Shown: one piece after another, positions 1 through 64,000 of the stretch
Layout of the letters: the number at the start of each line of letters is the position of its first letter
Numbering within the stretch: the first letter of the stretch is position 1
NCBI GenBank assembly: GCA_003144015.1
Contig: QFWS01000002.1
Coordinates: 434,001-498,000, forward strand
Length of the DNA: 64,000 bases
Direction of reading: 5' to 3'
DNA from: Flavobacteriaceae bacterium LYZ1037
GTDB taxonomy: Bacteria > Bacteroidota > Bacteroidia > Flavobacteriales > Flavobacteriaceae
Position numbers and translations under genes: made by a program
Notes under the pieces: model-generated
Database searches by the model: none
Seen by the model: the letters and a program-made list of their open reading frames with translations, nothing else
What the model was told of the DNA's origin: nothing

Positions 1-1
1 A

Positions 2-457
2 GGCTTACTTATAGGAAATGATACCATTAGAAATTCTTCTATGTCTCATATAACTGAAAGTTATGTCGATAAATTTTGGGAACTCTTAGACATATTATTA
101 AATACTATTTTGTTTGTGCTTATAGGGATGGAAATTTTGGTATTGACGTTTGAAGCAAATTATATGTTTGCTGGTATCGTTGCAATACCTTTAGTGTTGT
201 TATGTCGTTATTTGTCATTATTAATACCAGTAAAGTTTTTTGAAAAACGATTGGATTTTGCGCCAAAAACAAATTTGATTATGACCTGGGGAGGCTTGCG
301 TGGAGGCATATCTATAGCGTTAGCCTTGGGGTTAACTATGGACATGGAACGCGATTTGTTTTTGGTAATTACCTATTTTATTGTTGTTTTCTCTATTGTA
401 GTTCAAGGATTGTCACTTGGTAAATTGGTGAAACGTTATGCTCCAACTCCAAATTAG
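2..457 (+). CDS. Na+/H+ antiporter (CPA1 family), C-terminal part
   Basis: The window begins inside this gene: the reading frame is open from base 2, so the ATG at 41 is internal. The visible 151 residues hold at least three hydrophobic segments typical of the C-terminal half of the Na_H_Exchanger domain. They include the NAxLFxLIG-like stretch (NTILFVLIGMEIL) and the GGLRGGISIALAL motif that forms the conserved helix of NhaP-type antiporters. The expected role is exchange of cytoplasmic Na+ (or K+) against H+ across the inner membrane. The protein ends soon after the last helix, with no long cytoplasmic tail. Family assignment is firm; ion specificity cannot be read from this fragment. Confidence 0.85.
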   Translation, partial: GLLIGNDTIRNSSMSHITESYVDKFWELLDILLNTILFVLIGMEILVLTFEANYMFAGIVAIPLVLLCRYLSLLIPVKFFEKRLDFAPKTNLIMTWGGLRGGISIALALGLTMDMERDLFLVITYFIVVFSIVVQGLSLGKLVKRYAPTPN

Positions 458-541
458 CTGTGATAAATCATTTTTTTATTTAATTCCATTTTGAATGTAA
501 GGTTTTAAATTGAAGGGTGACCAATTTGAAAACTTGAAATC

Positions 542-1150
542 ATGATCAAAAAACTATTATTTATATGCACAATTTTTGGGATTACACATGCAACTAAAGC
601 CCAATCTCAAATACCTAATAAGGCTGAAGACATAAGCCCTTTACTTATTGGAGAACGTATTCCAAACGCAAACCTACTTGATGTTGAAGGTCATGAAATT
701 CAATTAAAGGATATTATAAAAGTAAAACCAACTGTCCTTGTATTTTATCGTGGAGGTTGGTGTCCATACTGTAATACTCAATTATCAAGCTTAGCAGAAT
801 CTGAAAACGAAATCATTGAACTAGGTTACCAAATAGTCGCAATAAGTCCAGATCATTATGAGAATTTAAAATCGACTATGGAAGCAGATAAAGTTACTTA
901 CAACTTGTATGCAGATCCTGAAGCTATATTAATTCAAGATATGGGCATTGGTTTTAAAACTCCAAGTATGGCAAAAATGTATATTGCAAACAAAACAAAA
1001 ATGGATGCTACAGATATTCTTCCTGTTCCAACGGTTATGATATTAAATACTTTTGGAGATATTTTGTTTGAATATATTAATCCTAATTATAAAGTGCGGT
1101 TAAGCTCAGAATTATTACTAGCCAGTTTGAAAGTCTTGAAAGCAGAATAA
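542..1150 (+). CDS. Secreted peroxiredoxin-like (AhpC/TSA) protein
   Basis: 202 residues starting with a signal peptide (MIKKLLFICTIFGITHATKA, cleavage near residue 20). This points to the periplasm. The rest matches the AhpC/TSA thioredoxin-fold family: the active-site stretch FYRGGWCPYCNTQL places a CxxC pair at Cys74 and Cys77, followed by the AISPDHYENL strand usual for peroxiredoxin-like proteins. The family reduces peroxides or acts as a thiol-disulfide reductase. The CPYC pair resembles a thioredoxin/glutaredoxin site rather than a lone peroxidatic Cys, so a reductase role is equally possible. It stands alone between the antiporter and the DUF3179 gene. Confidence 0.8.
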   Translation: MIKKLLFICTIFGITHATKAQSQIPNKAEDISPLLIGERIPNANLLDVEGHEIQLKDIIKVKPTVLVFYRGGWCPYCNTQLSSLAESENEIIELGYQIVAISPDHYENLKSTMEADKVTYNLYADPEAILIQDMGIGFKTPSMAKMYIANKTKMDATDILPVPTVMILNTFGDILFEYINPNYKVRLSSELLLASLKVLKAE

Positions 1151-1273
1151 TAAAAAGCAGCTATATTTAATGAGACAAATTGAACATGTCTGTTTTTTAA
1201 TATGTTAAACTTTGTAAGTAATAATGTATTTGACGACATAATTTATATATAAATCTCTTTAAATCTTTAAGTT

Positions 1274-2257
1274 ATTAAACAGATACTACTATTATTTTTA
1301 GCAATTACTTTTCTAAATTGTTCGTCAGATGATTCCAATAAAGGTGATACTTCAAATGGAGATTGGTTAGTAAATTCATCAGATATTTCTGGTGCTTTCA
1401 ATTTATTTCCTTTGTCTTTAAATCCAGAATTTACAACAGTTTCAGAAACTAGTTTAAGCGATGGTAGCTTAGTAGGTGTTGTATCAATTGGTTCGGCAGT
1501 TTTGGTTTTTCCTAATGATTTTGTATATCAATTTGAGATTATTAATACAAGTTACAATGGTTTTGACTATGCCTTTAGTTATTGCCCTATAACCAAAAGC
1601 TCTATTGCATTTAAAAGAGATCAAATATTTAGAGCATCTGGATATTTGTATAAAGAAAATATGACGCCTTGGGATGAAAACACAGAAACAATTTGGTCTC
1701 AAATGTTAGGAAAAGCAATAAATGGAGATAATCCTAATAGAAGATTAGAAAAAATCCCAGTACTTAAAACCTCTTGGAGAACGGTAAAAGATTACTATCC
1801 TAATGCTCTGGTTATAAAACAATATAATAGACCAGAATTAGCTAAGGTACCACAATTGCCTAGTGATGAAGATGATGATATAGAAATGCCTTCTGATGCT
1901 GAATTAACCTATGGGATAGTTGAAAATAATTTACATAATGTCCACACATTTAGATATGCTGACTTTAGAGACTCTAAGCGAAAGGACGTTATTATACAGG
2001 GAGGTCAAAAATATATTATCTATGGAAATGCTTCAAAACAAGTTATGAATGCATATAAAGTAACAAGTTTTGATGATTTTGAATTGTTAGACGATTTAGA
2101 ATTTCCTTATATTTTAAAATCTAACAATATTAAATATGATATTTTAGGAAATAGTGCTACTGGAATCTCATTACAAAAACCAGAATTCTCTTATATGGCT
2201 GCTTGGTTTGCTTGGCGTGATTTTTTTGATGGGCATTTGTTTTATCCAAATGAATAA
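1274..2257 (+). CDS. DUF3179 lipoprotein, apparent ATT start
   Basis: The frame carries the DUF3179 signature: a CPITKSS stretch followed by a W-D-E-N-T-E-T-I-W-S-Q block and a later SWRTVKDYYP stretch. The family's function is unknown. An in-frame TTG exists at 1412, but the frame is open upstream to a stop at 1268-1270. The upstream codons from ATT at 1274 encode a clean lipoprotein signal (I/M-KQILLLFLAITFLNC) followed by SSDDSN. This resembles the Cys-Ser-Asp-Asp surface-export signal of flavobacterial lipoproteins. No ATG, GTG or TTG lies at the right place. I therefore annotate the start as ATT (327 residues), meaning either a rare start codon or a recently lost ATG. The domain call is firm, the start is inference. 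Confidence 0.7.
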   Translation: MKQILLLFLAITFLNCSSDDSNKGDTSNGDWLVNSSDISGAFNLFPLSLNPEFTTVSETSLSDGSLVGVVSIGSAVLVFPNDFVYQFEIINTSYNGFDYAFSYCPITKSSIAFKRDQIFRASGYLYKENMTPWDENTETIWSQMLGKAINGDNPNRRLEKIPVLKTSWRTVKDYYPNALVIKQYNRPELAKVPQLPSDEDDDIEMPSDAELTYGIVENNLHNVHTFRYADFRDSKRKDVIIQGGQKYIIYGNASKQVMNAYKVTSFDDFELLDDLEFPYILKSNNIKYDILGNSATGISLQKPEFSYMAAWFAWRDFFDGHLFYPNE

Positions 2258-2272
2258 TAACCTATTCATTAC

Positions 2273-3481
2273 TTACACACCAAAAGGGTTATCTATACTG
2301 TATGCTGGTTCTGTAAACCATTTTGGTCCTTCTACGGTCATGTATGCATGATCTTCTAAGCGAATGCCAAATGCATCTGGTACCACAATCATTGGCTCTA
2401 TACTAAATGCCATTCCAGGTTGTAATTTGATGTCATTTCCTTTAACAATAAATGGATGCTCATGGATTTCAAGACCAATACCATGACCTGTTCTATGTGG
2501 TAAGCCAGGTAAATCGTAAGCAGGGCCTAGTCCGTCTTTTTCTAATTGAATCCTAACTTGATCGTCAATATTACCACAAGTATGGCCTAGCTTTGCAGCA
2601 TTAAAAGCTGCCAATTGAGCTGCTTTTTCGTTTGTCCAGATTTTCCTTTCTTTATCAGTTGCGTTTCCATAAATATAAGTTCTAGTGATATCTGATAGAT
2701 AGCCTTTGTATTTACAGCCTGTATCTACTAAAACAATTTCATTTTCTTCTAATGCTTTTGGTGATTTAACACCATGTGGAAAACTTGAGTCTTTACCGAA
2801 CAATACTATACAAAAGTATGAACCACTTTCAATCCCCAATTTTTGATGTGCTTGATGAATAAAGCTCTCCACCTCGTTAGTAGTGATACCTGGTTTTAAA
2901 ATTCTAGCCACTGCTTGGTGTACTTGCATGGTTAAATTCATTGGGTATTGGATGTGAGCAATTTCGGCTTTGCTTTTAAGCATTCGAATATCTCTAATTA
3001 ACACTTCGGCACTGCTAATTCTAAACTTCTTGTGTTCCAAAAAGCGCGAAACATCTGTAAAGCGCGTGGAATCATCTATAGCTAATCGTGTGCCTTCAGC
3101 GAGTACTTCTGCTATTTTTTGTATAGGGCTTTCGTGTTCTAACCAAGGAATAAATTCGCCAGCTACACCAATAAAATCATTGAAAGTGCCTATTTCGAAT
3201 TCTGGCACTACATATCGTAGAGTTCCATCGGCAAAAAGAAGAGCGCCAACTAAGCGTTCGGATGGATTCCATTGGGTGTTGGTAAAATACTGTAAATTGG
3301 TTCCTGCATTGATATAAAGTGCATCTAAATGGTTAGATTTTAAAGCGTCACATGCTTTGTCTAGTCTGTTTTGGTATTCCTTATCATCAATAGGTGCAGG
3401 TTTAGCAGTTAAAGGACTTAATTTTAAAAGTTCTTCTTCTGGTGTGCTGCCACCAATTCCGTATGCTCTGTTGCTGTTCAT
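2273..3481 (-). CDS. M24 family Xaa-Pro aminopeptidase/dipeptidase
   Basis: A 402-residue cytoplasmic metallopeptidase with the 'pita-bread' fold of aminopeptidase P and prolidase. The N-terminal creatinase-like domain spans about residues 35-170 and the catalytic M24 domain about 180-395. All five metal ligands are visible: Asp253 and Asp264 in VDTGCKYKGYLSD, His333 in TGHGIGLEIHEHP, Glu362 in SIEPM and Glu376 in IRLEDH. These bind two Mn/Co ions. The role is release of N-terminal residues before proline, or cleavage of X-Pro dipeptides; sequence alone does not separate these. It ends 15 bases from the convergent DUF3179 gene with no terminator between them. Confidence 0.88.
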   Translation of the reverse strand: MNSNRAYGIGGSTPEEELLKLSPLTAKPAPIDDKEYQNRLDKACDALKSNHLDALYINAGTNLQYFTNTQWNPSERLVGALLFADGTLRYVVPEFEIGTFNDFIGVAGEFIPWLEHESPIQKIAEVLAEGTRLAIDDSTRFTDVSRFLEHKKFRISSAEVLIRDIRMLKSKAEIAHIQYPMNLTMQVHQAVARILKPGITTNEVESFIHQAHQKLGIESGSYFCIVLFGKDSSFPHGVKSPKALEENEIVLVDTGCKYKGYLSDITRTYIYGNATDKERKIWTNEKAAQLAAFNAAKLGHTCGNIDDQVRIQLEKDGLGPAYDLPGLPHRTGHGIGLEIHEHPFIVKGNDIKLQPGMAFSIEPMIVVPDAFGIRLEDHAYMTVEGPKWFTEPAYSIDNPFGV

Positions 3482-3686
3482 GGTTTTTTAATTATAAGAT
3501 GCAAGGTCTTAAAATTTGAATAATAAATAAGTTAAATAATAATTAAAATTGAAGAATTCAAAAATCATTGATGGTGTATTTAATAGATTATTTTTTATCA
3601 TTCAAAATTTAGGTTCGAGTGATTTGAATTAATTTTTTTCTGAAGATTCTTGAAATTATAATTGCATATAAAATAAAGAGTTAAAC

Positions 3687-3717
3687 CAAAAAAACCCGAA
3701 CAAATGTTCGGGTTTTT
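3687..3717 (-). terminator. Intrinsic terminator after tRNA-Phe
   Basis: A perfect 7-bp GC-rich stem (CCCGAAC/GTTCGGG, 3695-3701 and 3706-3712) has a 4-base loop. Read on the minus strand it is followed by seven T residues, directly 3' of the tRNA-Phe CCA end. Confidence 0.85.
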
Positions 3718-3719
3718 AG

Positions 3720-3795
3720 TGGTGGTGCCTCCAGGAATCGAACCAGGGACACATGGATTTTCAGTCCATTGCTCTACCAACTGAGCTAAGGCACC
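3720..3795 (-). tRNA. tRNA-Phe (GAA)
   Basis: Read on the minus strand this 76-base cloverleaf has acceptor arms GGTGCCT/AGGCACC, a D arm with AGCTCAGTTGG, an anticodon arm ATGGA-CTGAAAA-TCCAT giving anticodon GAA, and a T arm with GGTTCGATTCC. The discriminator base is A and the 3' CCA is encoded. The other tRNA in this window lacks an encoded CCA. Confidence 0.97.
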
Positions 3796-3872
3796 AGTCT
3801 CTTAAATTGAGGTTGCAAATATATATTCATTTTTATTATTCGCCAAAAGAAAATAAATAAAAAATGGTTTTG

Positions 3873-3880
3873 TAAATTTA
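3873..3880 (+). promoter_or_regulatory. Possible -7 promoter element for coaX
   Basis: TAAATTTA matches the flavobacterial -7 consensus TAnnTTTG at seven of eight positions and lies 18 bases before the coaX ATG. No convincing -33 element was found. Confidence 0.3.
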
Positions 3881-3897
3881 CAACCTCTAATATAGGT

Positions 3898-4629
3898 ATG
3901 AATTTAATTATAGACGTTGGGAATACATTTGTTAAGTTTGCTGTTTTTCAGGCAGATGACCTTGTTTTTCAATCTTCAGTAGACGTTTTTCAATTTGAAA
4001 AAGAATTTCAGGTTATACAGAAAAAATACAGTAATTTGATTCATTGTATTGTTTCATCTGTAGGAAATTTAGATAAAGAAAGCATTAATGTGCTTCAGGA
4101 ATCATTAAAAGTTGTCATTTTGAACTCAGAAACTAAGCTGCCTTTCCTTAATTTATATAAAACTCCCAAAACTTTGGGTGTAGATAGATTGGCATTAGTG
4201 AGTGCAGCTGTAAAAGAATTTCCTAATAAAAATGCCCTTATTATCGACGCAGGAACCTGTATTACTTACGACTATATATCTAATAAAAACACTTACTTAG
4301 GAGGCGCCATTTCTCCAGGAATTAGAATGCGCTATAAGTCCTTAAATAATTTAACAGCTAATCTGCCGTTATTAGAAACAAATGTGGCAAATAGTATTAT
4401 TGGAGACTCAACAGAAAACGCTATTCACTCTGGTGTCGTTTTTGGGGTTTTAAATGAAATTGAAGGTACAATTAGTCAATATCAACAAAAATATTCAGAT
4501 TTAACAGTTATTTTAACAGGTGGAGACGCTAATTTTTTGTCTAAACAATTAAAAAGTAGCATATTTGCCAACTCAAATTTCCTTTTACAAGGATTGAATT
4601 ATATTTTACAATACAATACAACCGAATGA
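3898..4629 (+). CDS. coaX: Type III pantothenate kinase
   Basis: 243 residues, the usual length of CoaX. It phosphorylates pantothenate to 4'-phosphopantothenate with ATP, the first committed step of coenzyme A synthesis. Visible motifs are the N-terminal phosphate-binding strand MNLIIDVGNT with Asp6, GVDRLALVSAA near residue 94, the IIDAGTCITYD block near 114-124 carrying the catalytic Asp, GGAISPG near 142, and TGGDA close to the C-terminus. The type III enzyme is not feedback-inhibited by CoA. Its stop overlaps the start of the next gene in ATGA, so it heads a forward run of envelope genes. Confidence 0.95.
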   Translation: MNLIIDVGNTFVKFAVFQADDLVFQSSVDVFQFEKEFQVIQKKYSNLIHCIVSSVGNLDKESINVLQESLKVVILNSETKLPFLNLYKTPKTLGVDRLALVSAAVKEFPNKNALIIDAGTCITYDYISNKNTYLGGAISPGIRMRYKSLNNLTANLPLLETNVANSIIGDSTENAIHSGVVFGVLNEIEGTISQYQQKYSDLTVILTGGDANFLSKQLKSSIFANSNFLLQGLNYILQYNTTE

Positions 4630-5951
4630 TAAAAAAACTTGTATTAGTTTTTATTGCAATGTTTGCAATTCAAAGTTACGCTCAAGAAGGGACTGCTTCA
4701 CCTTATTCTTTTTATGGAATAGGTAGTTTAAAATTTAAAGGAACAGTGGAAAATAGGAGTATGGGAGGAATTAGCGTATTCTCAGATAGTATCCATATTA
4801 ATCTAAGTAATCCAGCGTCTTATGGTTCTAAAAATATTGAAGCATATAATAATGAAAGCAGACCTGTTAAATTTGCTATAGGTGGTGGACATACAAATTC
4901 TAAACTTAAAAGCGATACTTCATCAGACGAGGTAAACTCAACAACCTTCGATTATTTAGCCATGTCTTTTCCAATTGGTAAATTTGGACTTGGACTTGGA
5001 TTAATTCCATATACTTCTGTCGGTTATAAATTAGAATCATTAAATGATGACAATGAACTTTATAGCCAATTTAGAGGTGAAGGTGGTGTTAATAAGGCCT
5101 ATACCTCTTTAGGGTATATGGTAAATAACAAGCTAAGCTTAGGGGTCGATTTTGGTTTTAATTTTGGAAATATAAAAAACAATACCATTCAATACGTTTA
5201 TACTAACGAAGGAGACTTAGCACAATATCAAAGTAGAGAAGATAATAGGTCAGATTTAACTGGAATTACATTAAATTTTGGAGCTATTTACAAAACGGTT
5301 CTTTCTAATGGTTTTGAATTAACAACAAGTTTGACTTATAGGCCTAAAACGAATCTTACTTCAAAAAATTCTAGAACCTTCAATACCATTGTAATAAATC
5401 CAGTTAATGGTAATGAATTGGTTGTAAACTCTATTGAAGCAAATTTAGAAGGACAAGGATTAAAAGAAACAAAATTAGCGCTACCTTCTAAGTTGTCATT
5501 AGGGGCAGGTTTAGGACAACCAAATAGATGGTTTGTTGGTGCAGAGTATACGTTGCTTAATACGAGTAAGTTTTCTAACGTTTTATATGAGTCAAGTGAT
5601 TCAGCAGGAAATGTTAAATATAAAAATGCTTCAACAGTTTCGGTAGGTGGGTTTTATATTCCAGATTACAACTCTTTCTCAAGTTACTTAAAAAGAGTTG
5701 TTTATAGGGCTGGAGTTCGATTCGAAGGAACAGGTTTAAATATTAATGATGAAAACATAAATGAGTTTGGCATATCTTTTGGAGTAGGATTACCAATGGG
5801 AAGCGCTAGTGCTTTCTCAAATGCAAACTTTGGATTTGAATTTGGTAAAAAGGGAACAACCAGTCAAAATCTTATTCAAGAGAATTTTATAAACCTCCAA
5901 CTAAGTTTGTCATTTAACGCTAGATGGTTCCAAAGACAAAAATTTAATTAA
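4626..5951 (+). CDS. Outer-membrane beta-barrel protein
   Basis: 441 residues with a signal peptide (MIKKLVLVFIAMFAIQSYAQ, ending in the common flavobacterial AQ cleavage site). The mature N-terminus (SPYSFYGIGSLKFKGTVENRSMGG...LSNPASYG) resembles the plug start of FadL/OmpP1-like barrels: 'S-x-Y-S-x-x-G-x-G' followed by 'NPA'. The remainder alternates short amphipathic strands with Asn/Gly turns, and the protein ends in an aromatic-rich strand (LSLSFNARWFQRQ). I infer an outer-membrane channel or transporter. The substrate is unknown. The start overlaps the coaX stop by 4 bases, suggesting translational coupling, and the TPR protein follows after 17 bases. Confidence 0.75.
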   Translation: MIKKLVLVFIAMFAIQSYAQEGTASPYSFYGIGSLKFKGTVENRSMGGISVFSDSIHINLSNPASYGSKNIEAYNNESRPVKFAIGGGHTNSKLKSDTSSDEVNSTTFDYLAMSFPIGKFGLGLGLIPYTSVGYKLESLNDDNELYSQFRGEGGVNKAYTSLGYMVNNKLSLGVDFGFNFGNIKNNTIQYVYTNEGDLAQYQSREDNRSDLTGITLNFGAIYKTVLSNGFELTTSLTYRPKTNLTSKNSRTFNTIVINPVNGNELVVNSIEANLEGQGLKETKLALPSKLSLGAGLGQPNRWFVGAEYTLLNTSKFSNVLYESSDSAGNVKYKNASTVSVGGFYIPDYNSFSSYLKRVVYRAGVRFEGTGLNINDENINEFGISFGVGLPMGSASAFSNANFGFEFGKKGTTSQNLIQENFINLQLSLSFNARWFQRQKFN

Positions 5952-5968
5952 ACAATAAACTAGATATT

Positions 5969-7351
5969 ATGAAAACGAAGATTACATTACTAGCTCTTTT
6001 GCTGTTTTTTGGGTTCAATGTTGTAAATGCGCAACAAGACGAAGAATGTATGACTAACTTGTCTATATTCTCTGAATATGCAAAAGCTAAAAACTATGAT
6101 GCTGCATTTGATTCTTGGATGAAAGTAAGAAAAAAATGTCCACAACTTAATAGAGCAATCTATACCTATGGGGAGGATATTTTAGATCATAAAATCGAAA
6201 ATGCATCTGGTGCAGAAAAAACAGCTTACATAAACGACCTAATTAAACTTTGGGAAGAACGTGAGCAATATTTTGCAAGTAAAACTCCTAAAGGAGAGTA
6301 TGGTGCTAAAGCATGTCAGTTAATGTATGATAATAGAGAGTTGTTAAATAAAACGGATGGTGATTTATTTGCTTGTTTTGATGCAGCTTACAAAGCGGAT
6401 CCAGAAACGTTTACCAATCCAAAATCTCTATACACTTACTTTTCTTTAATGGTCGATTTATATGATGCAGGAGATAAGACAGCTTCAGAGTTATTTAATA
6501 AATACGATGATGTTGTTGAGAAAGTTGAACAAGAAGTAGGAAATTATTCTGAAAGCTTAAATGTGCTTATTGAAAAAGAAGATGCAGGAACCGCTTTAAC
6601 AAGTAAAGAAAAAAGTTATAAAAAATATTATGAAAGTTATTTAAAGGCTTACGATCAAATTGCTGGAAGTATTAACAGTAAACTAGGTTCTAGAGCTAAT
6701 TGCGAAAACTTAATACCATTATACACTAAAGATTTTGAAGCTAACAAAACAAATGCAGTTTGGTTACAAAGAGCTGCTGGAAATATGTCTGCTAAAGAAT
6801 GTACAGACGATCCATTATTCTTTAAACTAGTAAATGCATACCATAATATCAGTCCTTCGGCTAATTCTGCTTACTACTTAGGAATCTTAAAAGATAAAGA
6901 AGGTAAAACTTCTGAAGCTATTAAGTTTTACGAACAAGCAATTAGCTTACAATCTGATAGTTTCAAAAAAGCTAAGCTTTATGAAAAAATTGGTGATAAA
7001 TTAAAAGCGAAAGGAAATTATGGCTCTGCAAGAGGTTACTTTAGAAACGCATTAAAATTTAATCCATCTAATGGAAGACCACATTTAAAAATTGCAGATA
7101 TGTATAACAGAAGTGCAAATAACTGTGGAGACACTAACTTTAATAAAAGAGCTGTTTTCTGGTTAGCAGCAGATGAAGCAGAAAAAGCTGGTCGTGTAGA
7201 TCCAACATTAAAAAGTGCAGCAGCACAATCTGCAGCTAGTTATAGAGCAAAAGCACCTCAGAAATCTGAAATTTTTAGCGAGGGTAATGCAGGTCAAAAC
7301 ATTGCAATAGGGTGTTGGATTGGTGCAAGTGTTACCGTACCAAGTATCTAA
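5969..7351 (+). CDS. Secreted TPR-repeat protein
   Basis: 460 residues with a signal peptide (MKTKITLLALLLFFGFNVVNAQQ). Helical throughout. Two clear tetratricopeptide repeats lie around residues 298-330 (SAYYLGILKDKEGKTSEAIKFYEQAI) and 335-368 (YEKIGDKLKAKGNYGSARGYFRNAL...NP). The N-terminal half probably holds divergent repeats. TPR arrays bind partner proteins, so this is likely a periplasmic scaffold, possibly for the barrel encoded just upstream; the partner is inference. Its TAA stop shares one base with the lptC ATG. A terminator-like palindrome follows 29 bases after the stop, inside lptC. Confidence 0.8.
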   Translation: MKTKITLLALLLFFGFNVVNAQQDEECMTNLSIFSEYAKAKNYDAAFDSWMKVRKKCPQLNRAIYTYGEDILDHKIENASGAEKTAYINDLIKLWEEREQYFASKTPKGEYGAKACQLMYDNRELLNKTDGDLFACFDAAYKADPETFTNPKSLYTYFSLMVDLYDAGDKTASELFNKYDDVVEKVEQEVGNYSESLNVLIEKEDAGTALTSKEKSYKKYYESYLKAYDQIAGSINSKLGSRANCENLIPLYTKDFEANKTNAVWLQRAAGNMSAKECTDDPLFFKLVNAYHNISPSANSAYYLGILKDKEGKTSEAIKFYEQAISLQSDSFKKAKLYEKIGDKLKAKGNYGSARGYFRNALKFNPSNGRPHLKIADMYNRSANNCGDTNFNKRAVFWLAADEAEKAGRVDPTLKSAAAQSAASYRAKAPQKSEIFSEGNAGQNIAIGCWIGASVTVPSI

Positions 7352-7905
7352 TGATAAAAACATATTTACATATATCTAGAAACATAGTCACAGCAATTGC
7401 TGTGACTATGTTTTTTTCATGTAAAAACAACTTCGAAGAAGTTAAAAAAATTGGAATTTCAGAAAATGCACCTATAGGGATTGCAGAACATATAGATTTA
7501 AAATACACAGATTCTGGTCGCGTCACAGCTAATTTGAAAAGCCCAAAGATGTTAGATTATTCGAATAGAGAATTTGCTTTTAACGAATTTCCAGATGGCA
7601 TTGATTTAGATTTATTCGATGAACAAAACCAAAAAAGTAATGTCATAGCAGATTATGCTATAGTTTACGACAAAACAGGCATTATAGACTTACAAGGCAA
7701 TGTCGTGCTTTCTTCAACAAATAAAGACACCTTGTTTGCAGAACAACTTTATTACGACCAAAACCGAGAATGGCTTTTTACCAACAAGCCTGTTACTTTT
7801 AGAACGGGTCAAGATGTTATAAATGGCAAGGGGTTCGACTCGGACACCAAGTTTAATCAAGCTCAAGTTTTAGAAATTGATGGCATCATAACACTTGACG
7901 AATAA
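7351..7905 (+). CDS. lptC: LPS export protein LptC (lipoprotein form)
   Basis: 184 residues from the ATG at 7351. An upstream in-frame ATG at 7312 lies inside the TPR gene and would bury the signal peptide, so I reject it. The sequence begins with a membrane signal ending in FFSC (Cys24), a probable lipid-anchored Cys. It continues with the LptC/OstA beta-jellyroll pattern: repeated strands such as IVYDKTGIIDLQGNVVLSS and VINGKGFDSD. LptC receives lipopolysaccharide from the LptBFG transporter at the inner membrane and passes it to LptA. The signal-peptide codons (residues 11-22) are formed by a perfect 34-bp palindrome; see the separate entry. Confidence 0.85.
   Translation: MIKTYLHISRNIVTAIAVTMFFSCKNNFEEVKKIGISENAPIGIAEHIDLKYTDSGRVTANLKSPKMLDYSNREFAFNEFPDGIDLDLFDEQNQKSNVIADYAIVYDKTGIIDLQGNVVLSSTNKDTLFAEQLYYDQNREWLFTNKPVTFRTGQDVINGKGFDSDTKFNQAQVLEIDGIITLDE
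7380..7417 (+). terminator. Perfect 34-bp palindrome plus T-run inside lptC
   Basis: Bases 7380-7413 are a perfect palindrome centred on CACAGCAATTGCTGTG. As RNA this gives a 15-bp stem with an AATT loop, preceded by A and followed by four more Ts (7414-7417). It has the form of an intrinsic terminator and lies 29 bases after the TPR gene's stop, but it is inside the lptC coding sequence. It could act as an attenuator that translating ribosomes keep open. Structure is seen directly; function is inference. Confidence 0.6.
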
Positions 7906-7942
7906 ATCAGTATCTTTACCCAACCATTTTTAAACTATTCAA

Positions 7943-8137
7943 ATGAAAATATTTAAGTTTTTTCAATACGCCTATTTACTTTTTGCTATTATTTTTGTGT
8001 ATGACGCAATTTCAAAATACATGGAAACAGGAACCATTGCTTATACCTCATTACTGTTAGCAGGAGCAGCAGTTTTTATGTTTTTCTTTAGAAAAAAGTT
8101 CAACAAGAAATTTGAAAATAAAGAGGACAACAAATAA
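7943..8137 (+). CDS. Small two-helix membrane protein
   Basis: A 64-residue protein with two predicted membrane helices (about 8-22 and 35-50: YLLFAIIFVYDAI and SLLLAGAAVFMFFF) and a strongly basic, charged C-terminal tail (RKKFNKKFENKEDNK). I do not recognise a named family. The frame is credible because it begins at an ATG shortly after lptC and its TAA shares a base with the ATG of the CNNM/CorC gene, a one-base stop-start overlap that suggests coupled translation. A possible -7 box (TATCTTTA) lies near 7910. A helper subunit of one of its membrane-protein neighbours is possible but unproven. Confidence 0.7.
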   Translation: MKIFKFFQYAYLLFAIIFVYDAISKYMETGTIAYTSLLLAGAAVFMFFFRKKFNKKFENKEDNK

Positions 8138-9426
8138 TGGACCCAGAAGTCATTATAATTATAGTCTCATTAATTTTATCTGCTTTTTTCTCTGGAATGG
8201 AGATTGCTTATGTGTCTTCTAATAAAATTCATATAGAAATTGAGAAAAAACAGCAAGGGATTCTTGCCAAGATATTAACCAAACTTACTGCAAAACCATC
8301 TAAATTTATTGCTACCATGCTTATTGGTAATAATATTGCATTGGTTATTTATGGGTTTTTTATGGGAGATTTGCTAGTAAATTGGTTTCAATCTTTTCTA
8401 CCTTCAAGTTCTCAAACAGTAAATTTTTTATTAGTAGATTTTAGTCTGTTATCACAAACTATTATTTCTACCATCGTTATTTTAATAACAGCCGAGTTTT
8501 TACCAAAAGTATTCTTTCAAATTTATGCTAATTCATTATTGAAACTATTAGCAATTCCAGCCTATTTGTTCTATGGCTTATTCACCTTTATTTCAGATTT
8601 TGTTATTTGGATTTCAGATTTAGTACTTAAAAAATTCTTTAAAACCGAAGGAGACCAAATACAACTAGTTTTTTCTAAAGTAGAACTGGTAAATTATATC
8701 AGTGAGCAAATGGAATCTGTAGAAGAACATGACGATATAGATACCGAGATTCAAATTTTTCAAAATGCATTAGAATTTTCTGAAGTAAAAGCTAGAGAAG
8801 TCATGATCCCTCGAACAGAAATTACAGCTGTGGATGTAAGTGAGTCTTCCAAGAACTTGAATGCGCTTTTTACCGAAACAGGGTATTCTAAAATCTTAAT
8901 TTATAAAGATACTATAGACGATATTTTAGGCTATGTACACTCCTTCGAGCTTTTTAAAAAACCTAAAAGTTTAAAATCTATTCTGGTTCCAGTAGAATTT
9001 GTTCCTGAAACCATGCTGATAAAAGATATTTTGAGTAATCTAATTAAGAAGCGTAAAAGTATTGCAATTGTTTTAGATGAATATGGAGGAACTTCAGGAA
9101 TTATAACAGTAGAAGATATAGTTGAAGAGCTTTTTGGCGAAATTGAAGACGAACATGATACTATAGTGTTAATTGAAGAAAAACTTGATGACGATTTATA
9201 TAAGTTTTCAGCTAGATTAGAAGTCGATTATATTAATGAAGCCTTTAAAATAAATCTTCCAGAAAGTGAGAATTATGAAACTCTTGGAGGGTTTATTGTC
9301 GATTTTACAGAGGAGATTCCTCAACAAAACAGTATTGTAAAAATAGATAGATTTCAATTTACTATTCTCGAAGTTTCTAATACTAAAATCGATTTAGTAG
9401 AACTTAAAATATTAGACTCCGACTAA
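8137..9426 (+). CDS. CNNM/CorC-type transporter (DUF21, CBS, CorC_HlyC)
   Basis: 429 residues in the order expected of the family once called hemolysin-like. A DUF21/CNNM transmembrane domain (about 1-190, with AFFSGMEIAYVSSNK and IGNNIALVIYG) comes first. A CBS pair follows (about 210-330, with EVMIPRTEITAVD and IVLDEYGGTSGIITVEDIVEELFGEIEDE). Last is a CorC_HlyC domain (about 345-425, ETLGGFIVDFTEEIP). Members export or regulate Mg2+ and other divalent metals; 'hemolysin' is a historical label. It sits between a small membrane protein and the PpiD-like chaperone, on the same strand. Confidence 0.9.
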   Translation: MDPEVIIIIVSLILSAFFSGMEIAYVSSNKIHIEIEKKQQGILAKILTKLTAKPSKFIATMLIGNNIALVIYGFFMGDLLVNWFQSFLPSSSQTVNFLLVDFSLLSQTIISTIVILITAEFLPKVFFQIYANSLLKLLAIPAYLFYGLFTFISDFVIWISDLVLKKFFKTEGDQIQLVFSKVELVNYISEQMESVEEHDDIDTEIQIFQNALEFSEVKAREVMIPRTEITAVDVSESSKNLNALFTETGYSKILIYKDTIDDILGYVHSFELFKKPKSLKSILVPVEFVPETMLIKDILSNLIKKRKSIAIVLDEYGGTSGIITVEDIVEELFGEIEDEHDTIVLIEEKLDDDLYKFSARLEVDYINEAFKINLPESENYETLGGFIVDFTEEIPQQNSIVKIDRFQFTILEVSNTKIDLVELKILDSD

Positions 9427-9526
9427 TTTCCTAACCTTATTATAATTAAAGCATCTTTCTACTTTTATTATTAAATAGAAAATGGTATTTTCGCGCACGA
9501 TAATTTATAATTTATAGAAATAAAAA

Positions 9527-11653
9527 ATGGCAGTTTTAAATAAAATTAGACAACGTGGACTTTTCTTAATCATAGTGATTGCGTTAGCGTTATTCTCTTT
9601 TGTAATTGGAGATTTGTTTAGAAATACAGATGCATTAGTAGGAAAATCTCAAAATATTGTGGCAACAATTAACGGGAAAGATATTACTCGTGATGACTTT
9701 TTGCAAAAGGTAGAATTGGCTCAAAGACAACTTGGTGCTAATGGAACCAACACGCAAGCAATGAATAGAGTTTGGGATCAAGAGGTAAGACAAGCTGTAT
9801 TAGAAACACAATTTGAAGAACTTGGAATTACAGTTGAAAAAGATCAAATGAGAGATCTGTTAAGAACAAACTTAGCAAATAGCCCAGAGTTTCAAAATGA
9901 AGTTGGTGTTTTTGACGAAAATAAATTAAACGAATATATCGCTAATCTAAAAGAAACATCTGCAGTTGCTTATAAGCAATGGGTTGATTACGAAAACAAT
10001 ATTGCTGTTAGTGCTTTACAACAAGACTATTTTAATATGGTTAAAGCTGGAATGTCTGGAACTTTAGCGGAAGGAAAATTAGAGCACACCTTAGAAAACG
10101 AACAAGTAGATATTAAATATGTTCAAATTCCGTATGCTTCTATAGTCGATAGTACTGTTTCTGTGTCTAAATCGGAAATCACTTCATACATCAATAAGCA
10201 TAAAAAACAATATGAAGTAGATGCAACTAGAGATCTTCAATATGTAGAATTTAAAGAACTTGCTACGGTAGAAGACGAAAACATCATTAAAGAAGACTTA
10301 AGCAACCTGTTGAAAGACCAAGTGGTTTACAACGAGGTGACAAAAAATAACGATACCGTTAAAGGTTTTGCACATGTAAAGAATAACAAAGCTTATATCA
10401 ATTCCAATTCAGATCTTAAATTTGAAGATCGATTTGTATTTAAATCGGAATTACCTGCATCAATTGCAGATACAATTTTTAAAATGAATGTTGGCGAAGT
10501 ATACGGTCCTTATAAAGATGGTACTCACTTTAAACTATCTAAAGTAGTTGCTGCTATTCAAATGCCAGATTCTGTTAAAGCAAGACATATATTAATTCCA
10601 TTTGTTGGTGCTTCAAGTGCTCAGCCAAATGTTACACAAACAGAAACTCAAGCTAAGCATACAGCAGATAGTTTGTTAACAATCTTAAAGTCTAATAAAT
10701 CTAGATTCCCAGAGTTTGTTACAACCTATTCTTCAGATCAAGGAAGTATTGAAAAAGGTGGTAGTTACGACTACTTTACCTATCCAACAATGGTAGAAGA
10801 ATTTAGAGATTTTGTTTTCGAAAACAAGGTGGGAGATATGGATGTGGTTAAAACAACGTTTGGATTCCATATTATAGAAATTGAAGGTCAGAAAAACCTA
10901 CAACGTGCTATAAAAGTTGGAACAATTGCTAGATTAATTGAGCCATCTGAAACAACCATTAATCAAGTATTTAGAGATGCTTCTAATTTTGAAATTGCTA
11001 TTGATAAGGGTGATTTTCAAGAAGCAGCTTCATCAAAAGGATATGTTGTGCTTCCAGTTAATGGTATTAAAATTTTAGATGAAAATATTCCAGGATTAAA
11101 TAGCCAAAGAGCAATGGTTCGTTGGGCATTTGAAAAGGGAACAGATGTTGGAGATGCTAAACGTTTTAACCTGAATGGAGGTTACGCTATTGTGCAAATA
11201 ACAGCTAAAAACCCTGAAGGTTTAATGAATACAGAGCAAGCTTCTGTTACAGCTTTACCAGCTATTAGAAAAGAAAAGAAAGCCAAATTAATTAAAGATA
11301 GAATATCTGCAACAACTGTTGAAGATGTTGCTGCTGCAGAAGGACAAACTGTTAAAACAGCTTTAGCAATTAATATGAAAAATCCAACTATCTCAGGTGC
11401 CGGAAAAGAAGGTGTCGTAGTTGGTACTGCTTTTGGATTAAAAGAAGGCGAAACATCTAAGTTGATTGAAGGTGAAAAAGGGGTTTACATGGTTCAAGTA
11501 ACTAAAAAAACGCCAGCTACAGAATTAGATAACTATCAAGGATTTGCTAATCAAGTTGGAGCTAGTAAGATTGGTAATGTAAACACGAATCTTTACAATG
11601 CTTTAAAAGACGCTTCAGACATTGAAGATAATAGAGCAAATACAGTACAGTAA
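9527..11653 (+). CDS. PpiD/SurA-like periplasmic peptidyl-prolyl isomerase
   Basis: 708 residues. An N-terminal membrane anchor (residues 11-30, LFLIIVIALALFSFVIGDLF) is followed by a SurA_N_3-type chaperone region containing the INGKDITRDDF segment. A parvulin (PPIC) domain starts at about residue 349 with VKARHILIPFVG and includes SSDQGSIEKGGSYDYF and FGFHIIEIE. The long C-terminal part is a second chaperone-like region. The architecture matches PpiD: an inner-membrane-tethered periplasmic foldase helping secreted and outer-membrane proteins. It closes the forward envelope run. A possible -7 box (TATTTTCG, 9486-9493) suggests its own promoter. Confidence 0.88.
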   Translation: MAVLNKIRQRGLFLIIVIALALFSFVIGDLFRNTDALVGKSQNIVATINGKDITRDDFLQKVELAQRQLGANGTNTQAMNRVWDQEVRQAVLETQFEELGITVEKDQMRDLLRTNLANSPEFQNEVGVFDENKLNEYIANLKETSAVAYKQWVDYENNIAVSALQQDYFNMVKAGMSGTLAEGKLEHTLENEQVDIKYVQIPYASIVDSTVSVSKSEITSYINKHKKQYEVDATRDLQYVEFKELATVEDENIIKEDLSNLLKDQVVYNEVTKNNDTVKGFAHVKNNKAYINSNSDLKFEDRFVFKSELPASIADTIFKMNVGEVYGPYKDGTHFKLSKVVAAIQMPDSVKARHILIPFVGASSAQPNVTQTETQAKHTADSLLTILKSNKSRFPEFVTTYSSDQGSIEKGGSYDYFTYPTMVEEFRDFVFENKVGDMDVVKTTFGFHIIEIEGQKNLQRAIKVGTIARLIEPSETTINQVFRDASNFEIAIDKGDFQEAASSKGYVVLPVNGIKILDENIPGLNSQRAMVRWAFEKGTDVGDAKRFNLNGGYAIVQITAKNPEGLMNTEQASVTALPAIRKEKKAKLIKDRISATTVEDVAAAEGQTVKTALAINMKNPTISGAGKEGVVVGTAFGLKEGETSKLIEGEKGVYMVQVTKKTPATELDNYQGFANQVGASKIGNVNTNLYNALKDASDIEDNRANTVQ

Positions 11654-11673
11654 AAAATATTTTAGATATTTTG

Positions 11674-11704
11674 AAAAGCTTCACAGACATGTGGAGCTTT
11701 TTTT
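11674..11704 (+). terminator. Terminator after the PpiD-like gene
   Basis: An 11-bp stem with one G-U pair (11674-11684 with 11691-11701, core GCTTCAC/GTGGAGC) has a 6-base loop and a T-run to 11704. It sits between convergent genes. The opposite strand has a shorter T-run, so it may also work weakly for the GHMP kinase gene. Confidence 0.8.
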
Positions 11705-11710
11705 ATGGAC

Positions 11711-12622
11711 TTATTTTATCATTTCAGAATAAGGGATTATGGTTTCATATCCTTTACCCTTGAAGTAATCAGTTGGGTTTTCTTCAGAAGTCACTAAAAC
11801 AAAATCTCCTCCCCAAGCTCCAAGACTTTTTATGGAACCTTTAAAATCTGAAAATAGTTGTTCTTTTACAGGAGCTTGATGGATGATGTTTGAAATAATC
11901 CTTTCATGGTCATTTATTAGCAAATTAAATTCTGAAATAGTCGAACATGAAATTAATTTTGAAGTAATGTTATTTATCTCTTTTACGGTTTTAGCTTTAT
12001 TAGTTGCATTGGTTTTATATTGGGCTATACCGTCACGACTATCTTGCTTTTTGTTTAAGTACACAAAATAAAGTACCTTTTTAAAAGTTGGATTAAAGAC
12101 AACTTCTTTAATGGTTCTTTGATTATTCTTTAATTGATAGCTTATAGGAAAGTTGTTTTCAGCACATGCAATATCATATCCAGAACCACCAAATGTTAAT
12201 TCTAAAAGCTTGTAGGCATCTACTTGAGCCCAATTAGCTATATTATTGATTAAAGTAGATGAAGTCCCTAGTCCCCAATCTTGAGGAAATCCCAGTTTCG
12301 TTTCAACGTAACATCCAGTATCTAAAAACTCTGGATTAAGCTTTTTTGCTTCTTGAAGGATGTTTAGTAGACGATTTGTTATTTTATGGTCATCTTTAAC
12401 GTGTTTCAGAATCTCATGATTGCTTAAAATAAAAGTCGTTTCAAACCAAATATTATTTTCATAGTCAAAACTTTTCCAAGTAACTTTAGATTCATCTAAA
12501 GGTTGGATTTCTAAAGACTGTCCAAATTTTGTTGGAATTGCTAAAGACAAAGCACCATCCAAAACCACGTATTCACCTGTGAGTAATAATTTTCCGTTGC
12601 TATAATGGGTTTCGGATGTCAT
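11711..12622 (-). CDS. GYDIA-family GHMP kinase (mevalonate pathway)
   Basis: 303 residues. The GHMP features are the N-terminal NGKLLLTGEYVVLDGALSLAIP, the ATP-binding GLGTSS loop at 117-122, and the GGSGYDIACAE block (GYDIA at 148-152), which names a Bacteroidetes-type subfamily. The family phosphorylates mevalonate or phosphomevalonate for isoprenoid synthesis. Being directly downstream of HMG-CoA reductase on the same strand (31 bases apart) supports a role in the mevalonate route. Which phosphorylation step it performs is not decided by sequence. It is shorter than typical 320-residue mevalonate kinases. Confidence 0.85.
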   Translation of the reverse strand: MTSETHYSNGKLLLTGEYVVLDGALSLAIPTKFGQSLEIQPLDESKVTWKSFDYENNIWFETTFILSNHEILKHVKDDHKITNRLLNILQEAKKLNPEFLDTGCYVETKLGFPQDWGLGTSSTLINNIANWAQVDAYKLLELTFGGSGYDIACAENNFPISYQLKNNQRTIKEVVFNPTFKKVLYFVYLNKKQDSRDGIAQYKTNATNKAKTVKEINNITSKLISCSTISEFNLLINDHERIISNIIHQAPVKEQLFSDFKGSIKSLGAWGGDFVLVTSEENPTDYFKGKGYETIIPYSEMIK

Positions 12623-12653
12623 CTTTAAAATTCAAAGTTTAGATATTTGGACT

Positions 12654-13973
12654 TTATTGTTCTCGTAAATTATTTATGGCTTCCACAACAGAGCTATGTG
12701 TTGCAGTATGTGATTTAAAATATTCTATTAACGTATTCTTCTCTTCTTGAGTAGCCTCAAACTGATTTAGAATATTCATTAAGTGCATTTTCATGTGTCC
12801 TTCCTGAATCCCTGTGGTTGTTAAAGAACGTAAAGCAGCAAAGTTTTGTGCTAATCCGGCTACTGCTACAATCTGCATGAGTTCTTTAGCTGTTGGATTG
12901 TGTAATAATTCTAAGGCTAATTTTACTAATGGGTGTAAACTAGTTAAGCCTCCCACAGTTCCTAAAGCCAAAGGGATTTCTATCCAAAAATAAAAAATAT
13001 CGTTTTCAATTTTTGCATGCGTTAAACTGCTGTATATGCCATTTCTAGAAGCATAAGCATGAACACCAGCTTCAACAGCTCTAAAATCGTTCCCTGTAGC
13101 TAGAACAACAGCGTCAATACCATTCATGATGCCTTTATTGTGTGTTACGGCCCGAAAAGGTTCTATCTCTGCTATTTTAACTGCCTGAATGAATTTTTTT
13201 GCAAATTCTTCTGGATTGATAGATGGATCTTCGGTTAAATCTTTAACAGGACAACTTACTTCAGCTCTTACCAAGCAATTAGGAACGTAATTGGAAAGAA
13301 TACTCATAATAACATCAATGTCCTTTTCTTTTTCTGAAAAACCATCATATAGTAGCGCTTCTTCTCTAAAGGTTTTAGCAAATTGCTCCAAACAGGAATT
13401 GATAAAATTGGCTCCCATGGCATCTAGAGTTTCAAACGTAGCATGCAACTGAAAATAACCATCAATACATTCAGTTTTGTCACGAAGCTCTATATCTAAA
13501 ATGCCACCACCGCGTTTTTCCATGTTTTTGGTAATGAGTTGTGTGGCTTGAATAAGTTTGGATTTTACTGTCTTAAAAAAAGTATTTAAAACCGGAAAGT
13601 CGCCATGAAATATAAAATGTACTTGACCAATTTTGGTAGTTGATAACACTTCAGCTTTAAAACCACCTCTTTCAAACCAAAATTTGGCAGCTTTACTAGC
13701 AGCAGCAACAACAGAGCTTTCCTCTATAGCCATTGGTATGGCGTGCATTTTATTATTTATTAAAAAATTTGGAGCCACCCCAAAAGGCAAATAATAATTG
13801 GTAATGGTGTTTTCTATAAACTCGTCGTGTAATTGCTGTAGCTTGATGTTTGAATTCCAATATTGTTTGATAATGTTTTTGGCATTATCATTATTGTTGA
13901 AATAGGTGGCTACAATCCAATCGATCTTATGCGATTTAGAAAGTTTAGAAAAGCCGGAAATAGATTTACTCAT
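12654..13973 (-). CDS. mvaA: Class II hydroxymethylglutaryl-CoA reductase
   Basis: 439 residues, matching the compact class II ('degradative' type) enzyme without membrane segments. Visible catalytic blocks are ENTITNYYLPFGVAPNF near 54-70, Glu84 in MAIEESS, DAMGANFINS at 184-193, Lys280 in HNKGIMNGIDA, Asp296 in ATGNDFRA, and the GLTSLHPLVKLALELL stretch. The C-terminal flap carries the EGHMKMH histidine. It converts HMG-CoA to mevalonate. Despite the family label, its neighbour GHMP kinase and the need for menaquinone precursors suggest a biosynthetic role in flavobacteria. A perfect TATCTTTG -7 box lies 20 bases upstream. Confidence 0.93.
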   Translation of the reverse strand: MSKSISGFSKLSKSHKIDWIVATYFNNNDNAKNIIKQYWNSNIKLQQLHDEFIENTITNYYLPFGVAPNFLINNKMHAIPMAIEESSVVAAASKAAKFWFERGGFKAEVLSTTKIGQVHFIFHGDFPVLNTFFKTVKSKLIQATQLITKNMEKRGGGILDIELRDKTECIDGYFQLHATFETLDAMGANFINSCLEQFAKTFREEALLYDGFSEKEKDIDVIMSILSNYVPNCLVRAEVSCPVKDLTEDPSINPEEFAKKFIQAVKIAEIEPFRAVTHNKGIMNGIDAVVLATGNDFRAVEAGVHAYASRNGIYSSLTHAKIENDIFYFWIEIPLALGTVGGLTSLHPLVKLALELLHNPTAKELMQIVAVAGLAQNFAALRSLTTTGIQEGHMKMHLMNILNQFEATQEEKNTLIEYFKSHTATHSSVVEAINNLREQ

Positions 13974-13992
13974 GGAATTTAAATTGAAAACA

Positions 13993-14000
13993 CAAAGATA
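13993..14000 (-). promoter_or_regulatory. -7 promoter element for mvaA
   Basis: TATCTTTG on the minus strand is a full match to the flavobacterial -7 consensus TAnnTTTG, 20 bases upstream of the HMG-CoA reductase ATG. I could not identify a clear -33 TTG. Confidence 0.5.
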
Positions 14001-14122
14001 ATGTACTTGATACTAATAATATCTGAGTTACGCTACAAAAGCCTATTTAACTGTTAATATTTACGGTTTTTTGCTTATTTTTTAGTAAACTTGACATTAT
14101 TTTATCTTAAAGAAATTATTTA

Positions 14123-16354
14123 ATGAAATTCACAAAGCACCTGCTCCTTTTTTGCTTTTTCGCAACCCTTTTAGCATCAGCACAAAACAAAGAAATCTCA
14201 CTTGAAGAAATATGGGATGGAACCTTTAGGACTGAACGTATGGATGCCTTGCATTCCATGAAAAACGGACAACAATATTCTGTTCTTGATTTCGATAGAG
14301 CTTCAGGTACAACATCTATAGATGTTTACGACTATAAAACTTTAAAAAAAGTAAAAACATTAGTTAATTCAAGTGCAATTGAAGCCTTAACATATTTTAC
14401 AGATTATACGTTTAGTGATGATGAAAGTCAGATTCTTTTAGCAACAGATGTGGAATCTATTTTTAGACGCTCCTCTTTAGGGAAATACTTTATTTTCGAT
14501 ACAAAAACGCAGCAAGTAACGTTGGTTGCAGAAGAAAAAATACAAGAACCTACCTTTTCTCCAGACGGAAAAAAAATAGCTTATGGTTATAACAACAACC
14601 TTTTTGTAAAAGATTTAAATTCTGGTAAAACAACTCAAATAACGTTTGATGGTGAGAAAAATAAAATCATTAATGGTATTACAGATTGGGTTTACGAAGA
14701 AGAGTTTGGTTTTGTAAGAGCTTTTGAATGGAATGCAGATAGTAATAAAATAGCCTTTATTAGATTTGATGAAACCCTTGTGCCAGAATTTTCAATGGAT
14801 GTGTATGGTTCAGCACTCTACCAAACACAAGATGTTTTTAAATATCCAAAAGCGGGTGAAGCAAATGCCATTGTATCGCTTCATTTATATAAGTTAGATA
14901 CAGATAAAGCTTCAGAAGTCAAAGTGAATAAAGATTATAACGATTTTTATATTCCTAGAATTAAATGGACAAATGATCCAGATGTATTAAGTGCCCATTA
15001 TTTAAATAGACACCAAGACGAATTAGATTTGTGGTTAATTGATGCTGAAAAGCAATCTGCTAAATTAGTTTTAGAAGAAAGAGATGCTGCTTATGTGGAT
15101 GTAACAGACAACCTAACCTTTTTAAAAGATAACAGTTTTATTTGGACTAGTGAAAAAGATGGCTTTAATCATATTTACCATTATTCTAAAGAAGGAAGCT
15201 TGATTAATCAAGTAACTAAAGGGAATTGGGAAGTAACTAGCTATTATGGTTATGACGAAAAACACGATAAAATTTTCTATCAATCTACCGAAAACGGTTC
15301 TATCAACAGAGAAGTTTATTCCATAAAACTAAATGGAAGAGATAAAGTGCGATTAACAAAAAACGAAGGAACTAACAGAGCATCATTTAGTGCAGATTTT
15401 TCTTATTTTATAAATTCATTTTCTAGTGCTACAACGCCACCAGAATACACCTTGAACGATTCAAAATCTGGAAACTTAATAAAAAGCATTAAGGATAACG
15501 ATAAGCTATCAGACAAATTATTAGACTATAAAACATCTAAAAAAGAGTTTAGTACCATAAGTATAAATGGAAACGATTTAAACATGTGGATGATTAAACC
15601 TGCCAATTTCGACGAATCTAAACAGTATCCACTTTTCATGTATCAATATTCAGGACCAGGGTCGCAAAGCGTTTCTAACAGTTGGAATGGGGCTAACGAT
15701 TATTGGTATCAATATCTAGCTCAAAAAGGCTATATTGTCGTTTGTGTTGATGGTAGAGGAACAGGATATAAAGGTGCAGATTTTAAAAAAATGACTCAAA
15801 ACGAACTAGGCAAATACGAAGTCGAAGATCAAATAGATGCAGCTAAACAATTAGGACAATTACCTTATATTGATGCGTCTCGAATAGGGATTTGGGGTTG
15901 GAGTTATGGTGGATTTATGAGTAGTAATGCGCTTTTTAAAGGAAACGATGTTTTTAAAATGGCTATTGCGGTAGCACCAGTAACAAGCTGGCGTTTCTAC
16001 GATACTGTTTATACAGAACGTTATATGACAACACCTCAGGAAAACCCGAGTGGGTATGATGATAATTCACCGATAAACCATGTAGATAAATTAAAAGGTG
16101 ACTTTTTGTTGATTCATGGTACAGCAGACGATAATGTGCATGTGCAAAATACCATGCGTATGGTTGAGGCATTAGTACAAGCCAACAAACAATTTGAATG
16201 GATGATTTATCCAGACAAAAACCATGGCATCTATGGAGGCAACACACGTTTACATTTATATACTAAAATGTCCAATTTTATTGATAGTACTTTAGGTGAT
16301 AAAATAAATCAAAAAGTTGAAAAGACTGAAGAAAAAACGAAGATTAAAGGATAA
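14123..16354 (+). CDS. Dipeptidyl peptidase IV, S9B family
   Basis: 743 residues with a signal peptide (MKFTKHLLLFCFFATLLASAQ). The DPPIV N-terminal beta-propeller spans about 50-460. It includes the WVYEEEFG motif near residue 192, whose two Glu residues bind the substrate amino terminus. The C-terminal alpha/beta-hydrolase domain carries the triad: Ser594 in GWSYGG, Asp near 669 in GTADDNVH, and His near 700 in KNHGI. It removes X-Pro or X-Ala dipeptides from peptides in the periplasm. It is followed 30 bases later by two peptide transporters, so together they probably form a peptide-uptake set. It has a basic C-terminal tail of about 20 residues. Confidence 0.93.
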   Translation: MKFTKHLLLFCFFATLLASAQNKEISLEEIWDGTFRTERMDALHSMKNGQQYSVLDFDRASGTTSIDVYDYKTLKKVKTLVNSSAIEALTYFTDYTFSDDESQILLATDVESIFRRSSLGKYFIFDTKTQQVTLVAEEKIQEPTFSPDGKKIAYGYNNNLFVKDLNSGKTTQITFDGEKNKIINGITDWVYEEEFGFVRAFEWNADSNKIAFIRFDETLVPEFSMDVYGSALYQTQDVFKYPKAGEANAIVSLHLYKLDTDKASEVKVNKDYNDFYIPRIKWTNDPDVLSAHYLNRHQDELDLWLIDAEKQSAKLVLEERDAAYVDVTDNLTFLKDNSFIWTSEKDGFNHIYHYSKEGSLINQVTKGNWEVTSYYGYDEKHDKIFYQSTENGSINREVYSIKLNGRDKVRLTKNEGTNRASFSADFSYFINSFSSATTPPEYTLNDSKSGNLIKSIKDNDKLSDKLLDYKTSKKEFSTISINGNDLNMWMIKPANFDESKQYPLFMYQYSGPGSQSVSNSWNGANDYWYQYLAQKGYIVVCVDGRGTGYKGADFKKMTQNELGKYEVEDQIDAAKQLGQLPYIDASRIGIWGWSYGGFMSSNALFKGNDVFKMAIAVAPVTSWRFYDTVYTERYMTTPQENPSGYDDNSPINHVDKLKGDFLLIHGTADDNVHVQNTMRMVEALVQANKQFEWMIYPDKNHGIYGGNTRLHLYTKMSNFIDSTLGDKINQKVEKTEEKTKIKG

Positions 16355-16384
16355 AAAAATATTATACTAACTAACAAATAAAAT

Positions 16385-17902
16385 ATGTCAGATCAATTAG
16401 ACCATTTTAAAGAAGAACCTCAATTATTCGGCCATCCTAAAGGATTGTTCTATTTATTTTTTGCTGAACTATGGGAGCGTTTCAGTTTCTATGGTATGCG
16501 AGCCTTGTTAACCCTTTACATGGTTCAAGAAATATTCAAAGCTTTAGTAGATAAAGATGCAGCAACAGCTGTTGTTTATGCCTCTTATGGGTCGTTAGTT
16601 TATGCTTCTACTGTTATTGGAGGGCAGATTTCTGATAAAATTCTAGGAATGCGAAGCTCGATATTTTTAGGTGGTATTTTAATGGCCATTGGACACTTTG
16701 TCCTAGCCATAGAGAATAATATGGCATTTTTTACTGCCTTGGCATTTATTGTTGTTGGAAATGGATTTTTTAAACCCAATATTTCAACTTTTGTAGGATC
16801 TTTATATAAAGATGGTGATGTTAGAAAAGATTCCGGGTTTACTATTTTCTACATGGGGATTAATATTGGTGGCTTTGTAGCTCCATTACTTTGTGGTTGG
16901 TTAGCTGTAGAATATGGTTGGCATTACGGTTTTGGATTAGCAGGTATTGGCATGTTAACAGGCTTAATATTCTTTTGGAGTGGTATTAAAAAGAATGTTT
17001 TTGGAGATAGAGGTTTACCTCCTAATATGGAAGTATATGAAAAGAAAATGTTTGGGATACCTCAGAAGAATTTAATTCCTATTATTTCGGTTTTAGCAGT
17101 TCCAGTTATTGCTTATGTATTGTCGCAATATAAGGCTATTCTTGGTGAAGAAACTATTGTGAGTATCATATTTAAAGTTATTGGTGTCGCTATATTAATT
17201 TATCTAATAAGAATTATGATAAAAGCAACATTAGAAGAAAGAAAAAAACTAATCATGGCAGTTTTAATAACATTTTTCATGACGCTTTTTTGGGGATTCC
17301 ATGAATTATCAGGCAGTGTTATTACCTTATTTGCTTCAAGAAATGTAGACTTGACTCTAATTAATGCGAGTCAAACAAACGCTTTAAATTCTATGTTTAT
17401 CATTATTTTAGCAATTCCTATTTCATTGCTTTGGGCTTATTTATCTAAGAAAAACTTAAATCCTAGAACACCATATAAATTTGGTCTTGGATTGGTGTTG
17501 GCAGGTGCCAGTTTTTATATTTTAGCCATGAGTGCAGGAAGTGCAGATGAAAACGGGATGGTGCCATTTGCATATTTATTTATTATGTATTTAGTAATTT
17601 CTATTGGAGAATTATTTATGTCACCAGTTGGATTGTCTAAAATTACAGATTTATCACCAAAAAGAATCGTAGCATTCATGATGGGAATCTGGTTCTTATC
17701 TTCAGCTTATGCTTTTCAAATTGTAGGTTTTATTTCAAAACAATTAGCTGTAGAAAGTACAGATGTGAATGTAGGAGGCTTACAGACCTTAGCAATATAT
17801 ACAGATGGTTTTGGTTTAATCGCGAAATATGCATTGGGAGCAGGTCTTGTTGTTTTAATATTTTCTCCATTAATGAAAAAACTAATGGGTAATGTCCACT
17901 AA
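16385..17902 (+). CDS. POT family peptide:H+ symporter (first copy)
   Basis: 505 residues with about 12-14 membrane helices. The start ELWERFSFYGMRALLTLYMVQ holds the ExxERFxxYG motif of proton-coupled oligopeptide (POT/PTR) transporters. FFKPNISTFVG and FTIFYMGINIGGFVAPL (the PTR2 signature region) follow, and GELFMSPVGLS lies late in the protein. It imports di- and tripeptides across the inner membrane with protons. Located directly behind dipeptidyl peptidase IV, it would take up that enzyme's products. The second copy follows 27 bases later. Assignment is firm; substrate range is family knowledge. Confidence 0.93.
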   Translation: MSDQLDHFKEEPQLFGHPKGLFYLFFAELWERFSFYGMRALLTLYMVQEIFKALVDKDAATAVVYASYGSLVYASTVIGGQISDKILGMRSSIFLGGILMAIGHFVLAIENNMAFFTALAFIVVGNGFFKPNISTFVGSLYKDGDVRKDSGFTIFYMGINIGGFVAPLLCGWLAVEYGWHYGFGLAGIGMLTGLIFFWSGIKKNVFGDRGLPPNMEVYEKKMFGIPQKNLIPIISVLAVPVIAYVLSQYKAILGEETIVSIIFKVIGVAILIYLIRIMIKATLEERKKLIMAVLITFFMTLFWGFHELSGSVITLFASRNVDLTLINASQTNALNSMFIIILAIPISLLWAYLSKKNLNPRTPYKFGLGLVLAGASFYILAMSAGSADENGMVPFAYLFIMYLVISIGELFMSPVGLSKITDLSPKRIVAFMMGIWFLSSAYAFQIVGFISKQLAVESTDVNVGGLQTLAIYTDGFGLIAKYALGAGLVVLIFSPLMKKLMGNVH

Positions 17903-17929
17903 AAAATATACTAACTAAATTAATTATAT

Positions 17930-19714
17930 ATGAATACAGATGTTGAAAATCTATTTAAAGACAAGGTAATTGGTCATCCAGCTGGTCTATTTGTGTTGTT
18001 TTTTACTGAAATGTGGGAGCGTTTTTCATTTTATGGAATGCGTATTTTATTGGTGTTATTTTTAACAGCTCCAATTTTAAGTGATAATCCAGGTTGGGAT
18101 TGGCCAAGAGAACATGCCTTAGCATTAATTGGAACCTACGCATCATTACTATACCTAACACCTATTGTGGGTGGTTGGGTTGCAGATAAAATAACAGGCT
18201 ATCGTGTAGCTGTGGTTATTGGTTGTTTGATTATGACTTTAGGACATGCTTCAATGGCTTTAGAAACCACGATGACTTTTTATATTGGTTTAGCCTTGTT
18301 GGTTGTTGGAACTGGATTTTTTAAACCAAATATTACCTCGATTATTTCAGAAATGTATAAAGGTAAAGAGTCAAAAAAAGATGGCGCTTATACCATTTTT
18401 TATATGGGAGTGAATGCAGGGGCTTTCTTCGGAATGATGCTTTGTGGTTATTTAGCTGAAAATTACGGATGGTCTTGGGGCTTTGGTTTGGCTGGTATTT
18501 TTATGTTTTTGGGAATGTTGCAATTTTGGTTAGCAAAAGATTTATTTGGTAATGTTGGAGGAAAACCTTCGATAAAACATGTCGTAGAAATCCCTCAGAA
18601 TATTAACGAAGATGCCCCTAAAGAACAAGAAGATGCAGCTGTTGATGAAAAACTGAACCCATTTACCATGTTCGATAAAATATTGGTAGTATTATCGTCT
18701 GTAGGTGGATTAATATATTTGTTTAATGATCCTTTAGAAAAAATTGATGGCTCTAGTTTGGTGCCATTTCAAGTAGGTTCTTTAAGTGGTTCTAATTTTG
18801 TGGTTCTTTGTGCTTTAGCTTTGTTTTTAATCTTATTGGTAACAAGAATTTCTAGATATTTACCTATAGTTAGAGATCGGATTATTGCTGTTTCAATCTT
18901 TGGTGTGTTTACTGTGTTTTTCTTTGCATTTTTTGAACAATCCCTTGGTTCTATGACGTTATTTGCAAGAGATTATACAGATAGAACCTTGGTTGGAAAT
19001 TCAGCCTTAATATTTAAGGTCGTAGATGCTTTATTAACTACAGTCCCACTAATGATTATTACCTGGGTACTTTGGTTATTAGCTAAAAAGACTTTTTCAA
19101 GAATTGGGATGTCTAATATTATTTTGGCCATAGCTTTTGCAGGCTTATGGTTTCTAGTCATTTTTAGATTAATAGATAAATTTTCTCAAGAAGGAAATGA
19201 AATAGAAGCTACTTGGTTTGGAATTTTAAATTCGTTTTTTATTATTACTTTGGCTCCATTATTTTCAAGATGGTGGGAAAGTAAATACAATCCAAGTGCA
19301 GCTATGAAATATGGTATTGGTCTAATTTTATTAGGATTAGGCTTTGCGATTCTGTCCTATGGAGCCTCCGACATACCATCTGGTGCTCAAACAGCTTCAG
19401 TTAGTATTATCTTTTTAATATTAGCTTATTTACTTCACACCATGGGAGAATTGTGTATTTCTCCAGTAGGCTTATCTTATTTAAGTAAATTAGTGCCAGC
19501 TAGAATGATTGGTTTTATGTTTGGTGTCTGGTATCTTGCCATTGCAGTTGGTCAAAAAGCAGCTGGAACTATGGGAGGAATGATTGATAAAATTTCCGAA
19601 CAATACTCGCTTGGGACGTTCTTTTTAATATTTACATTAATTCCAATTGGGGTTGGTGTTATTTCAATTGTATTAAATCCCTTACTTAAAAAGTTAATGC
19701 ATAACGTTCGTTAA
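17930..19714 (+). CDS. POT family peptide:H+ symporter (second copy)
   Basis: 594 residues, about 90 longer than its upstream neighbour but built on the same plan: EMWERFSFYGMRILL, FFKPNITSIISEMY, YTIFYMGVNAGAFFGM and GELCISPVGLS. The extra length comes mainly from a charged cytoplasmic loop (about 215-245, NEDAPKEQEDAAVDEKLNP) and extra hydrophobic segments in the middle. It reads as an old tandem duplicate that has diverged, perhaps to different peptide preference. A strong terminator follows the stop, so dipeptidyl peptidase and both transporters could share one transcript. Confidence 0.92.
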   Translation: MNTDVENLFKDKVIGHPAGLFVLFFTEMWERFSFYGMRILLVLFLTAPILSDNPGWDWPREHALALIGTYASLLYLTPIVGGWVADKITGYRVAVVIGCLIMTLGHASMALETTMTFYIGLALLVVGTGFFKPNITSIISEMYKGKESKKDGAYTIFYMGVNAGAFFGMMLCGYLAENYGWSWGFGLAGIFMFLGMLQFWLAKDLFGNVGGKPSIKHVVEIPQNINEDAPKEQEDAAVDEKLNPFTMFDKILVVLSSVGGLIYLFNDPLEKIDGSSLVPFQVGSLSGSNFVVLCALALFLILLVTRISRYLPIVRDRIIAVSIFGVFTVFFFAFFEQSLGSMTLFARDYTDRTLVGNSALIFKVVDALLTTVPLMIITWVLWLLAKKTFSRIGMSNIILAIAFAGLWFLVIFRLIDKFSQEGNEIEATWFGILNSFFIITLAPLFSRWWESKYNPSAAMKYGIGLILLGLGFAILSYGASDIPSGAQTASVSIIFLILAYLLHTMGELCISPVGLSYLSKLVPARMIGFMFGVWYLAIAVGQKAAGTMGGMIDKISEQYSLGTFFLIFTLIPIGVGVISIVLNPLLKKLMHNVR

Positions 19715-19739
19715 TCGAATTTTTCGTTAAAATTAATAG

Positions 19740-19767
19740 AAAACACTCCATATTAGGAGTGTTTTTT
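19740..19767 (+). terminator. Terminator after the peptide transporter pair
   Basis: A 10-bp stem (AAAACACTCC at 19740-19749 with GGAGTGTTTT at 19756-19765) has a 6-base loop and continues into Ts. It sits 25 bases after the second transporter's stop. Confidence 0.85.
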
Positions 19768-19784
19768 ATATTTTAGGAACAGTT

Positions 19785-19818
19785 TTTGAAAACCTACTAA
19801 ACTTAATTACTAAGTTTG
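19785..19818 (+). promoter_or_regulatory. Promoter of the thioredoxin-fold gene
   Basis: A -33-like TTTG (19785-19788) is followed, 22 bases later, by TAAGTTTG (19811-19818), a full match to TAnnTTTG. The ATG at 19834 lies 15 bases beyond. The in-frame TTG at 19816 is part of the -7 box and so cannot be the translation start. Confidence 0.55.
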
Positions 19819-19833
19819 AAATTATATATTACT

Positions 19834-20379
19834 ATGAAAAAAATATTATCCGTTTTAGCCATTTTATTATTTATTGTAAATGTTAATGCACAAGAAATTA
19901 ACTGGGTTAGTTTAGAAGATGCTATGGCTCTTCAGAAAAAAGAACCTAGAAAAATCATGATTGATGCTTATACTAATTGGTGTGGGCCTTGTAAAATGTT
20001 AGACAAAAACACCTTTAGAAATAAAGATGTAGCAGATTATGTAAATAAACATTATTATGCAGTAAAATTTAATGCAGAAGGCAATGAGACTATTAAGTTT
20101 AAAGGAAACACATTTACAAACCCTAGTTACAACCCTGCAAATGCCAATAGACGTAATTCGCCTCATCAATTAGCAGCATATTTTAGTGTAAGATCCTATC
20201 CAACTATTATTTATTTAGATGAAAAAGGTGAGCTTTTATCTCCTGTTATAGGTTATAAAACACCCCAACAAATAGAAGTGTACTTAAAATTGTTTAATGA
20301 AAATGCACATGTTAATATGAAAACACAAGAAGACTTTTCTGCTTATTACAGTGCCTTTAAACCGGAGTTTTCAAATTAA
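19834..20379 (+). CDS. Secreted thioredoxin-fold protein
   Basis: 181 residues from the ATG at 19834, giving a normal signal peptide (MKKILSVLAILLFIVNVNAQ). The active site is IDAYTNWCGPCKMLDKNTF with Cys50 and Cys53, the classic WCGPC thioredoxin motif in a DUF255/DsbD-C-terminal-like setting. The cis-proline strand YPTIIYLDEKGE follows. Expected function: periplasmic disulfide reduction or isomerisation. An upstream TTG at 19816 is rejected because it lies inside the promoter -7 box. The stop codon overlaps the convergent comEC stop by 4 bases (TTAA), with no hairpin between them. Confidence 0.85.
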   Translation: MKKILSVLAILLFIVNVNAQEINWVSLEDAMALQKKEPRKIMIDAYTNWCGPCKMLDKNTFRNKDVADYVNKHYYAVKFNAEGNETIKFKGNTFTNPSYNPANANRRNSPHQLAAYFSVRSYPTIIYLDEKGELLSPVIGYKTPQQIEVYLKLFNENAHVNMKTQEDFSAYYSAFKPEFSN

Positions 20380-22427
20380 TTTGAATTATAATTTATAACA
20401 AAAGCCCCCTTTTTATATGTACTATGAAAAGAGACTTTTAGTTTTTGACAAGTTGCTTCCCATCGATTTGTGTATGATTTGTAATTGCTACCATCTGCAA
20501 TGATTCGTTTGGGTTTTAAGCTATCTATCACCCGAATTAAATTTATTTTTGGTGAATTTCTAAGTAAAATAATATCAGGTTTTAACCTTCTTACTTTATA
20601 AACCCCTAGGCTGTCAATAGTTAAAATGTACTCCTTATTTATTTTATATAAGGATTTCATGGAGTCTTCAATAATAGTTGAAATATTGTTTTCTGTTACA
20701 AAATTTGAAATAACATAATCTGATGTTTTATTAAAATTTGGTATGTTATGATTGAGAAGTAATGATTTGCCCTCTTGAATTCCAATTAGTGATTGCCTGT
20801 TTTTTTGAAATATTACGAACCTGTTTTTCGATTGTTCCTGATACTTGGTAAAAATCTGGATATTTTGAAATAAAATTATGGCTAACAAAACATAGACAAC
20901 ATGCTTAAATGATTTAATTTTATAAAACTGATAAAAGGCTATTATGAACAGATAGCTGACAAAAACTTCAATGAGATTAAATGAAATGTCTTTAAAGTAA
21001 AAAGCTTCTTGTTGGGCAATCCATTTAAAAAAATCATTCATCCAACTAATAATATTACCATATATTGAAGCTATAAAATCAGGTAATATATTAAGTAACG
21101 CCATTCCGATAACTATTAAGCCATATCCTAAAATAATTCCAAGAACAGGAATAACAATTACATTAGATAATAGAAATAGCCCTGGAAACTGATGAAAATA
21201 AAATAAACTAATAGGTAGTATGCCAAATTGTGCAACAACAGAAACAACTAAAGCTTGCCAAAGCTTATCAACAACCCAATATTTGGGCTTAAAAAGGCGA
21301 TAAAAAAATGGATAAAAAGTAACAATACCAATTACTGCAAAGTAGCTTAATTGAAAACCAACATCGAAGACAAAGCTAGGTCGAATAAGAAGTAATATAA
21401 AGGCAGAACACGCTAATGTATTAAGAGTGTTTAATGGGCGCTTATAATTCATGCCAACAGCAACAAAAGTAAACATGGTTGCTGCTCTAGAAACCGATGC
21501 AGATAATCCTGCAATTATTGCAAAACTCCAAAGACAGATAATAATAAGGACGATTTTATAAATATGACCATGTTTTACTAATTCAATGGGTTTAAACAAC
21601 AGGTTTAAAAAAAGTAAAATAATACCAACATGTAAACCCGAAACTGCAAGAATGTGTATCGCTCCAGCTTTCTTGTAATCGTCGTAAATCTCATCACTTA
21701 TTTCCTTTCTCTGGCCTAATAAAAGCGCATTAATAATAGCAAGCTGGTTTGTGGTAAAGGTATAGTTTTTTAGTTTCTGATTTATTTTTGATCTAATGGC
21801 ATCAGCAAAACCAAAAATGGTTTGTTTTGAATGACTGACAATATATAGAGACTGATAATCTGTAAATAGTTTTGAATAAATATTTTTGTTTTCAAGAAAC
21901 GCCTTGTAATTAAATTGATTTGGGTTTAAAGGATTAAGTAACGGATAAAATTTCGCGTTAATAATGAATAGGTCATCAACTTGTAATGGTTTTGAAACAG
22001 AATCGATTTTAATGTTCAATAGTGCCAATCCAGATGTCTTGATGCTATCAATTTTTAAAACTTCAACCACATATTTATCATTATAGATATTTGATTTTAA
22101 GGGGTCCGTAATCCTTAATGTCATGTAAGATGTAGAATCATTATAAAAACTTTTTAGATGTGTATAATGGCTTTTATAATTTCTATGATCGTGAATGTTT
22201 GCAATTAAAATTCCTAAAGAAATCATAGTCAAAAATGCAATACAACCAAACCATATGTTTTTTTTATAAAGAGGTTTTGAAATAATGTATGCGATGGCTA
22301 AAGCACAGAATAAAACAATAGTTATTACACTAGCATGAAATAGAGAAATAGGAAAATAATGAGACAATAAGATGCCTATAACCAAACAGATGGTTAGCTT
22401 AATAATAACAAAATCAAGTAGTTTCAC
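20376..22427 (-). CDS. ComEC/Rec2-type DNA-uptake channel protein
   Basis: 683 residues. Two N-terminal helices and a DUF4131-like OB region (about 30-190) precede the Competence domain (about 230-500). That domain carries the diagnostic AVSGLHVGIILLFLNLLF block and many membrane helices. The C-terminal about 150 residues lie where other ComEC proteins have a metallo-beta-lactamase domain, but the HxHxDH metal motif is not visible, so this part looks degenerate. ComEC conducts single-stranded DNA across the inner membrane during transformation. It is the last gene of the surE-lpxB run. Identity is good; competence of the organism is not shown. Confidence 0.85.
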   Translation of the reverse strand: MKLLDFVIIKLTICLVIGILLSHYFPISLFHASVITIVLFCALAIAYIISKPLYKKNIWFGCIAFLTMISLGILIANIHDHRNYKSHYTHLKSFYNDSTSYMTLRITDPLKSNIYNDKYVVEVLKIDSIKTSGLALLNIKIDSVSKPLQVDDLFIINAKFYPLLNPLNPNQFNYKAFLENKNIYSKLFTDYQSLYIVSHSKQTIFGFADAIRSKINQKLKNYTFTTNQLAIINALLLGQRKEISDEIYDDYKKAGAIHILAVSGLHVGIILLFLNLLFKPIELVKHGHIYKIVLIIICLWSFAIIAGLSASVSRAATMFTFVAVGMNYKRPLNTLNTLACSAFILLLIRPSFVFDVGFQLSYFAVIGIVTFYPFFYRLFKPKYWVVDKLWQALVVSVVAQFGILPISLFYFHQFPGLFLLSNVIVIPVLGIILGYGLIVIGMALLNILPDFIASIYGNIISWMNDFFKWIAQQEAFYFKDISFNLIEVFVSYLFIIAFYQFYKIKSFKHVVYVLLAIILFQNIQIFTKYQEQSKNRFVIFQKNRQSLIGIQEGKSLLLNHNIPNFNKTSDYVISNFVTENNISTIIEDSMKSLYKINKEYILTIDSLGVYKVRRLKPDIILLRNSPKINLIRVIDSLKPKRIIADGSNYKSYTNRWEATCQKLKVSFHSTYKKGAFVINYNSN

Positions 22428-22448
22428 ATAAGTAAGATAGTGAAAATC

Positions 22449-22979
22449 TTACAATATTCTGCGTGCTTGTACAAAAGCAAAGTACCAGTACTTCTCTGAT
22501 AATCTTGAGGTTATAACGCCTTTGCTAGTTGTTGAATGAATAAATTCTACATAACCAGACCTGGCTTCAGTAACCAAACCAACATGGTTAATTGATCGAC
22601 TGTTTTTCTTTGTTGCAAAAAATAATAAATCGCCTTTTTGGACTTCTTTTACATCTACCCAATTCCCAGTTGTTGCTAAATCTCCAGTGGTTCTTGGTAG
22701 CGAGATGTTCTCACTACTATAAGCAGTGGTTATAAGTCCAGAGCAATCTATGCCTTTTTTTGTAGTTCCCCCATACTTATAACGAACACCATTATATTTT
22801 TCGGCAGTAGTAATAATATTCTCTATGGTGGAATTATCTGTAGAGTTTCTATGGTTGTTTGAACTCTTTGTAATCGTTGTCGTTTTTGTGCTTTTTCGAC
22901 TGTTGCTTTTAGTGTTTTTTGTTGATTTACAGGCCGAAATGGTTAATATAAGAATTAATAAGTAGGTAATTTTACGCAT
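22449..22979 (-). CDS. NlpC/P60 (C40) peptidoglycan endopeptidase lipoprotein
   Basis: 176 residues. The signal MRKITYLLILILTISAC gives a lipid-anchored Cys17, followed by a Ser/Thr/Lys/Asn-rich linker to about residue 50. The NlpC/P60 domain carries the catalytic Cys79 in GIDCSGLI, His132 in INHVGLV and a third polar residue, His148, in FIHSTTSKG. Such enzymes cleave D-Glu to meso-diaminopimelate bonds in peptidoglycan stem peptides, consistent with the DAP-type MurE in this window. The stop of lpxB lies one base upstream of its start, so the two are tightly linked. Confidence 0.9.
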   Translation of the reverse strand: MRKITYLLILILTISACKSTKNTKSNSRKSTKTTTITKSSNNHRNSTDNSTIENIITTAEKYNGVRYKYGGTTKKGIDCSGLITTAYSSENISLPRTTGDLATTGNWVDVKEVQKGDLLFFATKKNSRSINHVGLVTEARSGYVEFIHSTTSKGVITSRLSEKYWYFAFVQARRIL

Positions 22980-22980
22980 G

Positions 22981-24096
22981 TTAGTTTTTAATGGAATTGT
23001 AAATTAATTTAGCTGTTTTATCACTGGCTCCTTTACCTCCTAATTTCTTTTCAAGGTCATAATATTCTAAAAAAAGTGTGGCACGGTTATAAGGATCAAG
23101 AATGTTGTCTAGTTCTTTTTTTAAGTTACTTTCAGTGAATTCATTTTGAATGAGTTCAGTTACCACTTTTTTGTTCATTATTAAATTCACTAAAGAAATG
23201 TATTCTAAATTAACCACCCGTTTACCTATCTGATAAGAAATCCAATTGCCTTTATAACAAACTACTTGTGGAACTTTAAATAAAGCAGTTTCTAAAGTGG
23301 CAGTTCCAGAAGTCACTAAAGCAGCTGTTGAAACAGACAATAAATCGTAAGTTTTATTAGATATAAAACGAACATTGGTATTCTTGATAAATTGCTTGTA
23401 AAAACTGTAATCCTGACTTGGCGCGCCAGCAATAACAAATTGGTAATTAGGATAGCTTTTAGTTATAGATAACATTACTGAAAGCATTTTTTTTATTTCT
23501 TGCTTACGACTACCAGGTAAAATGGCAATAATGGGTTTTTCGTTTAATTCGTAATCTGCCCGAAATGTGTATTCGTTTATTTGTGTCCTATTGGCTATAG
23601 CGTCAATCGTTGGATGACCAACAAATTCCACAGGATAGTTATGTTTTTTTTCGTAGAAATCTTTTTCAAATGGAAGAATAACATACATTTTATCGACATC
23701 TCTCTTTATGGATTTAATCCTACTTTCCTTCCATGCCCAAATCTGTGGTGAAATATAATACTGTGTTTTGTATCCATTTTGTTTTGCCCATTTGGCTATT
23801 CGAAGATTAAAACCTGGATAATCAATAAAAATAATTACGTCTGGATTGAATGCTTTAATATCTTTTTTGCAAAAAGATAAGTTGTTGGCTATTGTTCTTA
23901 AATTCATAATAACCTCAGCAAAACCCATAAAAGCTAGGTCTCGATAATGTTTAACTAAAGTATTGCTTACCTCACTCATTAAATCTCCACCCCAAAATCT
24001 AAATGTTGTATTAACATCTTCTTTGAGTAAGGCTTTCATGAGGTTGGAGCCATGTAGGTCTCCAGAGGCTTCTCCAGCAATAATGTAGTATTTCAT
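22981..24096 (-). CDS. lpxB: Lipid-A-disaccharide synthase
   Basis: 371 residues, the normal length for this GT19 glycosyltransferase. It joins UDP-2,3-diacylglucosamine to lipid X to form the lipid A disaccharide at the inner face of the inner membrane. Visible hallmarks: MKYYIIAGEASGDLHGSNLM at the N-terminus, the FIDYPGFNLRIAKWAKQ stretch, YYISPQIWAWKESR, the ILPGSRKQEIKKML nucleotide-binding segment, and TSGTATLETALFKVP. It lies between a small membrane protein and the NlpC/P60 gene in one minus-strand run. It shares the LPS theme with lptC elsewhere in the window. Confidence 0.97.
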   Translation of the reverse strand: MKYYIIAGEASGDLHGSNLMKALLKEDVNTTFRFWGGDLMSEVSNTLVKHYRDLAFMGFAEVIMNLRTIANNLSFCKKDIKAFNPDVIIFIDYPGFNLRIAKWAKQNGYKTQYYISPQIWAWKESRIKSIKRDVDKMYVILPFEKDFYEKKHNYPVEFVGHPTIDAIANRTQINEYTFRADYELNEKPIIAILPGSRKQEIKKMLSVMLSITKSYPNYQFVIAGAPSQDYSFYKQFIKNTNVRFISNKTYDLLSVSTAALVTSGTATLETALFKVPQVVCYKGNWISYQIGKRVVNLEYISLVNLIMNKKVVTELIQNEFTESNLKKELDNILDPYNRATLFLEYYDLEKKLGGKGASDKTAKLIYNSIKN

Positions 24097-24108
24097 ATAG
24101 CCGTTTTT

Positions 24109-24390
24109 CTAGATAAATTTAAACACAAAAGTTGAAATAGCAATAATTACTGTAGCTAAAAGTACACCTCTTGCTCGATAATCTTGTTTCTTTTTTATAA
24201 AAATAAAAAAGACTGCAAGATTTAATATGGCACCTAGACTAATTAGTTTTCCTAGAATGCCTTCTGAAGAGGCAGACCTTAAAACGGTAAAAAAATCGTT
24301 ACCATTTCCAAAAGCTAAAGCCGCGAAATAAAGCCCTATAGTATTTGCAACAAGTCCAATTATAAATCCTATTAGTATTTCTTTTTTCAT
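24109..24390 (-). CDS. Small membrane protein in the surE-lpxB run
   Basis: A 93-residue protein with three predicted membrane helices: about 5-25 (IGFIIGLVANTIGLYFAALAF), 48-64 (ILGKLISLGAILNLAVFF) and 74-92 (GVLLATVIIAISTFVF). The charged KKKQDYR turn sits between the last two. I do not recognise a named family. It is a believable gene: it starts 6 bases after surE ends and stops 12 bases before lpxB begins. Its position suggests some link to lipid A synthesis or membrane stress, but nothing in the sequence proves this. Confidence 0.75.
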   Translation of the reverse strand: MKKEILIGFIIGLVANTIGLYFAALAFGNGNDFFTVLRSASSEGILGKLISLGAILNLAVFFIFIKKKQDYRARGVLLATVIIAISTFVFKFI

Positions 24391-24396
24391 TTAAGC

Positions 24397-25185
24397 TTAA
24401 TTTATTTCAGTATCATTAAAATTCCAAGTGTTTAAGTTTGATATTGCATGATGTGCCGTTAGATCGAATTGTACTGGAACCACAGAAATATAACCATGTT
24501 CTAAAGCCCATTCATCAGTGTCCTCTCCATTGTCTAAATTTACAAACTTACCAGTAAGCCAATAATAATCTTTTCCTTGTGGTGATTGGCGTTTATCAAA
24601 TTCTTCTACCCAATTGGCTTTTGCTTGTCGGCATATTTTAACACCTTTAATAGCTTCTTTAGGTAACTTAGGAAAATTGACGTTTAATACAACATTATCA
24701 GGAATACCATTTTCTAATGCATTTATTGCAATACTTTTTACATATTTTTTTGTGGCCTCAAAATTAGCATTGTAATTATAATCTAATAGAGAAAACCCAA
24801 TAGCAGGAATACCTTCAATACCAGCTTCTAAAGCAGCACTCATGGTTCCAGAATAAATTACGTTTATAGAAGAATTAGATCCATGATTAATTCCCGAAAC
24901 ACACAAATCAGGTTTTCTGTCTAGAATCTCCCTAACAGCAAGTTTAACACAATCTGCTGGTGTTCCAGAACAACTATATTCTAATTGCTCGCCTTTATCA
25001 ATAAAAACACGTTCTAAATGTAACATCGAATTAATGGTAATAGCATGTCCCATACCACTTTGAGGGCTGTCAGGCGCAACTACAACAACATCTCCAATCT
25101 CAAGCATGACTTCAATTAAGGCTCTAATACCAGGCGCTGTAATACCATCATCGTTTGTTACTAAAATAAGTGGTTTCTTAACCAT
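24397..25185 (-). CDS. surE: 5'/3'-nucleotidase SurE
   Basis: 262 residues from the ATG at 25185. An in-frame ATG 51 bases further upstream would add a hydrophobic extension not found in the family, whose proteins start just before the ILVTNDDG motif. Metal-binding Asp12-Asp13 in VTNDDG, Ser in PDSPQSGMGHAIT, and Asn in SGINHGSN are all present. SurE is a metal-dependent phosphatase that dephosphorylates nucleoside 5'- and 3'-monophosphates and is linked to stationary-phase survival. It heads the minus-strand run surE-orf93-lpxB-nlpC-comEC. A weak -7 box (TATTTTAG, 25209-25216) lies upstream. Confidence 0.93.
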   Translation of the reverse strand: MVKKPLILVTNDDGITAPGIRALIEVMLEIGDVVVVAPDSPQSGMGHAITINSMLHLERVFIDKGEQLEYSCSGTPADCVKLAVREILDRKPDLCVSGINHGSNSSINVIYSGTMSAALEAGIEGIPAIGFSLLDYNYNANFEATKKYVKSIAINALENGIPDNVVLNVNFPKLPKEAIKGVKICRQAKANWVEEFDKRQSPQGKDYYWLTGKFVNLDNGEDTDEWALEHGYISVVPVQFDLTAHHAISNLNTWNFNDTEIN

Positions 25186-25401
25186 AAATAAAAATTGAAT
25201 TAACATTGCTAAAATACATAATTTCCTACGTAACACATTATTTTATCTGGTTTAACAAAAAATTAGTACCAATTGATATTATTGGCATAGTTTTTTCTTT
25301 AATTTAGTAAAATAATAGACATACTTTTTGAATTGTAGTTACGTTTTATGTATTATTATAGCCCAAATCAAATTACTTCTACAATACATTGATAAATAAA
25401 T

Positions 25402-27624
25402 ATGATAAGATTTATGAAAAGGAATTATAAAATTTTAATGTTAGTGCTTCTGTTAGCGTTTGCATCTTGCAGTTTTACTACTAAAACTTTTGAAGATCCC
25501 GATAAAGATAAATTACTAATTCAGGTAATTACTTACGTGCTTCAGCGAGGACATTTCGACCCAAAAGATTTAAATGATGATTTTTCTGCTGAAGTTTATG
25601 CAGAATATTTAGATCAATTAGATCCATTAAAAAGATATTTTTATAAATCGGATATAGATGAATTTGAAAAATTCAAATTTCAACTGGACGATCAATTAAA
25701 AGCATATGATATTTCATTCTTTAATTTAACTCATGAAAGACTAGTACAAAGAATTGAAGAGTCTAAAGCTATTTATAAGGAAGTGTTAGAAATACCATTC
25801 GATTATTCTTTGGATGAAGAATTTAATTCCGACTACGAAAGCATTGGGTATGTTAAAAGTAAAAAACAAATGAAAGATCGTTGGAGACAACAACTTAAAT
25901 TCTCGAATTTAGTGAATTATGATGCTTTAATGGTTGAGCAAGAAAAAGCAAAAGCCGATAACAACTTATATGAAACAGTAGATAATGAAAATTTGGATGA
26001 TGATACTTTAAATAATGAAGAAACCAAAAAACAAAAAGCAAAAGTAGAAAAGAAAACACCTGTTCAAATTGAAGAAGAAGCACGTGCAGAAACGCTAAAA
26101 TCTATCAATTTATACTATAACGACTATATTGACGATTTAGTGAGAAAAGACTGGTTTTCAATGTATGTAAATGCCGTTGTTGGAGAATTTGATCCACACA
26201 CAAGTTATTTTGCACCTGAAGACAAAGAAAACTTCAATCAACAAATATCTGGAAAACTAGAAGGTATTGGAGCTCGTTTGTCAAAACGAATGGATAATAC
26301 GAAGATTGTTGAGCTAATTTCTGGTGGTCCAGCCTGGAGAGGAAATGAGTTAGAGGTTGGAGATATTATCATGAAAGTGCGTCAGGAAAAAGAAGACGAA
26401 CCTGTAAATATAGTTGGAATGCGTCTAGACGATGCTATAAAACTTATTAAAGGCCCAAAAGGAACAGTAGTTGTGCTTACCGTTAAGAAAGTAGATGGTA
26501 CAATAAAAGATATTAGCATAACTAGAGACGTAGTTGAAATAGAAGAAACATATGCTAAAACATCTATGGTTGTTAAAGACGATAGGCGTTTTGGAGTTAT
26601 AAATCTCCCTAAATTTTATGTTGATTTTGAAGATTATAAAAGTAGAAATGCAGCATCAGATATTAAAAAAGAGATAGAACGTTTAAAAGCAGAAGGTATG
26701 GAAGGCCTTGTTCTAGATCTTAGAAATAATGGTGGAGGTTCACTTCCAGTTGTAGTAGATATTGCTGGAATGTTTATAAAAGAAGGTCCTGTGGTGCAAG
26801 TTAGAGCTACAGGCGAACCAAAAGAAGTGTTAGAAGATAAAGATAAGTCCATTGTTTGGGATGGTCCATTAGTAATTATGGTCAATGAATTGTCAGCTTC
26901 AGCATCCGAAATTTTAGCAGCTGCAATGCAAGATTATAAACGAGCTATTGTAATTGGTAGTAAGCAAACCTATGGAAAAGGTACTGTTCAAACCTTTTTA
27001 GATTTGAATAATATGGTTCGAAATAATAAAGATGGTGATTTAGGAGCTTTAAAATTAACCACTCAAAAATTTTATAGAATTAATGGTGGTTCAACACAGT
27101 TGGAAGGTGTCAAGAGTGATGTCGTTGTTTTAGATAGATACAGTTTTATCGATATTGGCGAAAAAGATCAAAGAAATCCACTGCCATGGGATAAAATTAG
27201 TGCTGTGGATTTTAAATTCTGGGATGGGTATTTCGATTATAACGAAACAATTGCAAACAGTACAAAAAGAATGAATGATAACGAACAATTGAAGCTAATT
27301 GGGGAAAATGCTAAATGGATAAAAGCAAGAATGGACGAAAATATACATTCTTTAAATTACCAAAAATATAAAGCACAATTAGACCTTAATGAAGAAGAGT
27401 CTAAACGATTTGATAAAATTTCTGATTACCAAACCAATTTAACTTTTGTGTCTTTACCTTACGAAGAAGAGATTTTTAAAACAGATACAATCTTAAAAGA
27501 AAAAAGAGATAGATGGCATAAGAGTTTAAGTCAAGATGTATATGTTGAAGAAGCCATAAATGTTCTTGAAGATTTAAAAATGTCTTATTCAATTAAAAAA
27601 GTAGCCTCTACAGTTAAAGATTAA
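25402..27624 (+). CDS. Tail-specific (carboxy-terminal processing) protease Prc
   Basis: 740 residues. It begins with a lipoprotein-like signal (ILMLVLLLAFASC, Cys23). The translation may begin at 25402 or at a second ATG at 25414. Next comes the N-terminal TSP domain (to about 240), a PDZ domain (about 250-345, ISGKLEGIGARL...GGPAWRG), the S41 protease domain, and a C-terminal DUF3340-like region. The Ser/Lys dyad is visible as Ser500 in ELSASASEILAAAMQDY and Lys526 in QTYGKGT. Prc degrades or trims periplasmic proteins from the C-terminus. A charged Lys/Glu insert (about 195-230) separates parts of the N-terminal domain. Confidence 0.93.
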   Translation: MIRFMKRNYKILMLVLLLAFASCSFTTKTFEDPDKDKLLIQVITYVLQRGHFDPKDLNDDFSAEVYAEYLDQLDPLKRYFYKSDIDEFEKFKFQLDDQLKAYDISFFNLTHERLVQRIEESKAIYKEVLEIPFDYSLDEEFNSDYESIGYVKSKKQMKDRWRQQLKFSNLVNYDALMVEQEKAKADNNLYETVDNENLDDDTLNNEETKKQKAKVEKKTPVQIEEEARAETLKSINLYYNDYIDDLVRKDWFSMYVNAVVGEFDPHTSYFAPEDKENFNQQISGKLEGIGARLSKRMDNTKIVELISGGPAWRGNELEVGDIIMKVRQEKEDEPVNIVGMRLDDAIKLIKGPKGTVVVLTVKKVDGTIKDISITRDVVEIEETYAKTSMVVKDDRRFGVINLPKFYVDFEDYKSRNAASDIKKEIERLKAEGMEGLVLDLRNNGGGSLPVVVDIAGMFIKEGPVVQVRATGEPKEVLEDKDKSIVWDGPLVIMVNELSASASEILAAAMQDYKRAIVIGSKQTYGKGTVQTFLDLNNMVRNNKDGDLGALKLTTQKFYRINGGSTQLEGVKSDVVVLDRYSFIDIGEKDQRNPLPWDKISAVDFKFWDGYFDYNETIANSTKRMNDNEQLKLIGENAKWIKARMDENIHSLNYQKYKAQLDLNEEESKRFDKISDYQTNLTFVSLPYEEEIFKTDTILKEKRDRWHKSLSQDVYVEEAINVLEDLKMSYSIKKVASTVKD

Positions 27625-27630
27625 TAATAA

Positions 27631-28728
27631 ATGAGTCAAAATTCAAGCTCATTAAGTCAATTAGCGCTCCAGAAATTTAAACATGATTTTTGGGGCGTTT
27701 TTAGCTTTTGGTTTATTGTTTTAGTAGGTGTTATTTCTGTTTTTGCTTATGCATTTGCTCCAGATAATTCACAATATGCCAATCAGATGCATTTGTCAAT
27801 CCATTCTAAAAAACCAGGATTTAAAACGCAAATGTTAATTTTGCCTTCTTCTATTGAAAACAATCAAATTTTTTTTGACAAATTATTTTTTGGTAAAAAA
27901 AACACAGAAACAGAAATACCAATTTCATCATATCAGCTTCTAGATAATAAGCTGTTTTATAAAGAATATGCTTCAGATGGTCTTGAAGGTGCTGAAAAAG
28001 AATTGGTCTTAACCAATTTTAATTCAAAACAGATTGATGCTTTAATTCAAAACAAGACTTTTCTTTTTGGTACAGATAAATATGGTCGCGATTTATTGAG
28101 TAGAGTTTTAGTTGGTGCCAGAATTTCTTTTTTTATTGGTTTTGTGGCTGTTTTTATATCGTTAGTTATTGGCATTTTTATGGGAAGTATTGCAGGCTAT
28201 TTTGGTGGAAAGGTAGATGCCTTTATTATGTGGATAATAAATGTAACCTGGTCTATTCCAACCTTATTGCTAGTTATAGCCATTACTTTAGCTTTAGGTA
28301 AGGGGTTCTGGCAAGTGTTTATTGCAGTTGGATTAACCATGTGGGTTGAAGTTGCAAGAGTGGTAAGAGGACAAATTATTAGCGTGAAAGAAATGCAATA
28401 TGTAACAGCAGCAAGAGCTTTGGGTTTTAACGATTTTAGAATTATTACCAAACACATTCTGCCAAATATTATGGCTCCCGTTATTGTTATTTCTGCAGCT
28501 AATTTTGCTGCTGCTATTTTAATTGAGAGTGGTTTGAGTTTTTTAGGTATTGGTGCACAACCTCCAATGGCTAGTTGGGGAGCTATGATTAAAGACCATT
28601 ACAACTACATTATTTTAGGGAAGCCTTATCTAGCTTTAATTCCAGGATTTTGTATTATGAGTTTGGTTATGGCTTTTATGTTAATTGGTAATGCGCTGCG
28701 AGATGCGTTAGATGTGAAAAGCAGTTAG
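27631..28728 (+). CDS. ABC transporter permease, OppC/DppC type
   Basis: 365 residues. An N-terminal OppC_N-like helix (about 20-45) is followed by a roughly 100-residue periplasmic stretch. The binding-protein-dependent permease domain (about 160-360) has five helices and the EAA-type loop [38 protein letters not shown] just before it is the standard entry motif of DppC/OppC proteins. It would form one half of a peptide or nickel importer channel. Neither its partner permease nor the ATPases are adjacent, which is unusual for enteric bacteria but common in flavobacteria. It starts 6 bases after prc and its TAG overlaps the convergent engB stop by 4 bases. Confidence 0.88.
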
Positions 28729-29330
28729 TCAAGCTTCATGTTGTTATTTAAATCATCAATATATTTTAAAACAGCCTCTTTCCCTATGTCTTTTGAAGAT
28801 GAGGTAATAAAATATTTAGGCATTTCTTCCCAAGTTTCTAAAAGAATATTTTTATAATCTTCAACATGATTTTCAATAGCTTTAGGTCTCAGCTTATCGG
28901 CTTTAGTGAAAATAATAGAGAATGGAATTCCGTTTTCACCCAACCATTGCATGAATTCTAAATCGATTGGTTGAGGTTGGTGTCTAATATCTACTAAAAC
29001 AAAAGCAGAAACTAATTGCTCTCGCAAATTAAAATATTGAGTAATAAATTTTTGAAATGTCTTTTTAGCACTCTTCGAAACTTTGGCATAACCATAACCA
29101 GGTAAATCGACTAAATACCAGGTTTTATTTATTAAGAAATGATTTATAAGTTGAGTTTTTCCTGGTCTACCGGAAGTTTTTGCAAGACTTTTTCTGCTTG
29201 TTAGCATATTGATTAATGACGATTTCCCGACATTACTTCTACCAATAAACGCATATTCAGGAATAAGATTTTTTGGACATTTAGCAACATCAGAATTGCT
29301 CATTACAAATTCTGCCGATTTTATTTCCAT
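28725..29330 (-). CDS. engB: Ribosome biogenesis GTPase YsxC/EngB
   Basis: 201 residues, the usual length of EngB. The GTPase motifs are G1 GRSNVGKS at 30-37, the G2 region around SGRPGKTQ, G3 DLPGYGYA, G4 TKADKL and G5 ITSSSKD. The protein assists late assembly of the 50S ribosomal subunit and is essential in many bacteria. It lies 48 bases downstream of the alpha/beta hydrolase on the same strand and may share its transcript. The shared 4-base TTAG with the permease stop leaves no room for a terminator. Confidence 0.96.
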
Positions 29331-29378
29331 AATAATGTTCTGTGAAATTGAAAAGATCTTCTTTAACGTTTTTCTTTT

Positions 29379-30143
29379 TTAGAAGTTTCTTTTCTTAAGC
29401 CAACTTTCTAAAATTTTATTAAACTCATCTGGGTGTTCCATCATAGCAGCATGCCCACATTTATCTATCCAGAACAATTCGGAATCTGGTAGAAGCTCAT
29501 TGAATTCTTCAGCGACATCTGGTGGTGTCACAGAATCGTTTTTTCCCCAAATAATACAAGTAGGAGTTTTCATTTTTGGTAAGTCTTTAGCCATGTTGTG
29601 TCTTATGGCACTTTTAGCAATGGCTAAGGTTTTTATAAGTTTGTTTCTATCATTTACTGTTTCATAAACTTCATCAACAATTTCTTTAGTTGCAACTTCG
29701 GGATCGTAAAATACGTCTTGAGCTTTCTTTTTTATTACTTCGTAATCACTTCTCTTAGTGTAACCGCCACCCATTGCACTTTCGTACAAACCAGAACTTC
29801 CAGTAATTATTAAGGCTTTTACCTTTTTTGGATATTGTTTTGTGTAATATAAACCAATATGTCCTCCTAAAGAATTCCCTAATAATATAACATCATCGAA
29901 GCCTTTAAACTCAATGAATTCATGTAAATATTTAGCAAAACTTTTAACATTGGTTTTTAGTAAAGACATTGTGTAGATTGGTAATTCAGGAATAATTACT
30001 TTATAGCCTATTGCGCTGAAGTGTTTGGTAACAGATTCAAAATTACTTAATCCTCCCATTAATCCATGTAACACAATAATTGGTGTTCCTTCTCCAACTT
30101 CAATATATCTAAAATCTTTTTCCGTTTTTAATCTATGCGCCAT
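29379..30143 (-). CDS. Alpha/beta hydrolase
   Basis: 254 residues from the ATG at 30143. A longer frame starts at an ATG at 30191, but a perfect -7 promoter box lies between the two, so the shorter start is preferred. Alpha/beta-hydrolase features: an oxyanion-hole HGLMGG near residue 26, nucleophile Ser in LLGNSLGGHIG, acid residue in WGKNDSVTP, and the catalytic His in KCGHAAMMEHP. It has no signal peptide with this start, so it is cytoplasmic. The substrate (an ester, thioester or C-C bond of a small molecule) cannot be read from the sequence. Confidence 0.83.
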   Translation of the reverse strand: MAHRLKTEKDFRYIEVGEGTPIIVLHGLMGGLSNFESVTKHFSAIGYKVIIPELPIYTMSLLKTNVKSFAKYLHEFIEFKGFDDVILLGNSLGGHIGLYYTKQYPKKVKALIITGSSGLYESAMGGGYTKRSDYEVIKKKAQDVFYDPEVATKEIVDEVYETVNDRNKLIKTLAIAKSAIRHNMAKDLPKMKTPTCIIWGKNDSVTPPDVAEEFNELLPDSELFWIDKCGHAAMMEHPDEFNKILESWLKKRNF

Positions 30144-30169
30144 TAAGTAGTAAGTCTTTACAATAAAAA

Positions 30170-30177
30170 CAAATATA
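30170..30177 (-). promoter_or_regulatory. -7 promoter element for the alpha/beta hydrolase
   Basis: TATATTTG on the minus strand is a full match to TAnnTTTG, 27 bases before the ATG at 30143. It excludes the upstream in-frame ATG at 30191 as the start of translation on this transcript. Confidence 0.5.
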
Positions 30178-30360
30178 GGTAAATCATTCATAATATATCC
30201 ATATAAATTTTATGGGATTCAAATGTCTTATAAATGAGATATTAACAAGCTGTTGATTAGATTTCTTTAAAAGTGTAACCTGTTAATTTTGAGGCTCTAA
30301 AAAAATATAATTTCAGGTAATACCGAATAAATCATGCTGTTAATCGAAAATTTATCAACA

Positions 30361-30390
30361 AAGTGGTAGAATGTGGTAAAATGTGGTATA
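30361..30390 (+). promoter_or_regulatory. MraZ operator: three 10-bp repeats
   Basis: GTGGTA occurs three times with exact 10-bp spacing (30363, 30373, 30383), within units AAGTGGTAGA, ATGTGGTAAA and ATGTGGTATA. Known MraZ operators are helically phased GTG(G)-type repeats upstream of mraZ, so this is very likely the autoregulatory site of the dcw cluster. The repeats end 8 bases before the TATATTTG box, covering the -33 region, which fits repression. Confidence 0.8.
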
Positions 30391-30398
30391 TTTTTCAA

Positions 30399-30406
30399 TA
30401 TATTTG
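30399..30406 (+). promoter_or_regulatory. -7 promoter element of the dcw cluster
   Basis: TATATTTG matches the flavobacterial -7 consensus fully and lies 33 bases before the mraZ TTG start, immediately downstream of the MraZ operator repeats. Confidence 0.55.
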
Positions 30407-30438
30407 AATCTTAAACACAAAATTGATAACGGAACCCT

Positions 30439-30906
30439 TTGAACTCATTAATAGGAACATACGAATGTAAAGTAGATGCTAAAGGAAGGCTTATGCTTCC
30501 TGCTGCATTAAAAAAGCAATTGGCTCCTGTTTTACAAAATGGGTTTGTTTTAAAACGAGCTGTTTTTCAGCCATGTTTAGAATTGTATCCAATGGCTGAA
30601 TGGGAGGCTTTAATGCAAAACATCAATAAGCTTAACAGGTTTAAGAAAAAGAATAACGATTTCATCCGACGTTTTACAGCTGGAGTAAAAGTTGTAGAAG
30701 TTGATGCTACTGGTCGTTTATTGGTTCCAAAAGATTTAGTGGCTTTTGCAGGTATTTCAAAAGAGATTGTGGTTTCGTCTGCAATTAATATTGTTGAGAT
30801 ATGGGATAAAGACAGGTACGAACAAGCTATTGATGACGCTACTGGTGATTTTGCAGATTTAGCTGAAGAAGTTATGGGACAAGATGACGAGCATGGAATA
30901 TCATAA
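30439..30906 (+). CDS. mraZ: Transcriptional regulator MraZ
   Basis: 155 residues with a TTG start: the family N-terminus (LIGTYECKVDAKGRLMLPAALKKQL) begins only a few residues in and no ATG or GTG is available. Two SpoVT/AbrB-like swapped-hairpin repeats are visible, the first at about 5-50 and the second at about 78-125 (VVEVDATGRLLVPKDLVAFAG). MraZ forms ring-shaped oligomers that bind phased GTG repeats and repress the division and cell-wall cluster it heads. The three operator repeats directly upstream support self-regulation here. The rsmH start overlaps its 3' end. Confidence 0.96.
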   Translation: MNSLIGTYECKVDAKGRLMLPAALKKQLAPVLQNGFVLKRAVFQPCLELYPMAEWEALMQNINKLNRFKKKNNDFIRRFTAGVKVVEVDATGRLLVPKDLVAFAGISKEIVVSSAINIVEIWDKDRYEQAIDDATGDFADLAEEVMGQDDEHGIS

Positions 30907-31789
30907 TCCAGTTTTATTAAAAGAAACCGTTGATGGTTTGAACATCGTTAAAGATGGTGTCTATGTAGATGTCACCTTTGGAGGTGGAGGTCATAGTAGA
31001 GAGATTTTGAAAAGACTTGGGGAGAAAGGAAGACTCTTTGCTTTCGATCAAGATGCTGATGCGCTTGAAAATAAAATTGACGATGAGCGTTTCACCTTAA
31101 TCCATGAAAACTTCAGATTTATTAAAAGGTTTTTGAGGTTTTATGGTGTTAAAAAAGTGGATGGCATTTTAGCTGATTTTGGTGTGTCTTCACATCAATT
31201 TGATGTTGCAGAGAGAGGTTTTTCAACGAGGTTTGAAGCCGATTTAGATATGCGAATGAATCAACAAAGTAAGCTTTCAGCTTATCATGTAGTTAATGAA
31301 TATAGCGAAGAGCAACTTAAAGATGTTTTGATGCAGTATGGCGAATTAAGATCTGCTCCAGCAATGGCAAGTTTAATAATTTCAAATAGAGCTGTTGAAC
31401 CAATTAAAACCAGTGAACAGTTAAAAGGTATTCTAAAGAAATTTTTGCCACCAAAACACGAAAATAAAGTGTTGGCACAAATATATCAAGCTATCAGAAT
31501 AGAAGTAAATCAAGAGATTGAAGCGTTAAAAGAGCTTTTGTTGCAAACACCAGATTTGTTAAATAAAGATGGTCGATTAAGTGTTATTTCATATCACTCT
31601 TTAGAAGATAGATTGGTAAAACGATTTATTAGGAATGGCTTATTTGAAGGAGAACCAGAAAGAGATGTTTTTGGAAATTTTGAAGTGCCATTAAAAAAAG
31701 TAGGAGGATTGGTGGTTCCAAGTAAAGAAGAAATAAAAATAAATAATAGAGCACGAAGTGCCAAGTTAAGAATTGCTGAAAAATTATAA
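30884..31789 (+). CDS. rsmH: 16S rRNA m4C1402 methyltransferase RsmH
   Basis: 301 residues. The SAM-dependent methyltransferase core carries GVYVDVTFGGGGHSREIL near the N-terminus, FAFDQDADAL, and GILADFGVSSHQFD. The conserved VISYHSLEDRLVKRFIR and late NNRARSAKLRIAE stretches follow. It methylates N4 of C1402 in 16S rRNA, fine-tuning the P site, and is the standard second gene of dcw clusters. The start could be 30884 or the ATG three codons later (30893); both overlap the mraZ end by about 20 bases. Its stop is immediately followed by the ftsL ATG. Confidence 0.96.
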   Translation: MTSMEYHNPVLLKETVDGLNIVKDGVYVDVTFGGGGHSREILKRLGEKGRLFAFDQDADALENKIDDERFTLIHENFRFIKRFLRFYGVKKVDGILADFGVSSHQFDVAERGFSTRFEADLDMRMNQQSKLSAYHVVNEYSEEQLKDVLMQYGELRSAPAMASLIISNRAVEPIKTSEQLKGILKKFLPPKHENKVLAQIYQAIRIEVNQEIEALKELLLQTPDLLNKDGRLSVISYHSLEDRLVKRFIRNGLFEGEPERDVFGNFEVPLKKVGGLVVPSKEEIKINNRARSAKLRIAEKL

Positions 31790-32107
31790 ATGAAGAAAGG
31801 GATTCTAAATATATTAAAGGGAACATTCCTAGTTAATGATGATGCATTTAAAAACTGGCGTATGATTCTATTTGTTTCTTCATTGGCGTTAATTATGATA
31901 GCTAGTTCGCATAGTGCAGATAAAAAAGTACATGAAATAGCCAGATTGAATAATGAAGCAAAAGAATTGCGATCGGCATTTGTAGATGGAAGAAAAAAGC
32001 TCATGGAGCTCAAAAAAGAATCAATGGTAGAATTGAAAATGAAAGAAAAAGGCTTAGCCATATCGGAGATTCCACCAACAAAAATTAAAGTTAAACCTCA
32101 AAATTAG
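31790..32107 (+). CDS. ftsL: FtsL-like cell division protein
   Basis: 105 residues with the topology of FtsL: a short basic cytoplasmic N-terminus, one membrane helix (about 24-42, MILFVSSLALIMIASSHS), then a periplasmic coiled-coil-like segment rich in Lys, Glu and Leu (ARLNNEAKELRSAFVDGRKKLMELKKE). FtsL sequences diverge strongly, so the call rests on topology and on position between rsmH and ftsI. It would link FtsQ with the FtsW/FtsI synthase in the divisome. It follows rsmH without a gap and is 6 bases from ftsI. Confidence 0.85.
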   Translation: MKKGILNILKGTFLVNDDAFKNWRMILFVSSLALIMIASSHSADKKVHEIARLNNEAKELRSAFVDGRKKLMELKKESMVELKMKEKGLAISEIPPTKIKVKPQN

Positions 32108-32113
32108 TTCAGC

Positions 32114-34120
32114 TTGGCAGTAAACGAGAAGAACATATTAAACCGATTGTATTTTTTAGCAGGATGTATGTTCATCTTCGCTCTAGCAGTTGTGTTTAAA
32201 CTTTTGAGTATTCAGTTTGTTCAAGGTGATAAGTATAGAGAATTGGCCGAAGAACGAACTATTAAAAATGTAGTTATCCCAGCAAATAGAGGTAATGTGT
32301 ACTCTATTAATGGGAATTTACTAGCAACGTCCATTCCTAAATACGATATTCGAATAGATGCTATAACACCAAGTTCTGCAACTTTTGAAAAATATTTGAA
32401 ACCATTATCAGACTCACTTTCAAAATTTTCGAAAAAACCATCTTCATATTATCAAAAAGAAATTAGAAAAGCCAGAGTAAATAAAAACAGATACTATCTC
32501 TTAGCAAGAGATATTGGATATTCAGATTATATAAGAATTAGAAATTTCCCATTATTAAATCTTGGAGCTTATAAAGGGGGATTGATTGTAGAACAGACCA
32601 CAAAAAGAGAACATCCAATGGGAGGTGTGGCAGAACGCACTATTGGTTACGAGCGCTTTGATGAAGCAGGAAATGTTACAAGGCCTGGAATTGATGGTGC
32701 CTTTGGTGTTAAATATCTTCGAGGTACAGATGGTTTGAGGTTAAAACAGAAAATTGGTAATGGACAATGGAAACCCATTGCAGACTATAACCAAGTGGAG
32801 CCACAAGATGGATACGATTTATATACAACAATAAGCGTTAATATTCAAGACATCGCGCATAATGCCTTGTTGCAACAATTAGAATATTACGAAGCTGAAC
32901 ATGGTTGCGTGGTTGTTATGGAAGTGGCTACTGGTGAGATTCGAGCAATTTCAAATTTAGGCAGAACAGAAAAAGGGTCTTATTACGAGAAATTGAATTA
33001 CGCTGTTGGTGAGTCTCACGAACCTGGTTCTACCTTCAAGGTTATGGCTTTAATGGCAGTTTTAGAAGATAAATTAGTAGATACATCAACGGTTGTAGAC
33101 ACTAAAAATGGAGTAAAAACTTTTTACGGACGAAAAATTAGAGATTCTAAGCATGGTGGTTATGGAAAAATTTCAGTTGCTAGAGCTTTAGAAGTGTCTT
33201 CAAATATTGGATTGGCAACAATTATTGATGAAGCATATTCTAAAAATCCGGAAAAGTTTCTTAACCGTTTAAAAAGCTGGAATTTAGATAAACCATTAGG
33301 CTTACCAATTTTAGGAGAAGGAAAGCCTAAAATATATGAGCCTGGTCATCCAAAATGGAGTAAAAATGCCTTGCCTTCTATGTCTTATGGCTATAATTTA
33401 GATATAACACCATTACAGACTTTAACATTCTATAATGCCATTGCAAATAATGGTGTTATGGTAAAACCTAAATTCATTAAAGAAGTAAGAGAGTTAAATA
33501 AACAAATTGAAACTTTCGAAAGAACGATAATTAACAATAAAATATGCTCCGATAAAACCATCAAGGAAATGCAAGAGATTCTTAAGAATGTGGTTGTTCG
33601 TGGTACAGGAAAATCTTTGTATTCGCCATATTTTTCTATGGCAGGAAAAACAGGAACAGCTCAAACTGAGTATTGGATGGAAGATTGGGATAAAAACCCA
33701 AGATATGTGTCGTCTTTTGCTGGTTATTTTCCAGCTGAGAATCCGAAATATTCTTGCATTGTTATCATTCATAAGCCAAGTACAAAAAAAGGATATTATG
33801 GAGCAGATGTTTCTGGTCCAGTCTTTAAACGTATCGCACAAAAAATATTTACCGACACCCCAATAATTGACGAGGTAAACTCACTAAATGTCAAAGATAT
33901 AGAGGCAGAAAAAGAGTTTGATAGTTATTATTCAACAGCTCAAACTTATAAAACCATTATGCCAAATGTAATTGGATTGCCTTTAATGGATGCGCTTGCA
34001 CTTTTAGAAAACATGGGATTGAAAGTGCAAATCCAAGGAATTGGAATCGTAAAGTCTCAATCTTTAGATAAAGGATTAAAAGTTAAGAAGAATCAAACAA
34101 TTGTTATTCAGGCCTCATGA
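32114..34120 (+). CDS. ftsI: Division transpeptidase FtsI (PBP3) with PASTA domain
   Basis: 668 residues from a TTG start. An N-terminal membrane helix (about 8-28) is followed by the PBP dimerisation/pedestal domain and the transpeptidase domain. Active-site motifs: SxxK at about Ser305 (EPGSTFKVM), SSN near 362 (VSSNIGLA) and KTG near 512 (AGKTGTAQ). A single PASTA domain closes the protein (about 615-668, IMPNVIGLPLMDALALLENMGL). FtsI cross-links septal peptidoglycan with FtsW. The C-terminal PASTA domain is normal for Bacteroidetes but absent from E. coli FtsI. The stop overlaps murE in ATGA. Confidence 0.95.
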   Translation: MAVNEKNILNRLYFLAGCMFIFALAVVFKLLSIQFVQGDKYRELAEERTIKNVVIPANRGNVYSINGNLLATSIPKYDIRIDAITPSSATFEKYLKPLSDSLSKFSKKPSSYYQKEIRKARVNKNRYYLLARDIGYSDYIRIRNFPLLNLGAYKGGLIVEQTTKREHPMGGVAERTIGYERFDEAGNVTRPGIDGAFGVKYLRGTDGLRLKQKIGNGQWKPIADYNQVEPQDGYDLYTTISVNIQDIAHNALLQQLEYYEAEHGCVVVMEVATGEIRAISNLGRTEKGSYYEKLNYAVGESHEPGSTFKVMALMAVLEDKLVDTSTVVDTKNGVKTFYGRKIRDSKHGGYGKISVARALEVSSNIGLATIIDEAYSKNPEKFLNRLKSWNLDKPLGLPILGEGKPKIYEPGHPKWSKNALPSMSYGYNLDITPLQTLTFYNAIANNGVMVKPKFIKEVRELNKQIETFERTIINNKICSDKTIKEMQEILKNVVVRGTGKSLYSPYFSMAGKTGTAQTEYWMEDWDKNPRYVSSFAGYFPAENPKYSCIVIIHKPSTKKGYYGADVSGPVFKRIAQKIFTDTPIIDEVNSLNVKDIEAEKEFDSYYSTAQTYKTIMPNVIGLPLMDALALLENMGLKVQIQGIGIVKSQSLDKGLKVKKNQTIVIQAS

Positions 34121-35580
34121 TGACACTAAAAGACATATTATATAAAGTAAACCTCAATGCTGTTGTTGGGAGCACAAGTGTGTCTGTTAAAAATATCAAT
34201 TTCGATTCTAGAAGCATTTCTATAAACGATGTTTTTGTAGCCATCAAGGGAACTGTTTCTAATGGACATGAGTTTATCGATACAGCTATCAATCAAGGAG
34301 CAGTTGGCATTATTTGCGAAAAGCTTCCACAGAATATACAAGAAGGAATTACTTATGTTGTAGTAGATAGTGCTTCAAGAGCCTTGGCTATTATGGCTTC
34401 AAACTTTTATAAGAATCCTTCCGAAAACTTAAAGCTTGTTGGGGTAACTGGTACGAATGGAAAAACCACAATTGCCTCATTGCTATACCAGTTATTTAAA
34501 AAGGCAGGATTTAAAGTTGGATTATTATCAACTGTAAAAATTATGGTGGATAATAAAGAATACAAGGCAACGCATACCACGCCAGATTCTTTAACTATAA
34601 ATAAGTATTTAAAGGAAATGAATGATGAAGGTGTTGACTTCTGTTTTATGGAAGTAAGCTCTCATGGCATTCATCAAAATAGAACTGAAGGCTTGCAATT
34701 TGAAGGAGGTATTTTTACCAACCTATCTCACGATCATTTAGATTATCACGATACGTTTGCTGAATATAGAGATGTAAAAAAATCGTTTTTCGATAAGTTG
34801 CCGACTTCAGCATTTGCATTGGTAAATGTTGATGATAAAAATGGCTTGATGATGCTTCAAAATACCAAAGCGAAGAAGTTAACATATGCACTAAAAGGGT
34901 ATGCCGATTATCGAGCTCAAATTTTAGAAAACCAATTAAATGGCTTGTTGCTTAAAATAAATGAAAGCGAAGTCTGGACTAGATTAATTGGGAATTTCAA
35001 TGCATATAACGTCTTAGCTATTTATGCTACTGCTGAATTATTAGGTTTAGAAAAGGTTGAAAACTTAAGAATTATTAGTGAATTAGAAAGTGTAGCTGGA
35101 AGATTTCAATATCTCATATCAGATGAAAAAATAACGGCCATTGTAGATTATGCGCATACACCAGATGCATTAAAAAATGTATTGGAAACCATTAATAGTA
35201 TTCGAACTAAAAATGAAGAGTTAATTACTGTTTTTGGTTGTGGTGGCAATAGAGATAAAACTAAACGTCCAAAGATGGGGCATATTGCTTCGGCTTTAAG
35301 TACTAAAGTGATTATTACTAGTGATAACCCTAGAAATGAAATTCCGGAAACCATTATAGATGATATTGAAAAAGGTATTGAACCTCAAAATTTTAAAAAA
35401 ATTGTTTCGATAACCGATAGAAAACAAGCCATAAAAACTGCCTGTCAGATGGCAAGCCCAAACGATATCATTCTAATAGCAGGTAAGGGTCATGAAACAT
35501 ATCAAGAAATTAAAGGCGAAAGATTTGATTTTGACGATTTTAAAATAGTACAAGAATTTTTAAAACAATTACAAAAATAA
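34117..35580 (+). CDS. murE: UDP-MurNAc-tripeptide synthetase MurE (meso-DAP type)
   Basis: 487 residues with the three Mur-ligase domains. The ATP-binding loop [10 protein letters not shown] is at about 109-118. The central domain includes the [13 protein letters not shown] region and the carbamylated-lysine area. The C-terminal domain carries ITSDNPRNE near 400-408. The DNPR signature marks enzymes that add meso-diaminopimelate rather than lysine, so the cell wall is predicted to be A1-gamma DAP type. It begins within the ftsI stop (ATGA) and ends one base before mraY. Two tandem ATGs at 34117 and 34120 are equally possible starts. Confidence 0.96.
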
Positions 35581-35581
35581 T

Positions 35582-36823
35582 ATGCTGTATTACCTATTCG
35601 AATATTTAGACACGCATTTCCAAATTCCTGGAGCAAGACTCTTTGGTTATATAACCTTTAGAGCTGCTATGGCAATTATTTTGTCGTTGTTAATATCTAC
35701 CATATTCGGAAAACGCATTATTAAATATTTACAAAAACAGCAAGTAGGAGAAACCATTAGAGACCTTGGTTTGGAGGGTCAAGTAGAAAAAGCAGGAACT
35801 CCAACTATGGGAGGAATTATTATTATTCTTGCAACACTTATACCAGTGTTGTTACTCGCTAGGTTGGAAAATATTTATGTGATTCTGCTTATTGTTACAA
35901 CCCTTTGGATGGGTACTATAGGTTTTATCGATGATTATATTAAAAAATTCAAAAAAGATAAGGAAGGATTAAAAGGAAAGTTCAAAGTGCTAGGTCAAGT
36001 TGGTTTAGGGATTATTGTTGGAACCACTTTATATTTTCATCCAGATGTTACATTAAAAGAAAAGTTGCCTATAGCACAACAACAGGAAATATTAGCTGCA
36101 AACCCTAAAGTGGAGTCTTCAAAATTATTTCAAGATGAAGAACGTTCAACAAAGACAACTATACCTTTTGTAAAGTCTAATGAATTCGATTATGCTGAAA
36201 TTATTTCATGGGTCAATCCGGAATGGGCTAAATACGCTTGGATTATTTTCATTCCAATCGTTATTTTCATTATTACAGCCGTTTCAAATGGGGCCAATTT
36301 AACAGATGGTATAGATGGACTTGCAGCAGGAACTTCAGCCATAATTGTGTTAACGCTTGGGATCTTTGCTTGGGTTTCGGGTAACATCATTTTTTCAGAT
36401 TATCTCAACATCATGTACATACCAAGAGTAGAGGAAATCACCATTTATATAGCTGCTTTTGTAGGAGCTTTAATAGGGTTTTTGTGGTACAATACTTATC
36501 CAGCGCAAGTGTTTATGGGAGATACAGGAAGTTTAACAATTGGCGGTATTATAGCGGTTATAGCTGTTGCAGTTAGAAAAGAATGGCTTATTCCTGTGTT
36601 GTGTGGTATTTTTTTAGCAGAGAATTTATCAGTAGTCATGCAGGTAAGTTGGTTTAAATACACCAAAAAGAAATATGGTGAAGGCAGACGTATTTTTAAA
36701 ATGTCGCCTTTGCATCATCATTATCAAAAATCAGGATACCATGAAAGTAAAATAGTGACAAGGTTTTGGATTGTAGGAATCCTATTGGCTATTATTTCCA
36801 TTGTTACATTGAAGATTAGATAA
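35582..36823 (+). CDS. mraY: Phospho-MurNAc-pentapeptide translocase MraY
   Basis: 413 residues with about ten membrane helices. Visible active-site blocks are GTPTMGG near 78, [23 protein letters not shown] near 117, [12 protein letters not shown] near 239, [11 protein letters not shown] near 313, and [15 protein letters not shown] near 377. It transfers phospho-MurNAc-pentapeptide to undecaprenyl phosphate, forming lipid I. It is about 50 residues longer than E. coli MraY because of a hydrophilic periplasmic insert (about 155-205, [15 protein letters not shown]...), a Bacteroidetes trait. A short REP-like repeat separates it from murD. Confidence 0.96.
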
Positions 36824-36829
36824 AGTTTT

Positions 36830-36858
36830 GTTATGCTGAGCTTGTCGAAGCATCTCAA
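36830..36858. repeat. REP-like intergenic element between mraY and murD
   Basis: ATGCTGAGCTTGTCGAAGCAT with flanking TCTCA is a short imperfect hairpin (GCTT-GTCG-AAGC core) of the 'CTGAGCTTGTCGAAG' type that is scattered through Bacteroidetes genomes. It fills nearly the whole 46-base gap inside the dcw cluster. Confidence 0.65.
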
Positions 36859-36869
36859 AATATAAAAGA

Positions 36870-38207
36870 ATGAAAAAACAAAGATTAGTCATATTAGGAG
36901 GAGGAGAAAGTGGTGTAGGAACAGCACTTTTAGCAAAAGCAGAAGGTTTTGAAGTCTTTGTTTCGGACAAAGGAATAATTAAAGAAAAATATAAAGAAGT
37001 TCTTATACATAATGAGATTGAATGGGAAAATGAAACCCATACAGAATCAAAGATTCTAAACGCCGATTTAGTGATGAAGAGTCCAGGAATTCCTGATAAA
37101 GCACCTTTGGTAAAACAAATTCGCGAAAAGGAAATTCAGGTAGTTTCAGAAATTGAATTTGCTTCAAAATTCACCAAGGCTACACTTGTTGGAATTACTG
37201 GAAGTAATGGTAAAACCACAACAGCATCTTTAACACATCATATTCTTAAACAAGAATTAGAAGTTGGTTTGGCTGGTAATATTGGGGACAGTTTTGCAAA
37301 ACAGGTTTTAGAAAATAATTACCCAAACTATGTCTTGGAGATTAGCAGTTTTCAGTTAGATGATATTGCCGATTTTAAGCCACATATAGCTGTCATTACT
37401 AATATCACACCAGATCATTTGGATAGATATAATTATGAATTTGAAAACTATATCGCTTCAAAATTTAGAATTGCTGAAAATCAAACAAAGGAAGATTATC
37501 TCATATATGATGCAGATGATCCAGTAATATTAGATTGGTTAGAAAAACATTCAGTTCAATCCACATTATTGCCATTTTCACTTATAAAGAAAATAGAAAA
37601 TGGTGCGTATTTAGATAAAGAAAAGATAATAATAACAATAGATAACAACAGAATAGACATGCCTACAAAGGATTTAGCATTACAAGGAAATCACAATATT
37701 AAAAATGCCATGGCTGCTTCAACAGTAGCTCAACTATTAAGAATAAGAAAACAGACTATTAGAGAGAGTTTAGAAAATTTTCATGGTGTAGAACACAGGT
37801 TGGAAAATGTACTAAAGATTAATAAAGTACAATATATAAACGACTCTAAAGCAACCAATGTCAATGCAACATACTATGCATTAGAAAGTATGGATGCACC
37901 TACTGTTTGGATAGTGGGTGGTCAGGATAAAGGGAATAATTATAAAGAATTATATCCTTTTGTAAATGAGAAAGTGAAAGCGATTATTTGTCTTGGCGTG
38001 GATAACGAAAAGTTATTAGAAAACTTTAGCACTATGGTTGATGTTATTATTGAAACTCAATTTATGAGTGAAGCAGTAAAAATCGCGTATAAATTAGCCG
38101 AAGCAGGCGATAATGTCTTGTTATCTCCAGCTTGTGCAAGTTTCGATTTGTTTGAAAACTATGAAGATAGAGGAAGACAATTTAAGGATGCAGTAAGAAA
38201 TTTATAA
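36870..38207 (+). CDS. murD: UDP-MurNAc-alanine:D-glutamate ligase MurD
   Basis: 445 residues. The N-terminal Rossmann domain starts MKKQRLVILGGGESGVGTALLA and binds the UDP moiety. The central ATPase has GITGSNGKTTTASLTHHIL near residue 108, NITPDHLDRY, and the central domain Lys. The C-terminal domain carries NDSKATNVNATYYALES and LSPACASFDLFENYEDRG, the classical MurD C-terminal block. It adds D-glutamate to UDP-MurNAc-L-Ala in the cytoplasm. It starts 46 bases after mraY, the gap being occupied by a REP-like element. Confidence 0.96.
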   Translation: MKKQRLVILGGGESGVGTALLAKAEGFEVFVSDKGIIKEKYKEVLIHNEIEWENETHTESKILNADLVMKSPGIPDKAPLVKQIREKEIQVVSEIEFASKFTKATLVGITGSNGKTTTASLTHHILKQELEVGLAGNIGDSFAKQVLENNYPNYVLEISSFQLDDIADFKPHIAVITNITPDHLDRYNYEFENYIASKFRIAENQTKEDYLIYDADDPVILDWLEKHSVQSTLLPFSLIKKIENGAYLDKEKIIITIDNNRIDMPTKDLALQGNHNIKNAMAASTVAQLLRIRKQTIRESLENFHGVEHRLENVLKINKVQYINDSKATNVNATYYALESMDAPTVWIVGGQDKGNNYKELYPFVNEKVKAIICLGVDNEKLLENFSTMVDVIIETQFMSEAVKIAYKLAEAGDNVLLSPACASFDLFENYEDRGRQFKDAVRNL

Positions 38208-38235
38208 GAATATTTGGAGTTAAAATCCTAAAAGG

Positions 38236-39429
38236 GTGAAAAGCATATTTAATAACATAAAAGGAGATCGATTAATATGGGCAATTGCTGCATTGCTAGC
38301 TATTTTCTCATTCCTTCCAGTTTATAGTGCTGCTAGTAATTTGGCTTATATAGCAGAAAGTGGAAATACCTTTTCCTTCTTTTTAAAGCATCTAATGCAT
38401 TTGTTTTTAGGCTTTACTATAATGTTTGGTGTGCATAAAATTCCATATCGTTATTTCAGAGGGTTGTCTATTGTTTTAATACCTGTTGTTTTAGTATTGT
38501 TAGTAATTACTATGTTACAAGGCACAACGATTGATGGAGCAAATGCCAGCAGATGGATTCAGATTCCTTTGGTAAACATGTCTTTCCAAACTTCTACGTT
38601 TGCATTTGTTGTTTTAATGGTTTTTGTAGCTCGTTACATGTCTAAGATTAAAGATGAAGATATTACATTCAAAGAATCAATCCTGCCACTTTGGGTACCA
38701 GTTTTCTTGGTTTTAGTTCTTATTCTACCTGCAAATTTTTCAACAGCTGCTATTATGTTTGTAATGGTGCTTATGTTAGTGTTTTTAGGTGGTTATCCAA
38801 TAAAATATTTAGCCATTATTATTGGAACTGGAATTTTGGCCTTAATGCTATTTGTTTTAATTGCGAAGGCTTTTCCAGATGCTATGCCAAATAGAATTGA
38901 TACCTGGATGAGTAGAATTGAAAATTTTTCTGATGGTGGAGATACAGAAGCAGATTATCAAATTGAAAGAGCTAAAATAGCTATTGCTTCTGGTGGTATT
39001 CAAGGCGTTGGACCTGGAAAAAGTATTCAAAAGAATTTTCTGCCACAATCTTCATCAGATTTTATATATGCTATCATAGTTGAAGAATATGGTTTAATAG
39101 GTGGTTTTGTGTTAATGGTTTTTTATCTGTGGTTGTTATTTAGAATTGTTATTGTATCGCAAAAAGCAGATACTATTTTTGGTAAGTTATTAGTGTTGGG
39201 AGTTGGGTTGCCAATAGTATTTCAAGCCTTAATAAACATGGCAGTTGCTGTAGAGTTATTTCCGGTAACAGGACAAACTTTACCATTAATAAGTAGTGGA
39301 GGAACCTCCATATGGATGACTTGTCTGGCATTGGGTATTGTACTTAGCGTCAGTGCAAAAAGAGAAGAAATTAAAGAACAAGAAGATAGAGAAGATAATC
39401 CGTTGGAAATCCTTTCAGAGGCTATTTAA
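38236..39429 (+). CDS. ftsW: Septal peptidoglycan polymerase FtsW
   Basis: 397 residues of the SEDA family with about ten membrane helices, starting at a GTG codon. Typical features are the [19 protein letters not shown] region, [20 protein letters not shown] (the R-W-I/Q-P-S-type active-site-adjacent loop), the periplasmic [20 protein letters not shown] segment, and the late [15 protein letters not shown] block. FtsW polymerises lipid II glycans at the septum with FtsI. It lies 28 bases after murD. The acidic C-terminal tail ([16 protein letters not shown]) is cytoplasmic. Confidence 0.95.
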
Positions 39430-39446
39430 AAAAAGAAAAAAGAAAA

Positions 39447-40550
39447 GTGTCAGAGAAAAAAACATATAAAATTATTTTATCAGGAGGTGGAACAGGTGGT
39501 CACATCTATCCAGCCATTGCTATAGCCAATGAATTGAAACAACGTTTTCCTGATGCCAAATTTTTATTTGTTGGCGCTAAAGATCGAATGGAAATGGATA
39601 AAGTGCCTCAGGCTGGTTATGAGATTGAAGGGCTTTGGATTTCGGGAATTCAGAGAGAATTAACCTTAAAAAATTTAAGTTTCCCTTTTAAATTAATAAG
39701 TAGTTTGTATAAAGCAAGAAAAATTATCAATAGATTTAATCCAGATGTGGTTATTGGAACTGGTGGTTTTGCTAGTGGACCATTATTGCAGGTTGCTACC
39801 TCAAAAGGCATTCCTAGTTTAATTCAAGAACAAAATTCGTATCCGGGAATTACAAATAAGTTGCTTTCAAAAAAAGCCAGTAAAATTTGTGTGGCTTATA
39901 GTGGTTTAGAGCGATTCTTTCCTGAAGATAAGATAATTAAAACAGGAAACCCTGTTAGACAAGGCCTGCTAGATATAGATTCTAAAAGAGATGAAGCTCA
40001 AAATGTTTTCGCGCTTGAAAAAGATAAAAAAACACTTTTTGTTTTAGGTGGAAGTTTGGGAGCTAGGCGTATAAATGAATTAATAGAAAAAGAATTAGAT
40101 TTTATTCTAAGCCTGAACATTCAAGTTATATGGCAGTGTGGAAAGCTGTATTTCGATAAATACAAAATCTATAACAATACAAAACATGTACAGGTGCACG
40201 CCTTTATAAACAACATGGATTTTGCGTATGCAGCTTCAGATGTTATTATTTCAAGAGCAGGAGCAAGTTCTGTTTCAGAATTATGTATCGTTGGGAAACC
40301 GGTTATTTTTATTCCTTCACCAAATGTGGCCGAAGACCATCAAACTAAAAATGCCATGGCAATTGTTAATGAAAAAGCAGCGTTGTTAATTAAGGAAGCC
40401 GATTTAGAAGTAGATTTTCAAAATAATTTTTCACAATTATTACTTTCTATAGAGAAACAAAATGAGTTAAGTGAAAATATAAAAAAATTAGCCTTAGTAA
40501 ATGCAACAAAACAAATTGCAGACGAAGTTGAAAAACTATTAGAAAAGTAA
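39447..40550 (+). CDS. murG: UDP-GlcNAc transferase MurG
   Basis: 367 residues from a GTG start. The GT28 family hallmarks are the N-terminal [18 protein letters not shown] loop, [41 protein letters not shown], and the UDP-GlcNAc-binding [23 protein letters not shown] block followed by [14 protein letters not shown]. MurG adds GlcNAc to lipid I at the inner face of the inner membrane, forming lipid II for FtsW. It is separated by 17 A-rich bases from ftsW and by 7 bases from murC. Confidence 0.97.
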
Positions 40551-40557
40551 ATTGTAA

Positions 40558-41913
40558 ATGAATTTAGACAACATAGATAACGTTTATTTTATTGGAATTG
40601 GTGGTATTGGTATGAGTGCCTTAGCCAGATATTTCCATGCAAAAAAACTGCGTGTTGCTGGATACGATAAAACCCAAACAGACATTACAGACAGCTTAGA
40701 ATCACTTGGAATTCAAGTGCATTTTAGCGATTCTGTTTCAAACATCCCTGATGCATTTTTTAATTACGATACTACTTTAGTTATATACACGCCAGCCATA
40801 CCAAAAAACAATATGGAATTGGTTTATTTTAAAAACCAACCAAGCTTTAGACTTTTAAAACGATCAGAAGTTTTAGGAATTATAACCGAAAACACCTTTT
40901 GCTTGGCAGTTGCAGGTACACATGGAAAAACAACCACAACAAGCATTTTAGGGCATTTATTAAATAAATGTGATGTTCCTGTTACAGCTTTTCTTGGCGG
41001 TATTAGCGAAAACTACAATTCAAATTTAATTTTGAATGGAACAGAAGTTTCAGTAGTAGAAGCAGACGAATTTGATAGGTCATTTTTAACACTTTCTCCA
41101 GATATAGCTTGCATCACATCCATGGATGCTGATCATTTAGATATTTATGGTGATGCGTCTGAATTAATTAAATCGTTTGAAGATTTTTCAAAACGAGTCA
41201 AGACAAATGGCAAGCTGTTTATTAAAAATGGCTTACCAATTAAAGGAATTACTTATGGAATTGAAGATCAATCAGATTATTCAGTTCACAATATAAAAAT
41301 AGAACATGGTGTCTATGTTTTTGATGTAAAAACACCAAAAACAACACTTGAAAATTTACAATTTAACCTACCTGGTAGACATAATCTGTCGAATGCATTA
41401 ATAGCCTTGGCGATGGCTGTAGAGTATGGTTGCCCTCACCAGCAGCTCGCCAAAGCTTTAGCATCCTACAAGGGAGTTAAACGTAGATTTTCTTATCATA
41501 TTAAAACAGATGAGTTGGTCTATATAGACGATTATGCTCATCATCCAGAAGAAATCAATGCGGTCCACCAAGCGGTTCGCGAAATGTATCCTAGAAAAAA
41601 AGTGTTAGCTATTTTTCAGCCGCATTTATTTAGTAGAACAAGAGATTTTGCAGACGATTTTGCCAAAAGCTTGTCGCAATTTGATGAATTGTTGCTATTA
41701 GATATTTATCCCGCTAGAGAATTGCCTATTAAAGGAATCTCCTCAAAATGGTTGCTAGAAAAAATCAATAATAAGCATAAACAGCTAATCGGTAAAAAAG
41801 AGATTATTGAAAAAATAAAAGAAAGTCAAGCCCAGATTGTTTTAACAATTGGAGCCGGAGATATAGGAGAAGAAGTCAAACAAATAAAAAAAGCCTTAAG
41901 CGTTGCAAGTTAA
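40558..41913 (+). CDS. murC: UDP-MurNAc:L-alanine ligase MurC
   Basis: 451 residues. The N-terminal UDP-binding domain has YFIGIGGIGMSALARYF. The ATP loop is GTHGKTTTTSILGHLL near residue 120, followed by VVEADEFDRSF and the SMDADHLDIYG block. YIDDYAHHPEEINAV marks the C-terminal domain. It adds L-alanine to UDP-MurNAc, the first peptide step. Its last 11 bases overlap the ftsQ coding sequence, so the two are translationally coupled. Confidence 0.97.
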   Translation: MNLDNIDNVYFIGIGGIGMSALARYFHAKKLRVAGYDKTQTDITDSLESLGIQVHFSDSVSNIPDAFFNYDTTLVIYTPAIPKNNMELVYFKNQPSFRLLKRSEVLGIITENTFCLAVAGTHGKTTTTSILGHLLNKCDVPVTAFLGGISENYNSNLILNGTEVSVVEADEFDRSFLTLSPDIACITSMDADHLDIYGDASELIKSFEDFSKRVKTNGKLFIKNGLPIKGITYGIEDQSDYSVHNIKIEHGVYVFDVKTPKTTLENLQFNLPGRHNLSNALIALAMAVEYGCPHQQLAKALASYKGVKRRFSYHIKTDELVYIDDYAHHPEEINAVHQAVREMYPRKKVLAIFQPHLFSRTRDFADDFAKSLSQFDELLLLDIYPARELPIKGISSKWLLEKINNKHKQLIGKKEIIEKIKESQAQIVLTIGAGDIGEEVKQIKKALSVAS

Positions 41914-42622
41914 TTGGAATTACATAAAAATGGTGATACTGCTAATTTTAGTAGTGTTTTTATATGCCTTTTCCTCAACAAAAAATACGTTTAGAAAAGT
42001 GTCTGATCCAGTAATAAATTTTAAAGGAGATAACAACCTTTACTTGACACATGAGAATGTTAGTAAATTGTTAATACAAAATAAAGAGAGTGTTAAAAAT
42101 AAGCCTAAAGAAACTTTAGATTTGAATGATTTAGAAGCTGCCCTGAATTCTAATCAAATGGTTAAGTCGGCTCAAGTGTATTTATCAGTAAATGGGACAC
42201 TTACGGCCGATATTGAACAAAAAAAACCTATAGCAAGAGTACGTACAAATGCATCATATTATATCGATGATCAGGGAAGTTATATGCCTTTGTCATCAAA
42301 TTATACTGCACGAGTGCCACTTGTAACTGGACAAATTGAAAAAAATAACTTGGAAGATGTTTTTAAAATAGCTCAAAAAGTAGAAGAGGATACCTTTTTA
42401 AAAAAACATGTTATTGAAATTCAACAAACAGAAAAAAAGACATTTTTTTTAAAGTTTAGACAGTGTCCTTTTACAATACAGTTAGGAAGTTTGAAAAATT
42501 TAGATAAAAAAATCATGAATCTAAAAGCGTTTTATAACAAAGCTTTAAAAGATAAATTACTTAATAACTACGTGAATGTTAATTTACAGTTTGAAAGTCA
42601 GGTTGTGTGTACTAAAAAATAA
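41903..42622 (+). CDS. ftsQ: Cell division protein FtsQ
   Basis: 239 residues with one N-terminal membrane helix (MVILLILVVFLYAFSS, about 10-25) and a periplasmic domain. The region around NLYLTHENVSKLLIQ and LEAALNSNQMVKSAQVYLSVNGTLTADIEQKKPIARV behaves like the POTRA/FtsQ beta domain. FtsQ scaffolds FtsL/FtsB and FtsW/FtsI. The TTG at 41903 overlaps the murC end; an internal ATG at 41930 would remove the cytoplasmic tail, so TTG is preferred. The sequence is divergent from proteobacterial FtsQ but position and topology support the call. Confidence 0.88.
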   Translation: MQVNWNYIKMVILLILVVFLYAFSSTKNTFRKVSDPVINFKGDNNLYLTHENVSKLLIQNKESVKNKPKETLDLNDLEAALNSNQMVKSAQVYLSVNGTLTADIEQKKPIARVRTNASYYIDDQGSYMPLSSNYTARVPLVTGQIEKNNLEDVFKIAQKVEEDTFLKKHVIEIQQTEKKTFFLKFRQCPFTIQLGSLKNLDKKIMNLKAFYNKALKDKLLNNYVNVNLQFESQVVCTKK

Positions 42623-42625
42623 ACT

Positions 42626-43945
42626 ATGGAAAACAATATAGCAGTAGGATTAGACATAGGAACCACAAAAATTGTGGCCATGATTGGTCGTAAAAATGAA
42701 TATGGTAAAGTTGAGATTTTAGGCATAGGAAAATCTAAAAGTCTTGGAGTACATCGTGGTGTGGTGAATAATATTACACAAACTATTCAATCTATTCAGT
42801 TAGCTGCTCAAGAAGCTGAAGCAGCTTCAGAATGTAAAATTGAAGATGTTACAGTTGGTATAGCAGGTCAGCATATAAGAAGTTTACAACATAGCGATTA
42901 TATAACTAGACCTAATTCAGAATTGGTTATTGATGAAGAAGATATTGAGCGATTAATAAATCAAGTACATAAATTGGTGATGCTTCCAGGTGAAGAAATT
43001 ATTCATGTATTACCTCAAGAATACAAGGTGGATGGTCAAGCCGAAATTAAAGAACCAATAGGTATGTATGGAGGTAGGCTAGAAGCTAATTTTCATGTGG
43101 TAGTTGGGCAAGTATCTTCAATTAGAAATGTTGGTCGTTGTATAAAAAGTGCAGGACTCAACTTGGAAGGTATAACGCTTGAACCATTAGCATCTGCTAA
43201 TGCTGTTTTAAGTCAAGAAGAGAAAGAAGCAGGTGTGGCACTTATTGATATAGGTGGAGGAACAACCGATTTGGCCGTCTTTAAAGATGGTATTATTCGT
43301 CATACAGCAGTGATTCCTTTTGGAGGAAATGTAATCACTGAAGATATCAAGGAAGGTTGTTCAATTATAGAAAAACAAGCAGAATTATTAAAAATAAAGT
43401 TTGGTTCAGCCTGGCCAGGTGAAAATAAAGAAAATGAAATTGTATCTATTCCAGGTTTAAGAGGTAGAGATCCAAAAGAAATAACACTTAAAAATCTGTC
43501 TAAAATAATTCATGCAAGAGTCGTAGAAATTGTTGAACAAGTTTATGTAGAGATAAAAAATTATGGACACGAAGAGCAAAAAAAGAAGCTCATAGCTGGA
43601 ATTGTTTTAACAGGAGGTGGCGCACAACTTAAACACTTAAAGCAACTGGTAGAATATATAACTGGAATGGATACTAGAATTGGGTATCCAAACGAGCATT
43701 TAGCTGGAGATAGCGACGATGAGGTAACCAGCCCATTATATGCAACAGCAGTTGGTTTGGTGATGGACGGTTTAAAAAGGCAAGAGCGCAAAAGAGCCGA
43801 AAAAGTTGAAGAAGAAATTATTGAAGAAACCATAAATGAGTTTGAAGAAGAACAAGAGCAAGAAATAAAACAAAAACCAGAAAGACGCTCTTTCTTAGAT
43901 AAATTAACAGAACGCGTAAAAGATTTTTTAGATAACGCAGAGTAG
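42626..43945 (+). CDS. ftsA: Cell division actin-like protein FtsA
   Basis: 439 residues of the actin/Hsp70 superfamily. Nucleotide-binding motifs are AVGLDIGTTKIVAMIGRK at the N-terminus, VALIDIGGGTTDLAVFKDG near 207, and IVLTGGGAQLKHLKQLV near 325. The FtsA-specific 1C domain lies about 85-165. A Glu-rich linker (about 385-415) leads to the C-terminal amphipathic membrane-targeting helix RRSFLDKLTERVKDFL. FtsA tethers FtsZ filaments to the membrane. It begins 3 bases after ftsQ; 86 bases separate it from ftsZ. Confidence 0.97.
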   Translation: MENNIAVGLDIGTTKIVAMIGRKNEYGKVEILGIGKSKSLGVHRGVVNNITQTIQSIQLAAQEAEAASECKIEDVTVGIAGQHIRSLQHSDYITRPNSELVIDEEDIERLINQVHKLVMLPGEEIIHVLPQEYKVDGQAEIKEPIGMYGGRLEANFHVVVGQVSSIRNVGRCIKSAGLNLEGITLEPLASANAVLSQEEKEAGVALIDIGGGTTDLAVFKDGIIRHTAVIPFGGNVITEDIKEGCSIIEKQAELLKIKFGSAWPGENKENEIVSIPGLRGRDPKEITLKNLSKIIHARVVEIVEQVYVEIKNYGHEEQKKKLIAGIVLTGGGAQLKHLKQLVEYITGMDTRIGYPNEHLAGDSDDEVTSPLYATAVGLVMDGLKRQERKRAEKVEEEIIEETINEFEEEQEQEIKQKPERRSFLDKLTERVKDFLDNAE

Positions 43946-44031
43946 TCTAAAAAGCAAAGAAACATAGAATTAATCCAAAAGATATTTTTAAATATCGCAA
44001 AAAGTAATAGAATAAATAAAACCCGAAATTC

Positions 44032-45978
44032 ATGAGCAGCAACAAAGAATTCGAAAGCAGTATATCATTTGATCTCCCTAAAAATCAATCAAATGTTATT
44101 AAAGTTATTGGTGTTGGAGGTGGAGGTAGCAACGCTATCAATCACATGTTTCAACAAGGCATAAAAGGAGTTGATTTTGTTATCTGTAATACAGATGCAC
44201 AAGCCCTCCAAAATAGTGGTGTCCCAAACAAAATTCAATTAGGTCTTAACTTAACCGAAGGGTTAGGAGCAGGAGCAAACCCAGATGTTGGAGAGAAATC
44301 TGCAATAGAAAGTTTTGAAGATATCCAACGCATGTTGGATACCAATACAAAAATGATCTTTATTACTGCAGGAATGGGTGGAGGAACAGGAACTGGAGCT
44401 GCACCTATTATTGCTAAAATGGCAAAAGATTTAGACATTCTAACGGTTGGAATTGTAACCATGCCATTTCAGTTTGAAGGAAAAATGCGTAACGAACAAG
44501 CCCAAATTGGTATTGAAAACTTACGTAACGTTGTAGATTCTTTAGTTGTAATTAATAACAACAAACTTCGTGAAGTTTATGGAAACCTTGGATTTAAAGC
44601 TGGTTTCTCTAAAGCAGATGAAGTCTTATCTACTGCTGCTCGTGGTATTGCCGAAGTAATTACACACCACTACACACAAAACATCGATTTACGTGATGCT
44701 AAAACCGTGTTAAGTAATAGTGGAACTGCCATTATGGGTTCTGCATCATCTTCTGGTCAAAATAGAGCACACGATGCTATTTCCAAAGCACTAGATTCAC
44801 CATTGTTAAACGATAATAAAATTACTGGAGCCAAGAATGTATTGCTGCTAATTGTATCCGGTTCACAAGAAATAACGATTGATGAGATAGGTGAAATTAA
44901 CGATCATATTCAAAACGAAGCTGGACATGGCGCAAACATTATTATGGGAGTTGGTGAAGATGAATCTTTAGAAGAATCTATTGCAGTTACAATTATTGCA
45001 ACGGGTTTTAATATCGATCAACAGGACGAAATTTCTAATACTGAAACAAAAAAAGTCATTCATGCTTTAGAGGAAGATAAACCTTTTGAACAGGATTTAA
45101 CAAAAAAAGAACAAGCTCCAGCTATCATCACTCCAAATATTGAGTTAGAAGAAAAAAAGGAGTCTCCAATAGTTAAACATACCTTAGATCTTAATGAATT
45201 GGAAGAACTTGATACTCCAAAAAAGGTGTCAAATGAAAACGACTTAATTCCAACTTCAGAATTAATAAGAAATATAAACGTTGTTTATGATGAAGTATTA
45301 GATACTGTTGAAGAAGAAGATTTTGTTATAACTGATGTGCAATCTGAAACCCAAAAGGAAGAGCCAATAGAAATTGAAGAAGAAAAACAACAAATCACTT
45401 TAACTTTCGATTTACCATTAAGCGAATCAACAATTGAAAATAAAGACGACGACTTTGTTGTTCATGATTTAGAGGAAAATATTAAAAAAATTCCCGTAAA
45501 CGATTATGTAGAATTAATCCCTGTAACCGAAACAAACGAACATGGAGAAACAAGATATGCACTTGATGATTATATTGAAATAGAATCAGGAATAAATAAA
45601 AGCAAAAAACAGGAACAAACCTTAGAAATTTCTGAAGAGCTTGATGAAGAAATAGTTTTCGAAAAGAAAGTACTTAATCAAGAAACAACTCAGCCAACAA
45701 CAGAGGAATTTGATCCTATGAACAGTCCTATTTCAGAGATACTTAAAGAACGTACCGAAGAGCGACGACGTAAAATGAAAGATTTTAATTATAAATTTAA
45801 TAATTCTAAAATTGACGATATAGAAAAAACACCAGCCTATAAACGTCAAGGAGTTAATTTAGATAATACACAACATTCATCCGACTCAAGTATGTCTGGA
45901 ACAAGCGTAAGTACAGATGAAAATGATGATTTACAATTTAGAAGTAACAACTCTTTTTTACACGATAATGTAGATTAG
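44032..45978 (+). CDS. ftsZ: Cell division tubulin homologue FtsZ, long C-terminal tail
   Basis: 648 residues, against about 380 in E. coli. The GTPase core (about 18-320) has VGGGGSNAINHM, the tubulin signature GGGTGTGAAP near 115, and the T7-loop region NIDLRDAKTVLS. A very acidic, Glu/Asp/Thr-rich linker of about 230-260 residues follows. A basic helix (ILKERTEERRRKMKDF) then leads to the conserved partner-binding peptide DDIEKTPAYKRQGV at about 595-608. Unusually, some 40 further Ser/Asp/Asn-rich residues follow that peptide. FtsZ polymerises into the division ring. Terminator hairpin right after the stop. Confidence 0.97.
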   Translation: MSSNKEFESSISFDLPKNQSNVIKVIGVGGGGSNAINHMFQQGIKGVDFVICNTDAQALQNSGVPNKIQLGLNLTEGLGAGANPDVGEKSAIESFEDIQRMLDTNTKMIFITAGMGGGTGTGAAPIIAKMAKDLDILTVGIVTMPFQFEGKMRNEQAQIGIENLRNVVDSLVVINNNKLREVYGNLGFKAGFSKADEVLSTAARGIAEVITHHYTQNIDLRDAKTVLSNSGTAIMGSASSSGQNRAHDAISKALDSPLLNDNKITGAKNVLLLIVSGSQEITIDEIGEINDHIQNEAGHGANIIMGVGEDESLEESIAVTIIATGFNIDQQDEISNTETKKVIHALEEDKPFEQDLTKKEQAPAIITPNIELEEKKESPIVKHTLDLNELEELDTPKKVSNENDLIPTSELIRNINVVYDEVLDTVEEEDFVITDVQSETQKEEPIEIEEEKQQITLTFDLPLSESTIENKDDDFVVHDLEENIKKIPVNDYVELIPVTETNEHGETRYALDDYIEIESGINKSKKQEQTLEISEELDEEIVFEKKVLNQETTQPTTEEFDPMNSPISEILKERTEERRRKMKDFNYKFNNSKIDDIEKTPAYKRQGVNLDNTQHSSDSSMSGTSVSTDENDDLQFRSNNSFLHDNVD

Positions 45979-46008
45979 AAACAATTAAGTTTAGTGTTTA
46001 AGCTTCGT

Positions 46009-46056
46009 GAAAACCTCAAGATATCAAATTGATAATTTTGAGGTTTTCTAATTTTT
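46009..46056 (+). terminator. Terminator closing the dcw cluster
   Basis: GAAAACCTCAA (46009-46019) pairs with TTGAGGTTTTC (46038-46048). A further inner pairing (ATATCAA/TTGATA) extends the stem, and a T-rich stretch follows. It lies 30 bases after the ftsZ stop. Confidence 0.85.
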
Positions 46057-46090
46057 AGAATTCTCACAAAAGAAGATTCTTTTTTCTTAG

Positions 46091-46098
46091 TATCTTCG
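46091..46098 (+). promoter_or_regulatory. Probable -7 promoter element of the YqeY gene
   Basis: TATCTTCG matches TAnnTTTG at seven of eight positions, 20 bases before the ATG, in the gap behind the dcw terminator. Confidence 0.4.
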
Positions 46099-46117
46099 TG
46101 CTTTCAAAAAATATAAA

Positions 46118-46567
46118 ATGAGTTTACAACAAGAGGTTATGGCAGCTTTAAAAGAAGCAATGAAAGCTAAAGATCAAACAGCATTAACAGCCCTTAGAGC
46201 TGTTAAATCGGCTATATTATTGGCTCAAACTGAAAGTGGTGCTAAAGAAGATTTAACCGAAGAACAAGAACTGAAAATACTTCAAAAGCAAGTTAAACAA
46301 CGAAAGGATAGTGCAGCAATCTATATAGAACAAGGACGTGAGGATTTAGCTGCTCCAGAATTAGCAGAAGCAGAGGTTATCAATCAGTTTTTACCAGAAG
46401 CATTATCCGAAGCGGAAATAGAAAAAGTAGTTGTTATGACTATTGAAAGTGTAGGAGCAGAAGGGATGAAAGATATGGGGAAAGTCATGGGAATAGTGAG
46501 TCAGGAATTAGCTGGAAAAGCAGATGGGAAAACTATTTCTAATATTGTTAGAGCAAAGTTAGCTTAA
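46118..46567 (+). CDS. GatB/YqeY domain protein
   Basis: 149 residues matching the stand-alone YqeY family at its usual length. The helical N-terminal part (MSLQQEVMAALKEAMKAKDQTALTALRAVKSA) contains the conserved MK-x-K-D...L-R-x-x-x-S/A-A pattern. It is followed by a Glu-rich hinge and a GatB tail-like domain (EKVVVMTIESVGAEGMKDMGKVMG...GKADGKTISNIVRAKL). This domain in GatB contacts tRNA in the amidotransferase. The free-standing protein's function is unsettled. The tRNA-Arg gene follows 21 bases after the stop, possibly on the same transcript. Confidence 0.93.
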   Translation: MSLQQEVMAALKEAMKAKDQTALTALRAVKSAILLAQTESGAKEDLTEEQELKILQKQVKQRKDSAAIYIEQGREDLAAPELAEAEVINQFLPEALSEAEIEKVVVMTIESVGAEGMKDMGKVMGIVSQELAGKADGKTISNIVRAKLA

Positions 46568-46588
46568 CAACATTCCTGTGTCACAATT

Positions 46589-46662
46589 GGCCTCGTAGTT
46601 CAACTGGATAGAATATCAGATTTCGGCTCTGAGGGTTGGAGGTTCGAATCCTCTCGAGGTCA
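46589..46662 (+). tRNA. tRNA-Arg (TCG)
   Basis: A 74-base cloverleaf: acceptor arms GGCCTCG/CGAGGTC (one G-U pair), D arm with AGTTCAACTGGA, anticodon arm TCAGA-TTTCGGC-TCTGA giving anticodon TCG (reads CGA/CGN arginine codons), and T arm GGAGG-TTCGAAT-CCTCT. The discriminator is A and no CCA is encoded. Confidence 0.95.
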
Positions 46663-46672
46663 CAAATAAACA

Positions 46673-46727
46673 AAATTCCTAAATGTCAAATCAAGTTCGC
46701 TTGAATTTGTAAGTTTAGGATTTTTTG
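46673..46727 (+). terminator. Terminator after tRNA-Arg
   Basis: A long stem: TTCCTAAA pairs with TTTAGGAT outside, and CAAATCAAG-TTCG-CTTGAATTTG forms the inner hairpin. It is followed by six Ts and ends the YqeY-tRNA segment. Confidence 0.8.
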
Positions 46728-46874
46728 TTTTCAAAGCATTGTTTTCAAAAGACTTGAGTAAAGCAAAGTAACTCCTATTACTATTATTTACTTAAGTTGA
46801 TATTAATTTGTATATGCCATATTGGCTATTATTAAATTTTTTTTTCTTTAATTATATGTTTACATTTTAACTCT

Positions 46875-47744
46875 ATGCTTTTAATAAATCCAACAGAAGA
46901 TTTTTATATAGGAACTTTAATTTTAACCATCCTTGTTGGCTTTTTACTTATTATTGTTTTTATATGGATACGTCAAATTATTGTAAGCGTTTTTGGTGGT
47001 ATTGAAATGGGATATATGTTTGTTACAAAACGTCCAATGTTTATATATTTTCACCCGTTTTTAAAAAAAATAGAAACACGTCAAGAGAGTATATTAAAGC
47101 AACAATTTACTTTTTATAACAGATTAAGTAATAAACACAAAGCCTATTTCAGGCACAGAGTAGCAGCTTTTATTGAGAATAAACAATTTATAGGTAAAGA
47201 CGGTTTTTTAATTACAGAAGAAGTAAGAGTTTTAATTTCTGCAACAGCTATTATGTTAACATTTGGATTTAGAGATTTTATTATTAAATCCATAAAAAAT
47301 ATTATTGTGTACCCAACTCATTATTATTCTAGCGTTAGCGAAGATTATCATAAAGGAGAGTATAATGTTAATTTGAAAACCTTAGTACTTTCTTGGGATA
47401 ATTTTCAAGATGGGTTTCGAATCGAAGACGATAAATTAAACCTAGCAATTCATGAATTGGCTCATGCCATTCATTTTAATAGTATGTATCAAAACGATAT
47501 TAATTCCGTCATATTTCTAGATACATTTAATAAACTTAGAGACATACTTTTAGTTGATGAGAATTTAAAGGCTAAATTAGTGAGTTCAGAATACATTAGA
47601 GATTATGCTTTTACTAACGATTTTGAATTACTTGCAGTAATTTTAGAAACTTTTATCGAATCGCCAAAGGAGTTTAATTACCGATTTCCAAAGGTTTATA
47701 GCTTAGTAAAACAGATGCTGAATTTTAATTTTAAAGGGTATTAG
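46875..47744 (+). CDS. MtfA-like zinc peptidase (M90) with membrane anchor
   Basis: 289 residues. A strong N-terminal membrane helix (about 12-38, IGTLILTILVGFLLIIVFIW) anchors a cytoplasmic or periplasmic domain of the M90/MtfA type. The zinc-binding HELAH lies at His193-His197 in AIHELAHAIHFNSMY, and the third ligand is probably a downstream Glu in the FTNDFELLAVILETFIE stretch, as in MtfA where the helix supplies it. In E. coli MtfA is a soluble peptidase linked to the glucose-PTS repressor Mlc. Flavobacteria lack that system, so the role here is open. It stands alone with about 210 bases upstream, occupied mainly by the tRNA terminator. Confidence 0.82.
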   Translation: MLLINPTEDFYIGTLILTILVGFLLIIVFIWIRQIIVSVFGGIEMGYMFVTKRPMFIYFHPFLKKIETRQESILKQQFTFYNRLSNKHKAYFRHRVAAFIENKQFIGKDGFLITEEVRVLISATAIMLTFGFRDFIIKSIKNIIVYPTHYYSSVSEDYHKGEYNVNLKTLVLSWDNFQDGFRIEDDKLNLAIHELAHAIHFNSMYQNDINSVIFLDTFNKLRDILLVDENLKAKLVSSEYIRDYAFTNDFELLAVILETFIESPKEFNYRFPKVYSLVKQMLNFNFKGY

Positions 47745-47918
47745 CTTGTTTTTAAATTTTGTTTTGATTTTAATGTAGTAAGGCTCAATAATGCTATAAA
47801 GTTTCCAAATCATGGAAATCTAAAACTTGTAAAAAGACGAATTTTTCAATTTTTAATGTAGTTAAACAGATTAATAAAATTATAATCCAAAATAAGTATC
47901 TTGTAGTTTTAAGATATT

Positions 47919-48854
47919 ATGAATAAACAAACCCTTATTAATTGTTACCAACAAATAAAGCCTTTTGTTCACAGAACACCTGTGCTTACTTCTCATTTAA
48001 TAAACGACATTGTTGGAGCAGACTTGTTTTTTAAGTGTGAGAATTTTCAGAAAATGGGAGCTTTTAAAATGCGTGGTGCAACAAATGCCATCATACAATT
48101 AAACAAAGAGCAAAAAAGTAAAGGTGTTGTTACACATTCTTCTGGAAATTTTGCCCAAGCACTTTCTTTAGCTGCAAAGAGCTTAGGAATTAAGGCTTAT
48201 ATTGTAATGCCAAATTCTGCGCCACAAGTTAAAGTGGATGCTGTAATAGGTTATGGAGGAGTCGTTACTCATTGTGAATCTACACTTGAAGCTAGAGAAA
48301 ATGCTGCTTCGCAAATATCTCAAAAATCAGGAGCAACCTTTATTCATCCGTCAAATGATCTAGATGTTATAATAGGTAACAGTACTGCTTGTTTAGAATT
48401 ACTTGAAGATGTTGCTGATTTAGATTATATTTTTACGCCAGTTGGAGGAGGTGGTTTAATTGCTGGTACAGCTTTAGCCGCTCATTATTTTGGAAAAAAC
48501 TGTAAAGTAATAGGTGGAGAGCCTTTTGAAGCTGATGATGCTTATCGTTCTTTAATTAGTGGTAAAATTGAAACAAATAAGACTGCTAATACCATTGCAG
48601 ATGGTTTAAGAACGCAATTAGGAGATATTAATTTCCCAATCATTCAAAAACATGTTGAACGAATTATTCGTGTTCAAGAACATGAAATCATAGATGCCAT
48701 GCGATTAATTTATGAACGTCTAAAAATAGTAATTGAGCCTTCTAGTGCTGTAGCTCTTGCTGCAGTATTAAAGGAAAAAGAACAATTTAAAAATAAAAAA
48801 ATAGGTGTGATTCTTTCAGGTGGAAATATCGATTTATCTAAACTTCCTTTTTAA
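47919..48854 (+). CDS. PLP-dependent threonine/serine dehydratase (or serine racemase)
   Basis: 311 residues of the fold-type II PLP family, of the short type without a regulatory ACT domain. Lys50 in MGAFKMRGA binds PLP, HSSGNFAQALSLAAKSLG contacts the substrate carboxylate, VGGGGLIAGTALAAHYF is the phosphate-binding glycine loop, and PSSAVALAAVL follows near the end. Members deaminate threonine or serine to 2-oxo acids, and several also racemise serine. Which activity dominates cannot be read from this sequence. Its TAA overlaps the convergent rpe stop by 4 bases (TTAA), with no hairpin between them. Confidence 0.88.
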   Translation: MNKQTLINCYQQIKPFVHRTPVLTSHLINDIVGADLFFKCENFQKMGAFKMRGATNAIIQLNKEQKSKGVVTHSSGNFAQALSLAAKSLGIKAYIVMPNSAPQVKVDAVIGYGGVVTHCESTLEARENAASQISQKSGATFIHPSNDLDVIIGNSTACLELLEDVADLDYIFTPVGGGGLIAGTALAAHYFGKNCKVIGGEPFEADDAYRSLISGKIETNKTANTIADGLRTQLGDINFPIIQKHVERIIRVQEHEIIDAMRLIYERLKIVIEPSSAVALAAVLKEKEQFKNKKIGVILSGGNIDLSKLPF

Positions 48855-49513
48855 CTATTAGCAAGCGTCTTTAATTCTTTGATGGTTTGTAATTGATTGC
48901 TGCTTTTAAATACATGACTTCCAGCGACAAAAACATCTGCTCCAGCATCTACTAATTGTTTGATGTTTTTATCTGTTACTCCACCATCAATTTCAATCTT
49001 GGTGCTTAGTCCTTGTTCGTCAATCATTCGTCTTAATTTCTTGATTCTGTTATAAGTGATGTCTTCAAATTTCTGACCACCAAACCCAGGGTTAATAGAC
49101 ATTAATAACACCATATAACACTTTGGTAGAATATCTTCTAAAACAGAAACTGGAGTTGTTAAATTTAAAACCACACCAGCTTTACATCCAGCATCTTCAA
49201 TTTGTGTGAGTGTTCTGTGTAAATGCACTGTAGATTCGTAATGAACCGTAATAATATCTGCTCCTACTTTCGCAAATTCTTCAATATAGCGTTCTGGTTT
49301 TTCAATCATTAAATGGACATCCAACGGTTTTGTTGCGTGTTTTTTAATGGCTTGAATTACTGGCATGCCATAAGAAATGTTTGGAACAAAGTGTCCATCC
49401 ATAACATCTATATGAAACCAATCGGCATCACTGTTGTTAACCATTTCTACATCGCGTTGCATATTGCCAAAATCGGCAGCTAGCATGGAAGGAGCAATTA
49501 ATTTGGAGTTCAT
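48851..49513 (-). CDS. rpe: Ribulose-phosphate 3-epimerase
   Basis: 220 residues from the ATG at 49513. A longer in-frame start at 49591 would run through a terminator hairpin and add a non-family extension, so it is rejected. TIM-barrel features of Rpe: LIAPSMLAADFGNM, WFHIDVMDGHFVPNISYGMPV (metal-binding His/Asp), VHLMIEKPE, LMSINPGFGGQKF and EIDGGVTDKN...DVFVAGSHVFK. It interconverts ribulose-5-phosphate and xylulose-5-phosphate in the pentose phosphate pathway. It is downstream of the sigma factor gene on the same strand but separated from it by two terminators. Confidence 0.96.
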   Translation of the reverse strand: MNSKLIAPSMLAADFGNMQRDVEMVNNSDADWFHIDVMDGHFVPNISYGMPVIQAIKKHATKPLDVHLMIEKPERYIEEFAKVGADIITVHYESTVHLHRTLTQIEDAGCKAGVVLNLTTPVSVLEDILPKCYMVLLMSINPGFGGQKFEDITYNRIKKLRRMIDEQGLSTKIEIDGGVTDKNIKQLVDAGADVFVAGSHVFKSSNQLQTIKELKTLANS

Positions 49514-49549
49514 TGTGGTGTTTTGTATTGTTTTTACAAAAATAGGTAA

Positions 49550-49582
49550 AAAAATGAAGCCAGAGTAATCAGCTCTGGCTTC
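49550..49582 (-). terminator. Second terminator between rpoD and rpe
   Basis: A perfect 10-bp stem (GAAGCCAGAG, 49556-49565, with CTCTGGCTTC, 49573-49582) has a 7-base loop. Read on the minus strand it is followed by A then seven Ts. It lies only 43 bases before the rpe ATG. Confidence 0.8.
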
Positions 49583-49593
49583 TTTCATCAATC

Positions 49594-49625
49594 AAAAAAC
49601 GAACAGTTATTTTGTAACTGTTTGT
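49594..49625 (-). terminator. Terminator after the primary sigma factor gene
   Basis: On the minus strand AACAGTTA-CAAAA-TAACTGTT forms a perfect 8-bp stem and is followed by CGTTTTTT. It lies 33 bases beyond the rpoD stop. Confidence 0.8.
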
Positions 49626-49657
49626 TACGGTTATTTAGTCGTAATTATTTTAAATTA

Positions 49658-50521
49658 CTATCCTAAATAGGTTTTTAATATTTTACTTCTAGACGTGTGT
49701 TTTAATCTACGAATAGCTTTTTCTTTAATTTGTCTAACACGTTCTCTTGTTAGGTCGAATGTTTCTCCAATTTCTTCCAGAGTCATAGGGTGTTGATTCC
49801 CTAAACCGAAGTATAAACGGATGACATCTGCTTCACGAGGTGTTAATGTTTCTAAGGCTCTTTCAATTTCGGTACGTAAAGATTCATGTAATAAATCTCT
49901 ATCTGGATTTGGCGATTCGCCTGAATTTAAGACATCATATAAATTAGAATCTTCACCTTCAACCAAAGGTGCGTCCATACTTACGTGACGACCAGAATTT
50001 TTCATAGACTCTTTAACATCGTTAATAGTCATGTCTAATTCTTTGGCAATTTCTTCAGCACTTGGTGGGCGCTCATGAGCTTGCTCTAAAAAGGCAAATG
50101 TTTTATTAATTTTATTAATAGAACCAATTTTGTTTAGAGGCAAACGCACAATACGCGATTGCTCTGCAAGCGCTTGTAAAATGGATTGTCTAATCCACCA
50201 AACGGCATAGGATATAAATTTAAAACCACGCGTTTCATCGAAACGTTGTGCTGCTTTAATAAGTCCTAAATTTCCTTCATTAATTAAATCTGGTAAGGTT
50301 AAACCTTGGTTTTGATATTGCTTAGCTACAGAAACAACGAAACGTAAGTTAGCTTTTGTCAACTTTTCTAATGCAAGTTGGTCTCCTGCTTTAATACGTT
50401 GTGCTAATTCTACTTCCTCGTCTGCTGTAATTAAGTCAACTTTTCCAATTTCTTGAAGATATTTATCTAACGAAGCGGTTTCTCTATTAGTAACCTGCTT
50501 TGTAATTTTAAGTTGTCTCAT
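49658..50521 (-). CDS. rpoD: Primary sigma factor RpoD/SigA
   Basis: 287 residues, the short form typical of Bacteroidetes, which lacks the long region 1.1 and the non-conserved insert of E. coli sigma-70. Region 1.2 is [21 protein letters not shown]. Region 2 has [40 protein letters not shown] and [13 protein letters not shown]. Region 3 starts [11 protein letters not shown]. Region 4 ends in [29 protein letters not shown], the -35 (here -33) helix-turn-helix. It directs housekeeping transcription at TTG/TAnnTTTG promoters like those noted in this window. Two hairpins follow the gene. Confidence 0.96.
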
Positions 50522-50622
50522 CTAATGAATGCCTATAAATAAGTTAAGTTATACGAATGTAATAATTATACGTACAAATAGTAAATTTTGTTACAGAAAG
50601 GTACAAATAAATTTTTTGAAAG

Positions 50623-50630
50623 TATATTTG
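50623..50630 (+). promoter_or_regulatory. -7 promoter element of the small secreted protein
   Basis: TATATTTG is a full match to TAnnTTTG and lies 57 bases before the ATG at 50688. No clear -33 TTG at the usual distance. Confidence 0.4.
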
Positions 50631-50687
50631 AATATAATTTTACATAATTATAGTATATTAAGCCTTTATAAAACAATAATTAAGAAC

Positions 50688-51083
50688 ATGAAAAAATTAA
50701 TATTTTTATTATTTGCATTTGGAATGATGCAAGTTTCAGCCCAAAACTTATCGACACAGTCTAAAAGTGATGCTTCCTCAAGTGACTCAATGATTGAAAA
50801 CTTGGTTGCTGATCAAGTAAAAAGCTTTACAGAAAAGTTGAATTTAAACGAAAAACAACAAGAACAAGTTTCTGGGTTGGTAGTTAGCCAGTTTAAAAGT
50901 GAAAAGTTCCAAAAAATGATTGGAAGCATGGGGAATAGTAAAGCATTGAGTTCTGGGTCTAGTTCAGACATGACTAAAAAAATTCAATCTACTTTATTAA
51001 GTGATCAAGGTTTTCGAAAAGAGATGGGTTCCATTTTAGATGACAATCAAAAGGGAGCAATGAAAAAGTATATTCCCCAATAA
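50688..51083 (+). CDS. Small secreted helical protein, unknown function
   Basis: 131 residues from the ATG at 50688, which gives a normal signal peptide (MKKLIFLLFAFGMMQVSAQ). The longer open frame upstream starts inside the promoter region of the divergent sigma gene and is discarded. The mature part is Ser-rich near residues 20-35 and 85-95, with two helical segments (VADQVKSFTEKLNLNEKQQEQVSGLVVSQFKSEKF and a C-terminal FRKEMGSILDDNQKGAMKKY). The 'LNLNEKQQEQV...LDDNQKGAM' spacing recalls the LTxxQ pattern of Spy/CpxP-like periplasmic proteins. That resemblance is weak. A hairpin follows the stop. Confidence 0.75.
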   Translation: MKKLIFLLFAFGMMQVSAQNLSTQSKSDASSSDSMIENLVADQVKSFTEKLNLNEKQQEQVSGLVVSQFKSEKFQKMIGSMGNSKALSSGSSSDMTKKIQSTLLSDQGFRKEMGSILDDNQKGAMKKYIPQ

Positions 51084-51104
51084 ACGTTTAATTAAAAATT
51101 AGAA

Positions 51105-51135
51105 AAGCCCATCAAATTATTTTGATGGGCTTCTT
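51105..51135. terminator. Bidirectional terminator between convergent genes
   Basis: A perfect 12-bp stem (AAGCCCATCAAA, 51105-51116, with TTTGATGGGCTT, 51121-51132) has a 4-base loop. The minus-strand side has the longer T-run (TTTTCTAATTTTT), so it should serve pnp best. Confidence 0.8.
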
Positions 51136-51156
51136 AAAATATAAGTAAATAAAGAA

Positions 51157-53400
51157 TTAATCTTCTTTTTTATCTTCTCTAGGTTTTCTATCGGCACGTC
51201 TGTTATCACGTCCACGATTATCACGAGAACCTCTATTGTCTCTAGAATTATCTCTAGGAGGTCTTTCTTTAAAGCCTTCTGGTTTTGGTAAAATAGCTTT
51301 TCTAGATACTTTCTCTTTTCTAGTTCTAGAATCTATACCAAAATACTTCACATCAAAAACGTCTCCCATGTTTACAACATCAGATACATTTTCTGTACGT
51401 TCCCAAGCTAATTCGCTTACGTGTAATAACACTTCGTTTCCTGGAGCATCCGTATACTCAACAACAGCACCAAAATCTAACATTTTGATTACTTTTACTT
51501 CGTATACACTACCAACTTCAGGCTTAAATAATATAGCGTCTATTTTTGCCATAACAGCTTCGATACCTTTTTTACCAACACCTAAAATTTCAACAATTCC
51601 TTCTTCAGTAACAGGATCTTCGTTAATAACAATCGTTGTATCAGTTTCTTTTTGCATTTCCTGAATCACTTTTCCACCAGGTCCAATTAAGGCACCAATA
51701 AAATCGTTAGGAATACGTCTTGTTACCATTGTAGGTGCATGTTCTTTAACGTCTGCATTTGGTTTAGCAATTGTATCTGTCAACTTCGTTAAGATATGTA
51801 AACGACCATCACGAGCTTGTTTTAGTGCATTCACTAAAATCTCGTAACTTAATCCTTTTACTTTAATATCCATTTGACAAGCTGTAATACCATCAGCAGT
51901 TCCAGTCACTTTAAAATCCATATCTCCTAAGTGATCTTCATCACCTAAAATATCAGATAATACAGCATACTTTCCAGATGCAGCATCAGAAATTAATCCC
52001 ATCGCAATCCCAGAAACTGGTTTTGTCATTTGTACTCCTGCATCCATTAATGCCATTGTTCCAGCACAAACAGTCGCCATTGATGATGAACCGTTAGATT
52101 CTAACACTTCAGATACGACACGAACTGTATATGGACTTTCATCTGGCACCATGCCTTTTAAAGCACGTTGCGCTAAGTTACCATGACCTACCTCTCTACG
52201 AGAAGTCCCACGGATTGGTCTTGCTTCACCTGTACAAAAAGGAGGGAAGTTATAATGTAAATAGAAACGCTCTTCACCTTCTTGAGATGGCATATCTATT
52301 TGATTAGCGTCTCTAGAAGTTCCTAAAGTTACTGTAGCTAAAGCTTGTGTTTCTCCACGTGTAAAAAGTGCAGAACCATGTGTAGATGGTAAGTAATCTA
52401 CTTCACACCAAATTGGTCTGATTTCGTCAGTCTTTCTACCATCTAAACGCAACCCTTCATTTAAGGTTAAGTCGCGAATAGCTGCTTTTTCAGCTTTTCT
52501 GTAATAATCTGAAACTAATCCACCGTAATCTTCTAATTCTTCTTCTGTAAAAGTAGCTTTTATATCTTCTTTAATTTGTTCGAATGCAGCGCTTCTTTCA
52601 TGTTTAGATGATCCAGCTTTTGCTATGGCATATACTTTATCGTAAGCCATATCATGCACCTTTTTCTCTAAATCGGAATCTTCTCTTGCTGGTTCGTATT
52701 CACGAACGTCTTTTTTTCCGAATGCTTCAGCTAATCTCACTTGAGCAGCACATTGAACCTTAATAGCTTCGTGTGCAAACTTAATAGCATCTGCCATTTC
52801 TTCTTCGGAAATCTCATCCATTTCACCTTCTACCATCATAACTGAATCGGCAGAAGCACCAATCATCATATCTAAATCAGATTCTGCTAATTGAGCAAGT
52901 GTTGGGTTAATAATAAATTCACCGTTTATACGACCAACTCTAGCTTCAGAGATTGGACATTCAAAAGGTAAATCTGATAATTGAATTGCAGCAGAAGCAG
53001 CTAATCCAGCCATAGCATCTGGCATCACATTTTCATCGTGAGACATTAATTGAATCATCACCTGTGTTTCAGAATGATAATCTTTTGGGAATAATGGACG
53101 TAATACTCTATCCACTAAACGCATGGTTAATACTTCGCCATCACTTGGTCTTGCTTCTCTTTTGAAAAAGCCTCCAGGATATCTACCTGCAGCAGCAAAC
53201 TTCTCTCTGTAATCTACCGTTAAAGGTAGAAAGTTTAGGTCTTTTTGTTCGTAATTGGAAACAACAGTACATAGTAACATACATTTTCCTGATTGCACAA
53301 CAACACTACCATGAGCTTGTTTTGCTAATTTTCCGGTTTCAATGGAGATTTCTCTTCCATCACCAAGGTCAATGACCTCTCTAAAAACTTTTGGAATCAT
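51157..53400 (-). CDS. pnp: Polyribonucleotide nucleotidyltransferase (PNPase)
   Basis: 747 residues. The first RNase PH domain starts near residue 10 ([21 protein letters not shown]). An all-helical linker follows. The second RNase PH domain holds the catalytic region around [38 protein letters not shown] and [22 protein letters not shown] domain ([21 protein letters not shown], near 560) and an S1 domain ([20 protein letters not shown], near 635) come next. It ends in a basic Arg/Asp/Asn/Gly-rich tail of about 45 residues ([16 protein letters not shown] type). PNPase degrades RNA 3' to 5' by phosphorolysis. It follows rpsO on the same strand, as in many bacteria. Confidence 0.97.
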
Positions 53401-53501
53401 AAATTTTTTAATTCTAAATTAAACAATGGTCGTTGTGTTGTTGTAGTAGTAGTTGTTGTGACCAATGAAAAACTATGAATAGCTTCTTCTATTTTTGTCA
53501 T
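53397..53501 (-). CDS. Putative poly-threonine upstream reading frame of pnp
   Basis: A 34-codon frame beginning at an ATG inside the REP-like element. The translation starts [14 protein letters not shown], continues with eight consecutive threonines (codons ACA, ACA, ACT, ACT, ACT, ACA, ACA, ACA), then [12 protein letters not shown]. Its TGA overlaps the pnp ATG (ATGA), the arrangement of translationally coupled genes. The Thr run recalls amino-acid leader peptides, yet no terminator/antiterminator hairpin lies between it and pnp. The same bases are also a simple trinucleotide repeat, so coding is unproven. Confidence 0.3.
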
Positions 53502-53604
53502 TGAGAATCATCCTTTAAAGTGATGAGATAATCTTTTTTAATTATAAGAGATTACCATATTTAGACTGCGCTAAGCACAGGTTGGTTACTTCGCTCGAAT
53601 GACA
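53497..53604. repeat. REP-like inverted-repeat element between rpsO and pnp
   Basis: The ends TGTCATTGAG (53497-53506) and CTCGAATGACA (53594-53604) are imperfect inverted repeats. Inside are nested GAGATAATC and GAGATTACC motifs and a TTACTTCGCTCGAATGAC end typical of dispersed Bacteroidetes intergenic elements (GAGATT...TCGCTCGAATGACA). It is AT-rich and degenerate in the centre and holds no gene. Confidence 0.55.
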
Positions 53605-53620
53605 TGTAACTAGTTATTTT

Positions 53621-53648
53621 AAAACAAAAAAGAGGCGCGAAGCCTCTT
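53621..53648 (-). terminator. Terminator after rpsO
   Basis: On the minus strand AAGAGGC and GCCTCTT form a 7-bp stem around a short loop and are followed by TTTTTGTTTT, starting 9 bases beyond the rpsO stop. Confidence 0.8.
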
Positions 53649-53656
53649 AAATGTGA

Positions 53657-53926
53657 TTATTTTCTTAATCCTAATTCTTTAACTATAGCACGATATCTTA
53701 AGATATCTTTCTTAATTAAGTAATCTAGTAAGCTTCTTCTCTTACCTACTAACATTACTAATGAACGCTCTGTATTATAATCTTTACGATTATTTTTTAA
53801 GTGCTGTGTTAAGTGCTCAATTCTGTGTGTAAATAATGCAATTTGTCCTTCAGCAGAACCAGTGTCCTTTGCGTCTTTACCGTGTTTTTTAAAGATTTCC
53901 TCTTTAGATTCTTTTGTTAAATACAT
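53657..53926 (-). CDS. rpsO: 30S ribosomal protein S15
   Basis: 89 residues from the ATG at 53926, exactly the normal S15 length. The start MYLTKESKEEIFKKHGKDAKDTGSAEGQIA, the helix FTHRIEHLTQHLKNNRKDYNTERSL, and the rRNA-binding block LVGKRRSLLDYLIKKDILRY are all S15 hallmarks. S15 binds the central domain of 16S rRNA early in 30S assembly. A longer open frame upstream starts inside the promoter -7 box and is rejected. The roughly 50-base leader contains a hairpin, and S15 is known to repress its own mRNA in many bacteria. Confidence 0.97.
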   Translation of the reverse strand: MYLTKESKEEIFKKHGKDAKDTGSAEGQIALFTHRIEHLTQHLKNNRKDYNTERSLVMLVGKRRSLLDYLIKKDILRYRAIVKELGLRK

Positions 53927-53958
53927 TCTAATATTATTGTAAATGATTGTTATGTACA

Positions 53959-53975
53959 CGAAAGCTTTTCTTTCG
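53959..53975 (-). promoter_or_regulatory. Leader hairpin of rpsO
   Basis: CGAAAG-AAAAG-CTTTCG on the minus strand is a perfect 6-bp hairpin between the promoter and the S15 start. It is a candidate binding site for S15 autoregulation. Only the hairpin is seen; the function is inference. Confidence 0.35.
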
Positions 53976-53980
53976 AGCTG

Positions 53981-53988
53981 CAAATATA
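53981..53988 (-). promoter_or_regulatory. -7 promoter element of rpsO
   Basis: TATATTTG on the minus strand is a full match to TAnnTTTG, about 55 bases before the rpsO ATG. Confidence 0.5.
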
Positions 53989-54097
53989 CTACTTTTTCAT
54001 TAATTGTAATCTTTTGTGAAAATATTATTTTATATCTAATTGTAATTTTTTTCTATTCTATCCGTTTTAATAGCATCTTAACCTTAAAAAATTGATT

Positions 54098-54940
54098 ATG
54101 AAAACATTGAAATTGAAATCGAATGGATTGTTTGCTCTAATAATTCTAGGGCTTTTGTTTACTGCTTGTACAGAAAATGATTCTCCAGATCCTGTATCTC
54201 AAGACCAGGAATTAAATGAAGTGGTTCAATCTTCAGAAATGGACGCTTTGTCTGCATCATTAGAAGATTTTATTATTGAAGTATATGAAGACCAAGAAAG
54301 TGCTGAAGCCAGAGGTGTTATTAGCTCCAGAAATTCTTTCCCTAATTGTGTTACTGTGACTTTGGTTATGGAACAAAATTTTCGAGAACTGACCGTAGAC
54401 TTTGCTGAAGGAGGTTGTATGGTGAGAGGTCATTTACACGAAGGACAAATTGTTATTACTTACGAACGAGATCCTTTAGAAGAACAAGTGTTTCTAGGCT
54501 ATGTTTTAAATGATTACAAGTTTGATAATAAACAGGTTATAGGTAATAATTCTATTTTAAAAGAACTTGCTAATGACAACGGAAATCCACAATTTACACA
54601 TACTGTAGATTTAACAGTTGTTTGGCCAAATGGTTTACAAGCTTCTAGAGAAGGACAAATTATAAGAGAATGGACGGAAGGTTTTGGATCGGGAGTTTTT
54701 ACGGATAGTGTTTTTGAGTTTACAGGTTACTGGAACGCTACCTTTATGAATGGTAGTACTCATAATTACGAGATTATTTTACCCTTACGTCGTGAAGTTT
54801 CTTGTTACTATTTTGTAAGTGGATCTATCGAGGTAGAACGCACCTTTTTTGGTGGTACTTTAGATTATGGAAATGGAGCTTGCGATAATTTTGCGACATT
54901 TACATTAACCGATGGGGCAACCATTGATATTATTTTGTAG
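54098..54940 (+). CDS. Lipoprotein of unknown function
   Basis: 280 residues from the ATG at 54098 (a TTG two codons earlier is possible). The signal LFALIILGLLFTAC gives a lipidated Cys24, followed by TENDSPDP, an acidic stretch like the flavobacterial surface-export signal. The rest is beta-rich with pairs of Cys (NCVTVTL and GGCMVRG; VSCYYFVSGSIEVER and GNGACDNFATFTL), the kind of strands seen in secreted domains, and no obvious catalytic motif. I do not recognise a family. It stands alone with its own terminator, so it is probably transcribed singly and may sit on the cell surface. Confidence 0.7.
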   Translation: MKTLKLKSNGLFALIILGLLFTACTENDSPDPVSQDQELNEVVQSSEMDALSASLEDFIIEVYEDQESAEARGVISSRNSFPNCVTVTLVMEQNFRELTVDFAEGGCMVRGHLHEGQIVITYERDPLEEQVFLGYVLNDYKFDNKQVIGNNSILKELANDNGNPQFTHTVDLTVVWPNGLQASREGQIIREWTEGFGSGVFTDSVFEFTGYWNATFMNGSTHNYEIILPLRREVSCYYFVSGSIEVERTFFGGTLDYGNGACDNFATFTLTDGATIDIIL

Positions 54941-54956
54941 TAAAAGAAACATATAT

Positions 54957-54987
54957 AAAAAAAAGCGACCTAATGGTCGCTTTTTTT
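54957..54987. terminator. Bidirectional terminator between lipoprotein gene and accD
   Basis: AAAAAAGCGACC-TAAT-GGTCGCTTTTTTT is a symmetric stem with A- and T-runs on both sides, lying between two convergent genes. It should stop transcription in either direction. Confidence 0.9.
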
Positions 54988-55005
54988 ATTATTATATAGT
55001 TGAAA

Positions 55006-55863
55006 TTATTCTCTTATTGGTTGATTGGTAATCAAATCGATATACTGATTCACCTTGTTTTTAAGATGCTTTCTATGTGTAATAAAATCTAAGAAACCAT
55101 GTTCTAATAAAAACTCAGAAGTTTGAAAACCTTCTGGCAAATCCTGACCAGTTGTGTCTTTTACAACGCGAGGTCCAGCAAAACCAATTAAAGCTCCAGG
55201 CTCACTTATATTAATATCTCCTAACATAGCAAAGGATGCAGTTGTTCCACCTGTTGTTGGGTCTGTACATAAAGAAATATAAGGTATTCCTGCATCTGAT
55301 AATTGAGCTAATTTAACCGAAGTTTTTGCCAGTTGCATTAAAGATAAAACGGCTTCCATCATTCTAGCTCCACCAGATTTTGAAATAATCATGAATGGGA
55401 TTTTCTTTTTTAAAGAATAATCTGCTGCACGCGCTATTTTTTCACCTACAACAGAACCCATAGAGCCTCCAATAAAAGAAAAATCCATACATGCAACAAC
55501 TAAATCTTTTCCTTTAGATTTACCAACAGCAGTACGAACGGCATCTTTTAAATTGGTTTTTTCTTGAGCAGCTTTTAAGCGTTCTGGGTATTTTTTGGTG
55601 TCTTCGAAATTTAAAGGATCTTTAGATTCCAATTTGGCATCTAGTTCTTTAAACTTATTATCGTCGAATAAAATTTCGAAATATTCTTTACTTCCAATTC
55701 TTACGTGGTAGCCATCTTCTGGACTTACATAAAAATTTTGTTCTAATTCTTTGGTATCTACTATTTTTCCTGTTGGAGATTTATACCACAAGCCTTTAGG
55801 AGTGTCCTTCTTCTGTTCGGTTGTGGTTTGAATTCCTTTTTCTTTTCTTTTAAACCAAGACAT
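55006..55863 (-). CDS. accD: Acetyl-CoA carboxylase carboxyltransferase beta subunit
   Basis: 285 residues. The core matches Acc[67 protein letters not shown], and [14 protein letters not shown]. With AccA it transfers the carboxyl group from biotin to acetyl-CoA, giving malonyl-CoA for fatty acid synthesis. The usual N-terminal zinc ribbon (two CxxC pairs) is present as a fold but all four cysteines are replaced: Ser29 and Gly32 (KSPTG), Ser47 and Asp50 (VSPED). So this subunit should not bind zinc. Upstream lie a -7 box and a leader with two 13-base direct repeats. Confidence 0.95.
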
Positions 55864-55866
55864 ATC

Positions 55867-55911
55867 GATTAACGATTTTAGATTTATGATTAACGATTTT
55901 TAGTTCCTAAA
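55867..55911 (-). repeat. Direct repeats and hairpin in the accD leader
   Basis: GATTAACGATTTT occurs at 55867-55879 and again at 55888-55900, 21 bases apart (two helical turns). A TTTTTAG-TTC-CTAAAAA hairpin adjoins the second copy. All lie in the untranslated leader before accD; a regulator-binding role is only a guess. Confidence 0.4.
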
Positions 55912-55941
55912 AACCATTAGTTCTATTGTTAGTTAGAAAGG

Positions 55942-55949
55942 CAAAATTA
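55942..55949 (-). promoter_or_regulatory. Possible -7 promoter element of accD
   Basis: TAATTTTG on the minus strand matches TAnnTTTG fully, about 78 bases before the accD ATG. Confidence 0.35.
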
Positions 55950-55990
55950 AACGTTTAATTTGAATTGCCCTCTTTTCTCTTTTATAAATT

Positions 55991-57058
55991 TTATAAAGTA
56001 TTGACGTTATTTAAATCTTCGAAAGCCTTTTTTAGGCGTTCAACAAAGGTCATTTCGCCTTTACGTAACCAAACTCTTGGGTCGTAATATTTTTTATTTG
56101 GAACATCGTCGCCATCTGGATTTCCTATTTGCGACTGCAAATAATCTTGTTTTTCTAATATATAATCACGAACACCAGAAGTAAAGGCATATTGCATGTC
56201 TGTATCGATATTCATTTTAATAACACCATAACCTATAGCTTCACGAATTTCTTCAACTGTAGATCCTGAGCCACCATGAAACACAAAGTCGATATGATTG
56301 TGTGTTACCCCAAATTTCTTTGACACATATTCTTGAGAGTTTTTAAGAATTTTAGGTGTTAGTTTTACATTTCCAGGCTTGTATACACCATGCACATTTC
56401 CAAAGGCTGCTGCAATGGTGAATTGATTGCTTATTTTACTTAGTTCTTCGAAAGCATAAGCGACTTCTTCTGGTTGTGTGTACAATTTTGAGTCATCCAC
56501 ATCTGTATTATCTACGCCATCTTCTTCACCACCAGTAATACCCAATTCAATTTCCAAAGTCATCCCCATTTTGCTCATTCTGCTAAGATATTGTTTGCAA
56601 ATTTCAATGTTTTCTTCAATAGGTTCTTCACTTAAATCAATCATGTGAGAACTGTATAAAGATTTTCCTGTTTCCTTAAAATGTTGTTCACTGGCATCTA
56701 ATAACCCATCAATCCATGGTAATAATTTTTTAGCACAATGGTCTGTGTGTAAAATAACCGGTACTCCATAGGCTTCTGCTAATAAATGAACATGTTTTGC
56801 TCCAGCTACACAGCCAGCAATAGCTGCTTTCTGGTTATCGTTGCTTAATCCTTTACCGGCATTAAAAACACCTCCACCATTAGAAAACTGAATAATTACA
56901 GGTGCATTTAAATCTCTAGCAGTTTCTAAAACGCCATTAATGCTACTTGACCCTACAACGTTTACTGCAGGTAGCGCAAAGTTTTTTTCTTTAGCTAGTT
57001 TAAAAATATTTTGAACTTCTTGACCTGTTGCAACTCCAGGTTTAATATTATGAGCCAT
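55991..57058 (-). CDS. fbaA: Class II fructose-bisphosphate aldolase
   Basis: 355 residues, class IIA. Zinc-ligand His107 and catalytic Asp106 lie in VILHTDHCAKKLLPW. EIELGITGGEEDG is the loop that follows, KFGVTHNHIDFVFHGGSGS carries a second zinc His and phosphate-binding glycines, and VIKMNIDTDMQYAFTSGVRDY holds the triose-binding segment. It cleaves fructose-1,6-bisphosphate to DHAP and glyceraldehyde-3-phosphate in glycolysis and runs in reverse in gluconeogenesis. It lies downstream of tamL on the same strand but has its own perfect -7 box, so it is probably transcribed independently. Confidence 0.97.
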   Translation of the reverse strand: MAHNIKPGVATGQEVQNIFKLAKEKNFALPAVNVVGSSSINGVLETARDLNAPVIIQFSNGGGVFNAGKGLSNDNQKAAIAGCVAGAKHVHLLAEAYGVPVILHTDHCAKKLLPWIDGLLDASEQHFKETGKSLYSSHMIDLSEEPIEENIEICKQYLSRMSKMGMTLEIELGITGGEEDGVDNTDVDDSKLYTQPEEVAYAFEELSKISNQFTIAAAFGNVHGVYKPGNVKLTPKILKNSQEYVSKKFGVTHNHIDFVFHGGSGSTVEEIREAIGYGVIKMNIDTDMQYAFTSGVRDYILEKQDYLQSQIGNPDGDDVPNKKYYDPRVWLRKGEMTFVERLKKAFEDLNNVNTL

Positions 57059-57086
57059 AATTGTATAATTATAAAGTTTGAAAAGA

Positions 57087-57094
57087 CAAAAATA
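57087..57094 (-). promoter_or_regulatory. -7 promoter element of fbaA
   Basis: TATTTTTG on the minus strand matches TAnnTTTG fully, 29 bases before the fbaA ATG. Confidence 0.5.
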
Positions 57095-57109
57095 AGAAAA
57101 TTAAATAGC

Positions 57110-59638
57110 TTAGAAAGGGTAATTGATACCTATGTTATAAACAGCGTTTGAAAAATTGTAATCGTTAAACCATCTGTTGTTTTCCGGATAAGAAGGATCG
57201 TAGGTTTTAAAGCCTATATCGAAACGAAAAACAGCAAATCCAAAATCGTACCTTAAACCAAAACCAGAGCCAATAGCTATATCTTTTAACGATGCAAAAT
57301 TCGTGAAGGTTGCTTTAGGGTCGGTCACATCATCAAAAACATTCCAGATATTTCCTGTATCGATAAAAAGGGCGCCATTAAATTTTTCGAAGATGTTAAA
57401 GCGATGTTCAATATTAAAAGCAAGTTTTAGATTGGCTTCATTAAATTCGTCGTTACTGTCTAAACTTCCAGGGCCAAGACTATAGGCAGTCCAGGCACGA
57501 TTATCGTTAGTACCACCAGCAAAGAAACTTTTTGAGAATGGAATATTAGTTGAATTTCCATATGGAATAGCTATCCCTAAAAAGCTTCTTATAGCTAAAA
57601 CGTTTTTTTTGCTTAAATCCCAGTGTTTAATATAATCAAATTCAGTTTTTACATATTGTGAATAGGCTACATTAAACATTTCGTATTGACCAGCATCGTT
57701 TTTCTTAAGGTTTCCAATTTTTGAGATGGCAGAAAATAAATTCCCTGCTAATTCGACTTTAAATCTAAAGATTGAAAAAGTTTCATCGTAAAGGTTTTCC
57801 CTGTTATCTCTAGTATAGTTAAAGTTTGTAGCAAATATGAGGTTGTTTTCTGTAAGTCTGATTTTTCGTTCGTTAATGGAATACACATCGTCGTATTCTG
57901 GATCCCCAGGTTGTAAAGTTGTGTTTCCTGATAGCACATCGTTGATAAACATATCTGTTTCATTTGGATATGTTAAATCGTTTCCGTTATTATAATCTAT
58001 GTCTTTAGAGATGTCGTTTAATTCATTGTAAGAGTTTCCGTAAACTCCAAAATAATTGTCTGGATTTAAGTTTCTAACATATTGAATGTTAAACAAATCC
58101 AACCTGTTAGTTACTAAGTTTGAAGCGAACCATTTATAATTGAACACGCCAGAAACAGTTTGTTTATCTAATCCTACATTTGTCTGACTAGAAGTAGATA
58201 CAGATATTCTTGTGCTTGGAAACATGGTTTTAGGAATAATCCTTTCTGTATTAATTGGAAATAATAATCTTGGAATGGTTAATTTTAAATCAACTCCAAG
58301 TTCATTAATATCGAAGAACGGGTCGCTTTCATCTCCACCATCTTTTGACGCTCCAATAGAACCAAAAGCAGAAAGTTCTAAAGTTTCTGCTCTTTTAAAT
58401 ACATTCCTCATCAAAATACTTGGGTTGAAAGCTAATCCAATAGATTGAATGTTGCTTTGTGAAACTTCAGCACTAAAATTCAATCCAAACTTTTTTAAAG
58501 GAGTTAATAAAATATTAGCAGTTAAGGTAGTGTCTGGATTTTCTACATAATCGATACTTGGATGTTTAAACGTTTGTAGATTGTTTATATGTCTGAATGT
58601 GTTAGATCTGTCTTTGTCTTTAAAAACATCATTTGGTGTTATAAAGATAGCATCAGTAATGGCTTTTGGTTTAAAACGCATTTTACCAATACTGTATAAA
58701 TTGTAATTTTTAAAAATTAATGAATCTGAATAATTAGAATCTTTTTTCTCGTAAGAATAATCTGTAACAATATTAACCTCCTTTATTTTATAAATATTAA
58801 AAGGTTCTCTCAAAACAGTATTTTGAGTTCTAATAGCACGGTCTAATATTTGTAATTCTACTTGTACTTTTTTGTTTGTATTAACTGTATCCATTTCAAA
58901 ATAGATATAGTCTTGACTGAAATGATAGACTCCAGAATTCCTTAAAGTCGATGTGATTCGACTTTTTTCTAAATTAAAGGTCTGGGTTCTGTATTGCTGA
59001 TCCTTTTTTATATAAGATTTATCTTTAGTTAGCTGATATATAGAATCTACAACTGGAGAAGAAATTTTGGTAGTTAGAGAGTCTATTATATAGGGGTCTC
59101 CAGTTTTTACATAGTAATCAATTGTTGCCGTTTTATTATCTAGTTTAGTTGTTTTGGAAGTAGCTTCAACATTAAACCATCCATTGTTAAAATAATAGGC
59201 CTCTAGTTGTTTTTCAGATTTTTGAGTTTTTATGTCTTTAACAATTACAGGAGCTTCGCCAGTTTTCTTTAACCAATTATTAAAGCCTATTCTGGCTTCA
59301 ATATATTTGTCTAATTGTTTTTTAGAAAGAAAATTTTCTAATTTTTTTCTTTTATTAGGTTTTGAATCAATATTGGTATTGATAATTGAATCAATGTTAG
59401 GTCTTGCCGAATTGTAAATGTATAGTCTTAATGGAATATTAATAATCTTTTTATTACGTTGCTGAAACAGAAGATTGTTTATGCGTTCTGTATTGTTTTT
59501 CTTATCATTAACATAAATAGTGTTTTCGGTAAGCAGATGCTCATTTTCAGGAACCCTTTTTACAGAATTACAAGAATATAAAAAACCTGTAAATACAATA
59601 ATTAATACTATTTTTGAGGAATGTAGTTTCAAATACAA
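57110..59638 (-). CDS. tamL: Translocation and assembly module lipoprotein TamL (BamA family)
   Basis: 842 residues. It starts with a lipoprotein signal (VLIIVFTGFLYSC, Cys23), unlike proteobacterial TamA. POTRA-like beta-alpha-beta modules occupy about 25-380 (for example FNNGWFNVEATSKTTKLDNKTATIDYYVKTGDPY). The 16-strand outer-membrane barrel follows (about 400-842), with the KSFFAGGTNDNRAW...GPGS segment matching the conserved lid-lock motif of Omp85 proteins. The C-terminus is a barrel strand ending in Phe. Omp85 proteins insert or assemble outer-membrane proteins. The start codon is TTG at 59638; a second TTG two codons later fits equally well. The RNA methyltransferase gene diverges upstream. 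Confidence 0.9.
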   Translation of the reverse strand: MYLKLHSSKIVLIIVFTGFLYSCNSVKRVPENEHLLTENTIYVNDKKNNTERINNLLFQQRNKKIINIPLRLYIYNSARPNIDSIINTNIDSKPNKRKKLENFLSKKQLDKYIEARIGFNNWLKKTGEAPVIVKDIKTQKSEKQLEAYYFNNGWFNVEATSKTTKLDNKTATIDYYVKTGDPYIIDSLTTKISSPVVDSIYQLTKDKSYIKKDQQYRTQTFNLEKSRITSTLRNSGVYHFSQDYIYFEMDTVNTNKKVQVELQILDRAIRTQNTVLREPFNIYKIKEVNIVTDYSYEKKDSNYSDSLIFKNYNLYSIGKMRFKPKAITDAIFITPNDVFKDKDRSNTFRHINNLQTFKHPSIDYVENPDTTLTANILLTPLKKFGLNFSAEVSQSNIQSIGLAFNPSILMRNVFKRAETLELSAFGSIGASKDGGDESDPFFDINELGVDLKLTIPRLLFPINTERIIPKTMFPSTRISVSTSSQTNVGLDKQTVSGVFNYKWFASNLVTNRLDLFNIQYVRNLNPDNYFGVYGNSYNELNDISKDIDYNNGNDLTYPNETDMFINDVLSGNTTLQPGDPEYDDVYSINERKIRLTENNLIFATNFNYTRDNRENLYDETFSIFRFKVELAGNLFSAISKIGNLKKNDAGQYEMFNVAYSQYVKTEFDYIKHWDLSKKNVLAIRSFLGIAIPYGNSTNIPFSKSFFAGGTNDNRAWTAYSLGPGSLDSNDEFNEANLKLAFNIEHRFNIFEKFNGALFIDTGNIWNVFDDVTDPKATFTNFASLKDIAIGSGFGLRYDFGFAVFRFDIGFKTYDPSYPENNRWFNDYNFSNAVYNIGINYPF

Positions 59639-59765
59639 ATAAAATTAACTAGTAATAAAAAGGTTGTTGTTTTTAAAAGTAATAAATGATTCATGTTTAT
59701 TAAAAACGTCATTTAAACTCAAAAATACACTATTTCCATTGAAAAATATATTTAAATAAGTTTGA

Positions 59766-60485
59766 ATGTTATCTAAAAATCAAATAAAATTAATAAGCAG
59801 TTTAAAACAGAAAAAATATAGACTTCAACATGGTTTTTTTGTTGCTGAAGGTGTTAAAGTTATTAACGAATTAATGGCTTCTAATTTTAAATTGCATCAT
59901 ATTTTCACAGTAAAATCATTCAAAATTGATGCCAATCTTGAAACCCTTATTTCAGAAGCAGAATTAAAAAAAATTAGCTTTCTTAGAACGCCAAATACTG
60001 CATTAGCAATTTTTAAAATACCAGAACAGCAACAGATAGAAGATAATCAATTAATAGTTGCTTTGGATGATGTTCGAGATCCAGGAAATTTAGGAACGAT
60101 TATAAGACTCTGCGATTGGTTTGGAATTAAAGATTTGGTTTGTAATCTAGAAACAGTAGACTGTTATAACCCAAAAGTAATTCAAGCAACAATGGGTTCC
60201 ATAACAAGAGTGAATATTACTTATTTAAACTTACAGACTTTTATAATAAACTCAAAAATGACCTCTTTTGGAACGTTTATGGATGGAGAAACTGTTTACA
60301 AAAAGCAGCTCCCTGAAAAAGGGATTCTAATTTTTGGTAATGAAGCTAATGGTATTTCTAAAGATATCGAGAATTTGGTTTCTGAAAAAATAACTATTCC
60401 TCGTTTTGGAAACCTTCAAGCAACCGAAAGCTTAAATGTTGCAACAGCAACAGCTATATTACTTAGTGAATTTAGAAGAAGTTAG
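59766..60485 (+). CDS. TrmH/SpoU family RNA 2'-O-methyltransferase
   Basis: 239 residues. A short N-terminal substrate-binding domain (MLSKNQIKLISSLKQKKYRLQHGFFVAEG, about 1-95) precedes the trefoil-knot SPOUT domain. That domain shows motif 1 LDDVRDPGNLGTIIRLCDWFG, motif 2 LIFGNEANGIS, and motif 3 IPRFGNLQATESLNVATATAILL. Such enzymes methylate ribose 2'-OH in rRNA or tRNA with SAM; the target base is not deducible. It diverges from tamL and converges with porT, a 37-base gap separating it from the latter. Confidence 0.93.
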   Translation: MLSKNQIKLISSLKQKKYRLQHGFFVAEGVKVINELMASNFKLHHIFTVKSFKIDANLETLISEAELKKISFLRTPNTALAIFKIPEQQQIEDNQLIVALDDVRDPGNLGTIIRLCDWFGIKDLVCNLETVDCYNPKVIQATMGSITRVNITYLNLQTFIINSKMTSFGTFMDGETVYKKQLPEKGILIFGNEANGISKDIENLVSEKITIPRFGNLQATESLNVATATAILLSEFRRS

Positions 60486-60522
60486 TTGTTATTCGTTAAT
60501 GGATTCTATCTAACAAAAGGTG

Positions 60523-61236
60523 CTATTGAAACGTGAAGTTAATAAACACACCACGTGTTTTCATAGTCGCAATATTTCCAGTCCAAGGACTGTTTGGATC
60601 TGCATCTCTAACAAGCTCGTCGTTTATAGCAAATACACCACGAATCGAAGGCGTGAATTTAAAATAATATAAGTAAAAATCGATACCAAAACCTATTTCG
60701 TAGAAATACATATTTTTCTTAGTCCTAAACTTCCCAGCACTATTATCGTCTGGGTTGTCTTGATTACTAGATAAGTTTAAAGCAGTAGATAGGCCACCAA
60801 CTATAAAAGGTTTAAAATTATTTAATCGCTTTGTTGAAAATTTTAATAACAAAGGCACATGAATGTAAGTCGATTTTACTTCTCTTTCTAGATCTGCTGG
60901 GGTGTGTTCTATGCCATTAAAATATTTTTCATCATACTCTAAAGTTCTAGTGGTAATACATAACCCTGGTTCAAGCCTTAAGTCTACGTAATCGTTAATA
61001 CGTAAGTTTCCTACTAAACCAACATTAAACCCTGTTGTTTTTGCAACTTGTATATCTGGTTTGTCTTTAAAATAATCGAAATTAAAATCGTAGCTATTAA
61101 ATCCAATAAAATAACCGTAACTCAATAACGCTTTATCAGCATTCTCATCGTTTAAAACTTTTTCTTTAGAAAACAGTTGAGCAGATACTGATTGGAAGAT
61201 GCAAAAGAAAGTGATTAGAAAAAAAAGTTTTTTCAT
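60523..61236 (-). CDS. porT: Type IX secretion / gliding protein PorT
   Basis: 237 residues from the ATG at 61236, giving a signal peptide (MKKLFFLITFFCIFQSVSAQ). A longer frame extends back into ubiE but lacks that signal at its N-terminus. It is an eight-strand outer-membrane beta-barrel of the PorT type: LLSYGYFIGFNSYDFNFDYFK, GLVGNLRINDYVDLRLEPGL, STYIHVPLLLKFS and FYEIGFGIDFYLYYFKFTPS. PorT is an outer-membrane component required for type IX protein secretion and, in gliding species, for motility. The gene order ubiE-porT on one strand supports the call. Its ATG lies just inside the 3' flank of ubiE. Confidence 0.88.
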   Translation of the reverse strand: MKKLFFLITFFCIFQSVSAQLFSKEKVLNDENADKALLSYGYFIGFNSYDFNFDYFKDKPDIQVAKTTGFNVGLVGNLRINDYVDLRLEPGLCITTRTLEYDEKYFNGIEHTPADLEREVKSTYIHVPLLLKFSTKRLNNFKPFIVGGLSTALNLSSNQDNPDDNSAGKFRTKKNMYFYEIGFGIDFYLYYFKFTPSIRGVFAINDELVRDADPNSPWTGNIATMKTRGVFINFTFQ

Positions 61237-61237
61237 A

Positions 61238-61966
61238 TTATTTTTTTGATGATGTATAAATGGTTGCAACCCCAAATGTTTGAGGTTTGTTTGTAACATT
61301 TATAAACCCAATTTCTCGTAAAATATTGTTTAAAGCTTCGCCATAAGGAAAAACAGAGGCAGAATCGCTTAAATATCTATATGCACTTTGATCTTTGGAA
61401 AATAGTTTTCCTATAATAGGCATAATGCTTTTAGTATAAAAATTATAACCTTGTTTAAAAGGGGTTTTGGTTGGAACAGAAGTTTCTAAAATAACAAAAA
61501 CTCCCTTTGGTTTTAATACCCGATAAATTTCAGCAAGACCTTTTTCTAAAGATTCAAAGTTTCTTACTCCAAAACCAACAGTAATAGCATCGAAAGTATT
61601 ATTTTCAAATGGTAAATTTTCTGAGTCGCCAACAACCATTTCAATTTTATTCTCAAGTCCTTTTTTTAATATTTTCTGTTTTCCAACATTTAGCATGCCT
61701 TCACTAATGTCTAAACCTATAATTTTTTTAGCGCTAGTTTCGGCTAAGTTTATAGCCATGTCACCAGTTCCAGTAGCAATATCTAACACCATTTCAGGTT
61801 GAGAACTTGCAACAATTTTAATAACTTTTTTTCGCCATTTAATATCTATTCCAAAAGAAATAACGCGATTTAATCCATCATATTCTTTAGAAATAGCATC
61901 AAACATTTTTGTTACTTGCTCCTTTTTTCCTAGATCACTGTCTTTATATGGCTTAACTTTTGTCAA
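61238..61966 (-). CDS. ubiE: Demethylmenaquinone methyltransferase UbiE/MenG
   Basis: 242 residues from a TTG at 61966; family proteins start close to this point (KVKPYKDSDLGKKEQV). An earlier in-frame TTG at 61984 is rejected because it forms the end of the -7 promoter box TAGGTTTG. SAM-binding motifs: MVLDIATGTGDMAINLAE, IIGLDISEGMLNVG, VVGDSENLPFENNTFDAITVGFGVRN (the UbiE signature), and GVFVILETSVPT. The enzyme methylates demethylmenaquinone, the last step of menaquinone synthesis in this group. The porT ATG follows its stop by one base, so the two are probably co-expressed. Confidence 0.93.
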   Translation of the reverse strand: MTKVKPYKDSDLGKKEQVTKMFDAISKEYDGLNRVISFGIDIKWRKKVIKIVASSQPEMVLDIATGTGDMAINLAETSAKKIIGLDISEGMLNVGKQKILKKGLENKIEMVVGDSENLPFENNTFDAITVGFGVRNFESLEKGLAEIYRVLKPKGVFVILETSVPTKTPFKQGYNFYTKSIMPIIGKLFSKDQSAYRYLSDSASVFPYGEALNNILREIGFINVTNKPQTFGVATIYTSSKK

Positions 61967-61981
61967 TGTGATATTTTTGCA

Positions 61982-61989
61982 CAAACCTA
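61982..61989 (-). promoter_or_regulatory. -7 promoter element of ubiE-porT
   Basis: TAGGTTTG on the minus strand matches TAnnTTTG fully and lies 15 bases before the TTG at 61966. It contains the alternative TTG at 61984, which therefore cannot be a start codon on this transcript. Confidence 0.5.
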
Positions 61990-62170
61990 CATATTTATTT
62001 TTAATTTAAAATACTCAAAGAAACTCAAAATAGACATTAGTGGCTAATACATATCCTTTTTTTAAAAATAATGAATTTTTACTGAAAAATATTCAAGCAA
62101 AATGCTATTTAGTATCTTGAAATCATGGAATTATATGTCTTGAAATTTTATTAATCTATCTATTTTGCAG

Positions 62171-62178
62171 TATATTTG
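62171..62178 (+). promoter_or_regulatory. -7 promoter element of trkA
   Basis: TATATTTG matches TAnnTTTG fully, 24 bases before the trkA ATG. No -33 TTG lies at the expected spacing. Confidence 0.5.
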
Positions 62179-62202
62179 CCCTACTTTATTATTTGAAAAC
62201 AC

Positions 62203-63552
62203 ATGAAAATAATTATTGCTGGAGCTGGTGAAGTTGGATTTCATTTAGCAAAATTATTGTCTTACGAATCTCAAGAAATTACCTTAATAGATACCAATAA
62301 AGAGAGTCTTACGTATGCAGACAATCATTTAGACATCAAAGTAATTAAAGGCGATGCAACATCTATTTCAGTTTTAAAAGACGCTAGAATTGAATCTAGC
62401 GATCTATTAATAGCAGTTACCTCTTCTGAAACTACAAACATAACCGTTTGTGTTTTAGCAAAACAGCTTGGATCTAAAAGAACCATAGCTAGAATTTCGA
62501 ATACCGAATTAATTAATCATAAAGAAGAAATAGATTTCACCAAACTAGGAATAGACGAGTTAATTTCACCTGAAGCTTTAGCTGCATCAGAAATTGAATT
62601 GCTTTTAAATCAATCGGCTTTTAATGATAGTTATGAGTTTGAAGGTGGTGCTTTAACAATGGTTGGATTAAGCTTGTCTAGAACTGCTGCATTTGTTGGG
62701 AAAACGGTTCAGGAAGCTGCTAAAATATTTCCAGAAATTCATTTTGTACCAATAGCTATTCAACGCTTTGGAACACAATACACGATTATTCCAAGAGGAG
62801 ATACACAATTTAAGGAAGGAGATAATGTCGTTTTTATTACCTCTGAAGGTGGTGGTCAAGAACTTTGTACACTTACGGGGAAAATCAATACTGAAATTAG
62901 AAATGTCATGATTCTGGGTGGAAGTAAAATTGGTTATAAAACAGCTAGAGATTTAAGTAAATTTTATTCCAATGTCAAACTTATCGAAAAAGATAGAGAT
63001 AGAGCATTCGACTTAGCCGATGAGCTATCCGATGTACTTGTAATTAATGGAGATGGTAGGAATGTCGATTTGCTCGATGAAGAAAGCCTCAAGGATATGG
63101 ATGCCTTTATTGCCGTAACAGGAAATTCTGAAACCAATATCATGTCTTGTCTGGTAGCTAAATCCAAAGGTGTTAGAAAGACCATTGCATTGGTTGAAAA
63201 TATGGATTATTTTGAATTATCTCATTCCATAGGAATAGATACTTTAATTAATAAAAAACTATTAGCAGCTAATAATATCTTTAGATATATTAGAAAAGGT
63301 GAAGTTATTGCTATGACAAAGCTTAATAACATGAATGCCGAGTTATTAGAGTTTCAAGTAAAGCCCACATCAAAAATTTGTAACAGATTAATTAAAGATG
63401 TCGATTTTCCAAGATCAGCAATTATTGGAGGTGTTATTAGAAACGGAAAAGGACATACAGCACTTGGAGATTTTAAAATTGGTGTTGCAGATAAAGTAGT
63501 TGTTTGTTGTTTGCCTAGGTCTATTAAACAAGTAGAAAAATTATTCCTATAA
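62203..63552 (+). CDS. trkA: Potassium uptake regulator TrkA
   Basis: 449 residues built as two RCK modules. The first Rossmann domain begins MKIIIAGAGEVGFHLAKLLS and has Asp30 in ITLIDTNKES, the NAD-binding position, followed by an RCK_C domain (to about 225). The second begins VMILGGSKIGYKTARDL near 237 and is also followed by an RCK_C domain. TrkA binds NAD(H)/ATP on the cytoplasmic face and gates the TrkH potassium channel, whose gene starts 10 bases downstream. Length and domain order are those of a full TrkA. Confidence 0.95.
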   Translation: MKIIIAGAGEVGFHLAKLLSYESQEITLIDTNKESLTYADNHLDIKVIKGDATSISVLKDARIESSDLLIAVTSSETTNITVCVLAKQLGSKRTIARISNTELINHKEEIDFTKLGIDELISPEALAASEIELLLNQSAFNDSYEFEGGALTMVGLSLSRTAAFVGKTVQEAAKIFPEIHFVPIAIQRFGTQYTIIPRGDTQFKEGDNVVFITSEGGGQELCTLTGKINTEIRNVMILGGSKIGYKTARDLSKFYSNVKLIEKDRDRAFDLADELSDVLVINGDGRNVDLLDEESLKDMDAFIAVTGNSETNIMSCLVAKSKGVRKTIALVENMDYFELSHSIGIDTLINKKLLAANNIFRYIRKGEVIAMTKLNNMNAELLEFQVKPTSKICNRLIKDVDFPRSAIIGGVIRNGKGHTALGDFKIGVADKVVVCCLPRSIKQVEKLFL

Positions 63553-63561
63553 TAAAAATCT

Positions 63562-64000
63562 GTGAAACTCAACTATAAAATAATATTTCATTTTTTAGGA
63601 CTGCTTTTATTATTTAATGGTGGTTTTATGTTGTTGTCCTCTTTAATAAGTTTCATTTATAAAGACGGCGTAACTTCCAAACTTTTTATTTCTGGAGGAT
63701 TAACTATATTGTTAGGTCTTACAGCCATGTACAATACCAAAGACCACAACAAAGAAATGAATAAACGTGAAGGTTATATTGTTGTAGCCTTTGGGTGGAT
63801 TGTTATGGCGTTGTCTGGTACCATTCCTTATTTATTAACTGGGAGTATAACAAGTTTTACAGATGCTTTTTTTGAAACCATGTCTGGTTATACAACTACG
63901 GGAGCCACTATTTTAAATGATATTGAAATTGTTCCAGAGGGCGTTTTATTTTGGAGAAGTTTAACCCATTGGATTGGTGGTATGGGAATTATTGTTTTAG
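63562..64000 (+). CDS. trkH: Potassium uptake channel TrkH, N-terminal part
   Basis: The frame opens at a GTG at 63562, 9 bases after trkA, and runs off the window end. 146 residues are visible. Hydrophobic segments match the first helices of Trk[31 protein letters not shown], then [17 protein letters not shown], then [22 protein letters not shown]. The first selectivity-filter loop appears as [16 protein letters not shown] and the [17 protein letters not shown] stretch follows, both diagnostic. TrkH conducts K+ into the cell; TrkA regulates it. Confidence 0.93.

Follow-up and report, generated by a model that had tools for sequence, protein, structure and literature searches.

The TPR gene-lptC junction and its palindrome

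The analysed window, a stretch of 64,000 nucleotides starting at position 434001 of contig C23, is part of the 3.19 Mb genome of Flavobacteriaceae bacterium LYZ1037, the nearest named relatives of which are mostly Xanthomarina species. The genes described here lie on the forward strand. Two genes upstream of lptC, a bamG-like gene (4626..5951) encodes a BamG family subunit of the Bacteroidota beta-barrel assembly machinery (BAM), as identified by the NCBIfam model NF053685 (BamG) with 431.8 bits against a cut-off of 250. BamG is a BAM subunit that is required in F. johnsoniae (PMC12611786). The following gene (5969..7351) contains TPR repeats, with matches to Pfam TPR_1 and TPR_2 above the cut-off, and ends with a TAA stop codon at 7349-7351. 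Shortly 5' of its start, at 5902-5909, there is a TAAGTTTG box, a candidate -7 element of a Bacteroidota promoter from which the TPR gene could be transcribed. The third gene, lptC (7351..7905), encodes a protein of 184 amino acids that scores above the cut-offs of two curated models, Pfam LptC (58 bits) and the NCBIfam equivalog TIGR04409 for LptC (89.4 bits), and is thereby identified as the LPS-export periplasmic protein LptC, lipoprotein type, which has a part in building the outer membrane. As claimed in the original prediction, the TPR stop codon and the lptC start codon share one base, the A at 7351 (TAATG). The lipobox of LptC ends with F-S-C at codons 22-24 (7414..7422), among which F22 and C24 are invariant in our alignment A3, and Cys24 is predicted to be the lipidated residue.

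A perfect 34-base palindrome (7380..7413) is located 28 bases after the TPR stop codon. Its arms, 7380-7396 and 7397-7413, are 100% complementary with zero spacer, and as RNA they form a hairpin with a stem of 15-17 bp and a 4-nt loop. Among the 14 close inverted repeats of the 64-kb window it is the only perfect 17-nt pair. The RNA from 7380 to 7420 folds at -22.6 kcal/mol, versus -5.05 ± 2.06 kcal/mol for shuffled sequences (z -8.5). The palindrome leads into a run of seven T residues (7411..7417), the first three of which are its own last three bases. This T-run, the U-tract of a predicted terminator, is present solely in the direction of lptC transcription and at the same time provides the Phe-Phe codons TTT TTT. 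The palindrome codes for NIVTAIAVTMF of the signal peptide. The original prediction correctly placed it inside the signal-peptide codons of lptC, but the assignment to residues 11-22 has to be corrected: the palindrome begins at the third base of codon 10 and ends with codon 21, and codon 22 lies in the T-run. The NIVTAIAVTMF noticed earlier on the opposite strand is real, but it is merely what an in-phase palindrome must give. An Rfam search over positions 6900-8000 returned sub-threshold matches only and none at the gathering score.

Conservation of the hairpin and of the peptide

The original prediction had raised the question of whether the palindrome or only the peptide is conserved in related genomes. 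It is clearly the palindrome, as indicated by covariation of the stem, replacement of whole stems, and codon redrawing. A hairpin with a T-run just 5' of the LptC lipobox was found across the Flavobacteriaceae. Of 65 junctions at which both genes were present, taken from named or labelled relatives, 62 had a distance of 55-68 nt from the TPR stop codon to the Phe-Phe codons. The three exceptions all fall within the genus Xanthomarina, and outside the genus the embedded hairpin is the rule. A gap-free alignment of 80 sequences had 96.3% of its cells paired, with changes on both sides in 10 of 13 pairs, and its covariation score was 0.305 versus 0.178 ± 0.008 when shuffled and at most 0.087 when slid. 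Among 128 distinct same-register sequences, both-side changes were seen in all 13 stem pairs and 93.4% of the cells pair, a count somewhat favoured by the choice of the register for each sequence. Most other registers differ by multiples of three, as coding sequence demands. Whole stems have been replaced, and the peptide along with them, as in GTCACAGC/GCTGTGAC, GCGTGATGGC/GCCATCACGC, and GGGTTGTCG/CGACAACCC.

A covariance model of the hairpin matched 263 of 397 family genomes at E ≤ 0.1, and its strong hits, compared by eye with a protein search, lie at the start of lptC. The more distant family members keep a hairpin and a T-run with different stems, and a T-run of at least six T was present in 62/62 nearer and 79/95 more distant family sequences. 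The hairpin was absent or weak, with lptC kept, in L119, L126, L163, and 4/20 sequences of genus g127 (L185, L200, L204, and L205); therefore, it is not indispensable. In one further relative (L155 of G028, positions ~995-3290) the TPR-lptC unit is tandemly duplicated, and both copies contain the embedded hairpin; the second lptC copy is internally shortened.

Outside the family, the element was present in representatives of the Flavobacteriales families f2, f4, f7, and f14. In f5 it was for the most part not observed, apart from one hairpin whose T-run is short (L262), and the representatives of f8, f11, f12, f13, and f15 showed none. Among 20 representatives of other families and orders of the class, there were five (L318, L321, L325, L326, and L334) in which a hairpin with four to six T behind it precedes the lipobox.

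The contribution of the peptide was assessed by keeping it fixed and redrawing the codons 200 times from the codon usage of this genome. The z-score was below -2 in 160 of 171 relatives, and in 121 of the 171 the native hairpin was more stable than all 200 redraws. When the same procedure was applied along lptC and the TPR gene, z was below -2 at the hairpin window in 31/31 sequences, compared to 0-35% elsewhere. Peptide constraint as the cause of the hairpin was thus rejected by the redrawing. The Phe-rich peptide by itself accounts for part of the T-run, with a mean of 5.2 T expected and 6.4 seen. A weaker excess of RNA structure beyond that explained by the peptide was also observed in the TPR gene, ~440 codons before its stop and near the start of the mature TPR protein, where z was below -2 in 35% of the 31 sequences.

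Given the perfect palindrome of this genome and the nearly mirror-symmetric peptide that it encodes (IVTAxAVTM), the element could be thought of as a protein-binding DNA site or as a by-product of the symmetric peptide. The wholesale replacement of the stem sequences with pairing kept disfavours a protein-binding palindrome, and a symmetric peptide is at odds with the redrawing, which destroys the hairpin under a fixed peptide. We regard both ideas as scarcely credible. Judging from these comparisons, the RNA structure, and not the peptide, is what evolution kept.

The position of the hairpin relative to lptC differs within the genus. Among its eight genomes, the hairpin lies inside lptC in four, while in the other four lptC starts further downstream and the hairpin separates it from the TPR gene; a separate lptC start was also found in L037, which belongs to another genus. 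In these five relatives (L006, L008, L009, L010, and L037), ~70-90 bases are inserted, lptC uses a new start and signal peptide further downstream, and the old hairpin lies upstream. There the hairpin and a run of 7-8 T persist as intergenic sequence and have therefore been kept without coding for the LptC signal peptide. A recent deletion that fused an intergenic terminator into lptC was considered and rejected, the hairpin being embedded nearly everywhere in the wider family, and the separate state in some Xanthomarina looks derived. While a first, shorter tree of the genus gave no resolution of its history, a tree of the flanking sequences did not group the four separate-state Xanthomarina genomes into one clade (3 changes, AU p 8e-75), so repeated change or recombination is likely.

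A predicted terminator at the start of lptC

A 660-kb part of contig C23 was scanned for hairpins with 8 or more pairs accompanied by 6 or more T. The scan returned 117 sites, of which 95 are intergenic. The lptC site scores second overall, is the strongest of those lying in the sense direction within an ORF, and resembles the many intergenic terminators of the genome. Its distance from the upstream stop codon is ~28 nt; among the other strong sites of this genome the median is 21 nt and the middle half spans 17-26.5. When the count was limited to sites fully inside an ORF, in the sense direction, and with a score above 20, three were within 100 nt of a start as called by simple ORF calling: those at lptC, at rnc, and at 483556, the last of which probably precedes the true start of its gene. 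No near-start site above this score was found in another contig of 691 kb or in 60 kb of a third one, the survey covering about 1.4 of 3.2 Mb.

The rnc gene, encoding RNase III (G000:C23:159671-160411; L213 from 19671, into L214), was seen to carry a terminator-shaped hairpin with seven T within its first 20 codons. The hairpin, AAATTCCCGTTC-loop-GACGGGAATTTTTTTG, encodes LNSRSKNDGNFF, and it is preserved with minor changes in nearly all of the 28 sequences that could be read, each from a different genome (relatives L266-L295, Flavobacteriaceae). RNase III has no signal peptide, and such an embedded layout therefore does not require one. This bears on a possible role of the lptC hairpin in translation, where it might, for instance, slow ribosomes at the signal peptide or damp the initiation of lptC. 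Such a role would suit its location in the signal-peptide codons and the register shifts among relatives, which are mostly multiples of three. However, rnc has the same kind of element, the lptC hairpin is retained intergenically when lptC starts downstream, and a role in translation leaves the T-run without function; we consider it very improbable.

The original prediction described the site as terminator-like in shape and place, and this was borne out: the 15-17 bp stem with its 4-nt loop is followed by T7 ~28 nt past the stop codon, and an evolutionary signature is added to these features. A stable stem-loop followed by a T-run, a location just 3' of the stop codon of a co-directional gene, and selection on structure rather than sequence are what characterizes an intrinsic terminator. 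On this evidence from sequence, we consider it likely that the palindrome and the T-run constitute an operon-internal intrinsic terminator that separates the TPR gene from lptC and acts as a partial attenuator. The overlap of the lptC start with the TPR stop codon leaves a terminator at the usual spacing no place but the first 22 codons of lptC, and here it would be written into the codons for the hydrophobic core of the signal peptide. An intrinsic terminator has been shown to work less than 100 bp into a coding sequence (PMC4824070). On the other hand, a transcript ended at the T-run carries the lptC start without a stop codon and would cost ribosome rescue, which counts against a terminator.

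A stable conserved stem past a stop codon would also shield the upstream mRNA from 3' exonucleases. The hairpin could accordingly be a 3'-end stabiliser or a processing signal that separates the TPR and lptC mRNAs without stopping the polymerase. A pure stabiliser needs no T-run, whereas the T-run after the stem is kept even where it does not code for the Phe-Phe of LptC, and the site resembles the many intergenic terminators of the genome. This explanation appears quite unlikely to us.

Under the preferred reading as an internal terminator, most RNA polymerases transcribing bamG and the TPR gene would stop at the T-run, and the 3' end of the TPR mRNA is predicted to form at the embedded hairpin. 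A fraction of the polymerases would read through and give the full lptC mRNA, and LptC would be produced in smaller amounts than its partners encoded upstream. We infer the stopping of the polymerase, the partial readthrough, and as its purpose the setting of the TPR:LptC ratio. A search for the Bacteroidota -7 promoter box, TAnnTTTG, found none between 5910 and 7989, and found it near the junction in only 2 of 65 relatives. Since there is no such box between the TPR gene and lptC, lptC probably depends on transcriptional readthrough; a promoter of another type may lie within the TPR gene, which would count against this dependence.

The terminator might in addition depend on translation. According to this proposal, ribosomes that complete the TPR gene restart at the overlapping ATG and hold the hairpin open, and LptC is made only when the TPR gene is well translated. 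In most relatives the start codon of lptC overlaps the TPR stop codon or comes directly after it (TAATG, TAAATG, TAAGATG), which favours restart, and signs of leader-peptide attenuation are reported for amino-acid operons of F. psychrophilum (PMC9723704). The data from E. coli point the other way: translation reduced the efficiency of a terminator 30 bp past the start codon by only ~10%, and a terminator 28 bp past the stop codon was ~90% efficient, escaping the terminating ribosome (PMC4824070). Moreover, the hairpin persists where the translation of lptC, starting downstream, no longer crosses it. An alternative antiterminator fold was not found either: the minimum-energy fold of 7340-7440 is the terminator hairpin, and the centroid fold of this region of ~100 nt around the site showed no competing alternative. 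In our literature search, no statement was found either way on transcription-translation coupling of the E. coli kind in Bacteroidota. The earlier suggestion that restarting ribosomes hold the hairpin open is thus unsupported, the E. coli data predicting a small effect at ~28 nt after both start and stop. Nothing in our analysis shows the postulated dependence of LptC output on TPR translation, and the spacing from stop to hairpin is ordinary for this genome. Taken together, we view a translation-dependent attenuator as rather doubtful, and less likely than a plain internal terminator.

Significance and comparison with known systems

About 40 bases would here serve both as a lipoprotein signal peptide and as a terminator, and lineages have repeatedly swapped stems with both demands met, which makes the junction a clean natural case of dual coding. 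It is a likely control point for the stoichiometry of LPS export, and the regulation of envelope genes is little known in Bacteroidota. A terminator in a translated gene start should also report the extent of transcription-translation coupling in this phylum, and synonymous recoding of the 5' ends of lptC or rnc could alter the expression of their operons. An attenuating terminator in the first codons of the downstream gene might even be a general, unrecognised layout in Bacteroidota, which at lptC would respond to envelope assembly through the translation or export of the nascent signal peptide and so sense lipoprotein export or the balance of BAM and Lpt; we mention this as an unlikely extension.

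Our literature search found no paper combining lptC and 'intrinsic terminator'. In the same family, the transcriptome study of F. psychrophilum defines a class of transcribed regions as products of partial termination at predicted intrinsic terminators (PMC9723704), which resembles what we propose; the main-text passages of that paper found by term do not mention lptC or terminators inside coding sequence. Leader-peptide attenuation of the trp, his, and pyrBI type shares with lptC a translated stretch that overlaps the terminator, but at lptC no separate leader peptide or alternative antiterminator fold was seen, and the overlapping frame is that of a structural gene. The engineered tR2 construct of E. 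coli is similar in having a terminator ~30 bp past the start codon, where tR2 is still efficient (PMC4824070), while the lptC element is natural and conserved. Operon-internal intrinsic terminators, which set gene ratios by partial readthrough, share with lptC a hairpin and T-run between co-directional genes of an operon, shortly past the stop codon, and the search at lptC revealed no promoter motif downstream of the hairpin. Differential expression by internal termination has been documented, for example in an archaeon (PMC10450193). The lptC element differs from such terminators in lying wholly in the coding start of the downstream gene, in encoding a signal peptide, and in showing family-wide covariation, and its readthrough is one that we infer. 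It is best read as operon-internal attenuation in a variant form, where the attenuating element would be carried by the coding sequence of the downstream gene.
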